The notes under the pieces: model-generated
Databases searched by the model: none
Told to the model about the DNA's origin: nothing
The model's input: only the letters and a program-made list of their open reading frames with translations
Assembly: GCF_040796495.1 (NCBI RefSeq)
Contig: NZ_JBFNQN010000002.1
Coordinates: forward strand, 248,001 to 312,000
Source of the DNA: Kineococcus endophyticus
GTDB lineage: Bacteria > Actinomycetota > Actinomycetes > Actinomycetales > Kineococcaceae
DNA: 64,000 bases
Reading direction: 5' to 3'
In this document: positions 1-64,000 of the stretch, piece after piece
How the letters are laid out: each line of letters starts with the position of its first letter
Position numbering within the stretch: the stretch's first letter is position 1
Program-made: the position numbers and the translations under genes

Positions 1-2310
1 GGGGCGCGCGTCGACGAGCTGCGGCTGCTCGGGGCTGTCGTCCTCGACCTCGATGCGCAGGTGGCCCTCGAGGTCGAACAGGCGCAGCCCGATCGTGCCC
101 CAGCCGTGCAGGACCGCGTTGGCGACGAGCTCGGAGACGACGATCTCGGCCCGCGGCCCGCAGTCCAGGCCCCACACGGCGCAGGCGCGCAACGTCGCGT
201 GCCGCGCCTTGCCGATCGAGGACGGTTCGGACGGCAGCTGCCAGCGGCGGCGGCGCGGGGTGTCGGCCGTCGGCAGCGGCTCGCCGTCGCGCTCGGACTC
301 CTCCGGCACCCGCACGACGACGATCGCGGTGTCGTCCTCGGGCGTCTCACCGAGACCGGCGAGCAGCTCCTCGCCGATGCCGGCGGCGTCGCGGGCGCTG
401 GAGCGGGCCAGCACCTCGACCAGCACCTCGAGGCCGTCGCGCATGGGGCGCGAACGCGTCTCGATGAGGCCGTCGGTGTAGAGCACCAGGACGTCGCCGG
501 GCGACAGCGCGCGTTCGCGGGTGGGACGCGGGCGCTCGCCGAGACCCACGAGCGTGCCCGTCGCCTCGCTGAGGACCTCGACGCGGTGACCGGCGGGCGA
601 TCCGCCCCCGGCGCCGCGCCGCAGCAGCGGGGGCAGGTGCCCGGCGCTGGACCAGGCCATCTCCCAGCCGCCGTCGTCCAGGCGCTGCAGCGTCGCGTAG
701 ACGAGGGAGGCCATCCGGCCGATGCCGAGCCCGCCGGCGAGCTGGTCGACGCGCATGAGGACGCTGCCGGGGTCGTCGACGTCGTGCGCCGCCGAGCGGA
801 CGACGGAGCGGATCTGCCCCATGGCCGCGGCCGCCTCGACGTCGTGCCCGACGACGTCGCCGACGACGATGCCGGCCACCGCGCTGCCGCCGCCGTCGGC
901 CGGGGCGGGCAGCACGTCGTACCAGTCGCCGCCCACCTGCGAGTGGTCGGCGTTGGGCGCGTAGAAGGTCCAGACGTCGAGCCCGTCGATGCCGACGAGC
1001 CCCGCCGCGTCCGGCAACAGGCTGCGCTGCAGTGTTTCCGCCAAGTCGTGCTCCCGTGCGTGCAGTCGAGCGTTCTCCAGCAGCAGGGCCGTCCGCGCCG
1101 CCGCACCCACCACGACGGCGCGGTCCTGCGGCGCCAGCCCGGTCGGGTGCGGGCACACGACGAGCAGCCCGAGGACCTCCTGCTGCCCTCTCAACGGGAC
1201 GGCGAGCGCGGACGTGCCCGTCGCGGCGGCCCCGGGGTGGTCGGAGTCCGTGCACATCCCGTGCAGCCACGCGGCCACCGAACCCGGCTCGTCCGGGACG
1301 TCGGCGAGGTCGGTCAGCTCGCGCGTGCAGGCGTCGAGCAACGGGTCGGGCGCGGCGGCCCGGCCGCGGGACAGGCGCCGGCCGAGCAGCGCGTGCAGCC
1401 GCTTGCCGTGCGCGGCGACCACCTCGAGGTCGGTGCGCCCGGACCGCTCCCGCGCCCGGACGACGAGCGCACCGGCCACGAGCTGGTCGCCGAGGACGCG
1501 GGCGACGTCCTGCAGGACCCGGTCGGCGTCGGGCGGGGCGGGCGGCGTCCCCGGGTCGCGCGGCCCGTCGACCGCGTCGCCGACGCCGGCGTCGAGGCGG
1601 GTGAGGACGTCCAGGCGGGCCCCGGCGGTCCGGTCCGCGGCGGTCCGGCGGGTGACGTCGCTGTGCCAGGTCAGGACGTGGCAGACCGCACCGGCGCGGT
1701 CCAGGAGCGGCACGGTGCGGACGTGGTGCAGGAAGTCGGAGCCGTCCGCGCGCTGGTCCAGGACCGTCAGGGACACCGGCTCCGCGCTGGCGAGCGCCCG
1801 GTCGAGCTCACCGAGCGCCCGCTGGTCGCGGGTGCGCAGGAGGTGGTGGGCGGGTCGGTGCTCGACGTCCCCGGCTGCGACACCCGTGGTGCGGGTCCAG
1901 GCCCCGTCGACCGCGTCGACGACGAAGCGGCCCTCCCGCACGGCGGACAGGGCGGCCCCGGGCGCGGCCGCGACGACGGAGACGCCGCCCGCGGAGGCGT
2001 GGGCCCGGTCGACGGGGGCCAGGACGACCACGACCTCGTCGCGGCCCGGCACGACGTCGGCGCTGCACCACAGGTCCCCCGCCAGCAGCTCACCGAGGAC
2101 CGGGCGGCCCGCGGAAGCGGCCTGCCAGACGGTCCCCGCGGGCAGACCCGCCGCGACCCGGAAGTCCTCCAGGGTCCGCGGCAACCCCCGCCCGCCGGCG
2201 AGCCCCCGGGCCCCGGCGTCCGCGGCCAGCAGCGTCCCCGCGCCGGGGGCCAGCAGCAGCACGGCAGCGGGCTCGCCGAGGGCGAGCGCCTGCGGACTGC
2301 TGGCCGGCAT
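1..2310 (-). CDS. PAS-GAF-SpoIIE phosphatase with C-terminal HATPase domain (partial)
   Basis: This protein probably sets general stress signalling by dephosphorylating a STAS anti-anti-sigma factor and, through its RsbW-like C-terminus, phosphorylating a STAS protein or binding a sigma factor. The ATG at 2308-2310 is preceded by GAGGAG. In the 770 codons present I read a PAS region (about 120-250, ending in SDVTRR), a GAF domain (about 260-415), a PP2C/SpoIIE domain from about 422 (LQRSLLP, then GGDWYDVL and GDVVGHD metal-binding motifs, YTDGLIE), and an HATPase domain from about 665 with the N-box ELVANAVLHG. The C-terminus lies beyond the window start, so total length is unknown. It is divergent from the STAS gene at 2664. 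Domain order is secure; the target is inferred from context. Confidence 0.88.
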   Translation of the reverse strand, partial: MPASSPQALALGEPAAVLLLAPGAGTLLAADAGARGLAGGRGLPRTLEDFRVAAGLPAGTVWQAASAGRPVLGELLAGDLWCSADVVPGRDEVVVVLAPVDRAHASAGGVSVVAAAPGAALSAVREGRFVVDAVDGAWTRTTGVAAGDVEHRPAHHLLRTRDQRALGELDRALASAEPVSLTVLDQRADGSDFLHHVRTVPLLDRAGAVCHVLTWHSDVTRRTAADRTAGARLDVLTRLDAGVGDAVDGPRDPGTPPAPPDADRVLQDVARVLGDQLVAGALVVRARERSGRTDLEVVAAHGKRLHALLGRRLSRGRAAAPDPLLDACTRELTDLADVPDEPGSVAAWLHGMCTDSDHPGAAATGTSALAVPLRGQQEVLGLLVVCPHPTGLAPQDRAVVVGAAARTALLLENARLHAREHDLAETLQRSLLPDAAGLVGIDGLDVWTFYAPNADHSQVGGDWYDVLPAPADGGGSAVAGIVVGDVVGHDVEAAAAMGQIRSVVRSAAHDVDDPGSVLMRVDQLAGGLGIGRMASLVYATLQRLDDGGWEMAWSSAGHLPPLLRRGAGGGSPAGHRVEVLSEATGTLVGLGERPRPTRERALSPGDVLVLYTDGLIETRSRPMRDGLEVLVEVLARSSARDAAGIGEELLAGLGETPEDDTAIVVVRVPEESERDGEPLPTADTPRRRRWQLPSEPSSIGKARHATLRACAVWGLDCGPRAEIVVSELVANAVLHGWGTIGLRLFDLEGHLRIEVEDDSPEQPQLVDARP

Positions 2311-2663
2311 GGGCGGGGCTCCTCGGTGCGGCGGAACGGGCGGCGGGACGGCGGGCGGGCGGCGGGTCGTGCGGCCTGGTCGTGCGGCCGGGTCGTGGTG
2401 GAGTCTGCCCGACGGCCGGGGGTGTCCGGCGGTCGGTTGACCAGTTCGGCCCCCCGGACGCCCGCAGGACCAGCCGTCCGCGGTGCACGGCGCGGGTGCC
2501 GATCCGGCGTCGATAGCATGCAGGGGGGTCGGACGGACCGCGCGTCGAGGAGACGCCGGGGCGCCCGCCTCACCCGCGTGGTGCAAGACCGCGCGGGACG
2601 GTCGTCCGCTGCCTGAAGAGAGCCGGGCTCAGCGGTACAGGGTGCGGACCTTTCGGAGGACCC
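2311..2663. other. Divergent intergenic region, phosphatase / STAS gene
   Basis: These 353 bases separate two divergent signalling genes. I see no convincing ORF: the open frames that cross it are antisense extensions without a ribosome site. The only clear element is GGAGGA just before the STAS ATG at 2664. I could not identify a -35/-10 pair or an alternative-sigma promoter with confidence. Confidence 0.5.
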
Positions 2664-3077
2664 ATGACGAACGACGCGACACCGCCGGGACAGGCGCCCC
2701 GGGTGCCCCAGGTGCGCTCGGTGGACCCGGGCTCGGTGCACGTCCTCTACGAACCCCGGGCCACCCGCGTGGTGCTCACCGGCGAGATCGACGCCGAACT
2801 CGGCCCCGACCTGCTCGAGGCCGCCGAGGACGCGCTGAGCTCCGGCCGTCCGCTGCAGGTCGACGCCCACCACGTGACCTTCATGGACTCGACCGGCCTC
2901 GCCTTCCTGGCACGGCTGGCCTCGCGGTCCAAGGCGCACCGGGTGACGCTCATCCGTCCCCCGGCCGTGGTGAAGTTCCTCATCGAGACGACGAACATCG
3001 TCCAGCTGCTCGACGTCGTCGACGAGGAGCCGGGCCTGAGCAGCGCCGCGGACGGGGACGGCCCGCAGCCCGCCTGA
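2664..3077 (+). CDS. STAS-domain anti-anti-sigma factor
   Basis: This 137-aa cytoplasmic protein belongs to the SpoIIAA/RsbV family. In that family the unphosphorylated form binds an anti-sigma kinase and frees a sigma factor. The STAS core runs from about residue 25 to 120, with VVLTGEIDAELG at the first strands and FMDSTGLAFL carrying the phosphoacceptor Ser76. A proline-rich N-terminus and an acidic tail (after residue 115) flank it. The ATG has GGAGGA upstream. It is divergent from a SpoIIE-type phosphatase that also carries an HATPase domain, so the two may be partners; this is inferred from position only. Confidence 0.9.
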   Translation: MTNDATPPGQAPRVPQVRSVDPGSVHVLYEPRATRVVLTGEIDAELGPDLLEAAEDALSSGRPLQVDAHHVTFMDSTGLAFLARLASRSKAHRVTLIRPPAVVKFLIETTNIVQLLDVVDEEPGLSSAADGDGPQPA

Positions 3078-3094
3078 CACCGGCCCCCAGCAGT

Positions 3095-3126
3095 CGGCCC
3101 CGCCCACCTTCCGGTGAGCGGGGCCG
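3095..3126. terminator. Bidirectional hairpin terminator
   Basis: CGGCCCCGC (3095-3103) pairs perfectly with GCGGGGCCG (3118-3126) across a 14-nt loop. It lies between the convergent ends of the STAS gene (3077) and fbaA (3147). There is no long U tract, as is usual in very GC-rich actinobacteria. Confidence 0.6.
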
Positions 3127-3146
3127 CGTGCTGTCCGGTCAGCGGG

Positions 3147-4169
<1,023 letters not shown>

Positions 4170-4309
4170 GGGGGGCACTCCTCCGTGCGACGGCTCTGGC
4201 AGGGGTGATCCTTCCACGCCCGCAGCGCCGCTGGCAGTGGCCCCGCCACCGGCGTGCACGGCACCCGCTCCCGGATGCCGACCCCCGCCCGCGGTGCGAG
4301 CGTGGCGGC

Positions 4310-4876
4310 ATGACGGACGCAACGTTCACGGGCAAGCTCACGGGCAAGAAGATCGCGTTCCTCGTCGCGGGCGAGGGCATCGAGCAGGTCGAGCTGACGG
4401 AACCGTGGAAGGCGGTGCAGGAGGCCGGCGGCGAGCCGGTGCTGTTGTCCCTGGAGCCCGGCACGGTCCAGGCGTTCGACCACCTCGACAAGGCCGACAC
4501 CTTCGACGTGGACGTCGTCGTCGACGACGCCAGCCCGTCGGAGTACGCCGCCCTCGTCCTGCCCGGCGGCGTCGCGAACCCCGACGCCCTGCGCACCTCG
4601 CGCTCCGCGGTGACCTTCGTCCAGCAGTTCGCTGCCTCCACGCGGCCCATCGCCGCCATCTGCCACGCGCCGTGGACGCTGGCCGAGGCCGACGTGCTGA
4701 CGGGCCGGCGGATGACGTCGTGGCCCTCCCTGCAGACGGACCTGCGCAACGCGGGCGCCGAGTGGGTCGACGAGGAGGTCGTCGTGGACCGCAACGGCCC
4801 CGGCCCCCTGGTGACGAGCCGCAACCCCGACGACCTGCCGGCGTTCAACCGCGCGCTGCTGGAGGCGTTGTCGTGA
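4310..4876 (+). CDS. DJ-1/PfpI-family type 1 glutamine amidotransferase-like protein
   Basis: This 188-aa protein has the DJ-1/PfpI fold: IAFLVAGEGIEQVELTEPW near the N-terminus, LVLPGGVANPD, and a nucleophile elbow AAICHAPWTL with the conserved Cys. Family members include intracellular peptidases, glyoxalases/deglycases and chaperones, and sequence alone does not separate these roles. The ATG at 4310 is preceded by GGCGGC, only a weak ribosome site; a longer in-frame start at 4205 would add an arginine-rich extension and is less likely. Its stop overlaps the next gene's GTG by 4 nt, so the two are translationally coupled. Confidence 0.87.
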   Translation: MTDATFTGKLTGKKIAFLVAGEGIEQVELTEPWKAVQEAGGEPVLLSLEPGTVQAFDHLDKADTFDVDVVVDDASPSEYAALVLPGGVANPDALRTSRSAVTFVQQFAASTRPIAAICHAPWTLAEADVLTGRRMTSWPSLQTDLRNAGAEWVDEEVVVDRNGPGPLVTSRNPDDLPAFNRALLEALS

Positions 4877-5877
4877 GCGCGCCCGGCATCGGCTACACCT
4901 GCATGAGCGAGCAGTCCGACCCGCGCTGGCTCGTCCGCGACGCCCGTGCGGCCGAGGAGGCGGGGTTCGACACCGTCGTGTTCTCCGACCACGCCTCGCC
5001 GTGGCTGACGTCGCAGGGCCACGCGCCGTACGCCTGGTCGGTCCTCGGCGCGGTGGCCGCCACGACGTCGCGCGTGGAACTCATGACGTACGTGACGTGC
5101 CCGACGGTCCGGTACCACCCCGCGATCGTCGCCCAGAAGGCCGCGACGGTGCAGATCCTGTCCGAGGGACGCTTCGTCCTCGGCCTGGGGTCGGGCGAGA
5201 ACCTCAACGAGCACGTCGTCGGCCACGGCTGGCCCGCCGTCGAGGAACGCCAGGACATGCTCGTCGAGGCGTGCGAGATCATCTCGAACCTCTTCGACGG
5301 CGACCTGCTCACCTACGCGGGTGAGTACTTCCGCGTCGACTCCCACCGGTTGTGGGACGTCCCCGAGCACCGGGTGCCGATCGCCGTGGCGATCAGCGGG
5401 GAGAAGTCCGCCACGCGGTTCTCCCCCCTGGCCGACCACGCCATCGCGGTCGAACCCGACGCGGCGCTGAAGGCCTGGGACGCAGCCCGGGAGACCGGCC
5501 AGCAGCCCAGCCGGAAGATCGGGCAGATGCCCGTCAGCTGGGGTTCGGACAAGGACGCCGCGATCGCCCGCGCCCACGAGCAGTTCCGCTGGTTCGCCGG
5601 CGGCTGGAAGGTGAACGCCGACCTCCCGACAACGGCGGGTTTCGCCGGGGCCACGCAGTTCGTGCGGCCGGAGGACGTCGCCGGGCAGATCCCCTGCGGG
5701 AACGACGTGGACGCCGTCGTCGAGGCGGCGTCGGCGTACTTCGAGGCGGGCTTCACCGACCTCGCCCTCGTCCAGATCGGCGGTGAGCACCAGGAGGAGT
5801 TCCTGGCGGCCGCGAAGTCCGACATCATCCCGGCGCTGCGCGAGGCGGCCCAGGGATCGGACCCCTCCCCGAGCTGA
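4873..5877 (+). CDS. F420-dependent LLM-class oxidoreductase (G6PDH-like, TIGR03557 type)
   Basis: This 334-aa luciferase-like (TIM barrel) enzyme resembles the coenzyme F420-dependent glucose-6-phosphate dehydrogenase-like family. Typical segments are GIGYTCMSEQ at the start, TVVFSDHASPW, TCPTVRYHPAIVAQKAAT, GRFVLGLGSGENLNEHVVG and the C-terminal DLALVQIGG. The substrate cannot be told from sequence. The GTG at 4873 overlaps the upstream stop in a GTGA arrangement and gives the family N-terminus, so it forms a two-gene operon with the DJ-1/PfpI gene. That pairing may indicate a shared role in carbonyl or redox detoxification, which is inference. Confidence 0.87.
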   Translation: MSAPGIGYTCMSEQSDPRWLVRDARAAEEAGFDTVVFSDHASPWLTSQGHAPYAWSVLGAVAATTSRVELMTYVTCPTVRYHPAIVAQKAATVQILSEGRFVLGLGSGENLNEHVVGHGWPAVEERQDMLVEACEIISNLFDGDLLTYAGEYFRVDSHRLWDVPEHRVPIAVAISGEKSATRFSPLADHAIAVEPDAALKAWDAARETGQQPSRKIGQMPVSWGSDKDAAIARAHEQFRWFAGGWKVNADLPTTAGFAGATQFVRPEDVAGQIPCGNDVDAVVEAASAYFEAGFTDLALVQIGGEHQEEFLAAAKSDIIPALREAAQGSDPSPS

Positions 5878-5978
5878 CGGGGAACCCCCGGGGCCCGGTG
5901 GGCGTTGTCCACGACGAGAGAACTCCTCAGGACCACCGCGGTCGCCTGGTCCCGGGGCGGGCGGTGAGGAGGGTCGTG

Positions 5979-6638
5979 GTGCGGTCGGACGTCACAGCCC
6001 GCTGGTCGCTGCGGGCCGGTGCTGCGGTGGCGGGCACGGTCGCCACCGTCGTGGCGGTCGTGGGGGCCGTGGGCACCCCCGCCACCGTCCTCCTCTCGGC
6101 CGCGCTCGTGAGCCTGGTGCTGCTCGTCCTGCCGGCCGTGACGACGCCGGAGTCCGCCCGTCGCCCGCAGACTCGACGCCGTACGCGCGGGCTGCTGCTG
6201 GCCGCCGCCGCGGTGGGCCCGCTGGTGGCGGGAGCGCACGCGGCCGGCGTCCCGTCCCGGCTGCTCTCCGCCGCCGTCCTCGGCCTCGGGTCGGCCGTCG
6301 TCGTGCGGTGGTTGCTGTCGTGGGAGGCGTCGGCCGCCCCCGCCCGTCGGGACGTCACCCCTGCCCCGCCCGTCGACGTGCGACAGAGCCCCGACGCCCT
6401 CGCCGACCTGTTCGGGGTCCTGCCGCTGGAGGCCCTCTTCGCCGAGTGGCGGGCCCTGCGCACGGCGTCGGAGGGTGCTCCGGGGGCTGAGCGGGAGCGG
6501 CTCGTGGGAGCGCTGAGCCTGCTGCTCACCGAGCTGCACCGGCGCGACCCCGAGGCCGCACGTCGGTGGCTCGACGAGAGCCCCACCGACCCACCGGACC
6601 GCTGGTTCGACGACGAACCCCGGGGCCAGGCCGCGTGA
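5979..6638 (+). CDS. Two- to four-TM membrane protein of unknown function
   Basis: I do not recognise this family. The 219-aa product has four hydrophobic stretches in its first half (roughly residues 10-35, 38-58, 72-92 and 98-115) and a soluble, acidic C-terminal half rich in Glu, Arg and Leu (ALFAEWRALRTA, LLLTELHRRDPEAARRWLDE). The frame is open from 5898. I chose GTG 5979 because AGGAGG (5967-5972) sits 6 nt upstream; GTG 5964 and 5976 are alternatives. It follows the F420 gene on the same strand after about 100 bases, so co-transcription is possible but not shown. Confidence 0.6.
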   Translation: MRSDVTARWSLRAGAAVAGTVATVVAVVGAVGTPATVLLSAALVSLVLLVLPAVTTPESARRPQTRRRTRGLLLAAAAVGPLVAGAHAAGVPSRLLSAAVLGLGSAVVVRWLLSWEASAAPARRDVTPAPPVDVRQSPDALADLFGVLPLEALFAEWRALRTASEGAPGAERERLVGALSLLLTELHRRDPEAARRWLDESPTDPPDRWFDDEPRGQAA

Positions 6639-6822
6639 GGCGCGCAACGGACCACCCGCCCCGCCCGGCGAGACGGTGCATCCGTTGCGCGTGCGCGCAC
6701 GCCAGGCGTCTTGAGCCTCCCTGCACGCACCCCTAGCGTGGTGGTGGAGCCGGCACCCGCCGCGGTCCGTCCCCGTCCCGTCCGGCGCCGTGTGGCCCCG
6801 GACGCCCACCGAGAGCTGGCCG

Positions 6823-8202
6823 ATGCACGACGAGACCCCCGCGGGCACGTCCGCGCGCATGCACGAGACGACCACCGAGAACGAGGCGGCCCTCGACCTC
6901 GTGCTCGACTACTCCCGCAAGCGGTTGACGGCGCGCGACCTGCCTCTGGACAAGTCCGTCAGCAGCGCCGACCTGCGCCGTCTCGCACCGCCGGCCGTCA
7001 CCGAGGACGGCATCGGTGCCGCCCGGGCGCTGGCCGTGTTCGAGCACGTGCTGGCGCCCGCCTGCATCACGACCGACCACCCGCGCTACCTGTCGTTCAT
7101 CCCCTCCGCGCCCTCCAAGGCCGCCGCGGCCTTCGACATCGTCGTCTCGGCGAGCGCCCTCTACGGGGGTTCCTGGCTCGAGGGGGCCGGGGCCGTGCAC
7201 GCCGAGAACGAGGTGCTGCGCTGGCTCGCCGACGAGTTCGGGCTGCCCGCCGGTTCCGGCGGGGTCTTCGTCCAGGGCGGGACCCTCGGCAACCTCTCCG
7301 CGCTCGTCGCCGCCCGGGAGGACGCCCGTGGTCGAGGGACCGCGCCGGGTCGCTGGGCCGTCGTCTGCAGCGCCGAGGCGCACTCCTCGATCGCGTCGGC
7401 CGCCCGGGTCATGGACGTCGACGTCGTGGCCGTGGCTCCGGGCGAGGACGGCGTCCTGCGCGGCGACGCCGTCCGCGCAGCCCTCGACGAGCACGGCGAG
7501 CGGGTGTTCGCGGTGGTGGCCACCGCGGGGTCCACGAACTTCGGCATCGTCGACGACCTGGCCGGCATCGCCGAGGTCACCACCGAGCGCGGGACCTGGT
7601 TGCACGTCGACGGCGCCTACGGTCTGGCCGGCAGGCTGTCGACGCGGCGCCGCGAGGTGTTCGCCGGCCTCGAGCACGCCGACTCCGTCATCGTGGACCC
7701 GCACAAGTGGTTGTTCGCACCGTTCGACGCGTGCGCGCTCATCTACCGCGACCCTGAACGCGGGCGTCGCGCCCACACCCAGCACGCCGAGTACCTCGAC
7801 ACCCTGACCGAGACGAAGGACTGGAGCCCCTCGGACTTCGCCGCCCACCTCACCCGGCGTCCGCGCGGGCTGCCGACGTGGTTCTCGCTGGCGACCTACG
7901 GGGTCCGGGCCTACCGGGAGGCGATCGACGCGGCCATCGACCTGGCGGCCGAGATCGGCCGGGTCATCGCCGGGCGCCCGGAACTGTCCCTCGTGCGCGA
8001 GCCGCAGTTGTCCGTCGTGGTGTTCGAGCGCGTGGGCTGGACGAAGGCCGACTACGACGCCTGGTCGGCGCGGCTGCTGGACGAGCAGCTCGCGTTCGTG
8101 ACGCCGAGCAGCCACCGGGGCCGCCCCAACGCGCGGTTCGCGATCGTCAACCCGCGCACGACGATCGAGGACCTCACCGCGATCCTGGACACGATGAGCT
8201 GA
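6823..8202 (+). CDS. PLP-dependent group II amino acid decarboxylase
   Basis: This 459-aa enzyme is of the aromatic-L-amino-acid / glutamate / 2,4-diaminobutyrate decarboxylase superfamily (fold type I). The PLP Lys is in VDPHKWLFAPFDACAL, the pyridine-N Asp in HVDGAYGLAG, and the N-terminal substrate region reads TDHPRYLSFIPSAPS. The motif mix does not fix the substrate; aromatic amino acids are plausible. ATG 6823 (with GAGAG upstream) gives a normal length; ATG 6859 is an alternative. A TAGCGT hexamer at 6734-6739 could be the -10 of a leadered transcript. It is convergent with the carbamoylase-like operon that ends at 8213. Confidence 0.88.
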   Translation: MHDETPAGTSARMHETTTENEAALDLVLDYSRKRLTARDLPLDKSVSSADLRRLAPPAVTEDGIGAARALAVFEHVLAPACITTDHPRYLSFIPSAPSKAAAAFDIVVSASALYGGSWLEGAGAVHAENEVLRWLADEFGLPAGSGGVFVQGGTLGNLSALVAAREDARGRGTAPGRWAVVCSAEAHSSIASAARVMDVDVVAVAPGEDGVLRGDAVRAALDEHGERVFAVVATAGSTNFGIVDDLAGIAEVTTERGTWLHVDGAYGLAGRLSTRRREVFAGLEHADSVIVDPHKWLFAPFDACALIYRDPERGRRAHTQHAEYLDTLTETKDWSPSDFAAHLTRRPRGLPTWFSLATYGVRAYREAIDAAIDLAAEIGRVIAGRPELSLVREPQLSVVVFERVGWTKADYDAWSARLLDEQLAFVTPSSHRGRPNARFAIVNPRTTIEDLTAILDTMS

Positions 8203-8212
8203 CCGCGCGGCC

Positions 8213-9424
8213 TCACACCAGGAGGTCGGCCAGCACGTCGGCGAGGGCGACGGACCCGAGTTCGGCGTCGTCGTCGGTGCAGAACTCCTCGGGCGAGTGC
8301 GAGACACCCGTGGGGTTCCGGGTGAAGAGCATGGCGGTCGGGACCCGCTCGGCCAGGACGCCCGCGTCGTGACCCGCGCCGGTCGCGAGCAGCGGCGCGC
8401 CGGGCAGGACCCCGGACAACCTGCGGGACAGGGGGACGTCGAAGTCGACGGTCGGGCTGAGGGACTCCTCGCGGACGTCCACGGTGCAGCCCTCGGCGGC
8501 CGCGAGCCCGGTTGCGCGCCGGGAGACCTCGGCGACGACGGCCGCGGTCACCGCGTCCTCGGGGTGACGCACGTCGAGCCAGAGGTCGACGCGGGAGGCG
8601 ATGACGTTCGTCCCGCCCGGCACCGGGTTCAGCCGTCCCACCGTCGCCCGCGTCCCGGGGTGCGCGGCGGCGACCTCCCGGGCGGCCGCGACGACGAGGG
8701 CCGCCACGAGCAGCGGGTCGTGGCGGTCGGCGAGCAGGGTCGTCCCGGCGTGGTTCCCCTGACCGTGGACCGTGAACCGCCACCGCCCGTGCCCGATGAC
8801 GGACGACGCGACGGCCACGGGGGCGCCGAGGTCGACGAGGCCCCGGCCCTGTTCGACGTGGAGTTCCACGAAGCAGCCGATGCGGGCCAACGCCTCGTCG
8901 TCACGTCCGAAACCCGCCGGGTCGAGCCCGGCGCCGCGGGCGACGTCCGCGAAGGTGTTCCCGTCGGGGTCGGTGAGGGCGAGCGCGCGCTCGGGGGCGA
9001 TCGCCCCCGTCAGCAACCGCGAGCCGAGGCACGCGACGCCGAACCGGGACCCCTCCTCCTCCGGGAACACCGCCAGCCCCAGGGGCCGGACGGGTTCCAC
9101 CCCGCGCTCGCGGACCAGGTCGAGGGAGCGCAAGGCGGAGGCGACTCCGAGCGGCCCGTCGAAGGCGCCGCCCCCCGGGACCGAGTCGAGGTGGCTGCCG
9201 GTGACGACGGCGTCCCGCAGCGGCACCCCGGCGGGGTTCCACCACGCCCAGACGACGCCGTTCCGGTCGGTCTCGCTCTCGAGGCCGCGGCGGCCGAGTT
9301 CGGCGCGGTACCACTCGAGCAGTTCACGTTCCGCGCTCGCGAAGACGGGTCGGGAGTACCCACCGCGCACGGGGTCGCGGCCCGTGTCGGCGATGGCGGC
9401 CAGCAGCTGCGCGGTCTCAGGCAC
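8213..9424 (-). CDS. M20-family Zn-dependent amidohydrolase (hydantoinase/carbamoylase, AtzC-like)
   Basis: This 403-aa dinuclear-zinc amidohydrolase is related to N-carbamoyl-L-amino acid hydrolase and allantoate amidohydrolase. Metal-site motifs are GSHLDSVPGGGAFDGPLG, FPEEEGSRFG and ELHVEQG, followed by the dimerisation/lid segment with GNHAGTT. The GTG at 9424 overlaps the upstream oxidase gene by 8 nt, giving tight coupling as the last gene of the operon 10993-8213. Substrate is unassigned; an N-carbamoyl or ureido amino acid fits the family and the neighbouring amine-oxidase-type gene. Confidence 0.88.
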   Translation of the reverse strand: MPETAQLLAAIADTGRDPVRGGYSRPVFASAERELLEWYRAELGRRGLESETDRNGVVWAWWNPAGVPLRDAVVTGSHLDSVPGGGAFDGPLGVASALRSLDLVRERGVEPVRPLGLAVFPEEEGSRFGVACLGSRLLTGAIAPERALALTDPDGNTFADVARGAGLDPAGFGRDDEALARIGCFVELHVEQGRGLVDLGAPVAVASSVIGHGRWRFTVHGQGNHAGTTLLADRHDPLLVAALVVAAAREVAAAHPGTRATVGRLNPVPGGTNVIASRVDLWLDVRHPEDAVTAAVVAEVSRRATGLAAAEGCTVDVREESLSPTVDFDVPLSRRLSGVLPGAPLLATGAGHDAGVLAERVPTAMLFTRNPTGVSHSPEEFCTDDDAELGSVALADVLADLLV

Positions 9425-10553
9425 GGGCCGAACCTACCCGGAACCGGTCCGGCACGGACGCCGCACCGGATCCCGCCCGCAGGGCGACGTCGGCCGCGAG
9501 CTGGCCGAGGACGGGCGCGAACTTGGCGCCGTGCCCCGAGCACGGGGACACGACGGTCACCCCGTCGGCCTCGTCGACGACGAAGTCCTCGGTGGGGGTG
9601 TTCGTGAACAGGCACGTCGTCTCGGCGTACGGCTCCGGAACGAGGCCGGGCAGGAACCGGCGCACGTGTTCCACGACCCGCTCCCGGTTGGCGGGGTCGA
9701 CGCGGCCCGTCCGCGCCGCGGCGGAGCCGATGGCCCGCCCCGCGGCGAACTCGGCCACCTTCTGCCCCCGGAAGTGCGCGTCGCGTCCGCCGGGCAGCGC
9801 GTAGACGCAGATCTCGTCGCGGTCGTGGATGAGCGTGGGCCACTCGTCCGCGCCGTCCCGGTAGGGGAAGTGGAACGCGTTCTCCTCCGTCACCCGCAGC
9901 GGCGGCAGGGCGGCGAGGAACCCGCTCGGCAGCCCCAGGTCACCGAGGAGGTCGGGCAGCCAGCCGCCCGCCGCGACGACGACACGACCGGCCGACAGGG
10001 TGCGCCCGTCCTCGGCGTGCGCGGTGAACCCCGCCCCGGTCCGCTCCAGCCGCCGCAGCGGCCACCCGGTGAGCACCTCCGCCCCGAGCGCCTGCGCCGC
10101 CGACACCATCGTCGTGACGGTGGACTCGGCGTCCAGCACGCCGCCGGCCCGGTGCAGGAGGACGTCGGTGTCGAACGCGATGTGCGGCCAGCGGTCGCGG
10201 GCGTCGTCCCGGGACAGCAGTTCGTGCTCGACACCCGCGGAGGCCAGGACTGCCGCCAGCCCGTGCGGGCCGCGCCGTGCCCCGAAGTCCAGTGCTCCGC
10301 AGCGCTGCACGAGGTCGGACCCGTGCAGCGCGGACAGTTCCGCCCAGCCGGGTTCGCCGGCGCCGACGAGGTCGACGTACACCCGCTCGGGGTAGGCGTA
10401 GCGGAAGATGCGCGCCGAGCCGTGCGAACTGCCGCGCTCGGACGCCGGCACGTCGCGCTCGACGAGGGTCACCGAGAACCCGCGCTGCGCCAGCCGCCAG
10501 GCGGCCGAGGCACCCGCCAACCCGGCGCCGACGACGAGGAACTCCGAACTCAC
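9417..10553 (-). CDS. FAD-dependent amine oxidase (monomeric sarcosine / N-methyltryptophan oxidase-like)
   Basis: This 378-aa DAO-fold flavoenzyme is close to MSOX/SolA, which oxidise N-methyl amino acids to an amine, formaldehyde and H2O2. The N-terminal dinucleotide motif is LVVGAGLAGASAAWRLAQRG, followed by VTLVERD. The segment TTCLFTNTPTEDF holds the Cys that carries FAD covalently in MSOX, and SPCSGHGAKFAPVLG is the family C-terminal motif. The GTG at 10551-10553 overlaps the hutD stop by 4 nt. It is the middle gene of hutD-oxidase-amidohydrolase, suggesting breakdown of a nitrogen compound; the substrate is not determinable here. Confidence 0.87.
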   Translation of the reverse strand: MSSEFLVVGAGLAGASAAWRLAQRGFSVTLVERDVPASERGSSHGSARIFRYAYPERVYVDLVGAGEPGWAELSALHGSDLVQRCGALDFGARRGPHGLAAVLASAGVEHELLSRDDARDRWPHIAFDTDVLLHRAGGVLDAESTVTTMVSAAQALGAEVLTGWPLRRLERTGAGFTAHAEDGRTLSAGRVVVAAGGWLPDLLGDLGLPSGFLAALPPLRVTEENAFHFPYRDGADEWPTLIHDRDEICVYALPGGRDAHFRGQKVAEFAAGRAIGSAAARTGRVDPANRERVVEHVRRFLPGLVPEPYAETTCLFTNTPTEDFVVDEADGVTVVSPCSGHGAKFAPVLGQLAADVALRAGSGAASVPDRFRVGSARA

Positions 10554-10993
10554 GAGACCGCCTCCACCACGACGGCGCGTCGCGCGAGGTCTCCGGCAGC
10601 GACGGCGACGTGGGACTGCAACGTGGACAGGTCGACGGCCACCACGGCCTGCTCGGGGACGCCGACCCGCACCTGGGCCTCGTGCGGACGCGTCGTCATG
10701 ACGTTGACGGCCGTGACGTCGCCGTCCGGCTCGGCGGTGACGGCGGCTTCCCCGGCGAACCGGAGGAGGTCCCCGGGCCCGAGGCGGTGCACCCGGCCCT
10801 CGACCGTCAGCACGAGCTGTCCGCGGGCCACCACGACCGTGCGGTCCACCCCCGGGAAGACGGAGAACGGCCCGGGCGCGGTGATCGTGGCGATGCTGAG
10901 CCGCCACCGCTCGTCGCGGTGCACCTCCCGCGTCGTGCCGAGCCCGTTGCGCCAGGGCACGTCCGGGAGTTCCTCGTAGGTGACCGTCCGCAC
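10550..10993 (-). CDS. hutD: HutD/Ves-family cupin protein
   Basis: This 147-aa cupin-like protein has the HutD/Ves hallmarks near its start: ELPDVPWRNGLGTTREV, followed by WRLSIATI and FSVFPGVDRTVVV. Family members accompany histidine-utilisation genes and other nitrogen catabolic operons; the structure is a bicupin and the biochemical role is unclear. Here it leads an operon with a sarcosine-oxidase-like enzyme and a carbamoylase-like amidohydrolase, not with hut enzymes. The start is GTG at 10993. Confidence 0.85.
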   Translation of the reverse strand: MRTVTYEELPDVPWRNGLGTTREVHRDERWRLSIATITAPGPFSVFPGVDRTVVVARGQLVLTVEGRVHRLGPGDLLRFAGEAAVTAEPDGDVTAVNVMTTRPHEAQVRVGVPEQAVVAVDLSTLQSHVAVAAGDLARRAVVVEAVS

Positions 10994-11130
10994 GGGACCA
11001 GGATGCCCCCTCGCGCCGCGGGGCGGTTCCCCGGGGCTTGACCCGGGTACGGCGCGCGGTCCACCCTGTCACCGGTCAACCCGCGCCCGGGGGCTTCGTC
11101 CCCCGGTCCGTCGAGTGCGCGGGTCCTCGA

Positions 11131-11553
11131 GTGCACCGCCACACCGCGCTGACCCCGGTCAGCCTGCGCCTGTTCGTCGTCCTCCGCGTCCTGCTCCACG
11201 TCAAGGAGCTGCCGCACCGCCCGAAACCCACCGTCGGTGACGACGTGACGTGGTTCCTGCGGGTCCGCCCCTCCCCCGCCGAGTTCGGTCCCGTCGTGCG
11301 CCACGCGACGTGCGATCCCGCCCCCGGCGGCGTGGAGACCACGGGTTTCCCGATCCGCATCCGGCTCGTGAACTGGGCACTGTCCGGTCCCTCCGACGAC
11401 CGCCGTCCCGTGCCCGGTTCCCTGGAACTCCGCGACGTCCACCGTCCCCCCAAGAACCTCCGGAACGGTCGCGACCGCCGCGACACCCACCTCCTCGTGG
11501 ACCTCGCCGTCCGACGGACGAACTCCGGTTCCGACGGGCCGGCGGGGCGTTGA
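11131..11553 (+). CDS. Orphan hypothetical protein, 140 aa
   Basis: I do not recognise this protein. The frame shows strong G/C preference at third codon positions throughout, unlike the other five frames, which supports real coding. It is basic, begins with a short hydrophobic patch (LRLFVVLRVLLHV) and contains DDVTWFLRVRPSPAEFG and GFPIRIRLVNWALSG. GTG 11131 is the first plausible start; the frame is open from 11038. There is no clear ribosome site and no operon partner: it lies between divergent hutD and the esterase gene at 11612. Confidence 0.45.
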   Translation: MHRHTALTPVSLRLFVVLRVLLHVKELPHRPKPTVGDDVTWFLRVRPSPAEFGPVVRHATCDPAPGGVETTGFPIRIRLVNWALSGPSDDRRPVPGSLELRDVHRPPKNLRNGRDRRDTHLLVDLAVRRTNSGSDGPAGR

Positions 11554-11611
11554 CACGGTTTCACAGGGCACGCAAAGATCGCCGGACCGATCCAGGACGA
11601 AGGAGTCCACC

Positions 11612-12634
11612 GTGTCCCGTCGAACCTCGCTCGCCCTCGCCGCGGTCGCCGTCGTGGCGGTGGCGGCGTCCACCGCCAGCAGTGCCGGTGCCGCGCCGGC
11701 GACACCCGCTCCACGGGCGGCCGCGTGCACGCCCACGTTGCCGCCGGGGACGCAGACCGTGCCGATCCGCTTCGCGGGTGCCACCACCGACGTCCAGGTG
11801 TTCGTCCCCTCGCACCGCCCGACGCGCGTCCCGCTCGTCCTCGACCTGCACGGCAGCAGTTCCAACGGCCCGACCCAGGCCGGCATCAGCGACCTGAAGG
11901 CCGTCGCCGAGCGGGAAGGGTTCGTCGTGGCCAACCCCACGGCAGCCATCGAGCTCCCGCCGACGGACCCGCCCCTGGCTGGAGGGAGCTGGGCCTGGAA
12001 CGTGCCGGGCGTTCCCACGACCGCCGGTCAGTTCCCACCGGCGGGCGCCCGGGACGACGTCGCCTTCCTCTCCGCCCTGCTCGACCAGCTCGGGGCTGCG
12101 GCCTGCGTCGACACCCGTCGCACCTACGCAACGGGCTACTCCGGCGGGGGACGCATGGCCTCCGCCCTGGCCTGCGAAGTGTCCGACCGGATCGCGGCCA
12201 TCGCCCCGGTCGCCGGGCTGCGCGCCGGACGCCCGGCGCCGGACGAGGTGTCCGTACCGGAGGTCCAGGGCTGCACGCCACGGGAACCCGTCGCGGTGCT
12301 CACGTTCCACGGCACCGCTGACGGGGTGAACCCGTACGACGGCAGCGACGACCTGCGCTGGGGGTACTCCGCCCCCGTCGCGGCGCAGACCTGGGCGCGG
12401 CTCAACGACTGCCGCACCGGACCGCTCCGCACGACGCTCACCGAGCACGTCACCGTCACGACGTACACCCGGTGCGCAGGGGGTGCCGACGTGGAGTTCC
12501 AGCGCATCGTCGGCGGTGGTCACACCTGGCCGGGCGCCGACGAACCGGAAGGACCGCTCGGGCCCATCACGCAGGAGGTCGACGCGTCCGAGACGATGTG
12601 GGCGTTCTTCGAGGCGCACCCGAAGCACGTCTGA
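11612..12634 (+). CDS. Secreted LpqC/PHB-depolymerase-like esterase
   Basis: This 340-aa alpha/beta hydrolase of the LpqC/polyhydroxybutyrate depolymerase family (esterase family 1) is probably exported. A Sec-type signal peptide covers about residues 1-28 (SRRTSLALAAVAVVAVAAS, cleavage near AGA-AP). The oxyanion segment is LVLDLHGSSSNG, the nucleophile elbow is GYSGGGRMA, FHGTADGVNPYDG carries the acidic residue, and GGGHTWPG the His. Four Cys pairs suggest extracellular disulfides. It is a single gene from GTG 11612 and ends in a strong hairpin. Natural substrates could be short-chain or feruloyl-type esters. Confidence 0.87.
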   Translation: MSRRTSLALAAVAVVAVAASTASSAGAAPATPAPRAAACTPTLPPGTQTVPIRFAGATTDVQVFVPSHRPTRVPLVLDLHGSSSNGPTQAGISDLKAVAEREGFVVANPTAAIELPPTDPPLAGGSWAWNVPGVPTTAGQFPPAGARDDVAFLSALLDQLGAAACVDTRRTYATGYSGGGRMASALACEVSDRIAAIAPVAGLRAGRPAPDEVSVPEVQGCTPREPVAVLTFHGTADGVNPYDGSDDLRWGYSAPVAAQTWARLNDCRTGPLRTTLTEHVTVTTYTRCAGGADVEFQRIVGGGHTWPGADEPEGPLGPITQEVDASETMWAFFEAHPKHV

Positions 12635-12636
12635 CC

Positions 12637-12671
12637 GGTGGTGCGTCCCCGAGAACCGGGGGCGCACCACC
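12637..12671. terminator. Bidirectional hairpin terminator
   Basis: GGTGGTGCG (12637-12645) and CGCACCACC (12663-12671) form the outer stem and CCCC/GGGG extends it above one mismatch, closing on a 7-nt loop. It sits exactly between the convergent esterase (ends 12634) and FAD/Fe-S dehydrogenase (ends 12676). Confidence 0.75.
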
Positions 12672-12675
12672 TCTC

Positions 12676-15537
12676 TCAGTCCGGGAGGGCGTCGGCGAGG
12701 ATCTCGGCGAGGTGCTTCGGCCGCACCCCGGCCAAGTTGTCCGCCTGCGTGCGGCACGAGTACCCGTCGGCCACGACGAGCGCGTCACCGCGCTCGCGCA
12801 GGGCGGGCAGCAGCTTGTGCTCGGCGACCTTCACCGACACCTCGTGGTGCCCCTTCTCGGCCCCGAAGTTCCCCGCGAGACCGCAGCAGCCGGACAGGAC
12901 CTGCGCGTCCACGCCCGCCTTGGCCAGCAACCGCTCGTCGGGGCCGAAACCCATCGTCGCGTGCTGGTGGCAGTGCGGCTGCACGACGGCCTTCTGGTCC
13001 ACACGCGGCGGGATCCAGTCCGGGCGCTGCTCGGCGATGAGTTCGGCGAGCGTCTTGACCCTCTTCTCCAGCGCTTGGGCGCGGGGGTCGTCGGGCAGGA
13101 GTTCCGCGGCGTCCTCGCGCAGCAGCGACGTGCACGACGGTTCCAGACCCACGACGGGGACGGCGGAGTTCCCCAGCGCGTCGAGGGATGACCGCAACTG
13201 CCGCTTGGCACCGTCGAGCTGACCGGTCGAGACCCACGTGAGCCCGCAGCAGACCTGCTTCTCCGTCAGCCGCACCGAGAACCCCAGGTGCTCCAGCAGC
13301 TTCACCGCCGCCTTGCCCACCTCGGGAGAGAAGTGCTCGGTGAAGGAGTCGACCCACAGCAGCACCGGCTGACCCGGAACCTCGGGCCGCCGGGCGAACC
13401 AGGCGCGGAACGTCTCCTCCGCGAACGCCGGCAGCGGCCGGTTCTGGTCCACCCCGCCGAGGGCCCGCGCCGTCCACGCCAGCGCCGGCACCGACGTCAG
13501 CCGGTTCACGACCTTCGGCGCGATGGACGCCAGCTTCGACCAGCGCGGCAACCAGCCCAGCAGGTAGTGGTTCATCGGCCGCAACCGGCCGGCGTAGAAC
13601 TTGTCGAGGAACTCGGCCTTGTAGGTCGGCATGTCCACGCCGGCGGGGCAGTCGGCGCTGCACCCCTTGCAGGACAGGCAGAGGTCCAGGACGTCCTTGA
13701 CCTCCTGCGAGCGCCAGCCGTCGGTGACGAGGGTGCCGTTGGCCATCTCCTGCAACAGCCGCGCCCGGCCGCGGGTGGAGTCCTTCTCGTCGCCCGTCGC
13801 CAGGTAGGAGGGGCACATGACGCCGCCGGAGTCGGCGCGGCACTTCCCGACGCCGACGCACCGGTGGACGGCGCGGGTCAGGTCGCCCTCGTCGCGCGAG
13901 TACGCGAACTTGAGCGGCATTCCGAGCGCGTGCGCCGGGCGCGCCGTGGGGACCCGCAGGTCGGCGGCGACGTCGGCCGGGCGGACGATGACGCCGGGGT
14001 TCAGCAGGTCGGCCGGGTCGAAGGCGCGCTTGACCTGCTCGAAGGCGGTGATCGCCTCGGCGTCGTACATGAGCGGCAGCAACCCGCCGCGGGCGCGGCC
14101 GTCGCCGTGCTCCCCGGACAGCGACCCGCCGTGGCGGGCGACGAGGCGGGCAGCGTCCTCCAGGAACGCCTTGGCGGCCGCGCCGCCGCCGTCCTCGTAC
14201 AGGGGGAAGTCGATGCGGACGTGGATGCAGCCGTCGCCGAAGTGCCCGTACGCCAGCCCGTCCACACCGTGGGAGGCCATGAGGGCGTCGAACTCGCGCA
14301 GGTAGTCCCCCAGCTTCGCCGGGGGGACGGCCGCGTCCTCCCACCCCGGCCACGCGGGCTGCCCCTCGGGGGAACGCCCGGCGAGGCCGGCGCCGTCCTC
14401 GCGGATGCGCCACAGCTTCTTCGCCTCGGCCGCGGTCGGGATGACGACGGAGTCCAGCGCGCGGGAGTCGGCGACCATCGCGCGGGCCGCCGCGAGGGAC
14501 TCCTGCGGGGTTTCGCCCCCCATCTCGACGAACAGCCAGCCGTTGCCGCTCGGCAGGCCGTCGACGGAACCGCCGCGCCGCACGACGACGTCGGCGAGGC
14601 GGCGGTCGATGCCCTCGACGGCGAGCGGGGAGTGCTCCAGCAGGAAGGGCGTCGCGTCGGCGGCCTCGTGCATCGAGTCGTACCCGAGCACGACGAACGT
14701 CGTCGACGGCGACTGCCGGACGAGGCGGACCCGGGCCCGCAGGATCGTGGCCAGGGTCCCCTCGGACCCCGTGAGCAGGCGCGCGAGCGCCGTCCCGGTG
14801 GGTCCGCCGGTCTCGGGCAGCAGGTGTTCGAGGGCGTACCCGGAGACCTGGCGGCCGAACGTCCCGAACGTCGTGCGGATCAGCCCCAGGTGCGCCGAGG
14901 CGACGGAGCGCAGCTCCTCGAGCAGCTCGGCGGGCGGGGCGTCGGTCCAGTACCGGCGGCCGTGCCCGTCGAGGACCTCGAGCGCGACGACGTTGTGCGA
15001 CGTGCGCCCGTAGGCCAGCGCGTGCGAGCCGCAGGCGTCGTTGCCGATCATCCCGCCGACGGTGCAGCGGGCGTGGGTGGAGGGGTCCGGCCCGAAGCGG
15101 AGCCCGTGCGGGGCCGCCTCGCGCTGCAGGTCGTCGAGGATGACGCCCGGCTCGATCAGCGCCGTCATGCCCTCGGCGTCGATCTCCAGGACGCGGTGCA
15201 GGTGCCGGGAGAAGTCGAGGACGACGCCGGGTCCGATGGCGTTCCCGGCCACGGACGTGCCGGCGCCGCGGGAGGTGAAGGGGACGCCGAGCTCGCGGCA
15301 GACGCCCCAGGCGGCGACGACGTCCTCGACCGTGCGGGGGAAGACGACGACGAGCGGGACGACGCGGTAGTTCGACGCGTCGGTCGTGTACTCGGCGCGG
15401 CGGCGGCTGGACGCGTCGACGGTCCCCGACCCCGGGGTCGTCCCCAGGGCGGCGTCGAGCGCGGCGACCAGCTCCGCGGTCGTGGTGGTCGTCGCCTCCG
15501 GCGTGGCCTGGGCGCGCGCGTCGTCGATGAGGGTCAC
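12676..15537 (-). CDS. FAD-linked and 4Fe-4S 2-hydroxyacid dehydrogenase (YdiJ/D2HGDH-like fusion)
   Basis: This 953-aa respiratory-type dehydrogenase fuses a FAD module to a GlpC-like iron-sulfur module. The FAD-binding_4 domain (about 60-200, TSRGAGTSVAGNAIG) is followed by the FAD-oxidase C-terminal domain (about 230-520, YGHFGDGCIHVRIDFP and SGEHGDGRARG). Next come two 4Fe-4S ligand sets (CVGVGKC...CP and CLSCKGCSADCP) and two CCG repeats (CCGLTW, CCGLAGNFG). Relatives oxidise D-2-hydroxyglutarate, D-lactate or glycolate and pass electrons to quinone. The GTG at 15537 gives a full-length product. It is monocistronic, with the NAD-kinase-like operon upstream on the same strand 72 bases away. 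Confidence 0.9.
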   Translation of the reverse strand: MTLIDDARAQATPEATTTTTAELVAALDAALGTTPGSGTVDASSRRRAEYTTDASNYRVVPLVVVFPRTVEDVVAAWGVCRELGVPFTSRGAGTSVAGNAIGPGVVLDFSRHLHRVLEIDAEGMTALIEPGVILDDLQREAAPHGLRFGPDPSTHARCTVGGMIGNDACGSHALAYGRTSHNVVALEVLDGHGRRYWTDAPPAELLEELRSVASAHLGLIRTTFGTFGRQVSGYALEHLLPETGGPTGTALARLLTGSEGTLATILRARVRLVRQSPSTTFVVLGYDSMHEAADATPFLLEHSPLAVEGIDRRLADVVVRRGGSVDGLPSGNGWLFVEMGGETPQESLAAARAMVADSRALDSVVIPTAAEAKKLWRIREDGAGLAGRSPEGQPAWPGWEDAAVPPAKLGDYLREFDALMASHGVDGLAYGHFGDGCIHVRIDFPLYEDGGGAAAKAFLEDAARLVARHGGSLSGEHGDGRARGGLLPLMYDAEAITAFEQVKRAFDPADLLNPGVIVRPADVAADLRVPTARPAHALGMPLKFAYSRDEGDLTRAVHRCVGVGKCRADSGGVMCPSYLATGDEKDSTRGRARLLQEMANGTLVTDGWRSQEVKDVLDLCLSCKGCSADCPAGVDMPTYKAEFLDKFYAGRLRPMNHYLLGWLPRWSKLASIAPKVVNRLTSVPALAWTARALGGVDQNRPLPAFAEETFRAWFARRPEVPGQPVLLWVDSFTEHFSPEVGKAAVKLLEHLGFSVRLTEKQVCCGLTWVSTGQLDGAKRQLRSSLDALGNSAVPVVGLEPSCTSLLREDAAELLPDDPRAQALEKRVKTLAELIAEQRPDWIPPRVDQKAVVQPHCHQHATMGFGPDERLLAKAGVDAQVLSGCCGLAGNFGAEKGHHEVSVKVAEHKLLPALRERGDALVVADGYSCRTQADNLAGVRPKHLAEILADALPD

Positions 15538-15609
15538 GTCCTCAGTGTGCCGCCGCCGGGAGGGTGCTCCGACACGGAGTCGGACCTCACCTGGGACGTC
15601 ACCGGGGCC

Positions 15610-16485
15610 TCAGCGCAGCAGCGCGAGGCGCCGCGGGCTCACCGTGACCGTGATCCGCTGGCCGCGGCTGACGGTCAGCCGGTCGTCCTCGAGGCCGTCG
15701 CCGAAGACGACGAGTTCGTCGGACAGGACGTCGAGGGTGAGGGGTTCGTCGCGGACGGCACCGGCGACGAGGTCGGCGCCCGTGGTCCGGGACGGCCAGG
15801 CCTCGCGCACGAACCAGGCCAGCGAGGCGTCGGTCGGTGCCGGGAGACCCGCGCGCCCCCGGGACAGCGAGGCGAGCCACCCCGTCGCCCCCGTGCCCGT
15901 CCCCGTGACGACCCCGCTGGAGGCCTGCTCCTCGCGCCGGCCGCCCGCGCCGAGGACGTACCGGGCGGTCTGGTGGCTGCGGTGGCCGACGAACACCTCG
16001 TTGAGGGCGTGCAGCTCCTGCCCGTCGTCGGTGCTCGCCCGGACCATCGTCCGGGCTTCGCACACTCCTCCGGACAGGCTGCGGTGCAGCAGGTCCCGCG
16101 CGGCGGACGCGGGGTGCGGGACGAGCACGCCGGCGTTGCGGCCCGGCGCGGGGTCGATGCCGACGACGACCTGGCCGGACAGGTACTTCGCGACGTTGGC
16201 CACGAGGCCGTCCTGCCCGACGACCACGACGACGTCCTCGGGGGCGAAGAGGAAGCGGGACAGGTCGGCCCGTTCGACGGTCCCGGTCCGCCAGTCGACC
16301 GGCACGGCGGCCGCGACGGTGGCGAGGGCCCGGCGCTGCTGCTCGTCGGCCTCCTCCAGCTCGTCGAGGGATCGCCCACGGGTGCGGAGGAAGAAGTCGG
16401 CGGCGCCGGGGGTGCCGTGCCGGGCGACGGCTTCGGCGTAGGCGGTGCGGCGGTGCACGAGGACGGCGCGGGGCGCGAGGCTCAC
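15610..16485 (-). CDS. NAD-kinase-like protein
   Basis: This 291-aa protein has the ATP-NAD kinase fold with altered motifs. The canonical GGDG reads GQDG here (VVVVGQDGLVANVAKYL): the catalytic Asp is kept but the second Gly is Gln. NEVFVGHR matches the NE motif and TGTGTGATGW the Gly-rich motif. It could be an NAD(H) kinase with changed nucleotide handling or a related sugar/lipid kinase. Its GTG overlaps the SPFH gene's stop by 4 nt, so both come from the same message, divergent from a Nudix-type regulator with two operators between them. Control by NAD-related metabolites is an inference from that context. Confidence 0.72.
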   Translation of the reverse strand: MSLAPRAVLVHRRTAYAEAVARHGTPGAADFFLRTRGRSLDELEEADEQQRRALATVAAAVPVDWRTGTVERADLSRFLFAPEDVVVVVGQDGLVANVAKYLSGQVVVGIDPAPGRNAGVLVPHPASAARDLLHRSLSGGVCEARTMVRASTDDGQELHALNEVFVGHRSHQTARYVLGAGGRREEQASSGVVTGTGTGATGWLASLSRGRAGLPAPTDASLAWFVREAWPSRTTGADLVAGAVRDEPLTLDVLSDELVVFGDGLEDDRLTVSRGQRITVTVSPRRLALLR

Positions 16486-17477
16486 GGCTGCACCAGCTTC
16501 GCGAGGGCGCCGGTGACGACGTCGGGGGTCAGGACGAGCGTCCCGACGTTCGGCAGCTGCCCGGCGAACTCGCGCAGCGCGAGGGTCAGGAGCACCTCGG
16601 GCGGCGTGCCGGCGATGGCGGCCATGCGGGCGGCCTCGGCCCCGGCGTCCGCCTCGCCCTGGAGACGGCGCGCGGCGGCGCGGGCCTGGGCGAGCCGCTC
16701 CTCGCGCTCGGCCTCGGCGGTCGTGCGGATGGCGTCGGCGGCCGCGGCGTCCTCGACGCTGCGGCGCTGGTTGGCGCCCTTCTGCGCGACGAGCTGCTCC
16801 TCGCGCTGGGCCAGCGCGATCTTGTTCTGCAGTTCGTTCTCGCTGATGGCCCGCTCCCGCTCCACGGCCAGGGCCCGGCGCTCGGCCGTGGCCCGGTCGG
16901 CCTCGGTCTGCAGCTGCTCGCGGGTGGGGGTGCCGAGGGCCTTCTCGACGTCGGGGTCGGGCCGGACGGCCACGACGCGGGCGTCGACGAGGGCGAGTCC
17001 GGTCTGGGCGAGGCGGCTGTCGGCGAGCAGGCCGGCGGTGATGCGTTCGCGGGTCAGCGTCACGCCGGTGACGAGCACGTCCCGCAGGGGCATGCCGGCG
17101 AGGACGTCGAGGACGTGTTGCTGGGCGGTCTCGGTGAGCAGCCCGGCGATCTGCTGCAGCGGGGCCGAGCGCCAACGGCCGGTGGCGGGGTCGAGGGAGA
17201 AGTCGACGCGGGTGGCCGCGAGCTCGGGGTCCTCGATGCGGAAGGTGACGGTGGCCTGGACGGTGACGTCGACGAAGTCGGCCGTGCGGGCGTGCAGGAG
17301 CAGCGGCAGCTCGCGGTCGTCGACGGGCAGCTCGGACAGCGTCGCGCTCAGCGGCCGGAACCAGAACGCCTGGCCGGTGCCGGAGTGGGCGACCTTGCCG
17401 CCGCGGTGGTGGATGACGTGCGTGGTGGGGGTGCTGCGCAGGTGCCGGGCGAAGGGGTAGCGGGTGATGTCGGCCAT
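16482..17477 (-). CDS. SPFH/band-7 domain protein
   Basis: This 331-aa protein has an N-terminal SPFH/PHB domain (about 10-175, with FVDVTVQATVTFRIEDPE) followed by a long Glu/Arg/Ala-rich coiled coil (about 180-275, e.g. ADRATAERRALAVERERAISENELQ) and a short hydrophobic tail. No classical signal peptide or TM helix is present, so membrane contact would be peripheral. SPFH proteins scaffold membrane domains or proteases. It is the first gene of a two-gene operon with the NAD-kinase-like gene, reading away from the two palindromic operators at 17512-17567. Confidence 0.85.
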   Translation of the reverse strand: MADITRYPFARHLRSTPTTHVIHHRGGKVAHSGTGQAFWFRPLSATLSELPVDDRELPLLLHARTADFVDVTVQATVTFRIEDPELAATRVDFSLDPATGRWRSAPLQQIAGLLTETAQQHVLDVLAGMPLRDVLVTGVTLTRERITAGLLADSRLAQTGLALVDARVVAVRPDPDVEKALGTPTREQLQTEADRATAERRALAVERERAISENELQNKIALAQREEQLVAQKGANQRRSVEDAAAADAIRTTAEAEREERLAQARAAARRLQGEADAGAEAARMAAIAGTPPEVLLTLALREFAGQLPNVGTLVLTPDVVTGALAKLVQP

Positions 17478-17511
17478 GACTGCCTCCTGTGTCGGGGTGT
17501 GCGGCGACTCG

Positions 17512-17532
17512 TTGTCGTCGAGATGACGATAA
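17512..17532. promoter_or_regulatory. Candidate Nudix-regulator operator 1 (imperfect)
   Basis: TTGTCGTC (17512-17519), 5-nt spacer, GACGATAA (17525-17532): an inverted repeat with one mismatch. It repeats the sequence of operator 2 and lies 34 bases from the SPFH start, so it likely governs that leftward promoter. Confidence 0.7.
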
Positions 17533-17546
17533 GCCCTCCCGACCCC

Positions 17547-17567
17547 TTGTCGTCAAGTCGACGACAA
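17547..17567. promoter_or_regulatory. Candidate Nudix-regulator operator 2 (perfect 21-bp palindrome)
   Basis: TTGTCGTC (17547-17554), spacer AAGTC, GACGACAA (17560-17567) is a perfect inverted repeat, extended by C/G on each side. It is centred 35 bp from operator 1, just upstream of the -10-like TACGCT (17573-17578) of the rightward Nudix gene, so binding should block that promoter. A 21-bp palindrome is the usual size for NrtR-family sites. Confidence 0.75.
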
Positions 17568-17584
17568 GTGGGTACGCTGACCGG

Positions 17585-18253
17585 GTGAGCCACCCCGCCC
17601 TCGCCGTGACCGTCGACCTCGTCGTCCTCACCGTGCGCGCCGGCGCCCTCCACGTCCTGCTCGTCGAGCGGGGCGAGGAACCGTTCCTGGGCCGCTGGGC
17701 CCTGCCGGGAGGGTTCGTCCGGCCGGACGAGGACCTGCCCGGCGCCGCCTCCCGGGAACTGCAGGAGGAGACGGGCCTGCCCCGCGGCCTCGTCCACCTG
17801 GAGCAGGTCGCCACCTACGGGGCACCCGACCGCGACCCCCGCCAGCGCGTCGTGACGGTCTGCTACCTGGCCCTGGCCCCCGACCTGCCCGTCCCCCGGG
17901 CTGGGACGGACGCCGCGGACGCGCGGTGGGCCCCCGTCGCCGACCTGCCCGACCTCGCCTTCGACCACGACGTCCTGCTCGCCGACGCGGTCGAACGGGC
18001 CCGGGCCAAGCTCGAGTACACGCCGCTGGCCACCGCGTTCTGCCCCCCCGAGTTCACCGTCGCCGAACTCCGGCGCGTCTACGAAGCCGTGTGGGGCACG
18101 ACGCTGGACGCCCGCAACTTCCACCGGAAGGTCACCGGCGCAGCGGGTTTCCTCGAACCCACCGGCGGGACGACGACGCGCGACGGCGGCCGGCCGGCGA
18201 CGCTGTTCCGGCGCGGGCCGGCCACCACCCTGCACCCGCCGCTGCTGCGCTGA
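17585..18253 (+). CDS. Nudix-domain winged-helix protein, NrtR-like regulator
   Basis: This 222-aa protein has a Nudix domain (residues 1-140) and a C-terminal winged-helix region (about 150-222, with FTVAELRRVYEAVWG and NFHRKVTGAAGFLEPTG), the architecture of NrtR/NdnR repressors that sense ADP-ribose or NAD-derived ligands. Unusually for a pure regulator, the Nudix box is intact: G-x5-E-x7-REL-x-EE-x-GL in GGFVRPDEDLPGAASRELQ and following residues. It might therefore hydrolyse as well as bind its ligand. GTG 17585 lies 6 nt after TACGCT, so translation is probably leaderless. Divergent from the SPFH/NAD-kinase-like operon. Confidence 0.85.
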   Translation: MSHPALAVTVDLVVLTVRAGALHVLLVERGEEPFLGRWALPGGFVRPDEDLPGAASRELQEETGLPRGLVHLEQVATYGAPDRDPRQRVVTVCYLALAPDLPVPRAGTDAADARWAPVADLPDLAFDHDVLLADAVERARAKLEYTPLATAFCPPEFTVAELRRVYEAVWGTTLDARNFHRKVTGAAGFLEPTGGTTTRDGGRPATLFRRGPATTLHPPLLR

Positions 18254-18293
18254 GCCTTCTCACGCGACGCTGCGTGGTCTAGGGTCGAACGCC

Positions 18294-19088
18294 GTGTCGC
18301 CGTACCCCGCCCTCGTCGCGGCGGGGTTCCGCAGGTGGTCCACCTACCGCGCCGCGACAGCCGCGGGCGCGCTGACGAACTCCGTCTTCGGCGCCATCAA
18401 GGCCGCGGTCCTCGTGGGGACGGTGACGTCCGCGGGCGCCTCCGTCGCCGGGTACGACCCCCTCCAGGCCGCGACGTTCGCCTGGACGACGCAGGCCTTC
18501 CTCGCGCCCGTCAGCGTCTTCGCCGACGACGAACTCGCCCGCCGCGTGCGCACGGGAGACATCGCCGTCGACCTCGCCCGCCCCGTCGACCCGCAGCTCG
18601 CGGGCTGGGCCACCGACCTCGGCCGGGCGGCGTACCAGCTGCTGCCCCGCGGGGTCCCACCCCTCGTCCTCGGCGCCCTGCTGACCGGGCTGGCCGTGCC
18701 GGCCTCGCCGCTGCCGTACGTCCTCGGCGTCGTGAGCCTGGTCGTCGGGGTCTCGGTGAGCTTCGCGGCGCGCTGGATCGTCAACCTCACCGCGTTCTGG
18801 CTCACCGAGGTGCGAGGAGTCCTCCTGCTCTACACCGTCCTCGCCACCACCCTCACCGGGTTGTCGATCCCCGTCGCCTGGTTCCCGCCGTGGATGGCCA
18901 CGCTCGCCCACTCCACCCCGTTCCCGTCGATGCTGCAGACGCCCGTCGACGTCGTCCTCGGCCGCGCCGCCGGCCTCGGGGCGCTGCGGTTGCTGGGGGT
19001 GCAGCTCGTCTGGCTCGCCGTCCTGCTGGGGGCGGGTCGCCTCCTCCTGGCCGTCGGCGCCCGACGCCTGGTGGTGCAGGGTGGCTGA
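18294..19088 (+). CDS. ABC-2 type transporter permease 1
   Basis: This 264-aa membrane protein of the COG4587 ABC-2 permease family has six hydrophobic segments (about 20-45, 55-78, 115-140, 143-165, 178-205 and 228-255) and the cytoplasmic motif DDELARRVRTGDIAVDLARPVDP typical of the family's permease pairs. It forms an export complex with the next two genes. GTG 18294 follows TAGGGT (18280-18285) by 8 nt, with TTCTCA 17 bases further upstream as a possible -35. Its end overlaps the next gene by 8 nt. Cargo is unknown. Confidence 0.85.
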   Translation: MSPYPALVAAGFRRWSTYRAATAAGALTNSVFGAIKAAVLVGTVTSAGASVAGYDPLQAATFAWTTQAFLAPVSVFADDELARRVRTGDIAVDLARPVDPQLAGWATDLGRAAYQLLPRGVPPLVLGALLTGLAVPASPLPYVLGVVSLVVGVSVSFAARWIVNLTAFWLTEVRGVLLLYTVLATTLTGLSIPVAWFPPWMATLAHSTPFPSMLQTPVDVVLGRAAGLGALRLLGVQLVWLAVLLGAGRLLLAVGARRLVVQGG

Positions 19089-19890
19089 CCGGCGCGCACC
19101 CGGCCCGTACCGCGCGCTCCTGGGATCGCGCGTGCGGGCGCAGCTCTCGTACCGCACGTCGTTCGCCGCGGACGTCCTGGCGAACGTCGGCATCGGGCTC
19201 GGCGAGTTCGCGACGATCTACGTCGTGTTCTCGCGGACGTCCGAACTCGGCGGGCTCACCGTCTGGCAGGCCGCCCTCGTCTTCGCCCTGGCCAACGTCG
19301 CCTTCTCCCTGGCCGACCTCGTCGTCGGGCACGTCGACACCCTGCCCACCCTGGTGCGCACCGGAACCCTCGACGCGTTCCTGCTGCGGCCGCTGCCCGT
19401 GCTGGCGCAGCTCGCGACGTCCGACGTCGCGTTGCGCCGGGTCGGGCGCGTCCTCGTCGCCGCCCTCGTGTTCGCCGTGGCCTGGCCCCGCGCGGACGTC
19501 CCGTTCGACGGTCGCGCCGTGGCGCTGCTGGCGGTGGCCGTGGCGGGCGGGGCGGCGATCTTCAGCGCGGTGTTCGTGGTCGCTGGCTCGTTGCAGTTCT
19601 GGTTGCTGGACGGCCGCGAGGCGGTGAACTCCATCACCTACGGCGGGTCGAACGCGGCCCAGTACCCGGCGTCGCTGTACTCCGGGCCACTGCGCTGGCT
19701 GTTCTGCTACGTCGTCCCGGCCGCCTTCGTGGCCTACCTGCCCGTGCTGGCGCTGCTCGGCGAACCCGGGCCGGCCGGGTTGCCCGCCTGGCTGGGCTGG
19801 TGCTCACCGCTGGCGGCAGCCGTCCTCTGGGCGGTCGCGTTGCTGCTGTGGCGGGGCGGGGTCCGTCACTACACGGGGAGCGGGTCGTGA
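19081..19890 (+). CDS. ABC-2 type transporter permease 2
   Basis: This 269-aa integral membrane protein of the COG3694 ABC-2 family is the partner of the preceding permease. It has about six hydrophobic helices and the family motif LPTLVRTGTLDAFLLRPLPVLAQL in the first cytoplasmic loop. GTG 19081 overlaps the upstream stop by 8 nt and its own stop overlaps the ATPase start by 4 nt, so all three subunits are translationally coupled, consistent with equimolar assembly. Confidence 0.85.
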   Translation: MADRRAPGPYRALLGSRVRAQLSYRTSFAADVLANVGIGLGEFATIYVVFSRTSELGGLTVWQAALVFALANVAFSLADLVVGHVDTLPTLVRTGTLDAFLLRPLPVLAQLATSDVALRRVGRVLVAALVFAVAWPRADVPFDGRAVALLAVAVAGGAAIFSAVFVVAGSLQFWLLDGREAVNSITYGGSNAAQYPASLYSGPLRWLFCYVVPAAFVAYLPVLALLGEPGPAGLPAWLGWCSPLAAAVLWAVALLLWRGGVRHYTGSGS

Positions 19891-20855
19891 ACGCGCTGGA
19901 GGTCCAGGACCTGGTCCGCGAGTACGTGGTCCGCGAACCGGGGGCCTCGCGGTTCCGCCGCCGTCGCAAGGTCGTCCGCGCCGTCGACGGGTTGTCCCTG
20001 CGCGTGGCGCCCGGGGAGTCCGTGGGGTTCATCGGCGCCAACGGGGCCGGGAAGTCGACGACGGTGAAACTCCTGACGGGCATCCTCGTGCCGTCGGCCG
20101 GCACCGTCCGGACCTGCGGCCTGGACCCGGTGACGCACCGGCGGGAGCTCGCCCGGCGCATCGGTGTGGTCTTCGGCCAGCGCAGCCAGTTGTGGTGGGA
20201 CCTCCCGCTGAGCGAGTCGTTCCGGCTGCTCGCGGCCATCCACCGGTTGCCGGCCGACGTGTGGCGCCCGCGGCTGGCCGACCTCGACGAACGGCTCGGC
20301 CTGGGTGAGTTCCTCACCACCCCCGTCCGCCAGTTGTCGCTGGGACAGCGGATGCGGGGCGAGGTCGCGGCCGCGCTCCTGCACTCCCCCGAACTCCTGC
20401 TGCTGGACGAACCCACGATCGGCCTCGACGTCCTGTCCAGCGAGCGGTTGCGGCAGTTCCTGCGGGCCGAGCGCGCCGAGCACGGCACGACGCTGCTGCT
20501 GACGACGCACGACATGGGCGACGTGCAGCGGTTGTGCGACCGCGTCCTCGTCGTCGACCACGGACGCGCCGCGTACGACGGTGACCTGCCCGGCCTCGTC
20601 CGGCGCGTCGGCGCGCGCCGCGTCCTCGTGGTCGACCTGCGAGACCCCGTCGACCCCGGCCCCGTCACCGGGGCCGACCTGCTCGCGGTCGAGGAGGGCG
20701 GGTACCGCCGGCGCTACGCGTTCTCGGCCGAGGTGACGACGGCGGCGGAGGTGCTGGCGCAGGTGTCGCGCTCGGCCGAGGTGCGGGACCTGTCGGTGGA
20801 GGAACCGGACATCGCCGACGTCCTGCGGCGGCTGTACGCGGCGTCGAACTCCTGA
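19887..20855 (+). CDS. ABC transporter ATP-binding protein (COG4586 type)
   Basis: This 322-aa ATPase drives the ABC-2 exporter formed with the two preceding permeases. Visible motifs: Walker A GANGAGKSTT, Q-loop FGQRSQLWW, signature LSLGQRMRGE, Walker B LLLLDEPTIGLD, D-loop and H-switch TTHDMGDV. Residues after about 235 form the C-terminal extension common in COG4586. GTG 19887 overlaps the upstream stop (GTGA); an open extension to 19800 lies inside the permease gene and is not used. Neither cargo nor regulator is evident. Confidence 0.92.
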   Translation: MNALEVQDLVREYVVREPGASRFRRRRKVVRAVDGLSLRVAPGESVGFIGANGAGKSTTVKLLTGILVPSAGTVRTCGLDPVTHRRELARRIGVVFGQRSQLWWDLPLSESFRLLAAIHRLPADVWRPRLADLDERLGLGEFLTTPVRQLSLGQRMRGEVAAALLHSPELLLLDEPTIGLDVLSSERLRQFLRAERAEHGTTLLLTTHDMGDVQRLCDRVLVVDHGRAAYDGDLPGLVRRVGARRVLVVDLRDPVDPGPVTGADLLAVEEGGYRRRYAFSAEVTTAAEVLAQVSRSAEVRDLSVEEPDIADVLRRLYAASNS

Positions 20856-20912
20856 CCCGTCCACTGCCGACACTCAGAGTCCTTCCAGCACAACCGTTTC
20901 CGGAACCCGGTC

Positions 20913-20931
20913 ACGTGTCGAGCCGACACGT
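20913..20931. terminator. Hairpin after ABC exporter operon
   Basis: ACGTGTCG (20913-20920) and CGACACGT (20924-20931) are perfect inverted repeats around a 3-nt loop, 58 bases after the ATPase stop and about 90 before the TerC-like gene. It may be a weak terminator or a regulator site for the downstream gene. Confidence 0.35.
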
Positions 20932-21018
20932 CACTGGTGGCACGGTCGCTTGCGGTCCGGAAGAGTGACCCCGGGCCAAGGGTGTCCCGGACCGTCCAGA
21001 CCCGGCGATCGGAGAACC

Positions 21019-22188
21019 GTGTCCCGCCCGACGCGAGACCCCCAGACCCCCTCGACGCTCCGGCCTGCCCTCGAGGTCTCCGCGCCGGACGGCAACCGCC
21101 CCCGGGCCCGGCACAGCGTCCTGCGGCTGCCGCTGGCCCTTCTCGTCGTGGGGGCCGGGGCCGCCTACTGGCTGGACGGCTGGTCGGCCGCGGCGGCGCT
21201 CACGAGCCTCGCCGCCTACGAGATCGCCCTCAGCGCCGACAACGCCGTCCCCATGGCCGGGGTCGCGGGCCGGTTGCACCAGCAGGCCAAGGAGGTCTTC
21301 CTGGCGGCCGGGCTGCTGGCCGGGGTCCTGCTCATGCGCCTCTTCGCCCCACCCACCCTCGTCTCGGCGACCAGCCACGAGTCCGCCGTGCAGGTCGCCG
21401 CCGACGTCATCGACGACCCCGGCGCCTACGCCGCGCACCTGTCCCAGATCCGCCCCGGCCTGGCCGGTTTCGGCGGGGTCTTCCTGTGGCTCGTGTTCAC
21501 CGAGTTCCTCTTCAACTGCGACCGCAAGGACCGCCCGGCGTGGATCGGGCCCCTGGAACGTCCGCTGCTGCACCTGCGCCACCCCCGGGTCGTGCAGGTC
21601 GCCGTCGCCGTCGTCCTGGCCGGTGCCGCCGCGCTGCTGGCTCCCGCCGCCGAGAACGGGCGGGTGGCCCTGGCCGGGCTGGGGGGTCTGGTGGCCTACG
21701 GCGTCGTCAAGGGCATCGCCCTGCGCACGGCTCCCCCACCGCCGACCGCCGGCGACCCGGCGCCGCGGACGTCGTGGGTCCGGGCGACCGCCCACGGCGC
21801 GGCGGTCGTCTTCGAGCGGGCCCTGGCGGTGTTCATGCTGCTGGAGGTGCTCGACGGCACCTACTCCTTCACCGGCGGCGCCGACGGACTGCCGGCGTGG
21901 GAACGCGTCGGCATCGCCGTCTGCGGGGTCGCGATCGGCGCCGTGTTCCTCGTCCAGCTCACCCGCCGCCTCGACGAGCACGGGTCGCTGCGGCGCTACG
22001 AGCACCTGCCCGCGGGGGCGGCCTACGTCCTGGGGGTCCTGGCGGTCCTGTTGTGGGTGAGCCTCTTCCGGCCCGTGCCCTCGCTCGTCGCCGGCTGGTT
22101 CGGGGGCGTCGTGGTCGGCGCCGCGCTCGTCAGTTCCCTCGTCCGCGCCCGCCGCACCACCGACCACCGGGGAGCCGGTGGCCGCTGA
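21019..22188 (+). CDS. TerC-related DUF475 integral membrane protein
   Basis: This 389-aa polytopic membrane protein belongs to the DUF475/TerC group, linked in other bacteria to tellurite resistance and metal ion (Mn) export. The two acidic intramembrane motifs of the family are EIALSADNAV and EVLDGTYSFTGG, with FTEFLFNCDRKDRPAWIGPLE between them. I count about nine hydrophobic segments. GTG 21019 is preceded by GGAG (21011-21014); the frame is open from 20950 but the extension looks non-coding. It is monocistronic and convergent with the DUF4383 gene. Confidence 0.83.
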   Translation: MSRPTRDPQTPSTLRPALEVSAPDGNRPRARHSVLRLPLALLVVGAGAAYWLDGWSAAAALTSLAAYEIALSADNAVPMAGVAGRLHQQAKEVFLAAGLLAGVLLMRLFAPPTLVSATSHESAVQVAADVIDDPGAYAAHLSQIRPGLAGFGGVFLWLVFTEFLFNCDRKDRPAWIGPLERPLLHLRHPRVVQVAVAVVLAGAAALLAPAAENGRVALAGLGGLVAYGVVKGIALRTAPPPPTAGDPAPRTSWVRATAHGAAVVFERALAVFMLLEVLDGTYSFTGGADGLPAWERVGIAVCGVAIGAVFLVQLTRRLDEHGSLRRYEHLPAGAAYVLGVLAVLLWVSLFRPVPSLVAGWFGGVVVGAALVSSLVRARRTTDHRGAGGR

Positions 22189-22204
22189 GGCGCCGCGCGG
22201 CGCC
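22189..22204. terminator. Short GC hairpin between convergent genes
   Basis: GGCGCC (22189-22194), spacer GCGC, GGCGCC (22199-22204) follows the TerC-like stop codon directly and precedes the end of the convergent DUF4383 gene at 22216. Confidence 0.35.
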
Positions 22205-22215
22205 GTCGTGCGGCG

Positions 22216-22713
22216 TCACTGGATGTCGCCGCCCGCGGTGGGGCCGTGCTGGGACGGCGCGGTCTCGCGGGTGTAGCGACGGGGCATCACGAGCCCGAGC
22301 GCCACCATCCCCAGACCCAGGACGAGGTGGAGCCAGTTGTCCGCGGTGTTCAGCGGGACGAAGTTCGCGGAACTGTCCTCGGAGACGACGAGGCCGTAGA
22401 CCCACAGGGCCAGGTAGGTGACCCCGCCGACGACGAGGAACAGCTTGGCCGGGGACGGCTTGCGGGACAGCAGGATGCCGACGACCCCGAACGCGAGGTG
22501 CAGGAGGTTGTGCAGGACCGACACCTGGAACACCCCGAGCAGCATGGCGCCGGAGTGGTGCCCCGCACCGCTCATCGAGCCGTAGTCGGTGGTGATCCCG
22601 GGGACGAACCCCAGGACTCCGACGAGCAGGAACGCCGCGCCGACGACGAGGGCGGTGGTCTGGACGGGCGCTCGGCGGGACGAGGCCGGGGTGGAGGGAC
22701 GGGTGGTGCTCAT
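22216..22713 (-). CDS. DUF4383 four-TM membrane protein
   Basis: This 165-aa protein matches the actinobacterial DUF4383 pattern: four TM helices (about 18-40, 55-77, 88-108 and 122-142) with VLHNLLHLAFGVVGI and NTADNWLHLVLGLGMVALG, where paired His residues sit in or near the membrane. Function is unknown; no experimental role is known to me. ATG 22711-22713 lies 7 nt after GGAGTCG-like sequence (reading leftward). It is a single gene. Confidence 0.82.
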   Translation of the reverse strand: MSTTRPSTPASSRRAPVQTTALVVGAAFLLVGVLGFVPGITTDYGSMSGAGHHSGAMLLGVFQVSVLHNLLHLAFGVVGILLSRKPSPAKLFLVVGGVTYLALWVYGLVVSEDSSANFVPLNTADNWLHLVLGLGMVALGLVMPRRYTRETAPSQHGPTAGGDIQ

Positions 22714-22817
22714 GGACGACTCCTGGAGCGCAGCCGGGAACTCCCGGCGATGTGCCGGCCGGAGTTTCGACCTCGCCCCACCGTAGGCACCGCGGGCGTG
22801 CCGGGCATCCCGGAGGG

Positions 22818-23138
22818 TCAGGCGGTCGTCTCCGGCACGGCGGCGAGGGCGTCCGCCGCGATCTGCTGCAGCGCTGCGAGGTGGCCCGCCAGTCGCCGTC
22901 GCCCGTCGCCGGTCAACGAGACCCACGTGCGGGGCCGCTTGCCGACGAAACCCTTGCGGACGGCGACGTGGCCCGTCTCCTCCAGGCCGGACAACGTCCG
23001 GGACAACGCCGAATCGCTGAGCCCCAACCGGTCGCGCACCGTCTTGAAGTCGGCCTCGGCGCACCCGGAGAGGAACGCGACGACCGCGAGCTTCGTGGGG
23101 TGCTGGACGGCGGGATCCAGCCGGGGTTCCCCGCTCAC
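22818..23138 (-). CDS. Small winged-helix (MarR/ArsR-like) transcriptional regulator
   Basis: This 106-aa one-domain DNA-binding protein resembles the HTH_34 winged-helix group: HPTKLAVVAFLSGCAEADFKTVRDRLG, recognition helix SDSALSRTLSGLEETGHVAVRKG, wing GKRPRTWVSLTGDGR. Its GTG overlaps the stop of the upstream membrane-protein gene by 4 nt. The perfect inverted repeat at 23555-23587 in front of this two-gene operon is a likely autoregulatory operator. The ligand is unknown; the paired membrane protein may supply or sense the signal. Confidence 0.8.
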   Translation of the reverse strand: MSGEPRLDPAVQHPTKLAVVAFLSGCAEADFKTVRDRLGLSDSALSRTLSGLEETGHVAVRKGFVGKRPRTWVSLTGDGRRRLAGHLAALQQIAADALAAVPETTA

Positions 23139-23542
23139 GCCCGGCCCCAGCCGCGGAGCTGGCGGTACAGGGGAACTCCGAAGGCACCGCCGATCATCAG
23201 CATCGCGACCCCCTCGTCGACGAGGAGGAACACGACGACGGCCGCGGCGATCACACCCACCTCGACGAGCGAGCGTCGCCAGCTCCGGCGCGGGTAGGCG
23301 CGCACCGGCCCTCGGAGGTACGTGAGGAGGAACAGGACGAAGAAGGCGACGAGCAGGGCGATCCCCGCGACCGCCCAGCCCGACCCGCCGGTCCAGACGG
23401 CGACGGCGAGGGCGAGGAACCCCGTCACGTAGGGCAGGGTCACGGCGGGCGGCACCCAGCGGGGGAACGGGTCCGGCCGGGCGGCCGCGAGCGCAGCGTC
23501 GGCGGTCCGGAGGTCGCTCCTGGCGCGGTCTGCTGTGGTCAT
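23135..23542 (-). CDS. Small integral membrane protein in regulator operon
   Basis: This 135-aa protein has four predicted helices (about 32-52, 55-77, 92-110 and 112-125) and a soluble N-terminus; I recognise no named family. It is first in an operon with a small winged-helix regulator, an arrangement seen in many actinobacteria and Firmicutes. ATG at 23542 lies 12 bases from the 33-bp inverted repeat, so repressor binding there would block its promoter. Confidence 0.72.
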   Translation of the reverse strand: MTTADRARSDLRTADAALAAARPDPFPRWVPPAVTLPYVTGFLALAVAVWTGGSGWAVAGIALLVAFFVLFLLTYLRGPVRAYPRRSWRRSLVEVGVIAAAVVVFLLVDEGVAMLMIGGAFGVPLYRQLRGWGRA

Positions 23543-23554
23543 GGCTCATTCCTA

Positions 23555-23587
23555 CCGGAGTACTTTCCAGTCGCGCAAGTACTCCGG
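23555..23587. promoter_or_regulatory. Perfect 11-bp inverted repeat, candidate operator
   Basis: CCGGAGTACTT (23555-23565) and AAGTACTCCGG (23577-23587) are exact inverted repeats with an 11-nt spacer. It lies between the divergent membrane-protein/regulator operon (start 23542) and the phosphotransferase-like gene (start 23614). The likely ligand is the winged-helix protein encoded at 22818-23138; this is inference. Confidence 0.7.
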
Positions 23588-23613
23588 ATGCTGCGCCATG
23601 CGTCTGGAGCTGG

Positions 23614-24381
23614 ATGTCCTGGAACCAGCTCGACACCACGGTCCTGCGGGTGACGGACGGGACGGGCGAGTTCGTGGTGAAGGCGTCGGGGAGGACGAAC
23701 CACCACCTGCTGCGCGAGATCAGCGCCCACGAGGACGCCGTCGCCGTGCTGGCCGCGACGGGCCACGCACCCCGGCTGCTGCACGCCGACCGCGAGCGCC
23801 GGGTGCTCGTCACCCGGTACCTGCCGGGCGACCTCGTCGAGGGCACGGCGGCCGAGCACGACCCGGAGGTCCACCGGCAGGCCGGCCGGTTGCTGCGCGT
23901 CCTGCACGCGCAGGACGGACGGGTCGAGCAGGAGTTCGAGCGCTCCGCGTCGGCGAAGAGCCTGGCGGCGCTGCACCGCCCGCACCGCATCCCTGCGGCG
24001 CAGGCGGACCGGGTGCGGACGGTGCTGACGGCCTACCGGCCCCGCCTCGCGGTCCTCGTCCCCACCCACGGCGACTGGCAGCCGCGGAACTGGCTCCTGG
24101 ACGCCGGCGCCGTCCGGGTCATCGACTTCGGACGCTTCGACCGGCGGCCCGCGATGAGCGACCTGTGCCGCCTCGCCGTGCAGCAGTGGCGCAGCGACGT
24201 GCGACTGGAGGCGGCGTTCCTCGACGGCTACGGGAGCGATCCCCGCGACCCGGGGGTCTGGCCGTTCCTCCAGGTGCGCGAGGCGGTGGCGACGGCCGTC
24301 TGGGCCCACGAGGTGGGCGACGGGCAGTTCGAGCGCCAGGGGCACCGCATGCTCCGCGAGGCCCTCAGCGCGTTCGACTGA
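23614..24381 (+). CDS. Aminoglycoside phosphotransferase (APH)-family kinase
   Basis: This 255-aa protein has a kinase-like APH fold: catalytic loop PTHGDWQPRNWLLD (Asp and Asn of HxDxxxxN) and metal-binding VIDFGRFD. The N-terminal lobe is short but keeps EFVVKASG (Lys for ATP). Family members phosphorylate antibiotics, choline, homoserine or sugars, and nothing local fixes the substrate. ATG 23614 has GGAG 10-13 nt upstream. The 33-bp operator-like repeat lies directly in front, so the small regulator at 22818 may control this gene too. Confidence 0.8.
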   Translation: MSWNQLDTTVLRVTDGTGEFVVKASGRTNHHLLREISAHEDAVAVLAATGHAPRLLHADRERRVLVTRYLPGDLVEGTAAEHDPEVHRQAGRLLRVLHAQDGRVEQEFERSASAKSLAALHRPHRIPAAQADRVRTVLTAYRPRLAVLVPTHGDWQPRNWLLDAGAVRVIDFGRFDRRPAMSDLCRLAVQQWRSDVRLEAAFLDGYGSDPRDPGVWPFLQVREAVATAVWAHEVGDGQFERQGHRMLREALSAFD

Positions 24382-24405
24382 ACCGACCCCCGGCGGCGGG
24401 GCGCC

Positions 24406-24681
24406 TCAGAACTGCGAGGCCATCCGCCCCAGCACGGGGGTCCACCCGACGACGCGGCGCTGCGCGACGATCCCGTCCCGCACGAACGGGTCGGCGTCGA
24501 GCAGCGCCTCGACGGCCGCGGCGTCGGACGCCTCGAACACCAGCACCGCCCCGTCGTCGTCGGTGGGGCCGGAGACGACCACCTCGGACAGGGACCCCAG
24601 GTACTCGCGGTGGGCTGCGCGGCCGGCGTCCCGCGCGGCGGTGTCGGTCGTGTAGGCGTAGGTGGCGACGAAGTACGGCAT
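24406..24681 (-). CDS. YciI-family protein
   Basis: This 91-aa protein has the ferredoxin-like YciI fold: MPYFVATYAYTTD at the start, REYLGSLSEVVVSGP, VLVFEASDAAAVEALLDADPFV and the GW near the C-terminus. The family is widespread and of uncertain catalytic function; a His-Asp pair is conserved in it, and here His24 (AAHREYL) and Asp84-equivalent acidic residues in DADPF are present. Monocistronic, ATG start, convergent with the APH-family gene. Confidence 0.82.
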   Translation of the reverse strand: MPYFVATYAYTTDTAARDAGRAAHREYLGSLSEVVVSGPTDDDGAVLVFEASDAAAVEALLDADPFVRDGIVAQRRVVGWTPVLGRMASQF

Positions 24682-24719
24682 GCCGGGACGCTACCGGCAC
24701 GTTCCGGAACGCCGAACTC

Positions 24720-25346
24720 CTACCGCGCGCCGACGGGCGCGACGACCGGGCGCGCGGCCCGGGACCCGTCGAGCCGCGGCAGCACGACCCCGACGAGCGG
24801 GCCGATGCCGAACGCGAAGACGACGGTCCCCACCCCGACGTCGCCGCCGAGCAGCCACCCGACGCCGAGCACCGACACCTCGACGACACCACGGCACTGC
24901 CAGATCGGGCGACCGGTCCGCGCGTGCAGGCCGGTCATCAACCCGTCCCGCGGGCCCGGGCCGAGACCGGCCCCGATGTAGACACCGCTCGCGACGGCCA
25001 GCAGGAGCAACCCGGCGGCGAACAGCGGCACGCGCAGGGCCAGGTGCTCCGGCGCCGGGAGCAGGTCCACGGTCGCCTCGATGACCGTGCCCACGAGCAG
25101 GACGTTCAGGACAGTCCCCACGCCCGGCCTCTGCCGCAACGGGATCCACAGCAGGAGCACGGCGATGCCGATGACGTTCGTGAGCCAGCCGACCCCCGCA
25201 CCGGTCCGCTCGGCCAGGCCGGTGGCGAACACGGTCCACGGCCCCACGCCGACGTGGGCCAGCACCATCAACCCCTCCGCGACGCCGTAGAGGACGAGAC
25301 CGACGAGGAGACGCGCCACGCGGGCGGCGAAGACTGGCTTGCTCAC
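24720..25346 (-). CDS. yczE: YczE/YitT-family membrane protein
   Basis: This 208-aa membrane protein has five to six helices and typical YczE segments: LVLYGVAEGLMVLAHVGVGPWTVF, GLGPGPRDGLMTGL and FAFGIGPLVGVVLP. YczE affects nonribosomal-peptide (surfactin) production in Bacillus subtilis, and homologues are often divergent from MocR-type regulators named YczR, as here. GTG 25346 or GTG 25364 could be the start; I chose 25346 because the product then begins at the conserved region. The transport substrate is unknown; a vitamin B6-related compound is a hypothesis from the regulator. Confidence 0.8.
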   Translation of the reverse strand: MSKPVFAARVARLLVGLVLYGVAEGLMVLAHVGVGPWTVFATGLAERTGAGVGWLTNVIGIAVLLLWIPLRQRPGVGTVLNVLLVGTVIEATVDLLPAPEHLALRVPLFAAGLLLLAVASGVYIGAGLGPGPRDGLMTGLHARTGRPIWQCRGVVEVSVLGVGWLLGGDVGVGTVVFAFGIGPLVGVVLPRLDGSRAARPVVAPVGAR

Positions 25347-25350
25347 ACGA

Positions 25351-25392
25351 GGATTGGACCGCACGTTCCTCGCCCGGCAACAGCGCCAATCC
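25351..25392. promoter_or_regulatory. Candidate MocR/YczR operator
   Basis: GGATTGG (25351-25357) and CCAATCC (25386-25392) form an inverted repeat spanning the short yczE/mocR divergent promoter region. The right half ends 3 bp before the -10-like TAGAGT (25396-25401) of the rightward gene. Confidence 0.5.
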
Positions 25393-25407
25393 GCCTAGAG
25401 TGGCCTG

Positions 25408-26835
25408 GTGCCGACCCTCTCCGCCTCCGGACTGGCCCAACTGCTCGGCGACTGGCGCGACGACGGTCCGGCCCTGCGCGCGCTGGCCGACCGGGTCCGC
25501 CTCCTCCTGCTCGACGGCCGCGTGCTCTCCGGCACCCGGTTGCCGGCCGAACGCGAGCTGGCGGCGGCGCTCGGGATCAGCCGCACCACGGTGGCCGCCT
25601 CGTACTCCCGCCTGCGCGAGAGCGGACACCTGCGCAGCGTGCGGGGGTCCGGCAGCGTCATCACCCTGCCCGCCGCCCCCGCGGCCGCTCCGTCCGAACC
25701 GCTCTCCGTCCCCGGCGGGCTGGTGGACCTCACCCGTGCCGTGCTCCCCGCGGCCCCCGTCGTCGCCGACGCCGCCCGCGACGCCGCGCAGGACCTGCTC
25801 GACCACCTGCCCGGGGACGGGTACGAACTCCTCGGCATCCCGGCACTGCGGGCCGCCGTCGCCGACCGCTACACCGCCCGCGGCCTGCCGACGACCCCCG
25901 ACGAGGTCCTCGTGACGCTCGGCGCCCAGCACGCCGTCGGACTGTTGTGCAGGACGGTCCTCTCCCCCGGCGACCGCGTCCTCGTCGAGTCCCCCGGCTA
26001 CCCGCACGCCGTCGACGCCGCCCGCGCCGCCGGTGGCCGTCCCGTCGCGGTCCCCGTCACCGCCGCCACGGCGGACACCCCCGGGGGCTGGGACGAGGAG
26101 GCGCTCGAGGACGCCTTCGCCCGGACCCGACCGGCGCTCGCCTACCTCATGCCCGGGTTCCAGAACCCCACCGGCGCCGTCATGGCGCCGGCGCTGCGCA
26201 GACGCGTCGTCGAACTCGCCCGCCGGCACGGGACCCGGCTCGTGGTCGACGAGACGACGAACGACCTCGCCCTGGACGGCCCCGTCCCCCCGCCCTTCCC
26301 GGCGGACGTGCTGCACGTCGGGTCCACGGCGAAGTCGCTGTGGGGCGGGCTGCGGATCGGGTGGGTGCGCGCCGACGCCGCGACCGTGCGGCACCTGGCC
26401 GCCCACCGGGCGCCCTGGGAGCTGGGAACTCCGGTGCTGGAGCAGCTCGTCGTCGCCCGGTGCCTGCCGCAGCTCGACGAGGTCCTCGTCGAGCGGCGCG
26501 CGGAACTGCGGCGTCGGCGCGATGCGCTGAGGGACGGGCTGGCCACCGCCCTGCCGGAGTGGGAGGTCCCACACGTCCCCGGAGGTCTGGCGGCGTGGGT
26601 CCACCTGCCGACCGCGACGAGTTCGGCGCTCGCCCTCGCCGCCCACCGGCACGGCGTGCTGCTCACCGCGGGACCGCGGTTCGGGGTCGACGGCGCCTTC
26701 GAGCGGTACCTGCGGCTGCCCTTCGGCGCCGGTGCCGGAACGCTGCGGTCGGTCGTCGTGCCCGCCCTCGTGCGGGCCTGGCGCGAGGCGGGCGCGATGG
26801 TTCCGGTGCCCGGGCGGCTCGAGGTCGTCGTCTGA
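25408..26835 (+). CDS. MocR-family (GntR-HTH plus aminotransferase-like) regulator, YczR type
   Basis: This 475-aa protein has an N-terminal GntR winged helix (about 10-80: LPAERELAAALGISRTTVAASYSRLRESG) fused to a class I aminotransferase-like domain (about 105-470). PLP-binding features are present: Lys in HVGSTAKSLWGGLRIGW, FQNPTG and DETTNDL. MocR proteins use PLP as effector rather than for catalysis. Its divergent neighbour is yczE, the classic YczR target. GTG 25408 sits 6 nt after TAGAGT, so leaderless. It probably controls yczE and itself through the site at 25351-25392. Confidence 0.9.
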   Translation: MPTLSASGLAQLLGDWRDDGPALRALADRVRLLLLDGRVLSGTRLPAERELAAALGISRTTVAASYSRLRESGHLRSVRGSGSVITLPAAPAAAPSEPLSVPGGLVDLTRAVLPAAPVVADAARDAAQDLLDHLPGDGYELLGIPALRAAVADRYTARGLPTTPDEVLVTLGAQHAVGLLCRTVLSPGDRVLVESPGYPHAVDAARAAGGRPVAVPVTAATADTPGGWDEEALEDAFARTRPALAYLMPGFQNPTGAVMAPALRRRVVELARRHGTRLVVDETTNDLALDGPVPPPFPADVLHVGSTAKSLWGGLRIGWVRADAATVRHLAAHRAPWELGTPVLEQLVVARCLPQLDEVLVERRAELRRRRDALRDGLATALPEWEVPHVPGGLAAWVHLPTATSSALALAAHRHGVLLTAGPRFGVDGAFERYLRLPFGAGAGTLRSVVVPALVRAWREAGAMVPVPGRLEVVV

Positions 26836-26913
26836 CGGCATGGCCCCGGGGGGACGTCTCGTGAAGGTTCGGCGACCGGCGGTCCTCCGCGGTGGGGAAC
26901 CCCTCTAACCTCG

Positions 26914-26935
26914 CCTGGTACGCACCCGTACCAGG
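26914..26935. promoter_or_regulatory. Perfect palindromic operator in front of reductase/TetR operon
   Basis: CCTGGTACG (26914-26922), spacer CACC, CGTACCAGG (26927-26935). It begins 3 bp after a -10-like TAACCT (26906-26911), over the expected transcription start, and 23 bp before the GTG of the reductase. The TetR protein from the same operon is the obvious candidate ligand. Confidence 0.75.
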
Positions 26936-26958
26936 GTGCCCGACGAGAGGACACCACC

Positions 26959-28002
26959 GTGGACCGAGTGCTCGTGACCGGCGGGACGGGGTTCGTGGCC
27001 AGCCACCTGGTGGCCCGGCTGCTGCAGGACGGCCACCACGTGTCCGTCACCGTCCGGGACCCGGGCGGTCGACGGACCGCGGCGCTGCGGAACCTGACGG
27101 TCGGCCGTCCCGGTCACCTGGCGGTGCACGCGGCGGACCTGCTCACCGAGGGGTCCTTCGACGCGGCGGCGGAGGGCGTGGACACGGTGTTCCACGTCGC
27201 CTCGCCGTTCTTCATGGCCGAGCAGATCACCGACCCGCAGACCGAACTCGTCGACCCCGCGCTCCTCGGCACCCGCAACGTCCTCGGCACGGTGAACCGC
27301 ACGCCGAGCGTGCGCCGGGTCGTCCTCACCTCCACCATCGGCGCGATGTTCGGCGACTACTCCGACACCCTCGCCCTGCCCGGGCGGGTGCTGACCGAGG
27401 ACGTCGTCAACACGTCGAGCTCCTTGCAGCGCAGTCCGTACCACTACTCCAAGGTCCTCGCCGAGAACGAGGCGTGGCGCATCGCCGACGAACAGGACCG
27501 CTGGTCGATGGTCAGCGTCAACCCCGGGCTCGTCCTCGGACCCGTCCTCGTCCCCGGGTCCGCGTCGGGCAGCCTGTTCCTGCTCGACGAGCTCATGGCC
27601 GGCAAGCTGTGGTTCGGGGTCCCGGACATCGCCTTCGCCGCCGTCGACGTCCGCGACGTCGCGGACGCGCACGTCGCCGCAGGTGAGCGCACCGACGCCG
27701 CCGGCCGGTACATCGTGTCCCACCGCGAGATGGTGCCGTTCACCGAGATGGCCAGGATCCTGCGGTCCGTGCACGACCACCCCTGGCGGGTCCCGCGCAC
27801 CCGGCTGCCCACTCCGGCCGTGCGACTGCTCGGACCGGCGTTCGGGCTGGACCGGCAGTTCATCGAGCACCACGTCGGCATCCGGTTCACCCTCGACAAC
27901 CGGCGCAGCCGCACCGAGCTCGGCGTGTCCTACCGTCCGGTCGCCGATAGCCTGCGCGACCACTACCGGGCCTGGAGCCGGAACCGCGCCGTGCGAGGCT
28001 GA
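26959..28002 (+). CDS. NAD(P)-dependent epimerase/reductase (dihydroflavonol reductase-like extended SDR)
   Basis: This 347-aa extended SDR starts with VLVTGGTGFVASHLVARLL (nucleotide binding), then DTVFHVASPF, the catalytic Ser/Thr in LTSTIGAM and YHYSKVLAE (YxxxK). Relatives reduce dihydroflavonols, cinnamoyl-CoA or small aldehydes/ketones. The GTG has GAGAGGAC upstream. It is co-transcribed with a TetR gene 4 nt downstream, and a perfect palindrome covers its predicted transcription start, so it is probably induced by its substrate or a related toxic carbonyl (inference). Confidence 0.85.
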   Translation: MDRVLVTGGTGFVASHLVARLLQDGHHVSVTVRDPGGRRTAALRNLTVGRPGHLAVHAADLLTEGSFDAAAEGVDTVFHVASPFFMAEQITDPQTELVDPALLGTRNVLGTVNRTPSVRRVVLTSTIGAMFGDYSDTLALPGRVLTEDVVNTSSSLQRSPYHYSKVLAENEAWRIADEQDRWSMVSVNPGLVLGPVLVPGSASGSLFLLDELMAGKLWFGVPDIAFAAVDVRDVADAHVAAGERTDAAGRYIVSHREMVPFTEMARILRSVHDHPWRVPRTRLPTPAVRLLGPAFGLDRQFIEHHVGIRFTLDNRRSRTELGVSYRPVADSLRDHYRAWSRNRAVRG

Positions 28003-28006
28003 CGCC

Positions 28007-28606
28007 GTGCCCGGAACCCCCACGTCGTCCTCGCTGTCCCGGGGGCGTCTGCTCGACGCCATGCGCTCGGCGCTGCGGGAGAAACCCCTGCGCGCCGTGA
28101 CCGTGGCCGACGTCGTCCGGCTCGCCCGGGTCTCGCGCCGCACGTTCTACGAGGAGTTCGCGACGCGGGAGCAGTGCTACATCGCACTGCTGGAGCAGGA
28201 GGACGCCCGGATGGCGGCGAACGTGCGGTCGGCCGTCGACCCGGCCGCCCCGTGGCGGGACCAGGTGCGGCAGGCCGTCGACGCCTACGTCGAGACGGTG
28301 TCGGCGGAACCGGCGATCTGCCTGTCGTGGGTCCGCGACCTGCCCGTCCTCGGGGCGCCGGGGGTCGAGGTCGGGACCCGGTCGATGGACACGGTGGTGT
28401 CGCTGCTGCAGAACCTGTCGCGCAGCCGGGCCTTCGGGCGCGACGGCCTGGAACCCCTCGACGACGCGACCGCGCGGTTGCTCGCCGGGGGGATCGAGGC
28501 GCTGACGGCGTCCGTCCTGGAGCGCGGGGACGACCTGCGGGAGGTCGCCCCCGTGCTCGTCCGCGCCGCGGTCGCCCTCGCCCAGGCACCGCGGGACGGC
28601 GGCTGA
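28007..28606 (+). CDS. TetR/AcrR-family transcriptional regulator
   Basis: This 199-aa regulator has a typical N-terminal TetR HTH (about 10-57: RLLDAMRSALREKPLRAVTVADVVRLARVS, then RRTFYEEFATREQCYIALLE) and a helical ligand-binding C-terminal domain. GTG 28007 is 4 nt after the reductase stop. It likely represses the operon through the palindrome at 26914-26935, since no divergent target is present. It is convergent with the ethanolamine permease gene ending at 28619. Confidence 0.87.
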   Translation: MPGTPTSSSLSRGRLLDAMRSALREKPLRAVTVADVVRLARVSRRTFYEEFATREQCYIALLEQEDARMAANVRSAVDPAAPWRDQVRQAVDAYVETVSAEPAICLSWVRDLPVLGAPGVEVGTRSMDTVVSLLQNLSRSRAFGRDGLEPLDDATARLLAGGIEALTASVLERGDDLREVAPVLVRAAVALAQAPRDGG

Positions 28607-28618
28607 GGGGGCGGCCCG

Positions 28619-30034
28619 CTACGCCAGGTCCTTCTCCGCGTCCGCCAGCGCGGCGAACTCCTCGTCCGGGGAGTTCGCCACGAGGCGCTTGCGGGAGTAC
28701 AGGCCGAAGTACGCCAGGAGCACCAGGAACGCGACGGCGCACCACGCGGCCGCGACGCTGTCCACGAGGAACGTCCCGACGACGGCGAGCACCGCGACGA
28801 CGAGCGCGAAGCCCGTGGTGACGACCCCGCCCGGCGTGCGGTACGGGCGGTGCATTCCGGGTTCGCGGACGCGCAGGACGATGTGGCTGACCATCATCAG
28901 CACGTAGCTGACGGCCGCCCCGAACACCGCCATGTTCAGCAGCAACGCCCCCTGCCCGGTGAGGGACAGGACGAACCCGACCAGGCCGGGGACGACCAGG
29001 GCCAGCGTCGGCGTCTTGCGGCGGTTCGTCACCGACAGGACCGTCGGCAGGTACCCGGCGCGGGACAGCGCGAACAGCTGCCGCGAGTACGCGTAGATGA
29101 TCGAGAAGAAGCTGGCGATCAGCCCGGCGAGCCCGATGTAGTTCACAACGGTCGCCGCGGTCGACCCGCCGAGCGCCTCGACGAGCGGGTTGCCCGACGT
29201 CGACATGGCCTGCGCCCCGCCCGCGCCCGTGGTCAGGACGAGGGTCGCGGCGCAGGTGACGAGCAGCACGGCCATCGCCGCGATGATCCCGCGCGGCACG
29301 TTGCGCTCGGGGTTTCGCGTCTCCTCCGCCGCCAGCGGCACCCCCTCGATCGCGAGGAAGAACCAGATGGCGAACGGGATCGCCGACCAGATCCCGATGA
29401 ACCCGAAGGGCAGCAGGTCCGAGGACCCGAGGCTGCCGTCCGGGGCGATGTCGGTGAGGTTCGCGACGTCGAACTCCGTCAGCGCGGCGACGGCGAACAC
29501 CACGAGCCCGACGACGGCGATCGTCGTCACGGCGAACATCACCTTCAGCGCCTCGCCGACGCCGACGAGGTGGACGCCGATGAAGAGCGCGTAGGCGGCG
29601 AGGTAGACCCACCAGCCGTCGGTGATGCCGAACAGGCCGAGGGACTCCACGTAGGCGCCGATGAACGTCGCGATCGCGGCGGGCGCGATGGCGTACTCGA
29701 TGAGGATGGCGGTGCCGGTCGCGAACCCACCCCACGGGCCGAGCGCGCGACGGGCGAACGTGTACCCCCCGCCCGCGGTCGGCAGGGCCGAGGACATCTC
29801 GGCCATGCCCAGGACGAGGGCGAGGTACATGCCGGCCACGACGACGGCCGCGACGGCCAGGCCGCCGAACCCGCCCTGCCCCAGCCCGAAGTTCCACCCC
29901 GAGTAGTCCCCGGAGATCACGTAGCTGACGCCGAGGCCGGCCAGGAGGACCCAGCCGGCCGTGCCCCGGCGCAGTTGCCGCCGCTCGAGGTAGTCCTCGC
30001 TCGCGGTGGTGGCGGTGGTCGAGCGGTCCGACAT
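28619..30034 (-). CDS. Ethanolamine permease (APC superfamily)
   Basis: This 471-aa transporter has about 12 TM helices. Its N-terminus (LERRQLRRGTAGWVLLAGLG, then SYVISGDYSGWNFGLGQGGFGG) and first helices (ALPTAGGGYTFARRALGPWG, GTAILIEYAIAPAAIATFIG) match actinobacterial ethanolamine permeases closely. It is the distal gene of an operon with a FadR-type regulator, a glutamine-synthetase-like ligase, aldehyde dehydrogenase, SDR and gamma-glutamyl hydrolase. It would import ethanolamine, or a related small amino-alcohol, for that pathway. ATG 30034, with GGAGTCACG upstream. Confidence 0.88.
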   Translation of the reverse strand: MSDRSTTATTASEDYLERRQLRRGTAGWVLLAGLGVSYVISGDYSGWNFGLGQGGFGGLAVAAVVVAGMYLALVLGMAEMSSALPTAGGGYTFARRALGPWGGFATGTAILIEYAIAPAAIATFIGAYVESLGLFGITDGWWVYLAAYALFIGVHLVGVGEALKVMFAVTTIAVVGLVVFAVAALTEFDVANLTDIAPDGSLGSSDLLPFGFIGIWSAIPFAIWFFLAIEGVPLAAEETRNPERNVPRGIIAAMAVLLVTCAATLVLTTGAGGAQAMSTSGNPLVEALGGSTAATVVNYIGLAGLIASFFSIIYAYSRQLFALSRAGYLPTVLSVTNRRKTPTLALVVPGLVGFVLSLTGQGALLLNMAVFGAAVSYVLMMVSHIVLRVREPGMHRPYRTPGGVVTTGFALVVAVLAVVGTFLVDSVAAAWCAVAFLVLLAYFGLYSRKRLVANSPDEEFAALADAEKDLA

Positions 30035-30067
30035 CGTGACTCCTTCGTCTCGAGAGGTGGAACGGGT

Positions 30068-30790
30068 TCAGCTTCGGGCGGCCTCGACGAGGCCCCGGAA
30101 CAGGCCGAGGTCCTCGGACGCCTCGGGGTGCCACTGCACCCCGAGGAAGAACGGGTGACCGGTGCCGTCGGTCCGCTCGAACGCCTCCAGCGTGCCGTCC
30201 TCGGCCCACGCCGCGGCCGTGAACCCGGGGTGCTCCCGGACGGCCTGGTGGTGGTGGCACGGCACGACGGCGCGCTCGCCGAGCAACCGGCCGACGGTGC
30301 CGGCGCGGTCGATCGTCACGAGCGTCGAACCGTAGGAGTCCCCGCCCGGGTCGTGCCCCTCGTGCCCGACGACGTCCGGGACGTGCTGGTGCAGGGCGCC
30401 GCCGGCGTGCACCGCCATGACCTGCATCCCGCGGCAGACCCCGAGGGTCGGCTTCGCGAGCTCCACGGCGGCGTCGAGGAGGGCCAGCTCCCAGGAGTCC
30501 CGGTCCGGGTGCGGTGTCCCCGTGCGCGCGTGCGGTTCCTCGCGGTAGGCGGCGGGGTCCACGTCCGCGCCGCCCGCGACGACGAGCGCGTCGAGCCGCT
30601 CGACGACCGCCCGCGCCGACGGGCCGTACGGCGCGGTGGGCGGCAGGACGACGGGAACCCCGCCCGCGCGGCGGACGGCGTCGGAGTAGACGGTGGGCAG
30701 CAGGTCGGAGACCTCGTCCCAGATGCCGTGGACCGCCCGCTCGCGGTAGCAGCTGACGCCGACGACGGGCGTGCTCACGCCGGAGCTCAC
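30068..30790 (-). CDS. Class I glutamine-amidotransferase-like gamma-glutamyl hydrolase (PuuD type)
   Basis: This 240-aa peptidase C26 protein hydrolyses gamma-glutamyl amide bonds in homologues such as PuuD (gamma-Glu-GABA). It shows the nucleophile motif LGVCRGMQVM (Cys), the catalytic dyad GVQWHPEAS and the substrate-loop LVVAGGADVDPAAY. GTG 30790 overlaps the SDR stop (GTGA); GTG 30778 is an alternative start 4 codons later. In this operon it would release glutamate and the amino acid product from the last gamma-glutamylated intermediate. Confidence 0.87.
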   Translation of the reverse strand: MSSGVSTPVVGVSCYRERAVHGIWDEVSDLLPTVYSDAVRRAGGVPVVLPPTAPYGPSARAVVERLDALVVAGGADVDPAAYREEPHARTGTPHPDRDSWELALLDAAVELAKPTLGVCRGMQVMAVHAGGALHQHVPDVVGHEGHDPGGDSYGSTLVTIDRAGTVGRLLGERAVVPCHHHQAVREHPGFTAAAWAEDGTLEAFERTDGTGHPFFLGVQWHPEASEDLGLFRGLVEAARS

Positions 30791-31566
30791 AACGGGGTCA
30801 CGTAGGCGGCCGAGATCCCGCCGTCCACGAGGAACGTGGAGGCGGTGATGAAGCTCGCGTCGTCGGAGGCGAGGAACAGCACGGCGCCGGCCAGTTCCTC
30901 CGGTTCGGCGAAGCGCCCCATCGGTACGTGCACCAACCGCCGCGCCGCGCGCTCCTCGTCCTTGGCGAACAGCTCCTTGAGCAGCGGCGTGTTCACCGGC
31001 CCCGGGCACAGCGCGTTGACGCGCACGCCCTCGCGGGCGAACTGCACGCCGAGCTCGCGGCTCATGCTGAGCACCCCGCCCTTGGACGCGGAGTAGGAGA
31101 TCTGGCTCGTCGCCGCCCCCATGACCGCGACGAACGACGCCGTGTTGATGATCGACCCGCGCCCCTGCTCCAGCATGTGCGGCAGGGCCGCCTTGCAGCA
31201 CAGGTACACGCTCGTGAGGTTGACCTCCTGCACCCGGCGCCAGGCGTCGAGGTCCGTGGTGAGGATCGAGTCGTCGTCGGGCGGGCTGATGCCGGCGTTG
31301 TTGAACGCGATGTCGACGGAGCCGAACGTCTCCTTGGCCGTGCGGAACAGGGTGTCGACCTGCTCCTTGTCGGTGACGTCCACCCGGACGAAGGCGGCGA
31401 CCTCGGCGCCGCCGAGCTCCTCGACCACGCGGGCCCCCGAGGCCTCGTCGATGTCGCCGACGACGACCTTGGCGCCCTCGGCGACGAAGCGCCGGGCCGT
31501 GGCCAGGCCGATGCCCGAGCACCCGCCGGTGATGACGGCCACGCGACCCTCGATGCGTCCTGCCAT
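30787..31566 (-). CDS. Short-chain dehydrogenase/reductase
   Basis: This 259-aa classical SDR has the cofactor motif TGGCSGIGLATA, NNAG (FNNAGIS), catalytic Ser in NTASFV, YSASK (Y-x3-K) and PGPVNT. Asp40 (VVVGDIDEAS) suggests NAD preference. Between an aldehyde dehydrogenase and a gamma-glutamyl hydrolase it is well placed to oxidise the alcohol of gamma-glutamyl-ethanolamide to the aldehyde; this is inferred from gene order, as the family is broad. ATG at 31564-31566, preceded by AGGAGAAC. Confidence 0.88.
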   Translation of the reverse strand: MAGRIEGRVAVITGGCSGIGLATARRFVAEGAKVVVGDIDEASGARVVEELGGAEVAAFVRVDVTDKEQVDTLFRTAKETFGSVDIAFNNAGISPPDDDSILTTDLDAWRRVQEVNLTSVYLCCKAALPHMLEQGRGSIINTASFVAVMGAATSQISYSASKGGVLSMSRELGVQFAREGVRVNALCPGPVNTPLLKELFAKDEERAARRLVHVPMGRFAEPEELAGAVLFLASDDASFITASTFLVDGGISAAYVTPL

Positions 31567-31606
31567 GCGCTGTTCTCCTGCTCTCGTGCTGCTGCGGGGT
31601 GGTCGG

Positions 31607-33007
31607 TCAGTCGTCGCTGAGGAAGACGTTCTTCTCCTCGGTGAAGGAGTTCGGCGCGTCCGGGCCGAGTTCACGCCCCAGCCCGGACTGCTTGAACCCG
31701 CCGAAGGGGGTCCAGTACCGGACCGAGGAGTGCGAGTTCACGCTGAGGTTCCCGGCCTCGACCCGGCGCGCCACGCGCAGGGCCCGGCCGACGTCCCGCG
31801 TGTAGATGGACCCGGACAGGCCGTAGTCGGTGTCGTTGGCCTTGGCGACGGCGTCGGCCTCGTCGTCGAACGCCATGACGGCGACGACCGGACCGAACAC
31901 CTCGTCGCGCCAGATCCGTTCCCGGGCGTCCTGGACGCGGACGATGGTCGGAGGGACCCAGAAACCCCCGAGGTCGGGGGCCGGCCCGGTGGACAGGACG
32001 TCGGCGTCGTCGAGGTAGGCGCGCACGCGGTCCCGCTGGCCGGCCGAGATGAGGGGCCCCATCTCCGAGTCCGGGTCGCTGCGCGGGTCGGTCACGCGCA
32101 TCCCCGCCACCGCGGCCTGCAGGCGCTCGACGAACTCGTCGTGGACCGAGCGCTCGACGAGGATGCGCGACCGGGCGCAGCAGTCCTGACCGGCGTTGTC
32201 GAAGACCGCGTACGGTGCCGCGGCCGCGGCCTTCTCCAGGTCGGCGTCGGCGAAGACGACGTTCGCGCTCTTGCCGCCGAGCTCGAGCGTCACGCGCTTC
32301 ACCTGCTCGGCGCACCCGGCCATGATGCGCTTGCCGACGGCCGTCGACCCGGTGAACACGACCTTCCGCACGAGGGGGTGCGTCACGAACCGCTCCCCCA
32401 CGACCGGGCCGCGGCCGGGCAGGACGGTGAACACGCCCTCCGGCAGGCCGGCATCCAGGGCCAGTTCGCCGAGCCGGACGGCCGTCAGGGGCGTCAGCTC
32501 CGCGGGTTTCAGGACGACGGTGTTCCCCGCCGCCAGGGCCGGGGCGAACCCCCACGCCGCGATGGGCATGGGGAAGTTCCACGGCACGATGATCCCGATG
32601 ACGCCCAGCGGTTCGCGGAACGTCACGTCGATGCCGCCGGGCACCGGGATCTGCCGGCCGAAGAGGCGTTCCGGGGCCGCCGCGTAGTACTCCAGGCAGT
32701 CCCGCACGTTGCGCGCCTCCCAGCGCGCGTTGCCGCGGGTGTGCCCGGCGCCGCGGACCTCCAGGTCCGCCAGCTCCTCCACGTGGTCGTCCACCACGCG
32801 CGCGAAGGCGCGCAGCATCCTGGCCCGGTCGGCGGGGGCGACGTCGCGCCAGGTGGTGAAGGCCCGGGCGGCGCGCTGGATGGCCGCGTCGGTCTCCTCC
32901 AGACCGGCGAGGCGGACCTCCGTGAGGCGCTCGCCCGAGGAGGGGTCGACGACGACGTGCACGCCGCTGTCGGTGCTGCTGCTGCCGGTGTCCACAGGGG
33001 TGCTCAT
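31607..33007 (-). CDS. NAD(P)-dependent aldehyde dehydrogenase
   Basis: This 466-aa member of the ALDH superfamily has PWNFPMPIAAW, KPAELTPL, FTGSTAVGKRI, ELGGKSANVVF (general base Glu) and catalytic Cys in NAGQDCCARSR. It is similar in type to gamma-glutamyl-aminobutyraldehyde dehydrogenase (PuuC). One base separates its ATG from the stop of the glutamine-synthetase-like gene. In the proposed ethanolamine route it would convert gamma-glutamyl-aminoacetaldehyde to gamma-glutamylglycine. Confidence 0.9.
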   Translation of the reverse strand: MSTPVDTGSSSTDSGVHVVVDPSSGERLTEVRLAGLEETDAAIQRAARAFTTWRDVAPADRARMLRAFARVVDDHVEELADLEVRGAGHTRGNARWEARNVRDCLEYYAAAPERLFGRQIPVPGGIDVTFREPLGVIGIIVPWNFPMPIAAWGFAPALAAGNTVVLKPAELTPLTAVRLGELALDAGLPEGVFTVLPGRGPVVGERFVTHPLVRKVVFTGSTAVGKRIMAGCAEQVKRVTLELGGKSANVVFADADLEKAAAAAPYAVFDNAGQDCCARSRILVERSVHDEFVERLQAAVAGMRVTDPRSDPDSEMGPLISAGQRDRVRAYLDDADVLSTGPAPDLGGFWVPPTIVRVQDARERIWRDEVFGPVVAVMAFDDEADAVAKANDTDYGLSGSIYTRDVGRALRVARRVEAGNLSVNSHSSVRYWTPFGGFKQSGLGRELGPDAPNSFTEEKNVFLSDD

Positions 33008-33008
33008 G

Positions 33009-34364
33009 TCACATCCGTTCGAATCCGCGGCGGCGTTCCCAGTCGGTCACGGCCGACTCGAACGCGGCCAGTTCCACGTCGGCCGCGTTGGTGTAGTGGT
33101 CGACGACCTCGTCGCCGAACGCCGCGCGCGCCACGGTGCTGGCGGCGAACAGGTCCCGGGCGTGCCGAAGGGTGCCGGGAACGCGCGGGGCGTCGGAGGT
33201 GTAGGCGCTGCCGGTGAGCGCCGGTTCGAGCTCGAGACCCTGCTCGACCCCGTGCAGACCACCGGCGAGGACGCCGGCGAGGGCGAGGTAGGGGTTCACG
33301 TCGCCGCCGGGCAGGCGGTTCTCCAGCCGCGCCCCCGCACCGTCCCCCACCAGCCGGACGGCGCACGTGCGGTTGTCCTCGCCCCAGGCGATCGCGGTCG
33401 GTGCGAACGAACCGTGGGCGAACCGCTTGTAGGAGTTGACGTTCGGCGCGTAGAGCAGGGTGAAGTCGGCCATCGTCGCGAGGACGCCGGCGACGAAGGA
33501 GTCGTACAGCGGGGTCCGGTGCCCCTCGTCCCAGAAGACCGTGCCGCCGTCCAGTCCGCGCAGGCTGAGGTGGATGTGGCAGGAGTTCCCCTCGCGCTGG
33601 TCGTACTTGGCCATGAACGTCAGCGCCTTGCCGTGCTGCGCGGCGATCTCCTTGGCGACCGTCTTGTAGACGGAGTGGTTGTCCGCCGTGGTGAGCACGT
33701 CGTCGTAGAGGAACCCGATCTCGTGCTGGCCGTAGTTGCACTCGCCCTTGGCGCACTCGACGTTGAGCCCGGCGGCGTACATCGTGTTGCGGATGTCGCG
33801 CAGGACGGGTTCGACGCGGGTCGTGCCCAGGATGGAGTAGTCGACGTTGTACTGGTTGGACGGCACCAGGTCCTGGTAGTTGCGGGACGACGCGGCCTCG
33901 TAGGTCTCGTCGAAGAGGATGAACTCCAGCTCCGTGCCCGCCACGACGCTGTACCCGAGGTCGCGCGCCCGGTCCACCTGCTTCTTCAGCACCGTCCGGG
34001 GGCTCTGGTCCACGGGCGTCCCGTCCAGCCAGGCCAGGTCCGCCTGGACCATCGCGGTCGCCGGCAGGTGCGGCAGCAGCCGCGTGGTCTCGAGGTCCAG
34101 GACGAACTCGACGTCCCCGTACCCCTTCTCCCAGGAGGTCATCGCGTAACCGGGGACGGTGTTCATGTCGACGTCGACCCCGAGGAGGTAGTTGCAGCCC
34201 TCGGTGCCGTGCTCCAGGACGACGTCGCGGAAGTAAGCGGCGTGGAACCGCTTGCCCTGCAGCCGCCCCTGCATGTCGGTGAACGCGACGACGACCGTGT
34301 CGAGGGTCCCGCTGTCGATCAGGCCGAGCAGGTCCTCGCGGGTCAGGTGTCGGTCGTTGCGCAC
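33009..34364 (-). CDS. Glutamine-synthetase-family gamma-glutamylamine ligase (GlnA4/PuuA-like)
   Basis: This 451-aa protein belongs to the GS superfamily but not to housekeeping GlnA: it lacks the usual adenylylation tyrosine loop and resembles gamma-glutamylpolyamine/ethanolamide ligases. Motifs: VAFTDMQGRLQGKRF (N-terminal GS domain), AGTELEFILFDE (Mg ligands), CHIHLSLRG, NRTCAVRLVG and ENRLPGGDVNPYLAL. Streptomyces GlnA4 is a characterised glutamate-ethanolamine ligase and GlnA3 acts on polyamines. The ethanolamine permease in this operon favours ethanolamine. GTG 34364; second gene of the operon. Confidence 0.85.
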   Translation of the reverse strand: MRNDRHLTREDLLGLIDSGTLDTVVVAFTDMQGRLQGKRFHAAYFRDVVLEHGTEGCNYLLGVDVDMNTVPGYAMTSWEKGYGDVEFVLDLETTRLLPHLPATAMVQADLAWLDGTPVDQSPRTVLKKQVDRARDLGYSVVAGTELEFILFDETYEAASSRNYQDLVPSNQYNVDYSILGTTRVEPVLRDIRNTMYAAGLNVECAKGECNYGQHEIGFLYDDVLTTADNHSVYKTVAKEIAAQHGKALTFMAKYDQREGNSCHIHLSLRGLDGGTVFWDEGHRTPLYDSFVAGVLATMADFTLLYAPNVNSYKRFAHGSFAPTAIAWGEDNRTCAVRLVGDGAGARLENRLPGGDVNPYLALAGVLAGGLHGVEQGLELEPALTGSAYTSDAPRVPGTLRHARDLFAASTVARAAFGDEVVDHYTNAADVELAAFESAVTDWERRRGFERM

Positions 34365-34392
34365 GTCGTCCTCCGGTCGCCGGGTGGGTGGG

Positions 34393-35151
34393 TCAGTCGA
34401 GGAGACCGCGCAGCAGCGCGGCCGTGTCGTCGCAGTGCTCCTCCATGGCCCGGCGGGCACGGGAGCCGTCGCCGTCGAGCACGGCCCGGACGATCCGCGC
34501 GTGCTGCCGGTCGGAGTGGTCGATGTTCGTGCCGAGCACGGGGATCGCCGTGAGCATCTCGTGGACCCCGGCCTGCACGGAGGTGACGGCCTCGAGCACG
34601 AGGTCGGAGCCGGCGAGGGTCGCGACCGTCAGGTGGAACCGCGAGTCGGCCTGCCGGTGGGTCGAGGGTTCCGTGGCCTCCAGGACGGCGGTGTGCGCCG
34701 CCTCGAGCCGGTCCCGCTGCTCGGGCGTGAGGTCCCGCGTCGCCGCGAGGTGCGCGGCACCGGGTTCGACGATGCGTCGGAAGTCGAGCGTGTCGAGCCA
34801 CGCCTGCCGCCGCGCCTGCCGCTGCTGGGCTCCCACCCGCCGCGGCAGGGTCGGGGCCATCGTCACGACGGTCCCGCCCCCGCGGCCCCGCTTCGTCTCC
34901 ACCATGCCCGCCGCGCGCAGGGCGGCGATCGCCTCGCGCAGCGTGGCCCGCGAGACCCCCAGCCGCGTCGCGAGGTCACGTTCGGTCGGCAGCGCGGAAC
35001 CCCGCGGGAACACCCCGAGGCGGATGGCGGTGCCGAGCTGTTCCACGCACGCCTCGAACGCGTGCTGCCCCCGCACGGGGTGCAGCACGAGCCAGCCGAG
35101 CCCGGGCGCGTCGCCGGCACCCCGGGGCGTGGCGTCGGCGTCGGCGAGCAT
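34393..35151 (-). CDS. FadR-family (GntR/FCD) transcriptional regulator
   Basis: This 252-aa regulator has an N-terminal GntR winged helix (about 28-95: GSALPTERDLATRLGVSRATLREAIAALRAAGMVETKRGRGGGT) split here for length, and a C-terminal all-helical FCD domain (about 110-245) with metal-ligand-type His and Asp residues (DSRFHLTVATLAGS). It leads the ethanolamine-type operon; 28 nt separate it from the ligase gene. A 16-bp palindrome 38 bp upstream is the likely autoregulatory operator. ATG 35151 is used. Confidence 0.88.
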   Translation of the reverse strand: MLADADATPRGAGDAPGLGWLVLHPVRGQHAFEACVEQLGTAIRLGVFPRGSALPTERDLATRLGVSRATLREAIAALRAAGMVETKRGRGGGTVVTMAPTLPRRVGAQQRQARRQAWLDTLDFRRIVEPGAAHLAATRDLTPEQRDRLEAAHTAVLEATEPSTHRQADSRFHLTVATLAGSDLVLEAVTSVQAGVHEMLTAIPVLGTNIDHSDRQHARIVRAVLDGDGSRARRAMEEHCDDTAALLRGLLD

Positions 35152-35188
35152 GCGCGTCAGTGTGCCGACGCCCGCAGCCGCCGTCAAT

Positions 35189-35204
35189 GGTCTGATCTCA
35201 GACC
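35189..35204. promoter_or_regulatory. FadR-type operator palindrome
   Basis: GGTCTGA (35189-35195), TC, TCAGACC (35198-35204), a perfect inverted repeat with the GGTC/GACC half-sites common in FCD-type GntR operators. It is 38 bp upstream of the regulator's ATG and would control the six-gene operon. Confidence 0.7.
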
Positions 35205-35278
35205 TTTGGGTGCCGGGTTTCGCCCCCGCGCCCCCGCCGGGAACGGGCACCCTCACGGGGACCGGCCCGGACGTGGAA

Positions 35279-35315
35279 GGGCCCGGACCGCGCACGAGGT
35301 GCGCGGCCCGGGCCC
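35279..35315 (-). terminator. Strong hairpin terminator of the GH127/ABC operon
   Basis: GGGCCCGG (35279-35286) plus CCGCGCA (35288-35294) pair with TGCGCGG (35300-35306) plus CCGGGCCC (35308-35315): a 15-bp stem with one mismatch and a 5-nt loop, 12 bases after the last permease gene's stop (reading leftward). Confidence 0.75.
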
Positions 35316-35327
35316 GGTCTGGGGGGC

Positions 35328-36251
35328 TCAGCCCTTGACGGCCCCCGAGGCGAGGCCCGCCACGTAGAACCGCTGCAGGGCGACGTAGAGGATGACGCAC
35401 GGGATCATCGCGACGACGGCGCCGGCCACGAGGTAGCCGTAGTTCACGGCCCCGTAGGCACCGGACTGCAGGTTCACCAGGGACAACGGCAGCGTGTAGA
35501 GCCGGTCGTCGGTGAGGAACGTCAGTGCGCCGAGGAACTCGGTCCAGCTGGCGAGGAAGGCGTAGAGCGCACTCGTCGCCATCCCGGGGATCAGCATGGG
35601 CCGCAGCACTGAGACCAGGGCCCGCATGGTCCCGGCGCCGTCGACGCGGGCCGAGTCCTCGATCTCGGCGGGGATCGTCTCGAAGGCGTTGCGCATGACG
35701 AAGACGCCGAAGGGCAGGTTGACCGTCGTGTAGAAGAGCACCAGGCCCAGGCGGGAGTCGGTCAGTCCCATGGCGTTCATCTGCAGGTACAGCGGCGTGA
35801 TGATCGCCTGGAACGGGACCATCATCGTCACGACGACGAGGCCGAACAGGACGTTGCGGCCGCGGAAGGTGAACCGGCCGAAGCCGTACCCCGCCAGCGT
35901 CGCGACGACCGCGGTGAGCACCGCGGTCCCGACGGCGACGACGAGGCTGTTGCCCACCGAGCGCAGGATGTCGAGGTCGCTGCTGAACAGGGCCGAGAAG
36001 TTGGCCGTCGTGAGGGAGAACAGGTCCCCCGCCTTCGGGTCGGTCGCCACGATCGCGTCGTTGGACTGGAACGAGCGCAGGACCGACCACACCAGCGGGA
36101 CGAGGAACACGAGGGCGGCGAGGGTCCCGCCGAGCCAGTAGAGCGTGAGCTTGGTGCGGCTCTCGGCGCGGCCGGCCGCGGCCGCCCCGCGGGTGTTCCG
36201 GACCCGCAGGTCCTGCGGGGCCCCGGTCTTCGTGAGAGTGGCCACGGTCAT
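35328..36251 (-). CDS. CUT1 sugar ABC transporter permease (MalG type)
   Basis: This 307-aa inner-membrane permease has six TM helices and the EAA loop ARVDGAGTMRALVSVLRPMLIPG that contacts the ATPase. Its ATG overlaps the upstream permease stop (ATGA). With the MalF-type permease and the lipoprotein it forms an importer for the sugar released by the GH127 enzyme, presumably an L-arabinose oligomer. No ATPase gene is in the operon, so a shared MsiK-like ATPase is expected. Confidence 0.9.
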   Translation of the reverse strand: MTVATLTKTGAPQDLRVRNTRGAAAAGRAESRTKLTLYWLGGTLAALVFLVPLVWSVLRSFQSNDAIVATDPKAGDLFSLTTANFSALFSSDLDILRSVGNSLVVAVGTAVLTAVVATLAGYGFGRFTFRGRNVLFGLVVVTMMVPFQAIITPLYLQMNAMGLTDSRLGLVLFYTTVNLPFGVFVMRNAFETIPAEIEDSARVDGAGTMRALVSVLRPMLIPGMATSALYAFLASWTEFLGALTFLTDDRLYTLPLSLVNLQSGAYGAVNYGYLVAGAVVAMIPCVILYVALQRFYVAGLASGAVKG

Positions 36252-37144
36252 CCCTCCTTCTCGCGCAGCAGCCGGAACTGGGCGGCCGTCACCAGACCGA
36301 TGACGACGACCAGGACGATCGAGAGCGCGGAGGCCGCACCGAGCTGGAGCTGGACGAAACCGCGCTGGTAGACGTACATGACGACCGTCTGTGTGTCCGT
36401 CCCCGGTCCGCCGCGGGTGAGGACGTAGAACTGGGTGAACGCGAGCAGCGAGCCGATGACGGAGATGACCAGGCTCATGGCGATGGTGCGGCGCAGCATG
36501 GGGATCGTGATGCTCCGCTCGCGCTGCCACCACGACGCGCCGTCCATCTCGGCCGACTCGTAGACGTCGCGCGGGATGCCCTGCATGCCACCCATGAGCA
36601 GCACCATCGTCAGCCCCGACACGGCCCAGACGATCATCACGCAGATGAGCCCCGTCGCGAGCGGCCCGTCGGCCAGCCAGGCCGTCGTCCCGTCGGTGAT
36701 CCCCAGCGTCTCCAGGACGACGTTGACCATGCCCGACCCGGGCTGCGCCTCCAGCACCATGAGGAAGCTCAGCGTCGTGAGCCCGATGACGTACGGGACG
36801 AAGAACACCGTCCGGAACACCGTGGAGAACCGCCGGTTGGCCCGGACCACGACGGCGAGGACGTAGCCGAGCACGAGGATCGGCACGGTCACGATCGCGG
36901 TGTACAGGACCGTGTAGCCCACCGACTTCCAGAACACGGGGTCCGACGCGATGGCCGCGTAGTTGCCGAGACCGATGAACTGGTAGGACCCGATGAGGGG
37001 CCAGTTGGTGAAGGACATGTAGACCGCGAAGACCAGCGGCACGAGCACGAAGACCGTGACGAAGGCGAGGGCCGGCAGCGTCAGGAGCAGACCGGTGCGC
37101 GGCGGGTGGGTGAGGGACCGGGGGTTTCTCTCGAGGGTGCTCAC
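36248..37144 (-). CDS. CUT1 sugar ABC transporter permease (MalF type)
   Basis: This 298-aa permease has six TM helices, the first at about residues 17-40 (GLLLTLPALAFVTVFVLVPL), the extracellular segment FIGLGNYAAIASDPVFW, and the EAA loop ESAEMDGASWWQRERSITIPML. GTG 37144 overlaps the binding-protein stop by 4 nt. It is a useful intact comparator for the fused permease at 44983-46548, which lacks the equivalent of its first ~60 residues. Confidence 0.9.
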   Translation of the reverse strand: MSTLERNPRSLTHPPRTGLLLTLPALAFVTVFVLVPLVFAVYMSFTNWPLIGSYQFIGLGNYAAIASDPVFWKSVGYTVLYTAIVTVPILVLGYVLAVVVRANRRFSTVFRTVFFVPYVIGLTTLSFLMVLEAQPGSGMVNVVLETLGITDGTTAWLADGPLATGLICVMIVWAVSGLTMVLLMGGMQGIPRDVYESAEMDGASWWQRERSITIPMLRRTIAMSLVISVIGSLLAFTQFYVLTRGGPGTDTQTVVMYVYQRGFVQLQLGAASALSIVLVVVIGLVTAAQFRLLREKEG

Positions 37145-38454
37145 AGTTGCGCCTGTTCCAGGATGCGGTCGAAGTCCTTCTGCCCCTGCGCCAGCGCCCC
37201 GTCGAGGTCCCCGTCGAAGACGGCTCGGCGGAACGCCGCGATCCACGGCGAGTCCTGCTGGTTGAACAGCAGGTTGTAGGCGAGCGTCGTCGGGGCGTAC
37301 GCCCCCGCGATCCCGTCCAGCGGCGCCACCGCGAGCGGGAACTTCTCGCGGTACTGCTCGGTGGCGGCGTCGGAGCGGACGGGGATGTACCCGCCGGCGG
37401 GCAGGTTCTCCTGCTGCGGCAGGTCGAGGGCGAACCGGGCGAACTGCCAGGCCCCCGACGCGTTGGCGGCGCCCCGCGGGATGCAGAGGTTGTCCCCGCC
37501 GGCGAAGGTGGCCCGTCCCCCGTCCGGTCCTGGGAGCAGGACGACCCCGGTCTTGGCGCGCATCTCCTCGGAGGCGTTGAGGGCCGCGACGGAGAAGTTC
37601 GCCGGGAAGAGCCCGACCGTGCCGTCGCGGAAGTCCGCGCCCCAGCGGGACCCGTCGCCGGAGAAGTTCCCCTGCGGCATGAGCTTCTCGTCCCACATCG
37701 TCCGGTAGAGCTCGAACGTGCGCCGGACGGCGTCGTTGTCCGCGATCGACCCGCGCTGCTCCCCCACGTCCCCGACGATGTTCGGGGCCTTCGCCGCCCA
37801 GATGTGCGGCTGCACGACGAACCCCAGGATGCCGGCCGCGTTGCCGTCGACCGACCAGCCGTACGTCCCGTCCCCCAGGGCCCCGATCGCCCGGGCCGCC
37901 TCGAGCAGGCCGTCGAAGTCCTGCGTGTGGTCCGCCGGGTCCAGACCGGCCTTCTCGAACAGCTCGGTGTTGTAGAACAGCGCCGAGTTGTCGGCGATGT
38001 ACGGGACGCCGTAGTGCTTCTCGTCCCGCGTCGCGAGAGCCAGCTGGCCGGGGTTCAGCTGGTCGGCGAAACCCAGCTGCTGCACGAGCGGCGTCAGGTC
38101 CGTGAACGAGTCGCGGTAGATGAAGAGCATCGAGTTGATGTCGTCGATGTCCACGATGTCCGGCACGTTCCCGCCGCGGATGGCCGTGGCGAGCTTGGTG
38201 ACGTACTGACCGTCGAGGACGGGTGTCACCTCGACGGTGACGGCGTCCTGCGAGGCGTTGAACGCGTCGACGACCTGCCGGACGCCGACGACCGTCGCCG
38301 CCCGGCACCACAACCGGACGGTCCCGGTCGCGTCCTGGCCGAAGCCGGCGGCCGTGACGTCGGCCTCGGGCAGTTGCGACGCGCAGGAGGGCAGGAGCGC
38401 CGACAGACCGGCGAGCCCTCCCAGCGCGAGCAGGGTCCTGCGGTGGAGCTCCAT
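37141..38454 (-). CDS. Extracellular sugar-binding lipoprotein (family 1)
   Basis: This 437-aa solute-binding protein has a lipobox-type signal peptide with RR (ELHRRTLLALGGLAGLSALLPSC; Cys at about residue 24), suggesting a membrane-anchored lipoprotein exported by Sec or Tat. The mature part has the two-lobe fold segments FNASQDAVTVEVTPV, NVPDIVDIDDINSM, YGVPYIADNSALFYNTELFEKAG and WQFARFALD. The ATG follows GGAGG. It sits between GH127 and two permeases, which points to L-arabinofuranoside-type oligosaccharides as cargo (inference). Confidence 0.9.
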   Translation of the reverse strand: MELHRRTLLALGGLAGLSALLPSCASQLPEADVTAAGFGQDATGTVRLWCRAATVVGVRQVVDAFNASQDAVTVEVTPVLDGQYVTKLATAIRGGNVPDIVDIDDINSMLFIYRDSFTDLTPLVQQLGFADQLNPGQLALATRDEKHYGVPYIADNSALFYNTELFEKAGLDPADHTQDFDGLLEAARAIGALGDGTYGWSVDGNAAGILGFVVQPHIWAAKAPNIVGDVGEQRGSIADNDAVRRTFELYRTMWDEKLMPQGNFSGDGSRWGADFRDGTVGLFPANFSVAALNASEEMRAKTGVVLLPGPDGGRATFAGGDNLCIPRGAANASGAWQFARFALDLPQQENLPAGGYIPVRSDAATEQYREKFPLAVAPLDGIAGAYAPTTLAYNLLFNQQDSPWIAAFRRAVFDGDLDGALAQGQKDFDRILEQAQL

Positions 38455-38492
38455 CGCACCTCCTGGGGAACGAGTTCCGGACCGGGCCGGGG

Positions 38493-40460
38493 TCAGGCCC
38501 GCGGCAGCCAGACGCGCATCGCGCCGAGCTCGCGGTTGGCCCAGGCGTAGTACGGCACGGCCGGGACGACCTGGGTGGCGTCCTCGGCCTGCGGCGCGGG
38601 GTCGTCCCCGGCCGGGCGGTACAGCGGACCCGTCGCGGCGGCCGCCGCCGCGTGCACGGGCAGGTGCAGGACGGTGACCCCCTCGAGCAGGTCGGGGCGG
38701 TGCTCGGCGCGGGCGCCCCGCAGTTCGGCGACGCGGACGCGGACGTCGTCGGCGACGAGGCCGTCGGGCAGGTCGACCTGCTCGACGGCGTAGACGAGCG
38801 GCCCGCGTTCGACGACGACGCAGCCGCGCACGGCGTCGACGCGCGGGTCGGCCTCGACGGGACGGACGGTCATCGGCAGGACGAGTTCGACGACGTCACC
38901 GGCCGCGAACTCCCGGCGCACCCGCAGGTACTCGCCAGGGGTCGTCGCGAGGGCCTCCCCGGCGGCGGTGGCGGTGGCGCCCTCGGCCCACCCGGGGACG
39001 CGCAGCGCGAGCTCGAACTCCCCGGGGGAGTCCAGCACCTCGACGCGGACGGTCCCGTCCCAGGGGTAGTCGGTGCTCACGCGGAGCCGGACCCCGCCGG
39101 CCTCGACCTCACCCGTCGTGAACTGGTGCAGCTGGACCCCGGGAACCCCGTCACGGTCGGCGCTCGTCGCGACGTAGGCGTCGAGCTGGGACAGCGTCCG
39201 CATGATGTTCGGCGGGCAGCAGGCGCAGTCGAACCAGGGCCGCCGGCCGTGCGCGACGCTGCGTTCCTCCTCGGCGTGCGCACCGTGCCGCAGCTGCAGG
39301 GCGTTGACGTAGAAGTACTCCGTCCCGGCCAGGGACACCCCGGGCAGGAAGGCGTTGTAGAGGGTCCGCTCGACCAGGTCGGCGTAGCGCGCCTCCCCCG
39401 TCGCCAGCAGCAGGCGGTAGCTCCACTGCACGCTCGCGATCGCCGCGCAGGTCTCGGCGTAGGCGCGGTCGGGGCCGAGCTCGTAGTGGTCGCCGAACTG
39501 CTCCCAGTCCCAGCGCGCCCCGATGCCGCCCGTCACGTACGTCTTCGAGGCGAGCATCCCCTCCCACTGGCGCACGAGGGCGTCGAGCAGTTCCGCGTCG
39601 CCGGTCTCGGCGGCCACGTCCGCCGCGCCGGCCGTGAGGTAGACGGCCCGGACCGAGTGGCCCTCGGGTGAGGTGGCCTCGCGCACGGGCACGCGGTCGG
39701 AGAAGTACGTCGGTTCGGAGTCGTGCTTCGTCTGGATGATGCCGTGCCCGCGGGCGTCGACGAACCAGCGCGCGAGGTCGAGGTAGGCGCGGTTCCCGGT
39801 CTCGCGGAACAGCTCGACCAGACCCATCTCGACGACGGGGTGTCCGTCGACCTCCTCGGTCTTCCCCGCCCCGAAGGTCGCGACGAGGTGGTCGGCGAGC
39901 TTGACGGCGACGTCGAGCAGGCCGTTGTCGCCCGTGCTGCGGTGGACGGCGACGGCGGCCTGGAAGAGGTGCCCGGCGCAGTAGTGCTCGTGGCTCCAGT
40001 GCAGGTCGGTGTAGCGCTCGCCCTTCCCGCGGACCTGCTGGACGGAGTCGAGGTAGCCGTCCTCGGCCTGCGCGGCCGCGACGACGGCGGTGACCTCGCG
40101 GATCCAGCCGAGGACCTCCTCGTCGGCCTCGCGGCCGTACTCCCACCCCGCCGCCTCGAGCCACTTGTAGACGTCGGAGTCCATGAAGATCGGGCCCTTG
40201 GCCTCGCCCTGCTCGATCCCGGCGGCGATGCGCAGGTTCCGCAGGTTCCCGGCGGTCTCGAGCTTCTCGTAGCCCGTCCGGATCGCCTGGCGGCGGTTGG
40301 CCTGCATGCGCTCGAACCAGAAACCGCCGGTGCTGCGCGAGGCGCCGAGCGGGACGGGCTGCAGCGCCACGGCCGCGTCCGCGGTCGGGGCGACGGGCGC
40401 GTTCACCGGGGAGGTACCGGGCGTGACGGTCAGGTCCGGTCCAGCGGTCGTGCTGGTCAT
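38493..40460 (-). CDS. GH127 beta-L-arabinofuranosidase-like glycoside hydrolase
   Basis: This 655-aa protein lacks a signal peptide, so it is cytoplasmic. The catalytic (alpha/alpha)6 domain of GH127 (former DUF1680) is shown by LGASRSTGGFWFERMQANR, VYKWLEAAGWEYGR, HYCAGHLFQAAVAVHRSTG and the zinc/cysteine-nucleophile cluster FDCACCPPNIMRTLSQL, followed by beta-sandwich domains. Characterised members release L-arabinofuranose from plant glycans. ATG 40460 with GGAGAGC is chosen over the longer open frame. It leads an operon with a sugar importer; a divergent LacI regulator and a clear promoter lie upstream. Confidence 0.9.
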   Translation of the reverse strand: MTSTTAGPDLTVTPGTSPVNAPVAPTADAAVALQPVPLGASRSTGGFWFERMQANRRQAIRTGYEKLETAGNLRNLRIAAGIEQGEAKGPIFMDSDVYKWLEAAGWEYGREADEEVLGWIREVTAVVAAAQAEDGYLDSVQQVRGKGERYTDLHWSHEHYCAGHLFQAAVAVHRSTGDNGLLDVAVKLADHLVATFGAGKTEEVDGHPVVEMGLVELFRETGNRAYLDLARWFVDARGHGIIQTKHDSEPTYFSDRVPVREATSPEGHSVRAVYLTAGAADVAAETGDAELLDALVRQWEGMLASKTYVTGGIGARWDWEQFGDHYELGPDRAYAETCAAIASVQWSYRLLLATGEARYADLVERTLYNAFLPGVSLAGTEYFYVNALQLRHGAHAEEERSVAHGRRPWFDCACCPPNIMRTLSQLDAYVATSADRDGVPGVQLHQFTTGEVEAGGVRLRVSTDYPWDGTVRVEVLDSPGEFELALRVPGWAEGATATAAGEALATTPGEYLRVRREFAAGDVVELVLPMTVRPVEADPRVDAVRGCVVVERGPLVYAVEQVDLPDGLVADDVRVRVAELRGARAEHRPDLLEGVTVLHLPVHAAAAAATGPLYRPAGDDPAPQAEDATQVVPAVPYYAWANRELGAMRVWLPRA

Positions 40461-40500
40461 GAGCTCTCCATCGAGGCGGTGCCGGCGTGTCCGGAAACTC

Positions 40501-40516
40501 CGGAACACGTTTTCTG
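40501..40516. promoter_or_regulatory. Candidate LacI-family operator
   Basis: CGGAACACGTTTTCTG is a near-palindrome with the central CG typical of LacI-family sites (6 of 8 positions symmetric). It overlaps the predicted start of the leftward GH127 transcript. A direct repeat of TCCGGAA (40490-40496 and 40499-40505) adjoins it. Confidence 0.5.
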
Positions 40517-40521
40517 CTCCG

Positions 40522-40550
40522 AATCTAGAACGGGCGCCCTGGCCCGTCAA
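40522..40550 (-). promoter_or_regulatory. Promoter of GH127/ABC operon
   Basis: On the minus strand TTGACG (40550-40545), 17-nt spacer, TAGATT (40527-40522): a good housekeeping-sigma match, with the start predicted near 40515. Confidence 0.7.
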
Positions 40551-40594
40551 GAGCGCGGTAGTCTGCTGCGACTCAACGGGTCGGGAGGTGGGCA

Positions 40595-41590
40595 GTGACG
40601 GAAAGCGTCGTTCCGGTGCGGATCGTGGACGTCGCCGCGCTGGCGGGCGTCTCGGCGGGGACGGCCTCCAAGGCGCTCAACGGGACGGGGCAGCTGCGCG
40701 CCGAGACCCGCGACCGCGTGCGCCGGGCGGCCGAGCAGCTGGGGTTCACCCCGGACCCGGTCGGACGGGGCCTGTCCTCCGGGCGCAGCTACACCGTCGG
40801 GCTCATCACCACCGACAGCTTCGGCCGCTTCTCGATCCCCGTCATGCTCGGCGCGGAGAACGCGCTGGGCGCCGGGGAGATGAGCGTCCTGCTGTGCGAC
40901 AGCCGCGACGACCCGCTGCGCGAGCAGCACTACCTGCGGACGCTGCAGGCACGGCGGGTCGACGGGATCATCGTCACGGGCCGGCGCACCGACCCGCGGC
41001 CGCCGCTGGCCGCCAGCGTCCCGGTCGTCTACGCGTTCACGCCCTCGCAGGACGCCCGGGACACCTCGCTCGTCGCCGACCAGGCGGCCGGCGCCGCCGA
41101 CGCGGTCCAGCACGTCCTGGACCTCGGGCGCCGCCGCGTCGCGCACGTCACCGGTCCGGCCGACCACCACGCCACCCGCGTGCGCGCCGAGGCCGCCGAG
41201 CGGACGGCGGGCGAGGCGTTCGCCGGGCCCGTGCTGCACGGCGACTGGAGCGAGCGCTGGGGACGGCTGGCCGCGGACCTGCTGCTGCGCCGACACCCCG
41301 ACCTCGACGCGGTGACGTGCGGCAGCGACCAGATCGCGCGCGGCCTGTGCGACGGGCTGCGCGACGCGGGCCGCCGGGTGCCGCAGGACGTGGCCGTCGT
41401 CGGGTTCGACGACTGGGACGTCATCGCCCTGGCGTCGCGGCCACCGCTGACGACCGTGAACCTCGGCCTGGAGGCCCTGGGACGGCGCGCGGGGGAACTC
41501 CTGCTGCAGGCCGTGGCCGGAGAGCCCTCTCCCGGGACGACGACGCTCCCGACCCGGCTCGTGGTGCGGGAGTCGACGGTTCCGGCCTGA
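40595..41590 (+). CDS. LacI-family transcriptional regulator
   Basis: This 331-aa regulator has an N-terminal LacI HTH (IVDVAALAGVSAGTASKALNG), hinge helix (GRGLSSGRS) and a periplasmic-binding-protein-like effector domain. It is divergent from the GH127/ABC operon and likely represses it through the site at 40501-40516 until an arabinose-type sugar binds. GTG 40595 has GGGAGG upstream. The formamidase-like gene follows on the same strand after 33 bases. Confidence 0.9.
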   Translation: MTESVVPVRIVDVAALAGVSAGTASKALNGTGQLRAETRDRVRRAAEQLGFTPDPVGRGLSSGRSYTVGLITTDSFGRFSIPVMLGAENALGAGEMSVLLCDSRDDPLREQHYLRTLQARRVDGIIVTGRRTDPRPPLAASVPVVYAFTPSQDARDTSLVADQAAGAADAVQHVLDLGRRRVAHVTGPADHHATRVRAEAAERTAGEAFAGPVLHGDWSERWGRLAADLLLRRHPDLDAVTCGSDQIARGLCDGLRDAGRRVPQDVAVVGFDDWDVIALASRPPLTTVNLGLEALGRRAGELLLQAVAGEPSPGTTTLPTRLVVRESTVPA

Positions 41591-41623
41591 GCGTGGCGTC
41601 CCCGTCGGGGAGAGGATCAACCC

Positions 41624-42544
41624 GTGACTCCCGCACAGCAGGTCCTCCGCCCGGCGCCCGGCACCGTCACCGACGCCTTCGACCCCGCGCTGGAACCGGT
41701 CCTCACGGTCGACAGCGGCGAGCGCTTCACCGTCGAGGCCCTCGACGCGCACGGGTTCACCCGTCGGCCCGAGCACCCCGGCGCCCCCACCCCGCGCCTG
41801 CTCGAGGACGCCGAGGGGCACTGCCTCACCGGCCCGGTCGCCGTCCGCGGCGCCGAACCCGGCGACGTCCTGGCGGTGACGTTCCACTCGATCCGCACGG
41901 GCGACTGGGGCTGGACGGTCGCCGGCATGGACACCCCGCTGAACCAGCGGCTCGGCACCACCGGACGCGTGGACCTGCTGTGGGACGTCGACGGCGGGAC
42001 CGCGACGAACCAGCTGGGGTTCACGGTCGACACCGCCCCGTTCCTCGGTGTCGTGGGGACGACGCCGGCCGCGCCCGGGCGGCACTCGACGATCCCCCCG
42101 CGGCCCGGTCACGGCGGGAACGTCGACTGCCGGTCCCTCGTCGCGGGCTCGACGCTGTTCCTGCCCGTGCACGTCCCGGGCGCGTTGCTGTGCCTCGGCG
42201 ACGGGCACGCCGCGCAGGGCGACGGTGAGGTCTGCGGCACCGCGGTGGAGTGCGCGACGACGACGGAACTCACCGTCTCCGTCGTCGCCGACCCGGCCCT
42301 GCCCACCGTGCACGCGGTGACCCCGACCGAGCGGATCACGTTCGGCTTCGACGCCGACCTGAACGCCGCCACCGACGCGGCCCTGGGGGACCTCGTGACG
42401 TGGGTGGCCGCCGAGCACGAACTCGACCGCCTGACCGCGCTGGCCCTGCTGAGCAGTTGCGCGGACCTGCGCGTCACGCAGGTCGCGAACCGCACGTGGG
42501 GCGTGCACGCCGTCCTGCGCCACGACGCCCTGCGCCGGAGCTGA
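41624..42544 (+). CDS. Acetamidase/formamidase-family protein
   Basis: This 306-aa FmdA/AmdA-type hydrolase would release ammonia from short amides. Conserved parts: GPVAVRGAEPGDVLAVTFHSI, RHSTIPPRPGHGGNVDCRSL (substrate/metal region) and VHVPGALLCLGDGHAAQGDGEV. GTG 41624 is placed 6 nt after GAGGAT, a possible -10 for leaderless expression. Its amide substrate is unknown, and no amide transporter or regulator is adjacent. Confidence 0.85.
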   Translation: MTPAQQVLRPAPGTVTDAFDPALEPVLTVDSGERFTVEALDAHGFTRRPEHPGAPTPRLLEDAEGHCLTGPVAVRGAEPGDVLAVTFHSIRTGDWGWTVAGMDTPLNQRLGTTGRVDLLWDVDGGTATNQLGFTVDTAPFLGVVGTTPAAPGRHSTIPPRPGHGGNVDCRSLVAGSTLFLPVHVPGALLCLGDGHAAQGDGEVCGTAVECATTTELTVSVVADPALPTVHAVTPTERITFGFDADLNAATDAALGDLVTWVAAEHELDRLTALALLSSCADLRVTQVANRTWGVHAVLRHDALRRS

Positions 42545-42564
42545 GCGGCCCCTAGTCTGCGGAC

Positions 42565-43794
42565 GTGGCGTCCACGCAGCACGTCCTGGAGCTCGCCGGC
42601 CGCGAGGTGAGGATCACCAGCCCCGACAAGGTGGTCTTTCCGCAGACCGGGACGACGAAGCTCGACCTCGTCCGCTACTACCTGACGGTCGCCGACGGGG
42701 CGCTGCGCGGGGTGCGGGGGCGGCCCATGGTGCTCAAGCGCTTCGTCAAGGGCATCGAGGCCGAGGCGGTGTTCCAGAAGCGGGCCCCGGAGAAGCGGCC
42801 CGACTGGATCGAGGTCGCCGAACTCCACTACGCCCGCGGGACGTCGGCCGCCGAGACGGTCGTGCGGGACGAGGCCTCGCTCGCCTGGGTGCTCAACCTC
42901 AACTGCGTGGACCTCAACCCCCACCCCGTGCTGGCCGAGGACCTCGACCACCCGGTGGAACTGCGGATCGACCTCGACCCCCAGCCCGGGGTGGACTGGC
43001 ACCAGATCGTCGACGTCGCGTTCGTCGCCCGCGACGTGCTGGCCGACCACGGGCTCACCGCGTGGCCCAAGACGTCCGGTTCCCGGGGTTTCCACGTCTA
43101 CGCCCCCATCGACCCCGGCGTGTGGTCCTACCCGCAGGTGCGGCTCGCGGCCGAGACCGTGGCGCGCGAGGTGGAGAACCGCGCCGAGGGCCTGGCCACG
43201 AGCCGCTGGTGGAAGGAGGAACGCGGCGAAGGCGTGTTCGTCGACTTCAACCAGAACGCCAAGGACCGCACCGTCGCCTCGGCCTACTCGGTGCGCGCGC
43301 TGCCGGACGCCCGGGTCTCGACGCCCCTGACGTGGGACGAGGTGCGCGACGTGCGGCCCGAGGACCACACGGTCCTCACCGTCCCGCGGCGCTGGGCCGA
43401 ACTCGGCGGTGACCCGTGGGCGGGCATGGACGGGACCGGGGGTTCCCTGCAGGCGCTGCTCGACCTCGCCGAACGGCTCGGCCCGGCGGAGAAACCCCCG
43501 AAGGGCACCGGTTCGCGGACGAAGACCATGCCGCTCATCGAGGTCGCCCGGGCCCGGACGAAGCCCGAGGTCCTGGCCGGCCTGGAGTCGTGGAAGGCCA
43601 AGCACCCCGACGTCGTCCCGCTGCTGGCCGAGGCCGACGTGCTCGTGGACGGCATGCGCGGCAGCAGCTCCCTCTGGTACCGGGTGCGCGTCAACCTGCA
43701 GCACGTGCCCGAGGACCAGCGGCCGGAGCAGGCCGAGCTCGAGGTCGACTACGACCCGTGGGCCACGTACCGCGGACGCCAGCAGCGGCGCTGA
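42565..43794 (+). CDS. Stand-alone LigD-type DNA polymerase/primase domain (PolDom)
   Basis: This 409-aa archaeo-eukaryotic-primase-fold polymerase acts in bacterial non-homologous end joining. Catalytic Asp pair in LRIDLDPQPG, KTSGSRGFHVYAPI (nucleotide binding) and VFVDFNQNAKDRTVASAYSVR (third Asp). No ligase or phosphoesterase domain is fused or adjacent, so it must work with ligase/Ku encoded elsewhere. Residues after about 300 form a basic extension (PKGTGSRTKTM, TWRWKAKHPDVV-like). GTG 42565 lies 6 nt after TAGTCT, hence probably leaderless. Confidence 0.88.
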   Translation: MASTQHVLELAGREVRITSPDKVVFPQTGTTKLDLVRYYLTVADGALRGVRGRPMVLKRFVKGIEAEAVFQKRAPEKRPDWIEVAELHYARGTSAAETVVRDEASLAWVLNLNCVDLNPHPVLAEDLDHPVELRIDLDPQPGVDWHQIVDVAFVARDVLADHGLTAWPKTSGSRGFHVYAPIDPGVWSYPQVRLAAETVAREVENRAEGLATSRWWKEERGEGVFVDFNQNAKDRTVASAYSVRALPDARVSTPLTWDEVRDVRPEDHTVLTVPRRWAELGGDPWAGMDGTGGSLQALLDLAERLGPAEKPPKGTGSRTKTMPLIEVARARTKPEVLAGLESWKAKHPDVVPLLAEADVLVDGMRGSSSLWYRVRVNLQHVPEDQRPEQAELEVDYDPWATYRGRQQRR

Positions 43795-43797
43795 AGG

Positions 43798-44829
43798 TCA
43801 GGCCGTCCCGCGCGGGGTGAACACGTGCTCGACCCAGCGCGTCTGCGGTTCCCTTCCCGACGTCGGGTCCCTCAGTGCCCTCACCGCGAGGTCGACGGCC
43901 TGCCGCGCGACCTCGTGCCGGTCGACGGCCAGCGTCGTCAGCTGCGGGGTGACGAACGTGCCGAGCGACAGCCCGTCGATCCCCACCAGGCGGACGTCAC
44001 GGGGCAGCGAGACACCCTGCTCGACGAACGTGGCGAGCGCACCGACGGCGAGGATGTCGTTCCAGGCGAACACCGCGTCCGGCAACCCCCGGCGCAGCAG
44101 CCCGAGGGTGGCCTGCCGCGCCGTCTCGACGTCCTGCCCGCCGGCGTGCAGCACCTCGACGGCGATCCCGACGTGCCGCAACGAGGAGGCGATGGACTCA
44201 CCCCGTTCGTTGGTGCGGCCGGGGCGGTCGGCGTCGAGGACGACGGCGGTCCGCGTGCCGACGCCGGCCAGGTGCGCCGCCGCGTCGCGCAGGGCGGCCC
44301 GCGGGTCGAGGCGGACCGCGTGCGCCCCGGGAGCGCGCCCGTTCGGCGCCGGGTCGACGGTGACGACGGTCATGCCGCTGAGCGCGTCGGCCCACACCTC
44401 GCTCGGGCCGAGGTACCCCAGCACGGCGTCGACCTGGCTGGCGAGGTCGACGAGCAACCGCTGCTGGTCCGTCGCGTAGGCGGTGTCCACGAGCACGACG
44501 TTCCAGCCCAGCTCCCCCGCGTACCGGACGGTGGCCGCGGCGAACTCGGGGTAGTACGGGTTGGCCAGGTCGGACACGACGAGGCCGAGGGTGTCGTGCG
44601 TCGCCCGGGCCAGGCCGCGACCGAACCGCGAGGGCCGGTAGTTCAGCTCCTTGGCGGCCGCGAGCACCCTCGCCTTCGTCGCGGCGCTGATGCCCTCCAT
44701 GTCGTTCATGGCCCGCGTCACCGTCTGGCGCGACACGCTCGCGGCGGTGGCGACGTCCTCGATGGTCGCAGCGCTGCGCCGCGCTCGACGGACCCTCTCC
44801 TCGACGCGTTCGCCCTGGTCAGCCGTCAC
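43798..44829 (-). CDS. LacI-family transcriptional regulator (CebR-like context)
   Basis: This 343-aa LacI regulator has HTH TIEDVATAASVSRQTVTRAMND, hinge RPSRFGRGLARATHDTLGLVVSDLANPYYPEF split here, and a sugar-sensing C-terminal domain. It is divergent from the ABC import operon at 44983. The operator-like CCGTGAGC/GCTCACGG lies inside the 17-nt spacer of its own promoter. That site is close to the CebR cellobiose operator of Streptomyces (TGGGAGCGCTCCCA), so a beta-glucoside or other oligosaccharide may be the inducer. GTG 44829 gives the full HTH. Confidence 0.88.
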   Translation of the reverse strand: MTADQGERVEERVRRARRSAATIEDVATAASVSRQTVTRAMNDMEGISAATKARVLAAAKELNYRPSRFGRGLARATHDTLGLVVSDLANPYYPEFAAATVRYAGELGWNVVLVDTAYATDQQRLLVDLASQVDAVLGYLGPSEVWADALSGMTVVTVDPAPNGRAPGAHAVRLDPRAALRDAAAHLAGVGTRTAVVLDADRPGRTNERGESIASSLRHVGIAVEVLHAGGQDVETARQATLGLLRRGLPDAVFAWNDILAVGALATFVEQGVSLPRDVRLVGIDGLSLGTFVTPQLTTLAVDRHEVARQAVDLAVRALRDPTSGREPQTRWVEHVFTPRGTA

Positions 44830-44906
44830 ACGAACCCTCGCTCCCTGGTCTGGACACCCGGCACGCATCATCGCGCGCCTTGACAGCGTCCCTGGCCGGT
44901 GGCACC

Positions 44907-44935
44907 GTCCTACCACTCCGTGAGCGCTCACGGAA
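44907..44935 (-). promoter_or_regulatory. Promoter of LacI gene overlapping operator
   Basis: Minus strand TTCCGT (44935-44930), 17-nt spacer, TAGGAC (44912-44907). The spacer contains the operator palindrome, which would give autoregulation. On the plus strand TTGACA at 44880-44885 could be the -35 of the importer operon, but no good -10 follows at the right distance. Confidence 0.5.
44918..44933. promoter_or_regulatory. Perfect 16-bp LacI-type operator
   Basis: CCGTGAGCGCTCACGG is fully self-complementary. Its core GAGCGCTC equals that of Streptomyces CebR sites. It lies between the divergent LacI gene and the importer operon. Confidence 0.75.
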
Positions 44936-44982
44936 GCACGGCCGAAGATCTCGACGAAGAGAGTGGGCTGGTTGGATTGCAC

Positions 44983-46548
44983 GTGACGTCTCCCCCGCCG
45001 GGGGTCGCCTCCGGCCGTCCCCCCTCCCGCCGCGCGCTCCTGCGGGCCGGGTTGGCCGGGGCGGCCGGCATCCCCCTGACGGCCGCGCTGACCGGCTGCG
45101 GGTCGGGCACCTCGATCTCCAGCGACCCGGCCGAACTGGTCCTGTGGTACTGGAACCGGTCGATCGCCCCGAGCCTGCTGCAGAAGGCGGCCGAGCAGAT
45201 CCCCGGAACGTCCAAGCGCCTGCGCGCCGACGTCATCGGCGGCGCCTTCGACAGCAAGCTGCGCACGGGGTTCGCCGCGCGGGCCTACATCCCCGACCTC
45301 ACCGCCGTGAACTCCAACGCCGCGCTGTACTTCCCCACCGAGGACCAGTTCGTCAACCTGGACGACTACGGCGCCCAGGACTTCAAGGGCGACTACTACG
45401 ACTGGAAGTGGAATCTCGGACGCACCCCGAGCGGCCGCTTCCTCTTCTTCCCCATGGACACCGGCCCGACCGGGTTCTTCTACCGGACCGACCTGTTCGA
45501 GGCCGCGGGGATGCCGTCGCAGCCCGACGAGGTGTCGGCTGCGGTGCGGACGTGGGACGACTGGATCGCCTTCGGGAAGCAGCTGCGGGAGAGCAGCGAC
45601 GTCGCGCTCGCCGGCAACGCCGTCATGGTCTTCAACCAGTTCGTCAACGCCTCACCCGAGAGGTACTTCGACAAGGACGACAAGCCCCTCTTCCACGAGC
45701 CCGGTTCGGCGATCCGCGAGGCGTGGGACACCGCCGTCAAGGCCGTCCAGGCCAAGGTCACGCGCAACCTGCAGCAGTACGCCTACCTGCTCCAGGACTC
45801 GCGGTTCTGGAACGCCGTGTCGAACACGCTCATCATCTGGGTCATCTCCACGGTGCCGATGCTGTTCCTGGCCCTGGTCATGGCCTTCCTGCTGCACCAG
45901 AACATCCGGTTGAAGGGCTTCTACCGCGTCGCCTTCTTCATCCCCAACGTCACGAGCATGGTGGCGATGGCCATCGTCTTCGGCTCGGTGTTCTCCGACA
46001 GCTTCGGCATCGTCAACTCCGCGCTCACCGCGCTCGGGCTGCCCACCGTCGCGTGGCTGTCCACCGAGTGGGGCATCAAGATCACCATCGCCGTCATGGT
46101 CATCTGGCGGTGGACCGGCTACAACGCGATCCTCTACCTCGCGGCGCTGCAGGCCGTCCCGGACGAGCTGTACGACGCCGCCAAGGTGGACGGCGCCGGG
46201 TTCTGGCGGACCTTCTTCTCCGTGACCATCCCGATGCTGCGGCCGGTCATCCTGTTCACGGTCATCACCTCGACCATCGGCGGCCTGGGGCTCTTCACCG
46301 AACCGCAGATCCTCTTCGGTGCCGCCAACGGCAACGGCACCGTCGGTGGCGTCAACGAGGCCGGCATGACGATCGTGCTGTACCAGTACAACCAGTCGTT
46401 CTCCCAGCTCGACTTCGGGTACGGCTCGGCCATCGCGTGGGCGTTGTTCGCCCTCGCCGCCGTCTTCGCCATCATCAACTGGCGGCTGCTGCGGGACCGC
46501 GACGCGGTGCCGAAGAAGAGCCGCCGCACGAAGGAGGTGGCGCGGTGA
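44983..46548 (+). CDS. In-frame fusion of truncated sugar-binding lipoprotein and MalF-type permease
   Basis: This 521-aa protein joins two importer subunits. Residues 1-39 are a lipoprotein signal (SRRALLRAGLAGAAGIPLTA, lipobox LTGC, Cys39). Residues 40 to about 260 are the first lobe of a family 1 solute-binding protein (YWNRSIAPSLL, ADVIGGAFDSKL, PDLTAVNSNAALYF, MDTGPTGFFYRTDLFEAAG). At about residue 260 (DNA near 45765) the sequence passes without a break into a CUT1 permease at NLQQYAYLLQDSRFWNAV. Five TM helices and the EAA loop AAKVDGAGFWRTFFSVTIPML follow. About 170 C-terminal residues of the binding protein and about 60 N-terminal residues of the permease, including TM1, are missing. 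GTG 44983 is the chosen start. It is coupled to the MalG-type gene (GTGA overlap). Confidence 0.83.
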   Translation: MTSPPPGVASGRPPSRRALLRAGLAGAAGIPLTAALTGCGSGTSISSDPAELVLWYWNRSIAPSLLQKAAEQIPGTSKRLRADVIGGAFDSKLRTGFAARAYIPDLTAVNSNAALYFPTEDQFVNLDDYGAQDFKGDYYDWKWNLGRTPSGRFLFFPMDTGPTGFFYRTDLFEAAGMPSQPDEVSAAVRTWDDWIAFGKQLRESSDVALAGNAVMVFNQFVNASPERYFDKDDKPLFHEPGSAIREAWDTAVKAVQAKVTRNLQQYAYLLQDSRFWNAVSNTLIIWVISTVPMLFLALVMAFLLHQNIRLKGFYRVAFFIPNVTSMVAMAIVFGSVFSDSFGIVNSALTALGLPTVAWLSTEWGIKITIAVMVIWRWTGYNAILYLAALQAVPDELYDAAKVDGAGFWRTFFSVTIPMLRPVILFTVITSTIGGLGLFTEPQILFGAANGNGTVGGVNEAGMTIVLYQYNQSFSQLDFGYGSAIAWALFALAAVFAIINWRLLRDRDAVPKKSRRTKEVAR

Positions 46549-47444
46549 GCGCTCCGGAACTGACCCGCACGTCCCGCGGCCACCGCGACCGGCTGAGCGT
46601 CGTGAAGCCCCGGCGGAGCCGGCAGTGGGTCCTCGGCCGGGTCGTCACCCACGGCTGCATCCTCGTCGGCGTCGTCCTGTCGCTGTTCCCGTTCTACTGG
46701 CTGCTCGTCATGTCGACGAGCACGACGGCGCAGATCTTCGGCTACCCGCCCAACCTGCTGCCGAGCACGCACCTGCTGGAGAACCTGCGCAACGTCGTCG
46801 GCAACATCGACCTGCTGGGGGCGATGCTGAACTCGTTCATCGTCGCCGGCTCGCTGGCCGTCCTGGTCGTGCTGCTGGACTCCCTGGCGGCGTTCGCCTT
46901 CGCGAAGTACAAGTTCCCCGGCCGGGACGTCCTCTTCGCCGTCCTGCTGATCACGTTCCTCGTCCCGGGCAACCTGTCCCTCGTCCCGAGCTTCGTCCTC
47001 ATGTCCGAGCTGGGGTGGATGGGGCAGCTGCAGGCCCTCATCGTCCCGGGCGCCGCCAACGCGTTCGGCATCTTCCTGCTCCGCCAGTTCGCGCAGGCGT
47101 CCATCCCCGACGAGCTCATCGAGTCCGCCACCCTCGACGGCGCGGGGTTCTTCCGCACCTGGTGGTCGATCGCGATCCCCATGCTGCGCGGCGGTCTGGC
47201 GTTCCTCGGCATCTTCACGTTCGTGACGGCCTGGAACGACTACATCTGGCCGCTGGTCGTGCTCGTGGACCCCGGGCGCCAGACGCTGCAGACCGCGCTG
47301 GCGCAGCTGAACTCGGTCTACACGACCGACTACGGGATGATCATGGCCGGCGCCGTCGTCAGCGTCGTCCCGCTCATCGGGATCTTCCTCATCGGCTCCC
47401 GGCACTTCATCGCCAACATCGCCGCCGGAGCGCTCAAGGGCTGA
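46545..47444 (+). CDS. CUT1 sugar ABC transporter permease (MalG type)
   Basis: This 299-aa permease has six TM helices, the extracytoplasmic segment TTAQIFGYPPNLLPSTHLLENLRNVV split here, and the EAA loop ESATLDGAGFFRTWWSIAIPML. GTG 46545 overlaps the fused gene's stop and AAGGAGGTGG precedes it, an excellent ribosome site. It would pair with the fused permease; no ATPase is encoded nearby. The gene itself looks intact, in contrast to its partner. Confidence 0.9.
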   Translation: MSAPELTRTSRGHRDRLSVVKPRRSRQWVLGRVVTHGCILVGVVLSLFPFYWLLVMSTSTTAQIFGYPPNLLPSTHLLENLRNVVGNIDLLGAMLNSFIVAGSLAVLVVLLDSLAAFAFAKYKFPGRDVLFAVLLITFLVPGNLSLVPSFVLMSELGWMGQLQALIVPGAANAFGIFLLRQFAQASIPDELIESATLDGAGFFRTWWSIAIPMLRGGLAFLGIFTFVTAWNDYIWPLVVLVDPGRQTLQTALAQLNSVYTTDYGMIMAGAVVSVVPLIGIFLIGSRHFIANIAAGALKG

Positions 47445-47449
47445 CCCGC

Positions 47450-47550
47450 CGCCCCGCCCGCTCCGCTCAGGGGCCGGATCGTTGGACCCTCGCTTCCGTT
47501 CATCGAAAGCGAGGGTCCAACGATGCGTCCCCCGAGCGGAGCGAGGGGCG
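47450..47550. repeat. 101-bp compound palindrome (REP/MITE-like) after ABC operon
   Basis: The core is a perfect 18-bp inverted repeat: ATCGTTGGACCCTCGCTT (47478-47495) and its complement (47507-47524) around an 11-nt loop. Outer arms pair again: CGCTCCGCTC (47459-47468) with GAGCGGAGCG (47534-47543), GGGG (47470-47473) with CCCC (47529-47532), and CGCCCC (47450-47455) with GGGGCG (47545-47550). It will terminate the importer operon, but it is far longer than the other terminators here and ends 3 bp before the -10 of the next gene, so a dispersed repeat is possible. Confidence 0.8.
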
Positions 47551-47566
47551 CAGTAGGGTCGCGCGG

Positions 47567-48394
47567 GTGGACGTCCTGCGCTACGCCGCCTTCACCGACG
47601 ACCCCGCCGGCGGGAACCCCGCCGGGGTCGTGCTCGACGCCGCGGGGGCCACGGCGGCGCAGATGCTCGCCGTGGCCGCCGAGGTCGGGTACGCCGAGAC
47701 GGCCTTCGTGGTCGGGCACCCCGGCGACCGGCGGGTGACGATGCGCTACTTCTCCCCGCACGCCGAGGTCCCGTTCTGCGGGCACGCGACCGTGGCGACC
47801 GCCGTCGCCCTCGCCGGGCGCAGCGGCGACGGTGACTTCACGTTCGAGACACCGGTCGGGGAGATCGAGCTGGGTGTGGCCGCCGGGCGGGCGTCGTTCA
47901 CGAGCGTCGAGCCGTCCGTCGCCGAACTGACGGACGCGCAGCTCGTCGAACTCCTCGACCTGTTCGGGCTGGTCGCCGACGACCTCGACCCGCAGTGCCC
48001 GCCCCGGATCGCGGCAGCCGGGAACCCGCACCCGCTGCTGGTCCTGCGGGACGCCGACCGCTTCGACGGGTTCACGTTCGACCCCGCTCGCGCCCGCCGG
48101 GTCCTGGACGGCAACGGCTGGCCGGCGACGCTGACCGTCGCGCTGCGCCGGGAGCCACTGGTCTTCGAGGCCCGCAACGCGTTCCCCGTGGGCCCGGTGA
48201 CCGAGGACCCGGCGACGGGGTCGGCGGCGGCGGCGCTCGGCGGGTACCTGCGGGCGCTGGGCCTCGTCGACCCGCCCGCCCGCGTTGTCGTGCACCAGGG
48301 CCGGCACGTCGGCCGGCCCGGACTGCTGACGGTCGACGTGCCGCCCACCGGGGGCATCGTCGTGACCGGCAGCGCCGTCCCCCTCCTCGCGTGA
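47567..48394 (+). CDS. PhzF-family isomerase/epimerase-like protein
   Basis: This 275-aa protein has the PhzF (diaminopimelate-epimerase-like) fold: FTDDPAGGNPAGVVLD, the catalytic Glu in VGYAETAFV, FCGHATVATAVAL and EDPATGSAAAALGGYLRAL. PhzF itself acts in phenazine synthesis, but no other phenazine gene is here, so a generic isomerase role is more likely. GTG 47567 is 7 nt after TAGGGT (47554-47559), suggesting leaderless expression. Its stop overlaps the Nudix gene's GTG by 4 nt. Confidence 0.87.
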   Translation: MDVLRYAAFTDDPAGGNPAGVVLDAAGATAAQMLAVAAEVGYAETAFVVGHPGDRRVTMRYFSPHAEVPFCGHATVATAVALAGRSGDGDFTFETPVGEIELGVAAGRASFTSVEPSVAELTDAQLVELLDLFGLVADDLDPQCPPRIAAAGNPHPLLVLRDADRFDGFTFDPARARRVLDGNGWPATLTVALRREPLVFEARNAFPVGPVTEDPATGSAAAALGGYLRALGLVDPPARVVVHQGRHVGRPGLLTVDVPPTGGIVVTGSAVPLLA

Positions 48395-48876
48395 GGTTGC
48401 GGCGGGCCGCGCGCGCCCTCGTCCTCACCCCGGACGAGCGGGTCCTGCTCGCGGAGCACCACCCGGACGGGGTGACCGTCCGGGCCCTGCCCGGCGGCGG
48501 ACTCGAACCCGCCGAGGACGTCCGCGCCGCCCTGCGGCGCGAACTCCTCGAGGAGGTCGGCCTCGACGTCGACCCGGCGGACTGCCCGCACGTGTGGCGC
48601 CGGACGGTCGTGGAGCCGTGGGCGGCACCCGGGTGGGACGGGTTGTCCGAGGACGTCTTCCTCGTCCGCGTGCCCGCGGCGTTCACGCCCCGCGGGAGCT
48701 TCGACGCCGAGCGGCTGCTGGCCGAGGACCTGCACGGCTTCGGCTGGTGGTCGCCGGCCGAGATCGCCGCGATGGGGGACGTCGGGATCGTCCCCGCTCC
48801 CCGCGATCTCGCCGACCTGGTGCCGCTGGCGGCCCGGCTGCCCGCCGGCTCGTCGCCGCTCGTGGTCGGCGCCTGA
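48391..48876 (+). CDS. Nudix hydrolase
   Basis: This 161-aa single-domain Nudix enzyme has an intact box: GGGLEPAEDVRAALRRELLE followed by EVGL. RALPGG precedes it and the C-terminal part reads EDLHGFGWWSPAEIAAM. It would hydrolyse a nucleoside-diphosphate derivative; specificity cannot be read. GTG 48391 overlaps the phzF-like stop (GTGA), so the two form an operon. Convergent with the GNAT gene. Confidence 0.87.
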   Translation: MRLRRAARALVLTPDERVLLAEHHPDGVTVRALPGGGLEPAEDVRAALRRELLEEVGLDVDPADCPHVWRRTVVEPWAAPGWDGLSEDVFLVRVPAAFTPRGSFDAERLLAEDLHGFGWWSPAEIAAMGDVGIVPAPRDLADLVPLAARLPAGSSPLVVGA

Positions 48877-48881
48877 CGTCC

Positions 48882-49292
48882 TCAGGGCCTCGCAGCGGAC
48901 AGGTGCACGAGCCCGGCCTCCGTCGGCCGGAACCCGCAGGCCTCGAGGTAGAAGGGCGCCAGCTCCGGCAGGAAGTCGACGTGCAGCCACTCGCACCCGG
49001 CCGCCGTCGCCTCCTGCACGGCGTGCCGTACGAGCCCGGTGCCAACGCCCCGGCGCTGGTGGGAAGGCCGCGTCTTCGTGTCGAGCAGGAACGCGTGGTC
49101 TCCCCCGTCCCAGGCCACGTTGACGAACCCGACGAGTACGTCGTCGTCGTGCGCGGTGACCCAGCCGAGCGAGTGCTCGCGGACGCGGGGCCACCAGCCG
49201 GGGTCGGCGCGGCCGCCGTGGGAGGCGACGAGGTCGAGCAGGTCGTCGTCGTCGACGTCTGCACGCCAGCGGTAGCTCGGGGTTGCGGGCAC
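48882..49292 (-). CDS. GNAT-family N-acetyltransferase
   Basis: This 136-aa protein shows the GNAT acetyl-CoA motif A, RPSHQRRGVGTGLVRHAVQEA (Q/R-x-x-G-x-G/A), and motif B FYLEACGFRPTEAG. The acceptor substrate is unknown. It is a single gene from GTG 49292, ending 6 bases from the convergent Nudix gene. Confidence 0.86.
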   Translation of the reverse strand: MPATPSYRWRADVDDDDLLDLVASHGGRADPGWWPRVREHSLGWVTAHDDDVLVGFVNVAWDGGDHAFLLDTKTRPSHQRRGVGTGLVRHAVQEATAAGCEWLHVDFLPELAPFYLEACGFRPTEAGLVHLSAARP

Positions 49293-49344
49293 GGGGACAG
49301 CCTGCGCTGCGGCCGGGTCCCGTTCCAGCGGGTTTCCCGGCCGG

Positions 49345-50268
49345 TCAGCGCCCGATGGTGTCCAGCTCGGCGACGTCCTGCGCGGACAGGACCGTGCCCG
49401 CTCCGGCGATGTTCTCGCGCAGGTGGGCGACGGACTTCGTGCCCGGGATGAGCAGCACGTTCGGTGAACGCTGCAGCAGCCAGCTGAGCGCCACCGCCAT
49501 CGGCGTGGTGGACGACCGTTGCGCCACGGCCGAGAGCGCCTGCGACTGCAGCGGCGTGAAACCGCCCAGGGGGAAGAACGGGACGTAGGCGATCCCGTCG
49601 CGGGCCAGGTCCTCGAGCAGGTCGTCGTCGTGGCGGACGGCGAGGTTGTACAGGTTCTGCACGCACACGACGGGGGCGATGCCCCGGGCCTCGGCGACCT
49701 GCTCGGCGGTCACGTTGCTGACCCCGAGGTGAGTGACCAGACCGTCCTGCTGCAGCCGGGCGAGGGTCTCGAACGCCTCCGCGAGGGAGCCGGCCCGGGG
49801 GCCCGCGGCGTCGCCCATGCGCAGGTTCACCAGGTCGAGGGTGTCCACGCCCAGGGTGCGCAGGTTCTCCTGCACCTGGCGGCGCAGGTCCTCGGGCCGC
49901 CGCGCGGTGGGCCAGCCGCCCTGGGGGTCGCGGTCCGCGCCGACCTTCGTGGCGATCGTGAGCGTCGGCGGGTAGGGGTGCAGGGCCTCTCGGATCAGCT
50001 CGTTGGTGACGTGGGGACCGTAGGCGCCGGAGGTGTCGACGTGGGTGGCGCCGGCCTCGACGGCTGCACGCAGGACGTCGAGGGCGCCGGCGCGGTCGGC
50101 CGGCGGACCCAGCACCCCGGGGCCGGCCAGCTGCATGGCCCCGTAGCCGAACCTGGTCACCTCCCGGTCACCGAGCATCCAGGTGCCGCCGGGGAGGGTC
50201 GTGGGCGTGGAGGTCGTGGGCGTGGAGGTCGTGGGCGTGGAGGTCGTGGGCGTGGAGGTCGTGGTCAC
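49345..50268 (-). CDS. Aldo/keto reductase with repeat-encoded N-terminal tail
   Basis: This 307-aa NADPH-dependent (beta/alpha)8 reductase has FGYGAMQLAGPG, Asp and Tyr of the catalytic tetrad in THVDTSGAYGPHVTNELI, IATKVGAD (Lys) and LIPGTKSVAHLREN (cofactor). Residues 3-24 are four STPTT-type repeats encoded by a 15-bp minisatellite, absent from normal AKRs. AAGGA precedes GTG 50268. A later Met (residue 31, WMLGDREV) is the natural AKR beginning and could be an internal start. It is divergent from an HxlR regulator, a common pair for electrophile or quinone stress. Confidence 0.87.
   Translation of the reverse strand: MTTTSTPTTSTPTTSTPTTSTPTTLPGGTWMLGDREVTRFGYGAMQLAGPGVLGPPADRAGALDVLRAAVEAGATHVDTSGAYGPHVTNELIREALHPYPPTLTIATKVGADRDPQGGWPTARRPEDLRRQVQENLRTLGVDTLDLVNLRMGDAAGPRAGSLAEAFETLARLQQDGLVTHLGVSNVTAEQVAEARGIAPVVCVQNLYNLAVRHDDDLLEDLARDGIAYVPFFPLGGFTPLQSQALSAVAQRSSTTPMAVALSWLLQRSPNVLLIPGTKSVAHLRENIAGAGTVLSAQDVAELDTIGR
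50198..50257. repeat. 15-bp minisatellite, four exact copies
   Basis: GTCGTGGGCGTGGAG is repeated exactly four times (50198-50257) and followed by a partial copy. It lies in the 5' coding end of the aldo/keto reductase and keeps the frame whatever the copy number. Confidence 0.9.
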
Positions 50269-50358
50269 GGGGTGTCCTTCGTCGTGGGGCGAGCCGGTGG
50301 TGGCGCCGCAGGTGCGGCGAGCACGACACTGACACCCCCGCTCTCCACCGGGAAGTAG

Positions 50359-50372
50359 GCACTTTCGAGTGC
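50359..50372. promoter_or_regulatory. Candidate HxlR operator
   Basis: GCACT (50359-50363), TTCG, AGTGC (50368-50372) is a perfect short inverted repeat in the divergent AKR/HxlR region, 33 bp before the regulator's start. Confidence 0.45.
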
Positions 50373-50404
50373 GCAACGCACCACCGTGGACCTCAGGAGG
50401 GGAC

Positions 50405-50851
50405 GTGACCGCGAGCAGGACGACGGCGGGGACGCAGACCGGCCGCACCGCAGCGCAGGAGTACGACGCCTTCCTGGCGGTCTGTCCGAGCCGGCAGCTC
50501 CTGGACCGGATCTCCGACAAGTGGGTCACCCTGGTCCTGTGCGCCCTGGCGGGTGAGGCCACCGCGAACGAGGGCGGCACCCCCGCCGGTCCCCGGGTGC
50601 TGCGCTACTCCCAGCTGTCCCGGCTGCTCGCCGGCGTCAGCCAGAAGATGCTCACCCAGACGTTGCGCTCGTTGGAGGCCGACGGCCTCGTGACCCGGAC
50701 GGTGGCCCCGACGGTGCCGGTCACGGTGACGTACGAACTCACCGAGCTCGGTCTGTCGCTGCACCGGGTGGTGGGCGCGCTGCGGACGTGGGCCCAGGCC
50801 AACATGGACGCCGTCCTCACCCACCGCGCCGAGCACGGCGCCCGCCCGTGA
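50405..50851 (+). CDS. HxlR-family winged-helix regulator
   Basis: This 148-aa regulator has the HxlR signature: [52 protein letters not shown] and [12 protein letters not shown], with the conserved N-terminal Cys (VCPSR) that senses thiol-reactive compounds in relatives such as YodB/HypR. Between helices it carries an unusual insert, [21 protein letters not shown] 50405 is preceded by AGGAGG. It probably regulates the divergent aldo/keto reductase. Confidence 0.88.
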
Positions 50852-50876
50852 GGGCGGACCCCGCGGGACGGAGGCG

Positions 50877-52478
50877 TCAGCCGGCGCGCACCTGGTTCCG
50901 GCCGCCGGCCTTGGCGGCGTAGAGGCGGGCGTCGGCGGCCGACAGCAGGGAGGTCTTGTCGCCACCCCGCTCCAGGAGGGCCACCCCCGCGCTCACGGTG
51001 ATGCCCCGGCCGGGCGTGGGACCGGACCAGTCGAAACCGGCCACGGTGCGGCGCACCCGCTCGGCGAGCTCCGCCGCCGTGCCGTCGCCGCCACCGGTGA
51101 CCACGACGACGAACTCCTCCCCGCCGAGCCGCGCCGCGAAGGCGTTCCCGGTGGGGCACTCGGCCACGCAGGCTTCGAGGATGCCGGCCGTCAGCCGCAG
51201 CACCTCGTCCCCGGCCTCGTGGGAGAAGGTGTCGTTGACGGACTTGAAGTGGTCGAGGTCGAAGAGGACGGCGCTCACCGACGGGCCGCCGTGGTGGAAG
51301 TCCTCGACCAGCGCGGGCAGCTTCTCGTCGACGAACAGGCGGTTGCGCAGACCGGTCAGCGCGTCGCGCCGGGCCTCCTCGCGGTACCGGGCCGCCTCGG
51401 CGCGGGCGACGTCGGTCTCGAACATGGCCTGGCGCGCACGGGCCTGCGCCTCGCGCTGCTCCGAGAGCAGTTCCCGGTCGGCCGCGTAGAACTCCTTGTG
51501 CGTCTCGAAGGCGGCGCGGTGGTCCCCCAGCGCCGCGTGCACCTCGGCCTGTTCGGCGAGCAGCTGGGCGCGGACGGTCCGGAAGCCCGCCCCGGTGCAG
51601 CGCGACCGGGCCTCGGTCAGGACCTCCGCCGCGGCGGCCGGGTCCCCCTTGGACCGCAGCACGATCGCGAGGGTCAGCAGGTAGACCGGCTCGTCGTCGG
51701 CGTTCTTGGCGTCCATCGCGGCGCTGGTGGCGACGGCCGCCCGGGCCGAGGCCTCCGCCGCGTCGAGCTCCCCGCACAGCAGCTGGACCCGCGCGACGGT
51801 GTCGAGCGTGTTGGCGTTGAGGGGCATCGCGTACTGCTCACCGAGCCGCAGCAGCAGGTCGAGCTCGCGGCGGGCGCTGACGGCGTCCCCGCGGTCCAGC
51901 TCGCCGTAGGCGCGGTTGTTGACGACCCGCAGGTGCAGGACCGCGTCCCCGACCGCGAGCTCCTCAGCCCGGGAGTACCAGGTGCGGGCGTCCTCGACGC
52001 CCCCGAGCTCGTCGAGGAGGTCCGCGACGGTGAGCAGGACCCGGGTCCGCAGGCGCTGGGGGACGTCGTCGGAGAAGGCCGCGACGGCGTCGAGGGCGTG
52101 CTCGAGCGCGGTCGGACGGTCGCCGAGGTCGGTGAAGACGCGGGACAGGACCCACGAGGCGCGGACGGTGGCCTCGGCCCCGCGCCCCGTGGCGTCGGTC
52201 TCACCGAGCAGGCGCGTGACGATGTCGGCCGCACCCGCCGGGTCGCCGTCGCGCTGGACGGCTTCGGCCTCCCCGACCCGGGCGAGCGCGACGCTGACGT
52301 GGTCGCCCAGCAGCGCGGCACGGGCCGCGATGTCCCGGGCGCACGCCGCGGCCTGCGCCGGGTCGCGGCCCACGAGGTCGTCCAGGGCCTCCAGGTCGGC
52401 GTGCACCGAGGCCAGCTCGGCGGGCGTCGCGGCGTGGCCGACGGCAGGGCCCAGCGCGAGATCGCCGGTCACCGCCAC
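50877..52478 (-). CDS. TPR-containing diguanylate cyclase (GGDEF)
   Basis: This 533-aa protein has about six TPR-like helical repeats (roughly residues 20-330), a short coiled coil (EQREAQARARQAMFETDVARAE) and a C-terminal GGDEF domain (about 370-530). The active-site loop reads ARLGGEEFVVVV and DALTGLRNRLFVDE precedes it, so c-di-GMP synthesis is expected. No RxxD inhibitory site is seen five residues before GGEEF. No TM helix: signals must reach it through the TPRs. GTG 52478 has GGAAGG 5 nt upstream; neighbouring GTGs at 52481 and 52472 are possible. Confidence 0.88.
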   Translation of the reverse strand: MAVTGDLALGPAVGHAATPAELASVHADLEALDDLVGRDPAQAAACARDIAARAALLGDHVSVALARVGEAEAVQRDGDPAGAADIVTRLLGETDATGRGAEATVRASWVLSRVFTDLGDRPTALEHALDAVAAFSDDVPQRLRTRVLLTVADLLDELGGVEDARTWYSRAEELAVGDAVLHLRVVNNRAYGELDRGDAVSARRELDLLLRLGEQYAMPLNANTLDTVARVQLLCGELDAAEASARAAVATSAAMDAKNADDEPVYLLTLAIVLRSKGDPAAAAEVLTEARSRCTGAGFRTVRAQLLAEQAEVHAALGDHRAAFETHKEFYAADRELLSEQREAQARARQAMFETDVARAEAARYREEARRDALTGLRNRLFVDEKLPALVEDFHHGGPSVSAVLFDLDHFKSVNDTFSHEAGDEVLRLTAGILEACVAECPTGNAFAARLGGEEFVVVVTGGGDGTAAELAERVRRTVAGFDWSGPTPGRGITVSAGVALLERGGDKTSLLSAADARLYAAKAGGRNQVRAG

Positions 52479-52578
52479 CACCGCCTTCCGGTCTTCGGCC
52501 CCGAAGTGGACCTGTGGGGGGTGTCGGCAGGTGGGGAGCCCGGCTTGACCTCCTGCGACCGCTCTCCCCCGACCGGAC

Positions 52579-54000
52579 TCAGCCGGTGACCAGCTGCAGA
52601 CGGCGGGCCTGGTCGGAGGCGAACTTCCGCTCCGGGTCCACCGCGTCGCGCACCTTCCGCCAGGCCGGCAGCTCGGGGTACATCCGGGCGAACCGGTCGG
52701 CCGTGGTGCGCGAGTCCTTGGCCAGGTAGAGCCGGCCACCCGCGTCGAGGACCATCTCGTCGAGCAGGTCGCAGAGCTGGTCCAGGCCCTTCTTCACGGG
52801 CAGGTCGACCGCGAGGGTGTAGCCGCGCTGGGGGAACGAGAGCGGCGCGTCGTTGCCGTCGCCGAAGCGCTTGAGGACGTTGAGCGCCGAGATGTGGCCC
52901 GAGTCGACGATGGCCTCCATGCTCGCGCGCAGCAGGTCGGCCCGCTCGAACGGCACGACGAACTGGTACTGCAGGAACCCCCGCGGACCGTAGGCACGGT
53001 TCCAGTCCGCGAACAGGTCGAGCAGGTGGTAGAACTGCGTGATGTTCTGCACGACACCGGACTTGGTCTTCGACTTCCGGTAGTAGACCTCGTTCAGCGC
53101 CTTGGCCGTGAGGGTGTTGAGCATGCCGGGCGGGAAGACGTCCGGGAAGGTCGCGAGCTGCGGCGCGTCGAACTTCAGCGGGTCCTTGCGCAGTTCCGGC
53201 GGCAGGTCCGACAGCTTCGCCGACGAGCCGCGCAGCAGGAACCCGCGGCCCATGTGCGCGCCCTTGGTCACCGAGTCGAACCACGTCTTGGAGTACGTGT
53301 AGTTCTCGTCGTTGTGCTGCAGCCGCTCGAGCATGTCGTCGAAGTCGGTGGCCTGCTCGACGTCGGCGATGAAGTAGGACGTCTCGACGCGGTCGAGGCG
53401 GATCCTGGCGCGCAGGACGATCCCCGTCAGGCCCATGCCGCCCGTCGTGGCGAGGAAGAGCTCACGGTCCGGGCCGTCCGGCGTCAGCGTCCGGATCTGC
53501 CCGTCGGCGGTCAGCAGGTCCAGGGACAGCACGTGACGGGTGAAGGTGCCCTGGGTGTGGTGGTTGCCGCCGTGGATGTCGGCGCCGATCGCCCCGCCGA
53601 CGGTGACCTGCCGGGTGCCGGGCAGGACGGGCACCCACAGCCCGTGGGGGACGACGGCCCGCAGCAGCTTGTCGAGGGAGCAGCCCGCGTCGACGTCGGC
53701 GACGGCCGCGTCGACGTCGATGTCGTGGATGCGGTCCAGCGCGGTCATGTCGACGACGAGCCCACCGGCGTTCTGCGCCGGGTCCCCGTAGGAGCGGCCC
53801 AGGCCGCGGGCGATGACCCCGCGCGGGCCGGACGTGCGGACCGCCTCGGCGATGACGTCGAGGTCGGCGGTGTGCAGCACCGTCGCCGTCGTCGGGGCCG
53901 TGCGACCCCAGCCGGTGAGGCGCTCCGTCCGGCGCTCGGCCCCGCCGGCGGACGGCGACGCGGAACGGGACGCGGACTTCAGACCGGGGATGCTCACCAC
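52579..54000 (-). CDS. dprE1: Decaprenylphosphoryl-beta-D-ribose 2'-oxidase DprE1
   Basis: This 473-aa FAD oxidase catalyses the first step of DPR to DPA (arabinan donor) epimerisation. It matches mycobacterial DprE1 along its length: [83 protein letters not shown] and [13 protein letters not shown]. At the position of M. tuberculosis Cys387, the covalent benzothiazinone target, this protein has Ala397 (GYTLAVDLP). GTG 54000 is 7 nt after TAGGCT (54013-54008), so leaderless. dprE2 is not adjacent. Confidence 0.9.
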
Positions 54001-54087
54001 GGGGGCGAGCCTAACGGCGGGCTCCGACACCGCCTCGTTCCCCGGCGCGGGACGGGCGGCCGCAGTCCCGGGTGGCAGACTCGCCGC

Positions 54088-54750
54088 GTGAGCCCTCGCA
54101 CCCGTTCCGACGTCGCCCGCCTCGTGGACCACACGCTCCTGAAGCCGGAGGCGACCCCCGCGGACGCCGCGGCGCTCGTCGCCGACGCGCGGGAGCTCGG
54201 CGTCCTCGCGGTGTGCGTCTCCCCGACGATGCTGCCGCTGGCGGACACCGGTGAGCTGGTCGTGGCGACCGTCTGCGGGTTCCCCTCCGGCAAGCACACC
54301 AGCGCCGTGAAGGCGGCCGAGGCCGCCGCGGCCGTGCAGGACGGTGCGGACGAGGTGGACATGGTCATCGACGTCGGCGCGGCCCTGGCCGGGGACCTCG
54401 ACGCCGTCCGCGACGACATCGCCGCCGTGCGGACGGCCGCGCCCGCGCCCACGGTGCTCAAGGTCATCGTCGAGTCCGCGGCCCTGCCCGACGACGTCCT
54501 CTCCGCCGTCTGCCGCGCGGCCGAGGCGGCCGGCGCCGACTTCGTCAAGACGTCCACGGGCTTCCACCCGGCGGGTGGGGCGACCGTCCACGCGGTCGAG
54601 GTGATGCACGCCGCGGTCGGCGGACGGCTCGGCATCAAGGCCAGCGGCGGGATCCGGACGACCGAGCTGGCGCTGGCGCTGCTCGACGCCGGCGCCACCC
54701 GGCTCGGGCTGTCCGGGTCGGCGGCCGTCCTGGGCGGCCTCTCGGACTGA
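54088..54750 (+). CDS. deoC: Deoxyribose-phosphate aldolase
   Basis: This 220-aa class I aldolase cleaves 2-deoxyribose-5-phosphate to glyceraldehyde-3-phosphate and acetaldehyde. Motifs: [47 protein letters not shown], the Schiff-base Lys in [15 protein letters not shown], and [12 protein letters not shown] 54088 lies 6 nt after CAGACT, fitting leaderless expression. It is divergent from dprE1 with 87 bases between; the two are not functionally linked in any way I know. Confidence 0.93.
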
Positions 54751-54815
54751 GGGGCCCGCTCGGGCGCGCGAGGACGACGACGAGGACCCAGGGTGGACGC
54801 GTGGAGGGCAACGAG

Positions 54816-55595
54816 ATGAGCGACGCGAACGGCATCGAGTGCTGGCTGACCGACATGGACGGCGTCCTCGTGCACGAGGAGCACGCCCTGCCCGGCGCCG
54901 CCGAGTTCCTGCAGCGACTGGCCGACGCGAGCCGCCGGTTCCTCGTGCTGACCAACAACTCGATCTTCACCCCGCGCGACCTGGCCGCCCGCCTGTCGCG
55001 CAGCGGCCTGGAGGTGCCGGAGGAGAACATCTGGACGTCGGCGCTGGCGACGGCCGACTTCCTCGCGCGGCAGATGCCGGGGGGTTCGGCGTACGTCATC
55101 GGTGAGTCCGGTCTGACCACGGCCCTCTACGAGGCGGGCTACACGATGACGGACACCGACCCCGACTACGTCGTGCTCGGCGAGACCCGGACGTACTCGT
55201 TCGAGGCGATCACCAAGGCGATCCGCCTGGTCGAGTCCGGCGCCCGGTTCATCGCCACGAACCCCGACGCCACCGGCCCCTCCAAGGAGGGGTCGCTGCC
55301 GGCGACGGGATCCGTGGCGGCGCTCATCACGCGGGCCACGGGCGCCGAACCGTACTTCGTCGGCAAGCCCAACCCGATGATGTTCCGCTCGGCGATGAAC
55401 CGGATCGAAGCGCACTCGGAGACGACCGCGATGATCGGCGACCGCATGGACACCGACGTGGTCGCGGGCATCGAGGCCGGGTTGCGGACGTTCCTCGTGC
55501 TCACCGGATCGACGAAGCGCGACCAGGTGCGCCGGTTCCCGTTCCAGCCGCACCAGGTGGTCGACGGGATCGGTGACCTCGTCGACCTCGTCTGA
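54816..55595 (+). CDS. HAD-IIA hydrolase (NagD-like)
   Basis: This 259-aa phosphatase has HAD motif I WLTDMDGVLVHEE (D-x-D), motif II VLTNNS, Lys in VGKPNPMMF and motif IV MIGDRMDTDV; the type C2a cap lies between II and III. NagD relatives dephosphorylate sugar phosphates, UMP or glycerol phosphates. ATG 54816 was preferred over GTG 54801 because GGAGGG (54803-54808) sits 7 nt before it. It follows deoC by 65 bases on the same strand. Confidence 0.9.
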   Translation: MSDANGIECWLTDMDGVLVHEEHALPGAAEFLQRLADASRRFLVLTNNSIFTPRDLAARLSRSGLEVPEENIWTSALATADFLARQMPGGSAYVIGESGLTTALYEAGYTMTDTDPDYVVLGETRTYSFEAITKAIRLVESGARFIATNPDATGPSKEGSLPATGSVAALITRATGAEPYFVGKPNPMMFRSAMNRIEAHSETTAMIGDRMDTDVVAGIEAGLRTFLVLTGSTKRDQVRRFPFQPHQVVDGIGDLVDLV

Positions 55596-55604
55596 CGGCG
55601 GGGG

Positions 55605-55931
55605 TCAGACCTCCGCGCCGAGGACGTGCGCCATGACGCGGTGGCCGCGGGCCTCGTCGTGCCGGCTCTGCCGCTCCAGGGCGCGCGACAGCAGCAGGTG
55701 AGCGAAGGCGTCGGACGGGCTGCGGCGCACCAGGTCCCGCGCCTGCTCCTCGGCCTTGCCCAGCATCGCCGCGCCGAAGTAGCTGCGGGCGAGCAGTTCG
55801 CGCAGCGACCGGTCGTCGGGGTGCCGGCGCACCAGGGGTTCCAGCGACCGGACAGCGTCGGTGAACCGGCGCTCGTCGAAGGCGTCGCGGGCCATCTCGA
55901 AGCTCAGCAGGTCGATGTTCACGGATCCCAC
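55605..55931 (-). CDS. Small tetratricopeptide-repeat protein
   Basis: This 108-aa protein is made of about two and a half TPRs: AFDERRFTDAVRSLEPLVRRHPDD, LRELLARSYFGAAMLGKAEEQARDLVRRSPSD and AHLLLSRALERQSRHDEA, each split across the 34-residue pattern. It is probably a protein-interaction adaptor. GTG 55931 or GTG 55922 can start it. It is convergent with the NagD-like gene. Confidence 0.78.
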   Translation of the reverse strand: MGSVNIDLLSFEMARDAFDERRFTDAVRSLEPLVRRHPDDRSLRELLARSYFGAAMLGKAEEQARDLVRRSPSDAFAHLLLSRALERQSRHDEARGHRVMAHVLGAEV

Positions 55932-55972
55932 AACCCCCGCACCGAGCCGCTGATTCCGGATAGCCTCGGCGC

Positions 55973-56368
55973 GTGGCCGACGCCGACCTGACCGCCTCCC
56001 AGCACATCGACGACCTGGTGGCGAAGCACCCCGACTGGCGCGGGGAGCTGCTCGCCGCGTGCCGGCGGACGATCCTCGCCGTCGACGACGGCGTCGTCGA
56101 GGAGTGGAAGTACATGGGCGCGCCCGTGTGGTCGCGGCACGGCACGCTCATCGTCGGCGGCGTGTTCAAGGCCAAGGTGAAGATGGGGTTCCTGTGGGGC
56201 GCCTCGTTGGAGGACCCGAAGGGGTTGTTCAACGGCGAACTGGGCGGCAACCAGCGCCGGTCCGTGGAGTTCGCCGAGGGCGACGTCCTGGACGAGGAGG
56301 GTTTCGCCGACCTGGTCCGCGCCGCCATCGCCCACAACGCCGCGAAGGCGAGCACCCGGAAGCGGTAG
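55973..56368 (+). CDS. DUF1801-domain protein
   Basis: This 131-aa protein has the YdhG/DUF1801 pattern: HPDWRGELLAACRRTILAVDD, EEWKYMGAPVWSRHGTLI, VKMGFLWGASLEDPKGLFN and a Lys/Arg-rich end. Function is unknown (an iron-related role was proposed for a Bacillus member). GTG 55973 sits 6 nt after TAGCCT (55961-55966), a clear leaderless arrangement. Divergent from the TPR gene. Confidence 0.85.
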   Translation: MADADLTASQHIDDLVAKHPDWRGELLAACRRTILAVDDGVVEEWKYMGAPVWSRHGTLIVGGVFKAKVKMGFLWGASLEDPKGLFNGELGGNQRRSVEFAEGDVLDEEGFADLVRAAIAHNAAKASTRKR

Positions 56369-56371
56369 CCC

Positions 56372-56728
56372 TCAGGCCCAGCCCAGCTCGTGCAACCGGG
56401 CGTCGTCGATGCCGAAGTGGTGCGCGATCTCGTGCACGACGGTGATCCCCACCTCGGCGACGACCTCGTCGCGGTCGCGGGCGATCGCGAGCGTCGGACG
56501 ACGGAACACCGTGATGCGGTCGGGCAGGGCGCCCGCGGCCCACCAGCCGTCCCGCTCGGTCAGCGGTGTGCCCTCGTACAGCCCGAGGAGGTCCGCCTCG
56601 AAACCCTCCGGCGGGTCGTCCTCGACGAGGACGACGACGTTGTCCATCGCCCGGGCCAGCTCGGCGGGGATGCGGTCGAGCGCGTCCGCGACGGCTTCCT
56701 CGAACTCCGCGCGGGACATGTCGACCAC
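56372..56728 (-). CDS. Zincin-like metallopeptidase family protein
   Basis: This 118-aa minimal zincin carries HEIAHHFGIDD (HExxHxxGxxD) near its C-terminus, preceded by PDRITVFRRPTLAIARD and by FEEAVADALDRIPAELARAMDNV at the N-terminus. Such small actinobacterial proteins (possibly metallopeptidase-like) have unknown substrates. It is convergent with the DUF1801 gene and 6 bases downstream of the hypothetical gene 56735-57028, with which it may be co-transcribed. Confidence 0.86.
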   Translation of the reverse strand: MVDMSRAEFEEAVADALDRIPAELARAMDNVVVLVEDDPPEGFEADLLGLYEGTPLTERDGWWAAGALPDRITVFRRPTLAIARDRDEVVAEVGITVVHEIAHHFGIDDARLHELGWA

Positions 56729-56734
56729 GGCGGC

Positions 56735-57028
56735 TCAGCCGACGGCCAGCGCGCGCCGGCTGTCGAGCTCGCGCACCGCGACCCGTCCCCACCGCAGCCG
56801 CTCGACGAGGACGGCGTCCACCCCGAGGACCGCGTCCGCGAGCGCCGCCTCGGCGTGCAGGTGGACGAGGGCGGTGTCGCGGGCGAGGGCGGGTGTCTCG
56901 GCGCGCAGGACCACGACGTGCTCGAGCCCGGACGGCAGGCCGCGGGGCCGGCCGGCCGCGAAGCGCCGGTGCGCCACGACGGTGACCCGGTACCGGGGCT
57001 GCTTCACGGACTGTTGCGCGGTGCTCAC
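56735..57028 (-). CDS. Hypothetical protein, 97 aa
   Basis: I do not recognise this protein. From GTG 57028 it reads a basic N-terminus (QPRYRVTVVAHRRF) followed by LEHVVVLRAETPALARDTALVHLHAEAALADAV and ERLRWGRVAVRELDS, an alpha/beta-type pattern with no membrane segment. Codon third positions are strongly G/C in this frame. It ends 6 bases before the small zincin gene, suggesting a two-gene operon. Confidence 0.6.
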   Translation of the reverse strand: MSTAQQSVKQPRYRVTVVAHRRFAAGRPRGLPSGLEHVVVLRAETPALARDTALVHLHAEAALADAVLGVDAVLVERLRWGRVAVRELDSRRALAVG

Positions 57029-57160
57029 GCACCGATGGTGTCGCTTCGTCCTCCAGCTGTCGAGCACGACGTCTCAGCTCCGTCTCAGGTCGGCGTCGGA
57101 GGGGGCTCCGCCGGGGGAACGAGGTGGCGCCGGGATCGGTTCGCCCCGCCCGCCGCGGGC

Positions 57161-57349
57161 TCAGCAGCACCGACCACCGGGCACTGCCGCCTTGGCGTCG
57201 GCGCGACGACGCTCGAACTCGGCCCGGCTGCCCGGCGGGTGACCGTGCCGGGCGCACCGGAGCAGGTGCGCCTCCCACCGGTCCTCACCGTCGACCTGCC
57301 GGCGGGCCCAGCGCAGTCCCGCCCGCACGCGGGGCAGCAGCCGGGTCAC
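57161..57349 (-). CDS. YbdD/YjiX-family small protein, CstA partner
   Basis: This 62-aa protein matches the short YbdD/YjiX family found directly after cstA/btsT: LRWARRQVDGEDRWEAHLLRCARHGHPPGS and a C-terminal Cys pair. Its GTG overlaps the cstA stop by 4 nt. The family is thought to support or modulate the transporter. Low length but strong context and sequence fit. Confidence 0.85.
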   Translation of the reverse strand: MTRLLPRVRAGLRWARRQVDGEDRWEAHLLRCARHGHPPGSRAEFERRRADAKAAVPGGRCC

Positions 57350-59520
57350 CGCTCCGCGCCGATCTCGGCGCGCAGGGCGTCGAGCTCGGCCCGCTCCCGC
57401 GCGGTCACGACGATCCCGGCCGGTTCGACCAGCGCGGACGGCACGGCCGGTTCCTCCGTCGTCGGCAGCTGCCCGGCGCGCAGGGCCCGGGCGATGACGA
57501 CGGCCGCGTTGGCCGCCACGACGACGACGAGCAGGGCGAACAACGACTGCAGGACGCCGTTGACCGTCGAGTTCGTGACGACCTGCTGCATCTGCGCCGC
57601 GTCCTTGGCCGGGGCGAGCACCTCCCCCGCCGCGAGGGCGTCGGCGTACTTGGCCCGCTGCGCGAAGTACCCGATGGCCGGGTTGTCCGAGAACACCTTC
57701 TGGTAGCTGGCGGTCATCGTGACGACGAGGTCCCAGACGAGCGGCACGGCCGTGACCCACGCGTACCGGACCCGTCCGTGCTTGACGAGCAGCGTCGTCA
57801 CGAGCGTCAGGGCGATGGCGGCGAGCAGCTGGTTGGCGATGCCGAAGAGCGGGAACAGCTGGTTGATGCCGCCCAGGGGGTCGGTGACGCCGGTGTAGAG
57901 GAAGTACCCCCACGCGCCGACGACGACGGCGCTGGCGAGGACGTTGCCCGGCCGCCAGGACAGGTCACCGAACTTCTTCCAGACGTTGCCGAGGGTGTCC
58001 TGGAGCATGAACCGCCCGACGCGGGTGCCGGCGTCGACGGCGGTGAGGATGAACAACGCCTCGAACATGATCGCGAAGTGGTACCAGAACGCCTGCAGCC
58101 CACCGCCGAACGCCTCATGGAAGACCTGCGAGATGCCGAGGGCGAGCGCGGGGGCACCGCCGGTGCGGGAGACGACGGACTCCTCGCCGACGGCTTGCGC
58201 GGCGGCCGCGAGCGTCTCGGGGGTCGCCGTGAAGCCGAGCCCGGAGACGAAGCTCGCCGCCGTCTCGACGGTGCCGCCCGTGGCCCCGGCCGGGGAGTTC
58301 ACCGCGTAGTAGAGGCCCTGGTCGATGACGGAGGCGGCGATGAGCGCGCTGATCGCGACGAAGCTCTCCATGAGCATGCCGCCGTAGCCGATGAGCCGGA
58401 CCTGCCGTTCCTTGGCCACCATCTTCGGCGTCGTGCCGGAGGAGATGAGGGCGTGGAACCCCGACAGCGCGCCGCAGGCGATGGTGATGAACACGAACGG
58501 GAAGAGCGAACCGGCGAAGACGGGCCCGTTGCCCTCCCGCGCGAAGGACGTGACCGCGTCGTTGGCCAGCACGGGCCGCGCGACGACGAGGCTGACCGCC
58601 AGGAGCGCGATGACGCCGACCTTCATGAAGGTGGAGAGGTAGTCGCGCGGGGTCAGCAGGAGCCAGACGGGCAGGACCGAGGCGACGAACCCGTACACGA
58701 CGAGGGCCACCACGAGCGTCTCGGGCGAGAGGGTCAGCGACTCCGCCAGCCCCCAGCTCTCGACGTACCCGCCGCCGACGATGGCCAGCAGGAGGAGCAC
58801 GACGCCGAGCGCGGTGGCCTCCAGCACCCGACCGGGCCGCAGGAAGCGCAGGTAGACGCCCATGAACAGGGCGATGGGGATGGTGAGGGCGATGGAGAAG
58901 ACGCCCCACGGTGACTCCGCGAGCGCGTTGACGACGATGAGCGCGAGGACCGCCAGGATGATGATCATGATGGCGAAGACGGCGATGAGCGCTGCGATCC
59001 CGCCGACGACGCCGATCTCCTCGCGGACCATCTGCCCCAGGCTCTTGCCGCCGCGGCGCATCGAGAAGAACAGCACCGTGAGGTCCTGGACGGCGCCGGC
59101 GAAGACGACCCCGACGACGATCCAGATGGTGCCGGGCAGGTAGCCCATCTGAGCGGCCAGGACGGGGCCGACGAGCGGGCCGGCGCCGGCGATGGCGGCG
59201 AAGTGGTGCCCGAACAGGACGCGGCGGTCGGTGACCTCGAAGTCGACGCCGTTCTCGTACTTCTCCGCCGGCGTCGCCCGCCGGTCGTCGGCGCGCAGGA
59301 CGCGGTAGGTGATGAACCGCGAGTAGAAGCGGTAGGCGATGGCGTACGAGGCGAGCGCCGCGAACAGCACCCAGAGGGCGTTGACGGACTCCCCGCGCGA
59401 GAGCGCCAGCACCGTCCAGCACAGCGCGCCGACGGCGGCGACGGCCGTCCAGACGACGACGGAACGGGGCGAGGGACGCCTGCGCGTCACCTCGAGGGCA
59501 TCGGACTGCAACCGGCTCAT
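57346..59520 (-). CDS. cstA: CstA-family carbon starvation protein / pyruvate transporter
   Basis: This 724-aa protein has about 18 hydrophobic segments. CstA and BtsT import pyruvate (CstA also peptides) in Escherichia coli, mainly under starvation. Landmarks: YRFYSRFITYRVL, FGHHFAAIAGAGPLVGPVLAAQMGYLPG, GTTPKMVAKERQVRLIGYGGMLMES, ALFILTAVDAGTRVGRFMLQD and LFPLFGIANQLLAAIAL. ATG 59520 follows GAGGAGG. The same frame stays open far upstream, which is only a GC artefact. It is co-translated with the YbdD-type gene. Confidence 0.93.
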   Translation of the reverse strand: MSRLQSDALEVTRRRPSPRSVVVWTAVAAVGALCWTVLALSRGESVNALWVLFAALASYAIAYRFYSRFITYRVLRADDRRATPAEKYENGVDFEVTDRRVLFGHHFAAIAGAGPLVGPVLAAQMGYLPGTIWIVVGVVFAGAVQDLTVLFFSMRRGGKSLGQMVREEIGVVGGIAALIAVFAIMIIILAVLALIVVNALAESPWGVFSIALTIPIALFMGVYLRFLRPGRVLEATALGVVLLLLAIVGGGYVESWGLAESLTLSPETLVVALVVYGFVASVLPVWLLLTPRDYLSTFMKVGVIALLAVSLVVARPVLANDAVTSFAREGNGPVFAGSLFPFVFITIACGALSGFHALISSGTTPKMVAKERQVRLIGYGGMLMESFVAISALIAASVIDQGLYYAVNSPAGATGGTVETAASFVSGLGFTATPETLAAAAQAVGEESVVSRTGGAPALALGISQVFHEAFGGGLQAFWYHFAIMFEALFILTAVDAGTRVGRFMLQDTLGNVWKKFGDLSWRPGNVLASAVVVGAWGYFLYTGVTDPLGGINQLFPLFGIANQLLAAIALTLVTTLLVKHGRVRYAWVTAVPLVWDLVVTMTASYQKVFSDNPAIGYFAQRAKYADALAAGEVLAPAKDAAQMQQVVTNSTVNGVLQSLFALLVVVVAANAAVVIARALRAGQLPTTEEPAVPSALVEPAGIVVTARERAELDALRAEIGAER

Positions 59521-59652
59521 CGCCGCCTCCTCGCGGTCGAGCGTCCTGTGGACCTGCTGAGCCTGGCACAGGCGCGGTGGGTGGGCGCGGACGCACGCCG
59601 GACCGGACGCGCACGCACGGAGGGGGGCCGCATCCGTGGCAGGATCCTCCGC

Positions 59653-61944
59653 GTGCGATTGGCTGAGCAGCTCGACGGCAAGCGGTTCCTCCTGACCGGG
59701 GTGACGGGCTTCATCGGTGAGGCGCTGCTGCAGCGCCTGCTCGTCGACCTGCCCTCCACGACCGCCGTCGCGCTGGTGCGTCCCAAGCCCGGCCAGAGCG
59801 GCGAGGACCGCCTCCGCTCGGTGCTGCGCAAGCCGATCTTCCGCGCCGCCGGTGAGGCCGACGACCTGCTGAAGACGCGCGTCGAGGCGCTCGAGGGCGA
59901 CCTGTCGAACGTGCCCGAGCTGCCCTCCGACATCGACGTCGTCGTGCACTGCGCCGGGGACGTCTCGTTCGACCCGCTCATCCAGGACGCCTTCACGACC
60001 AACGTCACGGGGACCCGGGCGCTCGTCGAGCGCACGCTGGAGGCCGGCGAGCGCGGCGGCCGCACCGTCCACTACGTCCACGTCTCGACCGCCTACGTCG
60101 GCGGTCGCCGTCGCGGCGCCGTCCCCGAGCGGGCCGTGGAGCACCAGGTCGACTGGCGCACCGAGACCGAGTCGGGCCTGCGGCTGGCCGCGCGCATCGA
60201 GGAGGACTCCCGCCTCGAGGGTCGCCTGCGGGAGTTCCTGCGCGCCGCCGAGCGCGACCACGGCCGGGCGGGCCCGCTGAGCGTGGCCGCCGGCGCCGAG
60301 GAGCGCCGCGTCGCGTGGGTCACCGCGCAGCAGAAGGCAGCGGGCAAGGAGCGCGCCCGGACGCTGGGCTGGACCGACTGCTACACGTTCACCAAGGCGA
60401 TGGGCGAGCGGCTCGTCGAGGAGATCGCGGCCCCCGTCATCCCCACGACGATCCTGCGTCCGAGCATCGTCGAGTCCGCGGTCAAGCACCCGCACCCGGG
60501 GTGGATCGAGGGCTTCAAGATGGCGGAGCCGATCATCCTGGCCTACGGCCGCGGGGAGCTCACCGAGTTCCCGGCGGCTCCCGACTCCGTCATCGACGTC
60601 GTGCCGATCGACCACGTCGTCAACGCGATCGTCGTGGCCGCCGCGACGCCGCCGCCGCTGTCGCAGCCGGCGTACTACCACGTGAGCTCGGGCAGCCGGA
60701 ACCCGCTGACGTTCCGCGACGTGTACGAGTTCATCCGCGAGTACTTCACCGAGCACCCCTTCGACTCCTCCCCCGCCGTCATGCCGACGTGGGACTTCCC
60801 CGGCGGCCGCGCCGTCGAGCGCAAGGTGCGCGCCGGCGAGCTGCTGACGAGCGCGGGCAACCGCGTGCTGGCCCTGGCCCCGCGGTCGTCCCGGGTGCGC
60901 GAGGTCTCGCGCAAGCTCGACAAGGCCCAGGGCCAGGTCGAGTTCGCCCGGCGGTACATGGACCTGTACAAGGCGTACACGGAGGCCGAGCTGCGCTTCG
61001 TCGACGACCGGACCCTGGCGCTGCACCGGACTCTGGACCCGGCCGACGTCGAGATGTGGGGCTTCGACACCTCCGAGGTCGACTGGGACCACTACTGGCT
61101 CGAGTCGCACTGCCCGAGCGTCACGGCGCAGATGCGCAAGTACGACGAGATCCGCCGCCGGCGCACGCAGGCCGCCGCCAGCGGGCCGCGCGAGCTGCGC
61201 CCCGCGACCGAGGGGTCCGCGCCCGTCCTGGCCGTCTTCGACCTCGCCGGGACGCTGCTGCCGGGCACGGTCGTCGACACGTACCTGACGCTGCGGCTGT
61301 CCTCCCTGGACGCTCCCGCCCGCATCGCGGAGTTCGGCCGGATCATGCGTCACCTGCCGGGCTGGATCGCGGCCGAGCGCCGGGACCGCGGGAGCTTCCT
61401 GCGCTCGCTGTTCCGCGGGTACGCGGGCGTGGACCTGGACGCCCTGGAGGAGTACGTCGACGACGTCTTCGCCCCCTCCTTCCTGCAGCAGGTGTCCTCG
61501 GACGCGCTGCGCCGCATCCAGGCCCACCGCGACGCCGGGCACCGGACGATCCTCATGACGGGGGACGTCCGCCAGGTGACCCGCCCGCTGGAGGGGCTGT
61601 TCGACGAGGTCGTCTGCACCGAGCTCGACGAGGTGGTGCAGGACGGCCACCGGGTCGCCAGCGGCTTCCTCACGTCCCCACCCCTCGTCGGTGAGGCGCG
61701 CGCGGCCTGGCTGCGCCGGTACGCCGAGGTGGAGGGGGCCAACCTGGCCGCGAGCTACGCCTACGCCGACTCCCACGTCGACATCCCGCTGCTGAAGACC
61801 GTCGGCAACCCGAGCGCGGTCTCCCCCGACGTCCCGCTGTTCCGCGTGGCGCGCGCGTCCCGCTGGCCGGTGGCCGACTGGGCGGCCTCGTCCCCCACCC
61901 GCCGGCTGCGCGTGCCGCAGCAGGTGCTGGCGGGCACGGACTGA
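59653..61944 (+). CDS. Fatty-acyl-CoA-reductase-like SDR fused to a degenerate HAD-IB domain
   Basis: This 763-aa protein starts with an extended SDR of the fatty acyl reductase (NAD-binding_4) type: FLLTGVTGFIGEALLQRLL, VVHCAGDVSFD, VHVSTAYVGG and CYTFTKAMGERL (YxxxK), then PTTILRPSIVESA and a FAR C-terminal region to about 520. Residues 530-750 are an HAD-IB domain. Its motif I is FDLAGTLL, so the first Asp is kept but the +2 Asp is Ala; the motif III Lys is Arg (GEARAAWL); motif IV ADSHVDIPLL is intact. Phosphatase activity is doubtful. GTG 59653 follows CAGGAT by 7 nt. plsC lies downstream, which suggests a lipid role. Confidence 0.85.
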   Translation: MRLAEQLDGKRFLLTGVTGFIGEALLQRLLVDLPSTTAVALVRPKPGQSGEDRLRSVLRKPIFRAAGEADDLLKTRVEALEGDLSNVPELPSDIDVVVHCAGDVSFDPLIQDAFTTNVTGTRALVERTLEAGERGGRTVHYVHVSTAYVGGRRRGAVPERAVEHQVDWRTETESGLRLAARIEEDSRLEGRLREFLRAAERDHGRAGPLSVAAGAEERRVAWVTAQQKAAGKERARTLGWTDCYTFTKAMGERLVEEIAAPVIPTTILRPSIVESAVKHPHPGWIEGFKMAEPIILAYGRGELTEFPAAPDSVIDVVPIDHVVNAIVVAAATPPPLSQPAYYHVSSGSRNPLTFRDVYEFIREYFTEHPFDSSPAVMPTWDFPGGRAVERKVRAGELLTSAGNRVLALAPRSSRVREVSRKLDKAQGQVEFARRYMDLYKAYTEAELRFVDDRTLALHRTLDPADVEMWGFDTSEVDWDHYWLESHCPSVTAQMRKYDEIRRRRTQAAASGPRELRPATEGSAPVLAVFDLAGTLLPGTVVDTYLTLRLSSLDAPARIAEFGRIMRHLPGWIAAERRDRGSFLRSLFRGYAGVDLDALEEYVDDVFAPSFLQQVSSDALRRIQAHRDAGHRTILMTGDVRQVTRPLEGLFDEVVCTELDEVVQDGHRVASGFLTSPPLVGEARAAWLRRYAEVEGANLAASYAYADSHVDIPLLKTVGNPSAVSPDVPLFRVARASRWPVADWAASSPTRRLRVPQQVLAGTD

Positions 61945-61995
61945 GGCCACGGATCGAGGACACGGGTGCAGGGGCCGGGTCGGTGGTGGCGGACC

Positions 61996-62013
61996 GGCCC
62001 CCGGGCGGGGGCC
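61996..62013. terminator. GC-rich hairpin before plsC
   Basis: GGCCCCC (61996-62002), GGGC, GGGGGCC (62007-62013) is a perfect stem 52 bases after the FAR-HAD stop. It could terminate that transcript; it also abuts the CAGGAT box of the next promoter. Confidence 0.5.
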
Positions 62014-62030
62014 GTGGCAGGATGCCCCCT

Positions 62031-62090
62031 GTGAACTCCGCACCGCCAGTGACCGCCGGTGTGTCGAGGACCGAAGGATGGCGAGGCTGA
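62031..62090 (+). CDS. Possible 19-aa leaderless leader peptide overlapping plsC
   Basis: GTG 62031 lies 7 nt after CAGGAT (62018-62023), exactly like the other leaderless genes here. It opens a 19-codon frame, MNSAPPVTAGVSRTEGWRG, ending at TGA 62088-62090, 13 nt inside plsC and in another frame. It may be a coupling leader peptide or chance. Confidence 0.3.
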   Translation: MNSAPPVTAGVSRTEGWRG

Positions 62091-62839
62091 TGGGGATCCC
62101 GCGACCGACCCGGATCGTGCGCGCACTGCCGTTGCTGCGCAAGCACTCCACCGGACCGTCCGAGCCCGACGAGGGCGGCCGCTCGGTCCACCGCAACGAC
62201 TGGGTGCGCTCGGGGCCGGCCACGGCCGTCCGCGCCACCCTGCAGCGCGGTCTGATGACCCCGCTCATGAAGTCCCAGGTGCGCATCCACGTGCACAACG
62301 TCGAGGCGCTGGACCGGCTCGGGACCGCTGCCGTCCTGGTCGCCAACCACTCCTCCCACCTCGACGCGCCCGTCATCCTCGAGGCGCTGGGGGCGCGCCG
62401 GCGCCGCCGGGTGGCCATCGCCGCGGCCGCGGACTACTTCTTCGACGTCTGGTGGCGCGCGGCGCCCTCGGGCCTCGTCATCGGCACCTACCCCCTGGAA
62501 CGGCGCGGCGGTCGGGGCCCGAACCCGTCCTCCCAGCTGCTGGCGGACGGCTGGAGCCTGGTGATCTTCGCCGAGGGCGGGCGCAGCTACACGGGCGAGA
62601 TGCGGCCCTTCAAGAAGGGGGCGGCCTACCTCGCGCTCGACGCCGGTGTGCCCGTCGTCCCGATCGCGCTGCGCGGCACCTTCGAGGCCATGCCCCCGAA
62701 GAAGAACTGGCCCGTCAAGGGCCGGCCGGACATCCACGTCACCTTCGGCGAACCCCTCCACGGTCGCGAGGGCGAACGCGCCGGCGACTTCACCACCCGC
62801 ATCGAGGAAGCCGTCGCGAAGCTGCTCGCCAACAGCTGA
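62078..62839 (+). CDS. plsC: 1-acyl-sn-glycerol-3-phosphate acyltransferase (PlsC family)
   Basis: This 253-aa membrane-associated acyltransferase would convert lysophosphatidate to phosphatidate or acylate a related lipid. Motif I is VANHSSHLDAPV (NHxxxxD), then IGTYPLERRG, IFAEGGRSYTGEMRPFKKGAAYLA (motif III) and VPVVPIALRGT (motif IV). ATG 62078 has GAGGA 7 nt upstream. Placed directly after the FAR-HAD fusion, it suggests a joint lipid-modifying function, perhaps wax, ether or glycolipid-type products (inference). Confidence 0.89.
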   Translation: MARLMGIPRPTRIVRALPLLRKHSTGPSEPDEGGRSVHRNDWVRSGPATAVRATLQRGLMTPLMKSQVRIHVHNVEALDRLGTAAVLVANHSSHLDAPVILEALGARRRRRVAIAAAADYFFDVWWRAAPSGLVIGTYPLERRGGRGPNPSSQLLADGWSLVIFAEGGRSYTGEMRPFKKGAAYLALDAGVPVVPIALRGTFEAMPPKKNWPVKGRPDIHVTFGEPLHGREGERAGDFTTRIEEAVAKLLANS

Positions 62840-62853
62840 CACCCGGCCCCGCG

Positions 62854-62869
62854 CGTGATCTGCGTCACG
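62854..62869. promoter_or_regulatory. Candidate Crp (cAMP receptor protein) site
   Basis: CGTGA (62854-62858), 6-nt spacer, TCACG (62865-62869): a perfect match to the GTGA-N6-TCAC half-sites of Crp. It is about 90 bases upstream of the riboswitch and in front of an rpf gene; Crp control of rpfA is established in mycobacteria and Streptomyces. Confidence 0.55.
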
Positions 62870-62940
62870 AACGAGCGGTTGCGGCCGCTCAGTGCCGCGG
62901 GTCCAGGTCACGGGCAGGTCGCGGGACGGTGTACGCCAGG

Positions 62941-63831
<891 letters not shown>

Positions 63832-63866
63832 CGCACCCCCGGGCCTGAGCGCCCGCAGACGTGACC

Positions 63867-63900
63867 CGCCCCGGGTCCGGCCTCGGCCGGGCCCGGGGCG
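63867..63900 (+). terminator. Hairpin terminator after rpf
   Basis: CGCCCCGGGTCCGG (63867-63880) pairs with CCGGGCCCGGGGCG (63887-63900), with one G-T wobble, around a 6-nt loop, and is followed by TT. It lies 36 bases after the rpf stop. Confidence 0.75.
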
Positions 63901-63980
63901 TTCGTCGTCCGGGCGCTGGGAGCCGAGCGGGTCTCACGCGGTGACGTCCAGCTCGCAGGAGGACGTCCGCCGGCGTCGAC

Positions 63981-64000
63981 TCACTCCAGGTAGTCGCGCA
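63981..64000 (-). CDS. Possible 3' end of a leftward gene (partial)
   Basis: On the minus strand the last bases read CGC GAC TAC CTG GAG TGA, a plausible C-terminus (RDYLE) of a gene that starts outside the window and would converge on rpf. Five codons cannot establish it. Confidence 0.25.

Follow-up and report, generated by a model that had tools for sequence, protein, structure and literature searches.

A 2019 study by Licht et al. is said, going by its title, to have characterised the structure and function of MalE-MalF, a fusion of MalF with a single solute-binding domain; the organism is reportedly a Bdellovibrio. The locus described here, in a 64,000-nucleotide stretch of the Kineococcus endophyticus genome (the window) at 248001-312000 of contig C2, resembles MalE-MalF in carrying a solute-binding protein (SBP) and a CUT1-type permease in one polypeptide. 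It differs in what was joined: whereas MalE-MalF has a binding domain fused to MalF, the window frame keeps ~60% of the SBP and TM1 of the permease is gone. The surrounding gene order is that of the CebE/CebFG CUT1 operon of Actinomycetota, with an SBP gene followed by two permease genes, a divergent regulator and a GAGCGCTC palindrome, which we take to resemble a CebR box. Compared with CebE, however, the window SBP is cut before the position of Phe282 and fused to a permease.

GlnP of GlnPQ, a one-chain amino-acid importer with the domain order SBD1-SBD2-TMD as outlined in PMC8025302, also has its extracytoplasmic binding domains ahead of the membrane domain in the chain, but according to that outline its binding domains are complete and, as an amino-acid transporter, it belongs to another family. 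A different kind of precedent is the short-repeat deletion, in which one repeat copy and the DNA between the copies are lost, as at this locus, which differs only in its lucky in-frame outcome. More broadly, illegitimate recombination has been linked to large rearrangements in Streptomyces (PMC5124664). We propose that the fused frame is probably the product of a private, recent in-frame deletion of ~740 bp.

Results

One open frame joins part of an SBP to part of a permease

The fused frame and its parts are listed below by position in the window, with residues numbered as in G005, a genome of the same genus.

44983-46548, + strand: fused frame, 521 aa, consisting of the SBP up to G005 residue 266 and the permease from residue 70
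44983-45774, + strand: SBP remnant, CebE-like, with 87% identity to the G005 SBP
45768-46548, + strand: permease remnant with TM1 absent, G005 residue 70 to the end, with 95-96% identity to the G005 permease
45768-45774, + strand: junction word CCTGCAG, a 7-bp microhomology, found at both deletion ends in G005

The frame starts with GTG at 44983 and closes with TGA at 46548, with no stop across the 521 codons. Pfam SBP_bac_1 covers residues 87-259, ending at position 202 of the 307 in the profile, and BPD_transp_1 covers residues 294-498 (57.9 bits against a cut-off of 26.4). Read by eye, the SBP remnant starts with SRRALLR, followed by LTGC at Cys39; we take the first to be a twin-arginine-like motif and the second a lipobox, which together would make a lipoprotein-type N-terminus. 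The permease remnant contains the loop sequence AAKVDGAGFWRTFFSVTIPMLRP, presumably the EAA-like cytoplasmic loop of a CUT1 permease.

Neither part is complete by the standard of its class. The permease remnant has the BPD_transp_1 core of a CUT1 permease but lacks the complete TM set: hydropathy showed no counterpart of the hydrophobic segment at residues 38-56 of the G005 permease, while the later segments are there, which bears out the loss of TM1 proposed by an earlier, sequence-only reading of this DNA. Likewise, the SBP remnant does not have the full two-lobed fold with three hinge crossings of a CUT1 SBP. The same reading had placed the switch from SBP to CUT1 permease near residue 260 and the losses at ~170 SBP and ~60 permease residues; the switch is indeed there, at Leu263 (45769) within CCTGCAG, and measured against G005 the losses come to 174 (residues 267-440) and 69 residues (1-69), respectively.

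Close relatives carry the SBP and permease genes intact

The genome comparison covered 59 genomes, including the window's own, 11 of which belong to the genus. Among the matches listed, close orthologues of the operon within the genus were found in G001, G002 and G005, while the permease part had matches of at most 55% identity in the seven other genus genomes. Alignment with homologous SBP-permease pairs gave two separate, complete genes in both G005 and G001, the closest two relatives in which the operon is kept. At the orthologous place in G005 (locus L039), the SBP of 440 aa and the permease of 328 aa are complete and separate, and in G001 (L040, a single-contig genome) the SBP of 445 aa is complete, with the permease gene separate. 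The SBP stop and the permease start overlap as TGATG in both genomes, and the sequence-only reading was mistaken in one respect here, since the two relatives have no sequence between these genes that could have been lost.

Among the matches listed, close orthologues of the operon occur in four of the 11 genus genomes, the window's own included, so the operon is probably dispensable in the genus. We also noted that at the other, intact importer pair of the window, G005 has 137 extra bases at the SBP/permease border relative to window positions 37138-37139, while the G001 alignment runs unbroken through this point.

The junction coincides with a 7-bp word found at both ends of the missing DNA

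The window is collinear with G005 and G001 on either side of the junction, with identities in the flanks of 85-90% and 78-84%, respectively, and with 737 bp (G005) or 752 bp (G001) absent, which agrees with the roughly 0.7-0.9 kb that had been estimated for a deletion. The flanking alignments to G005 overlap by the 7 bp of CCTGCAG. In this undeleted relative the word is thus found at both ends of the missing stretch, with one copy left at the join, as in a microhomology deletion; the permease-side copy in G001 has one mismatch. Microhomology of at least 7 bases was seen for 0.13% of random breakpoint pairs in G005 (200,000 draws) and for 0.33% of in-frame breakpoint pairs (a separate 200,000 draws), with both the microhomology and the breakpoint odds being those of the relatives and not of the ancestor. 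An in-frame outcome, expected in about one of three cases, carries little weight.

The window was aligned to stretches of ~100 kb (G001) and ~80 kb (G005), and blocks of more than 200 bases were considered. The junction was the only block boundary with 0 unaligned window bases against both relatives at which both have extra DNA, the distance between the alignment blocks being 736 and 730 bases in the two relatives.

Elsewhere, the comparison with G001 and G005 revealed many larger gains and losses. At 59536-59635, the two relatives have gene-sized stretches of 938 and 854 bases versus 98 and 74 unaligned bases in the window, and there is no clean join. This may be a second site where the window lost DNA, or one where the relatives gained it, and the loss at the junction may not be the only one in the window.

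Could the join have been made in the computer or the library? Both genes would then be intact in the strain, with the two ends having been misjoined during assembly, either through chimeric reads or by closing a gap on a short overlap. The assembly is a 5.04-Mb draft in 46 contigs, the join occurs in only one of the four operon-bearing genomes of the genus, and the remnants are free of decay (see below), all of which such an error would fit. However, at 7 bp in G005, and with a mismatch in G001, the word common to both ends is much shorter than usual assembly word sizes. The window contains no N, and both sides match one orthologous operon, so the join does not pass through a paralogue. No other contig yielded the missing stretch either, though it could have been dropped in a simple misassembly. 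The PstI site CTGCAG within the junction word makes a cut-and-religate artefact conceivable; this hexamer is nevertheless frequent (44 in the window) and is thus a weak clue. Taken together, we consider an artefact unlikely.

Two further candidates were rejected. The first, a collapse through a long repeat, does not agree with the short word at the two ends, 7 bp in G005. The second, another copy of the missing piece in the same genome, was looked for with two queries: the relative's stretch matched the two flanks of the locus and gave five diverged matches at 67-74% identity and two of 28-33 bases, and the missing SBP tail matched three paralogues at 31-37% identity. Apart from the flanks and the two 28-33-base matches, these are diverged paralogues (on C6, on C7 and at 36.9-37.1 kb of the window).

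Operon surroundings and a possible route to the proposed deletion

The neighbouring features are as follows.

42565-43794, + strand: LigD polymerase-domain-like protein, 207.9 bits against the TIGR02778 cut-off of 214.7, just under it
43798-44982, - strand: divergent regulator frame, open, aligned with frames in L039 and L040
44919-44932, no strand assigned: palindrome CGTGAGCGCTCACG, operator-like, upstream of the fused gene
46545-47444, + strand: second CUT1 permease, open, with Pfam BPD_transp_1

The regulator frame is presumably LacI-family-like, and its true start is likely the ATG at ~44871, judging by comparison with the G001 frame. The palindrome CGTGAGCGCTCACG is also found upstream of the operon in G005, G001 and G002 (L039, L040 and L041), and the genome contains a single occurrence of a 20-base string that overlaps the palindrome, whose putative role is that of an operator. 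The earlier description of the operator and the downstream permease as intact holds for both, the palindrome being common to all four genomes and the second permease frame being open with its BPD_transp_1 domain. The LigD polymerase-like gene precedes the fused gene by ~1.2 kb, and a Ku gene is present in the genome. A similar LigD-like frame adjoins the regulator in G001 (L040).

The two CCTGCAG copies were most likely rejoined by microhomology, following a break or through slippage; the host Ku and the LigD-polymerase-like protein could take part. End joining at microhomology and replication slippage would both give the same join. Such a deletion would have cost the SBP gene its final 174 codons and the permease gene next to it its initial 69, in a CUT1 sugar-importer operon of three genes. 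With the frame left open, translation into the overlapping second permease gene would be uninterrupted.

The same fusion is absent from the other loci examined

We also examined 59 relative loci, 54 from a scan of genome contigs and five from individual genomes. Both parts were found in 55 of these (52 after removing duplicates, three pairs of loci being the same DNA), all with 692-1346 extra bp between the parts compared with the window; one part was absent in the remaining four (L087, L088, L090 and L095). The two parts are in different frames in 48 of the 55 loci and in the same frame in seven; six of the seven are interrupted by one or more stops, located between the parts or inside them. 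The sequence-only reading had suggested looking for the fusion in other strains. No truncating SBP-permease fusion was detected in the 55 loci with both parts or in the three other operon-bearing genomes of the genus.

L068 (Curtobacterium flaccumfaciens, complete genome), which has the same operon, was considered as a fusion and rejected. Its open read-through is full-length, but over the end of the SBP and the beginning of the permease the encoded residues are unrelated, and the read-through probably reflects frame errors in the record.

A junction query of 131 residues, with the junction at residue 64, was also run against 394 class genomes, including the window's own, and was matched in 214. 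Among the matches listed, only that of the window covers residues 1-131. A match in G022 spans query residues 10-66, on the SBP side, and stops at the junction, while the other listed matches lie on the permease side, with starts of at least residue 53 and thus at most 11 residues past the junction. In the literature on fused importers, a truncated-SBP fusion was not evident among the titles and abstract openings listed.

Both remnants show purifying selection

Using three-way counts, we obtained a dN of 0.046 and a dS of 0.202 for the SBP remnant on the window branch (dN/dS ~0.23), and a dN of 0.013 and a dS of 0.248 for the permease remnant (dN/dS ~0.05). On the G005 branch, the corresponding values were 0.036/0.180 (~0.20) for the SBP part and 0.014/0.067 (~0.21) for the permease part. 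Both remnants are therefore under purifying selection on the window branch, with no clear relaxation or decay. Since decay is not seen, three readings are left: an event very late on the branch, an artefactual join, or a product still under selection; the prior odds and the lost fold favour the first over the other two. The selection signal mostly reflects the time before the deletion, which, unless the join is an assembly error, should be very recent and could date from the strain or the culture.

The chimera is predicted to have lost sugar binding

The chimeric product would carry a twin-arginine-like signal on a polytopic membrane protein, which would be an unusual and doubtful export route. 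NCBIfam gave no match for the intact G005 SBP and none above the cut-off for the G005 permease. Among solved structures, 8bfy (E 9e-44) comes closest in sequence to the intact G005 SBP; it is CebE of Streptomyces scabiei (PMC10714786). The model described there comprises residues 62-454 after 33 unmodelled residues, with domain 1 formed by 62-176 and 330-386, domain 2 by 177-329 and 387-454, and hinges at 176-177, 329-330 (G329-N330) and 386-387 (A386-K387); the sugar is contacted by Phe282 and by Trp303, which stacks on it (PMC10714786). CebE numbering corresponds to the 8bfy chain number + 28, such that chain residues 253, 254 and 275 (Q, F and W; hand-counted) are Q281, F282 and W303.

Aligned to 8bfy, the window SBP ends at the position of CebE Gln281, just before Phe282. 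It thus lacks Phe282, Trp303, the second and third hinges and the later portions of the two domains. Because two of three hinges, the later domain parts and the stacking Trp are missing, sugar binding should be gone in the chimera. Nor should the chimera make a normal permease subunit, and the importer would most likely be inactive.

Against this stands the reading of the frame as a natural, working one-piece importer subunit, in which the lipoprotein front replaces TM1 with the topology kept, serving in docking or tethering, while another SBP delivers the sugar. The two parts are in frame with no stop, the topology is formally compatible by hydropathy, both parts show purifying selection, and intact SBP-permease fusions exist elsewhere (MalE-MalF and GlnP). 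What remains is only half an SBP, however, with two of the three hinges, later domain parts and the stacking Trp gone; the export route would be unusual; and none of the relatives examined shows the fusion. The permease chain, then, does not hold a complete binding domain, and the fusion is not kept across related genomes. We regard a natural subunit as very improbable. Still harder to credit is a chimera that is expressed, inserted and kept as a working or regulatory subunit, with a lipid-anchored half-SBP in place of TM1 and sugar supplied by, for example, the C6 paralogue.

Discussion

A deletion scar is well supported because relatives carry the genes intact, the length of the missing DNA matches, a microhomology lies at the join and no fusion is found in other loci. 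What speaks against a deletion is that the open frame and the conserved halves would also fit a working fusion. Of the three options set out from the sequence alone, the deletion scar fares best and the working fused subunit finds no support, while an assembly collapse through a repeat is unlikely with a word of 7 bp. A working fusion, if true, would be a variant of the known one-chain SBP-permease design.

The finding matters little beyond the strain, but it explains an odd 521-aa SBP-permease annotation as a deletion, and it cautions against inferring a novel importer design from a single draft genome. If the join is real, it illustrates clearly how a chimeric frame can arise when a short-repeat deletion spanning two overlapping genes stays in frame, and the strain is predicted to have lost one CUT1 oligosaccharide importer.
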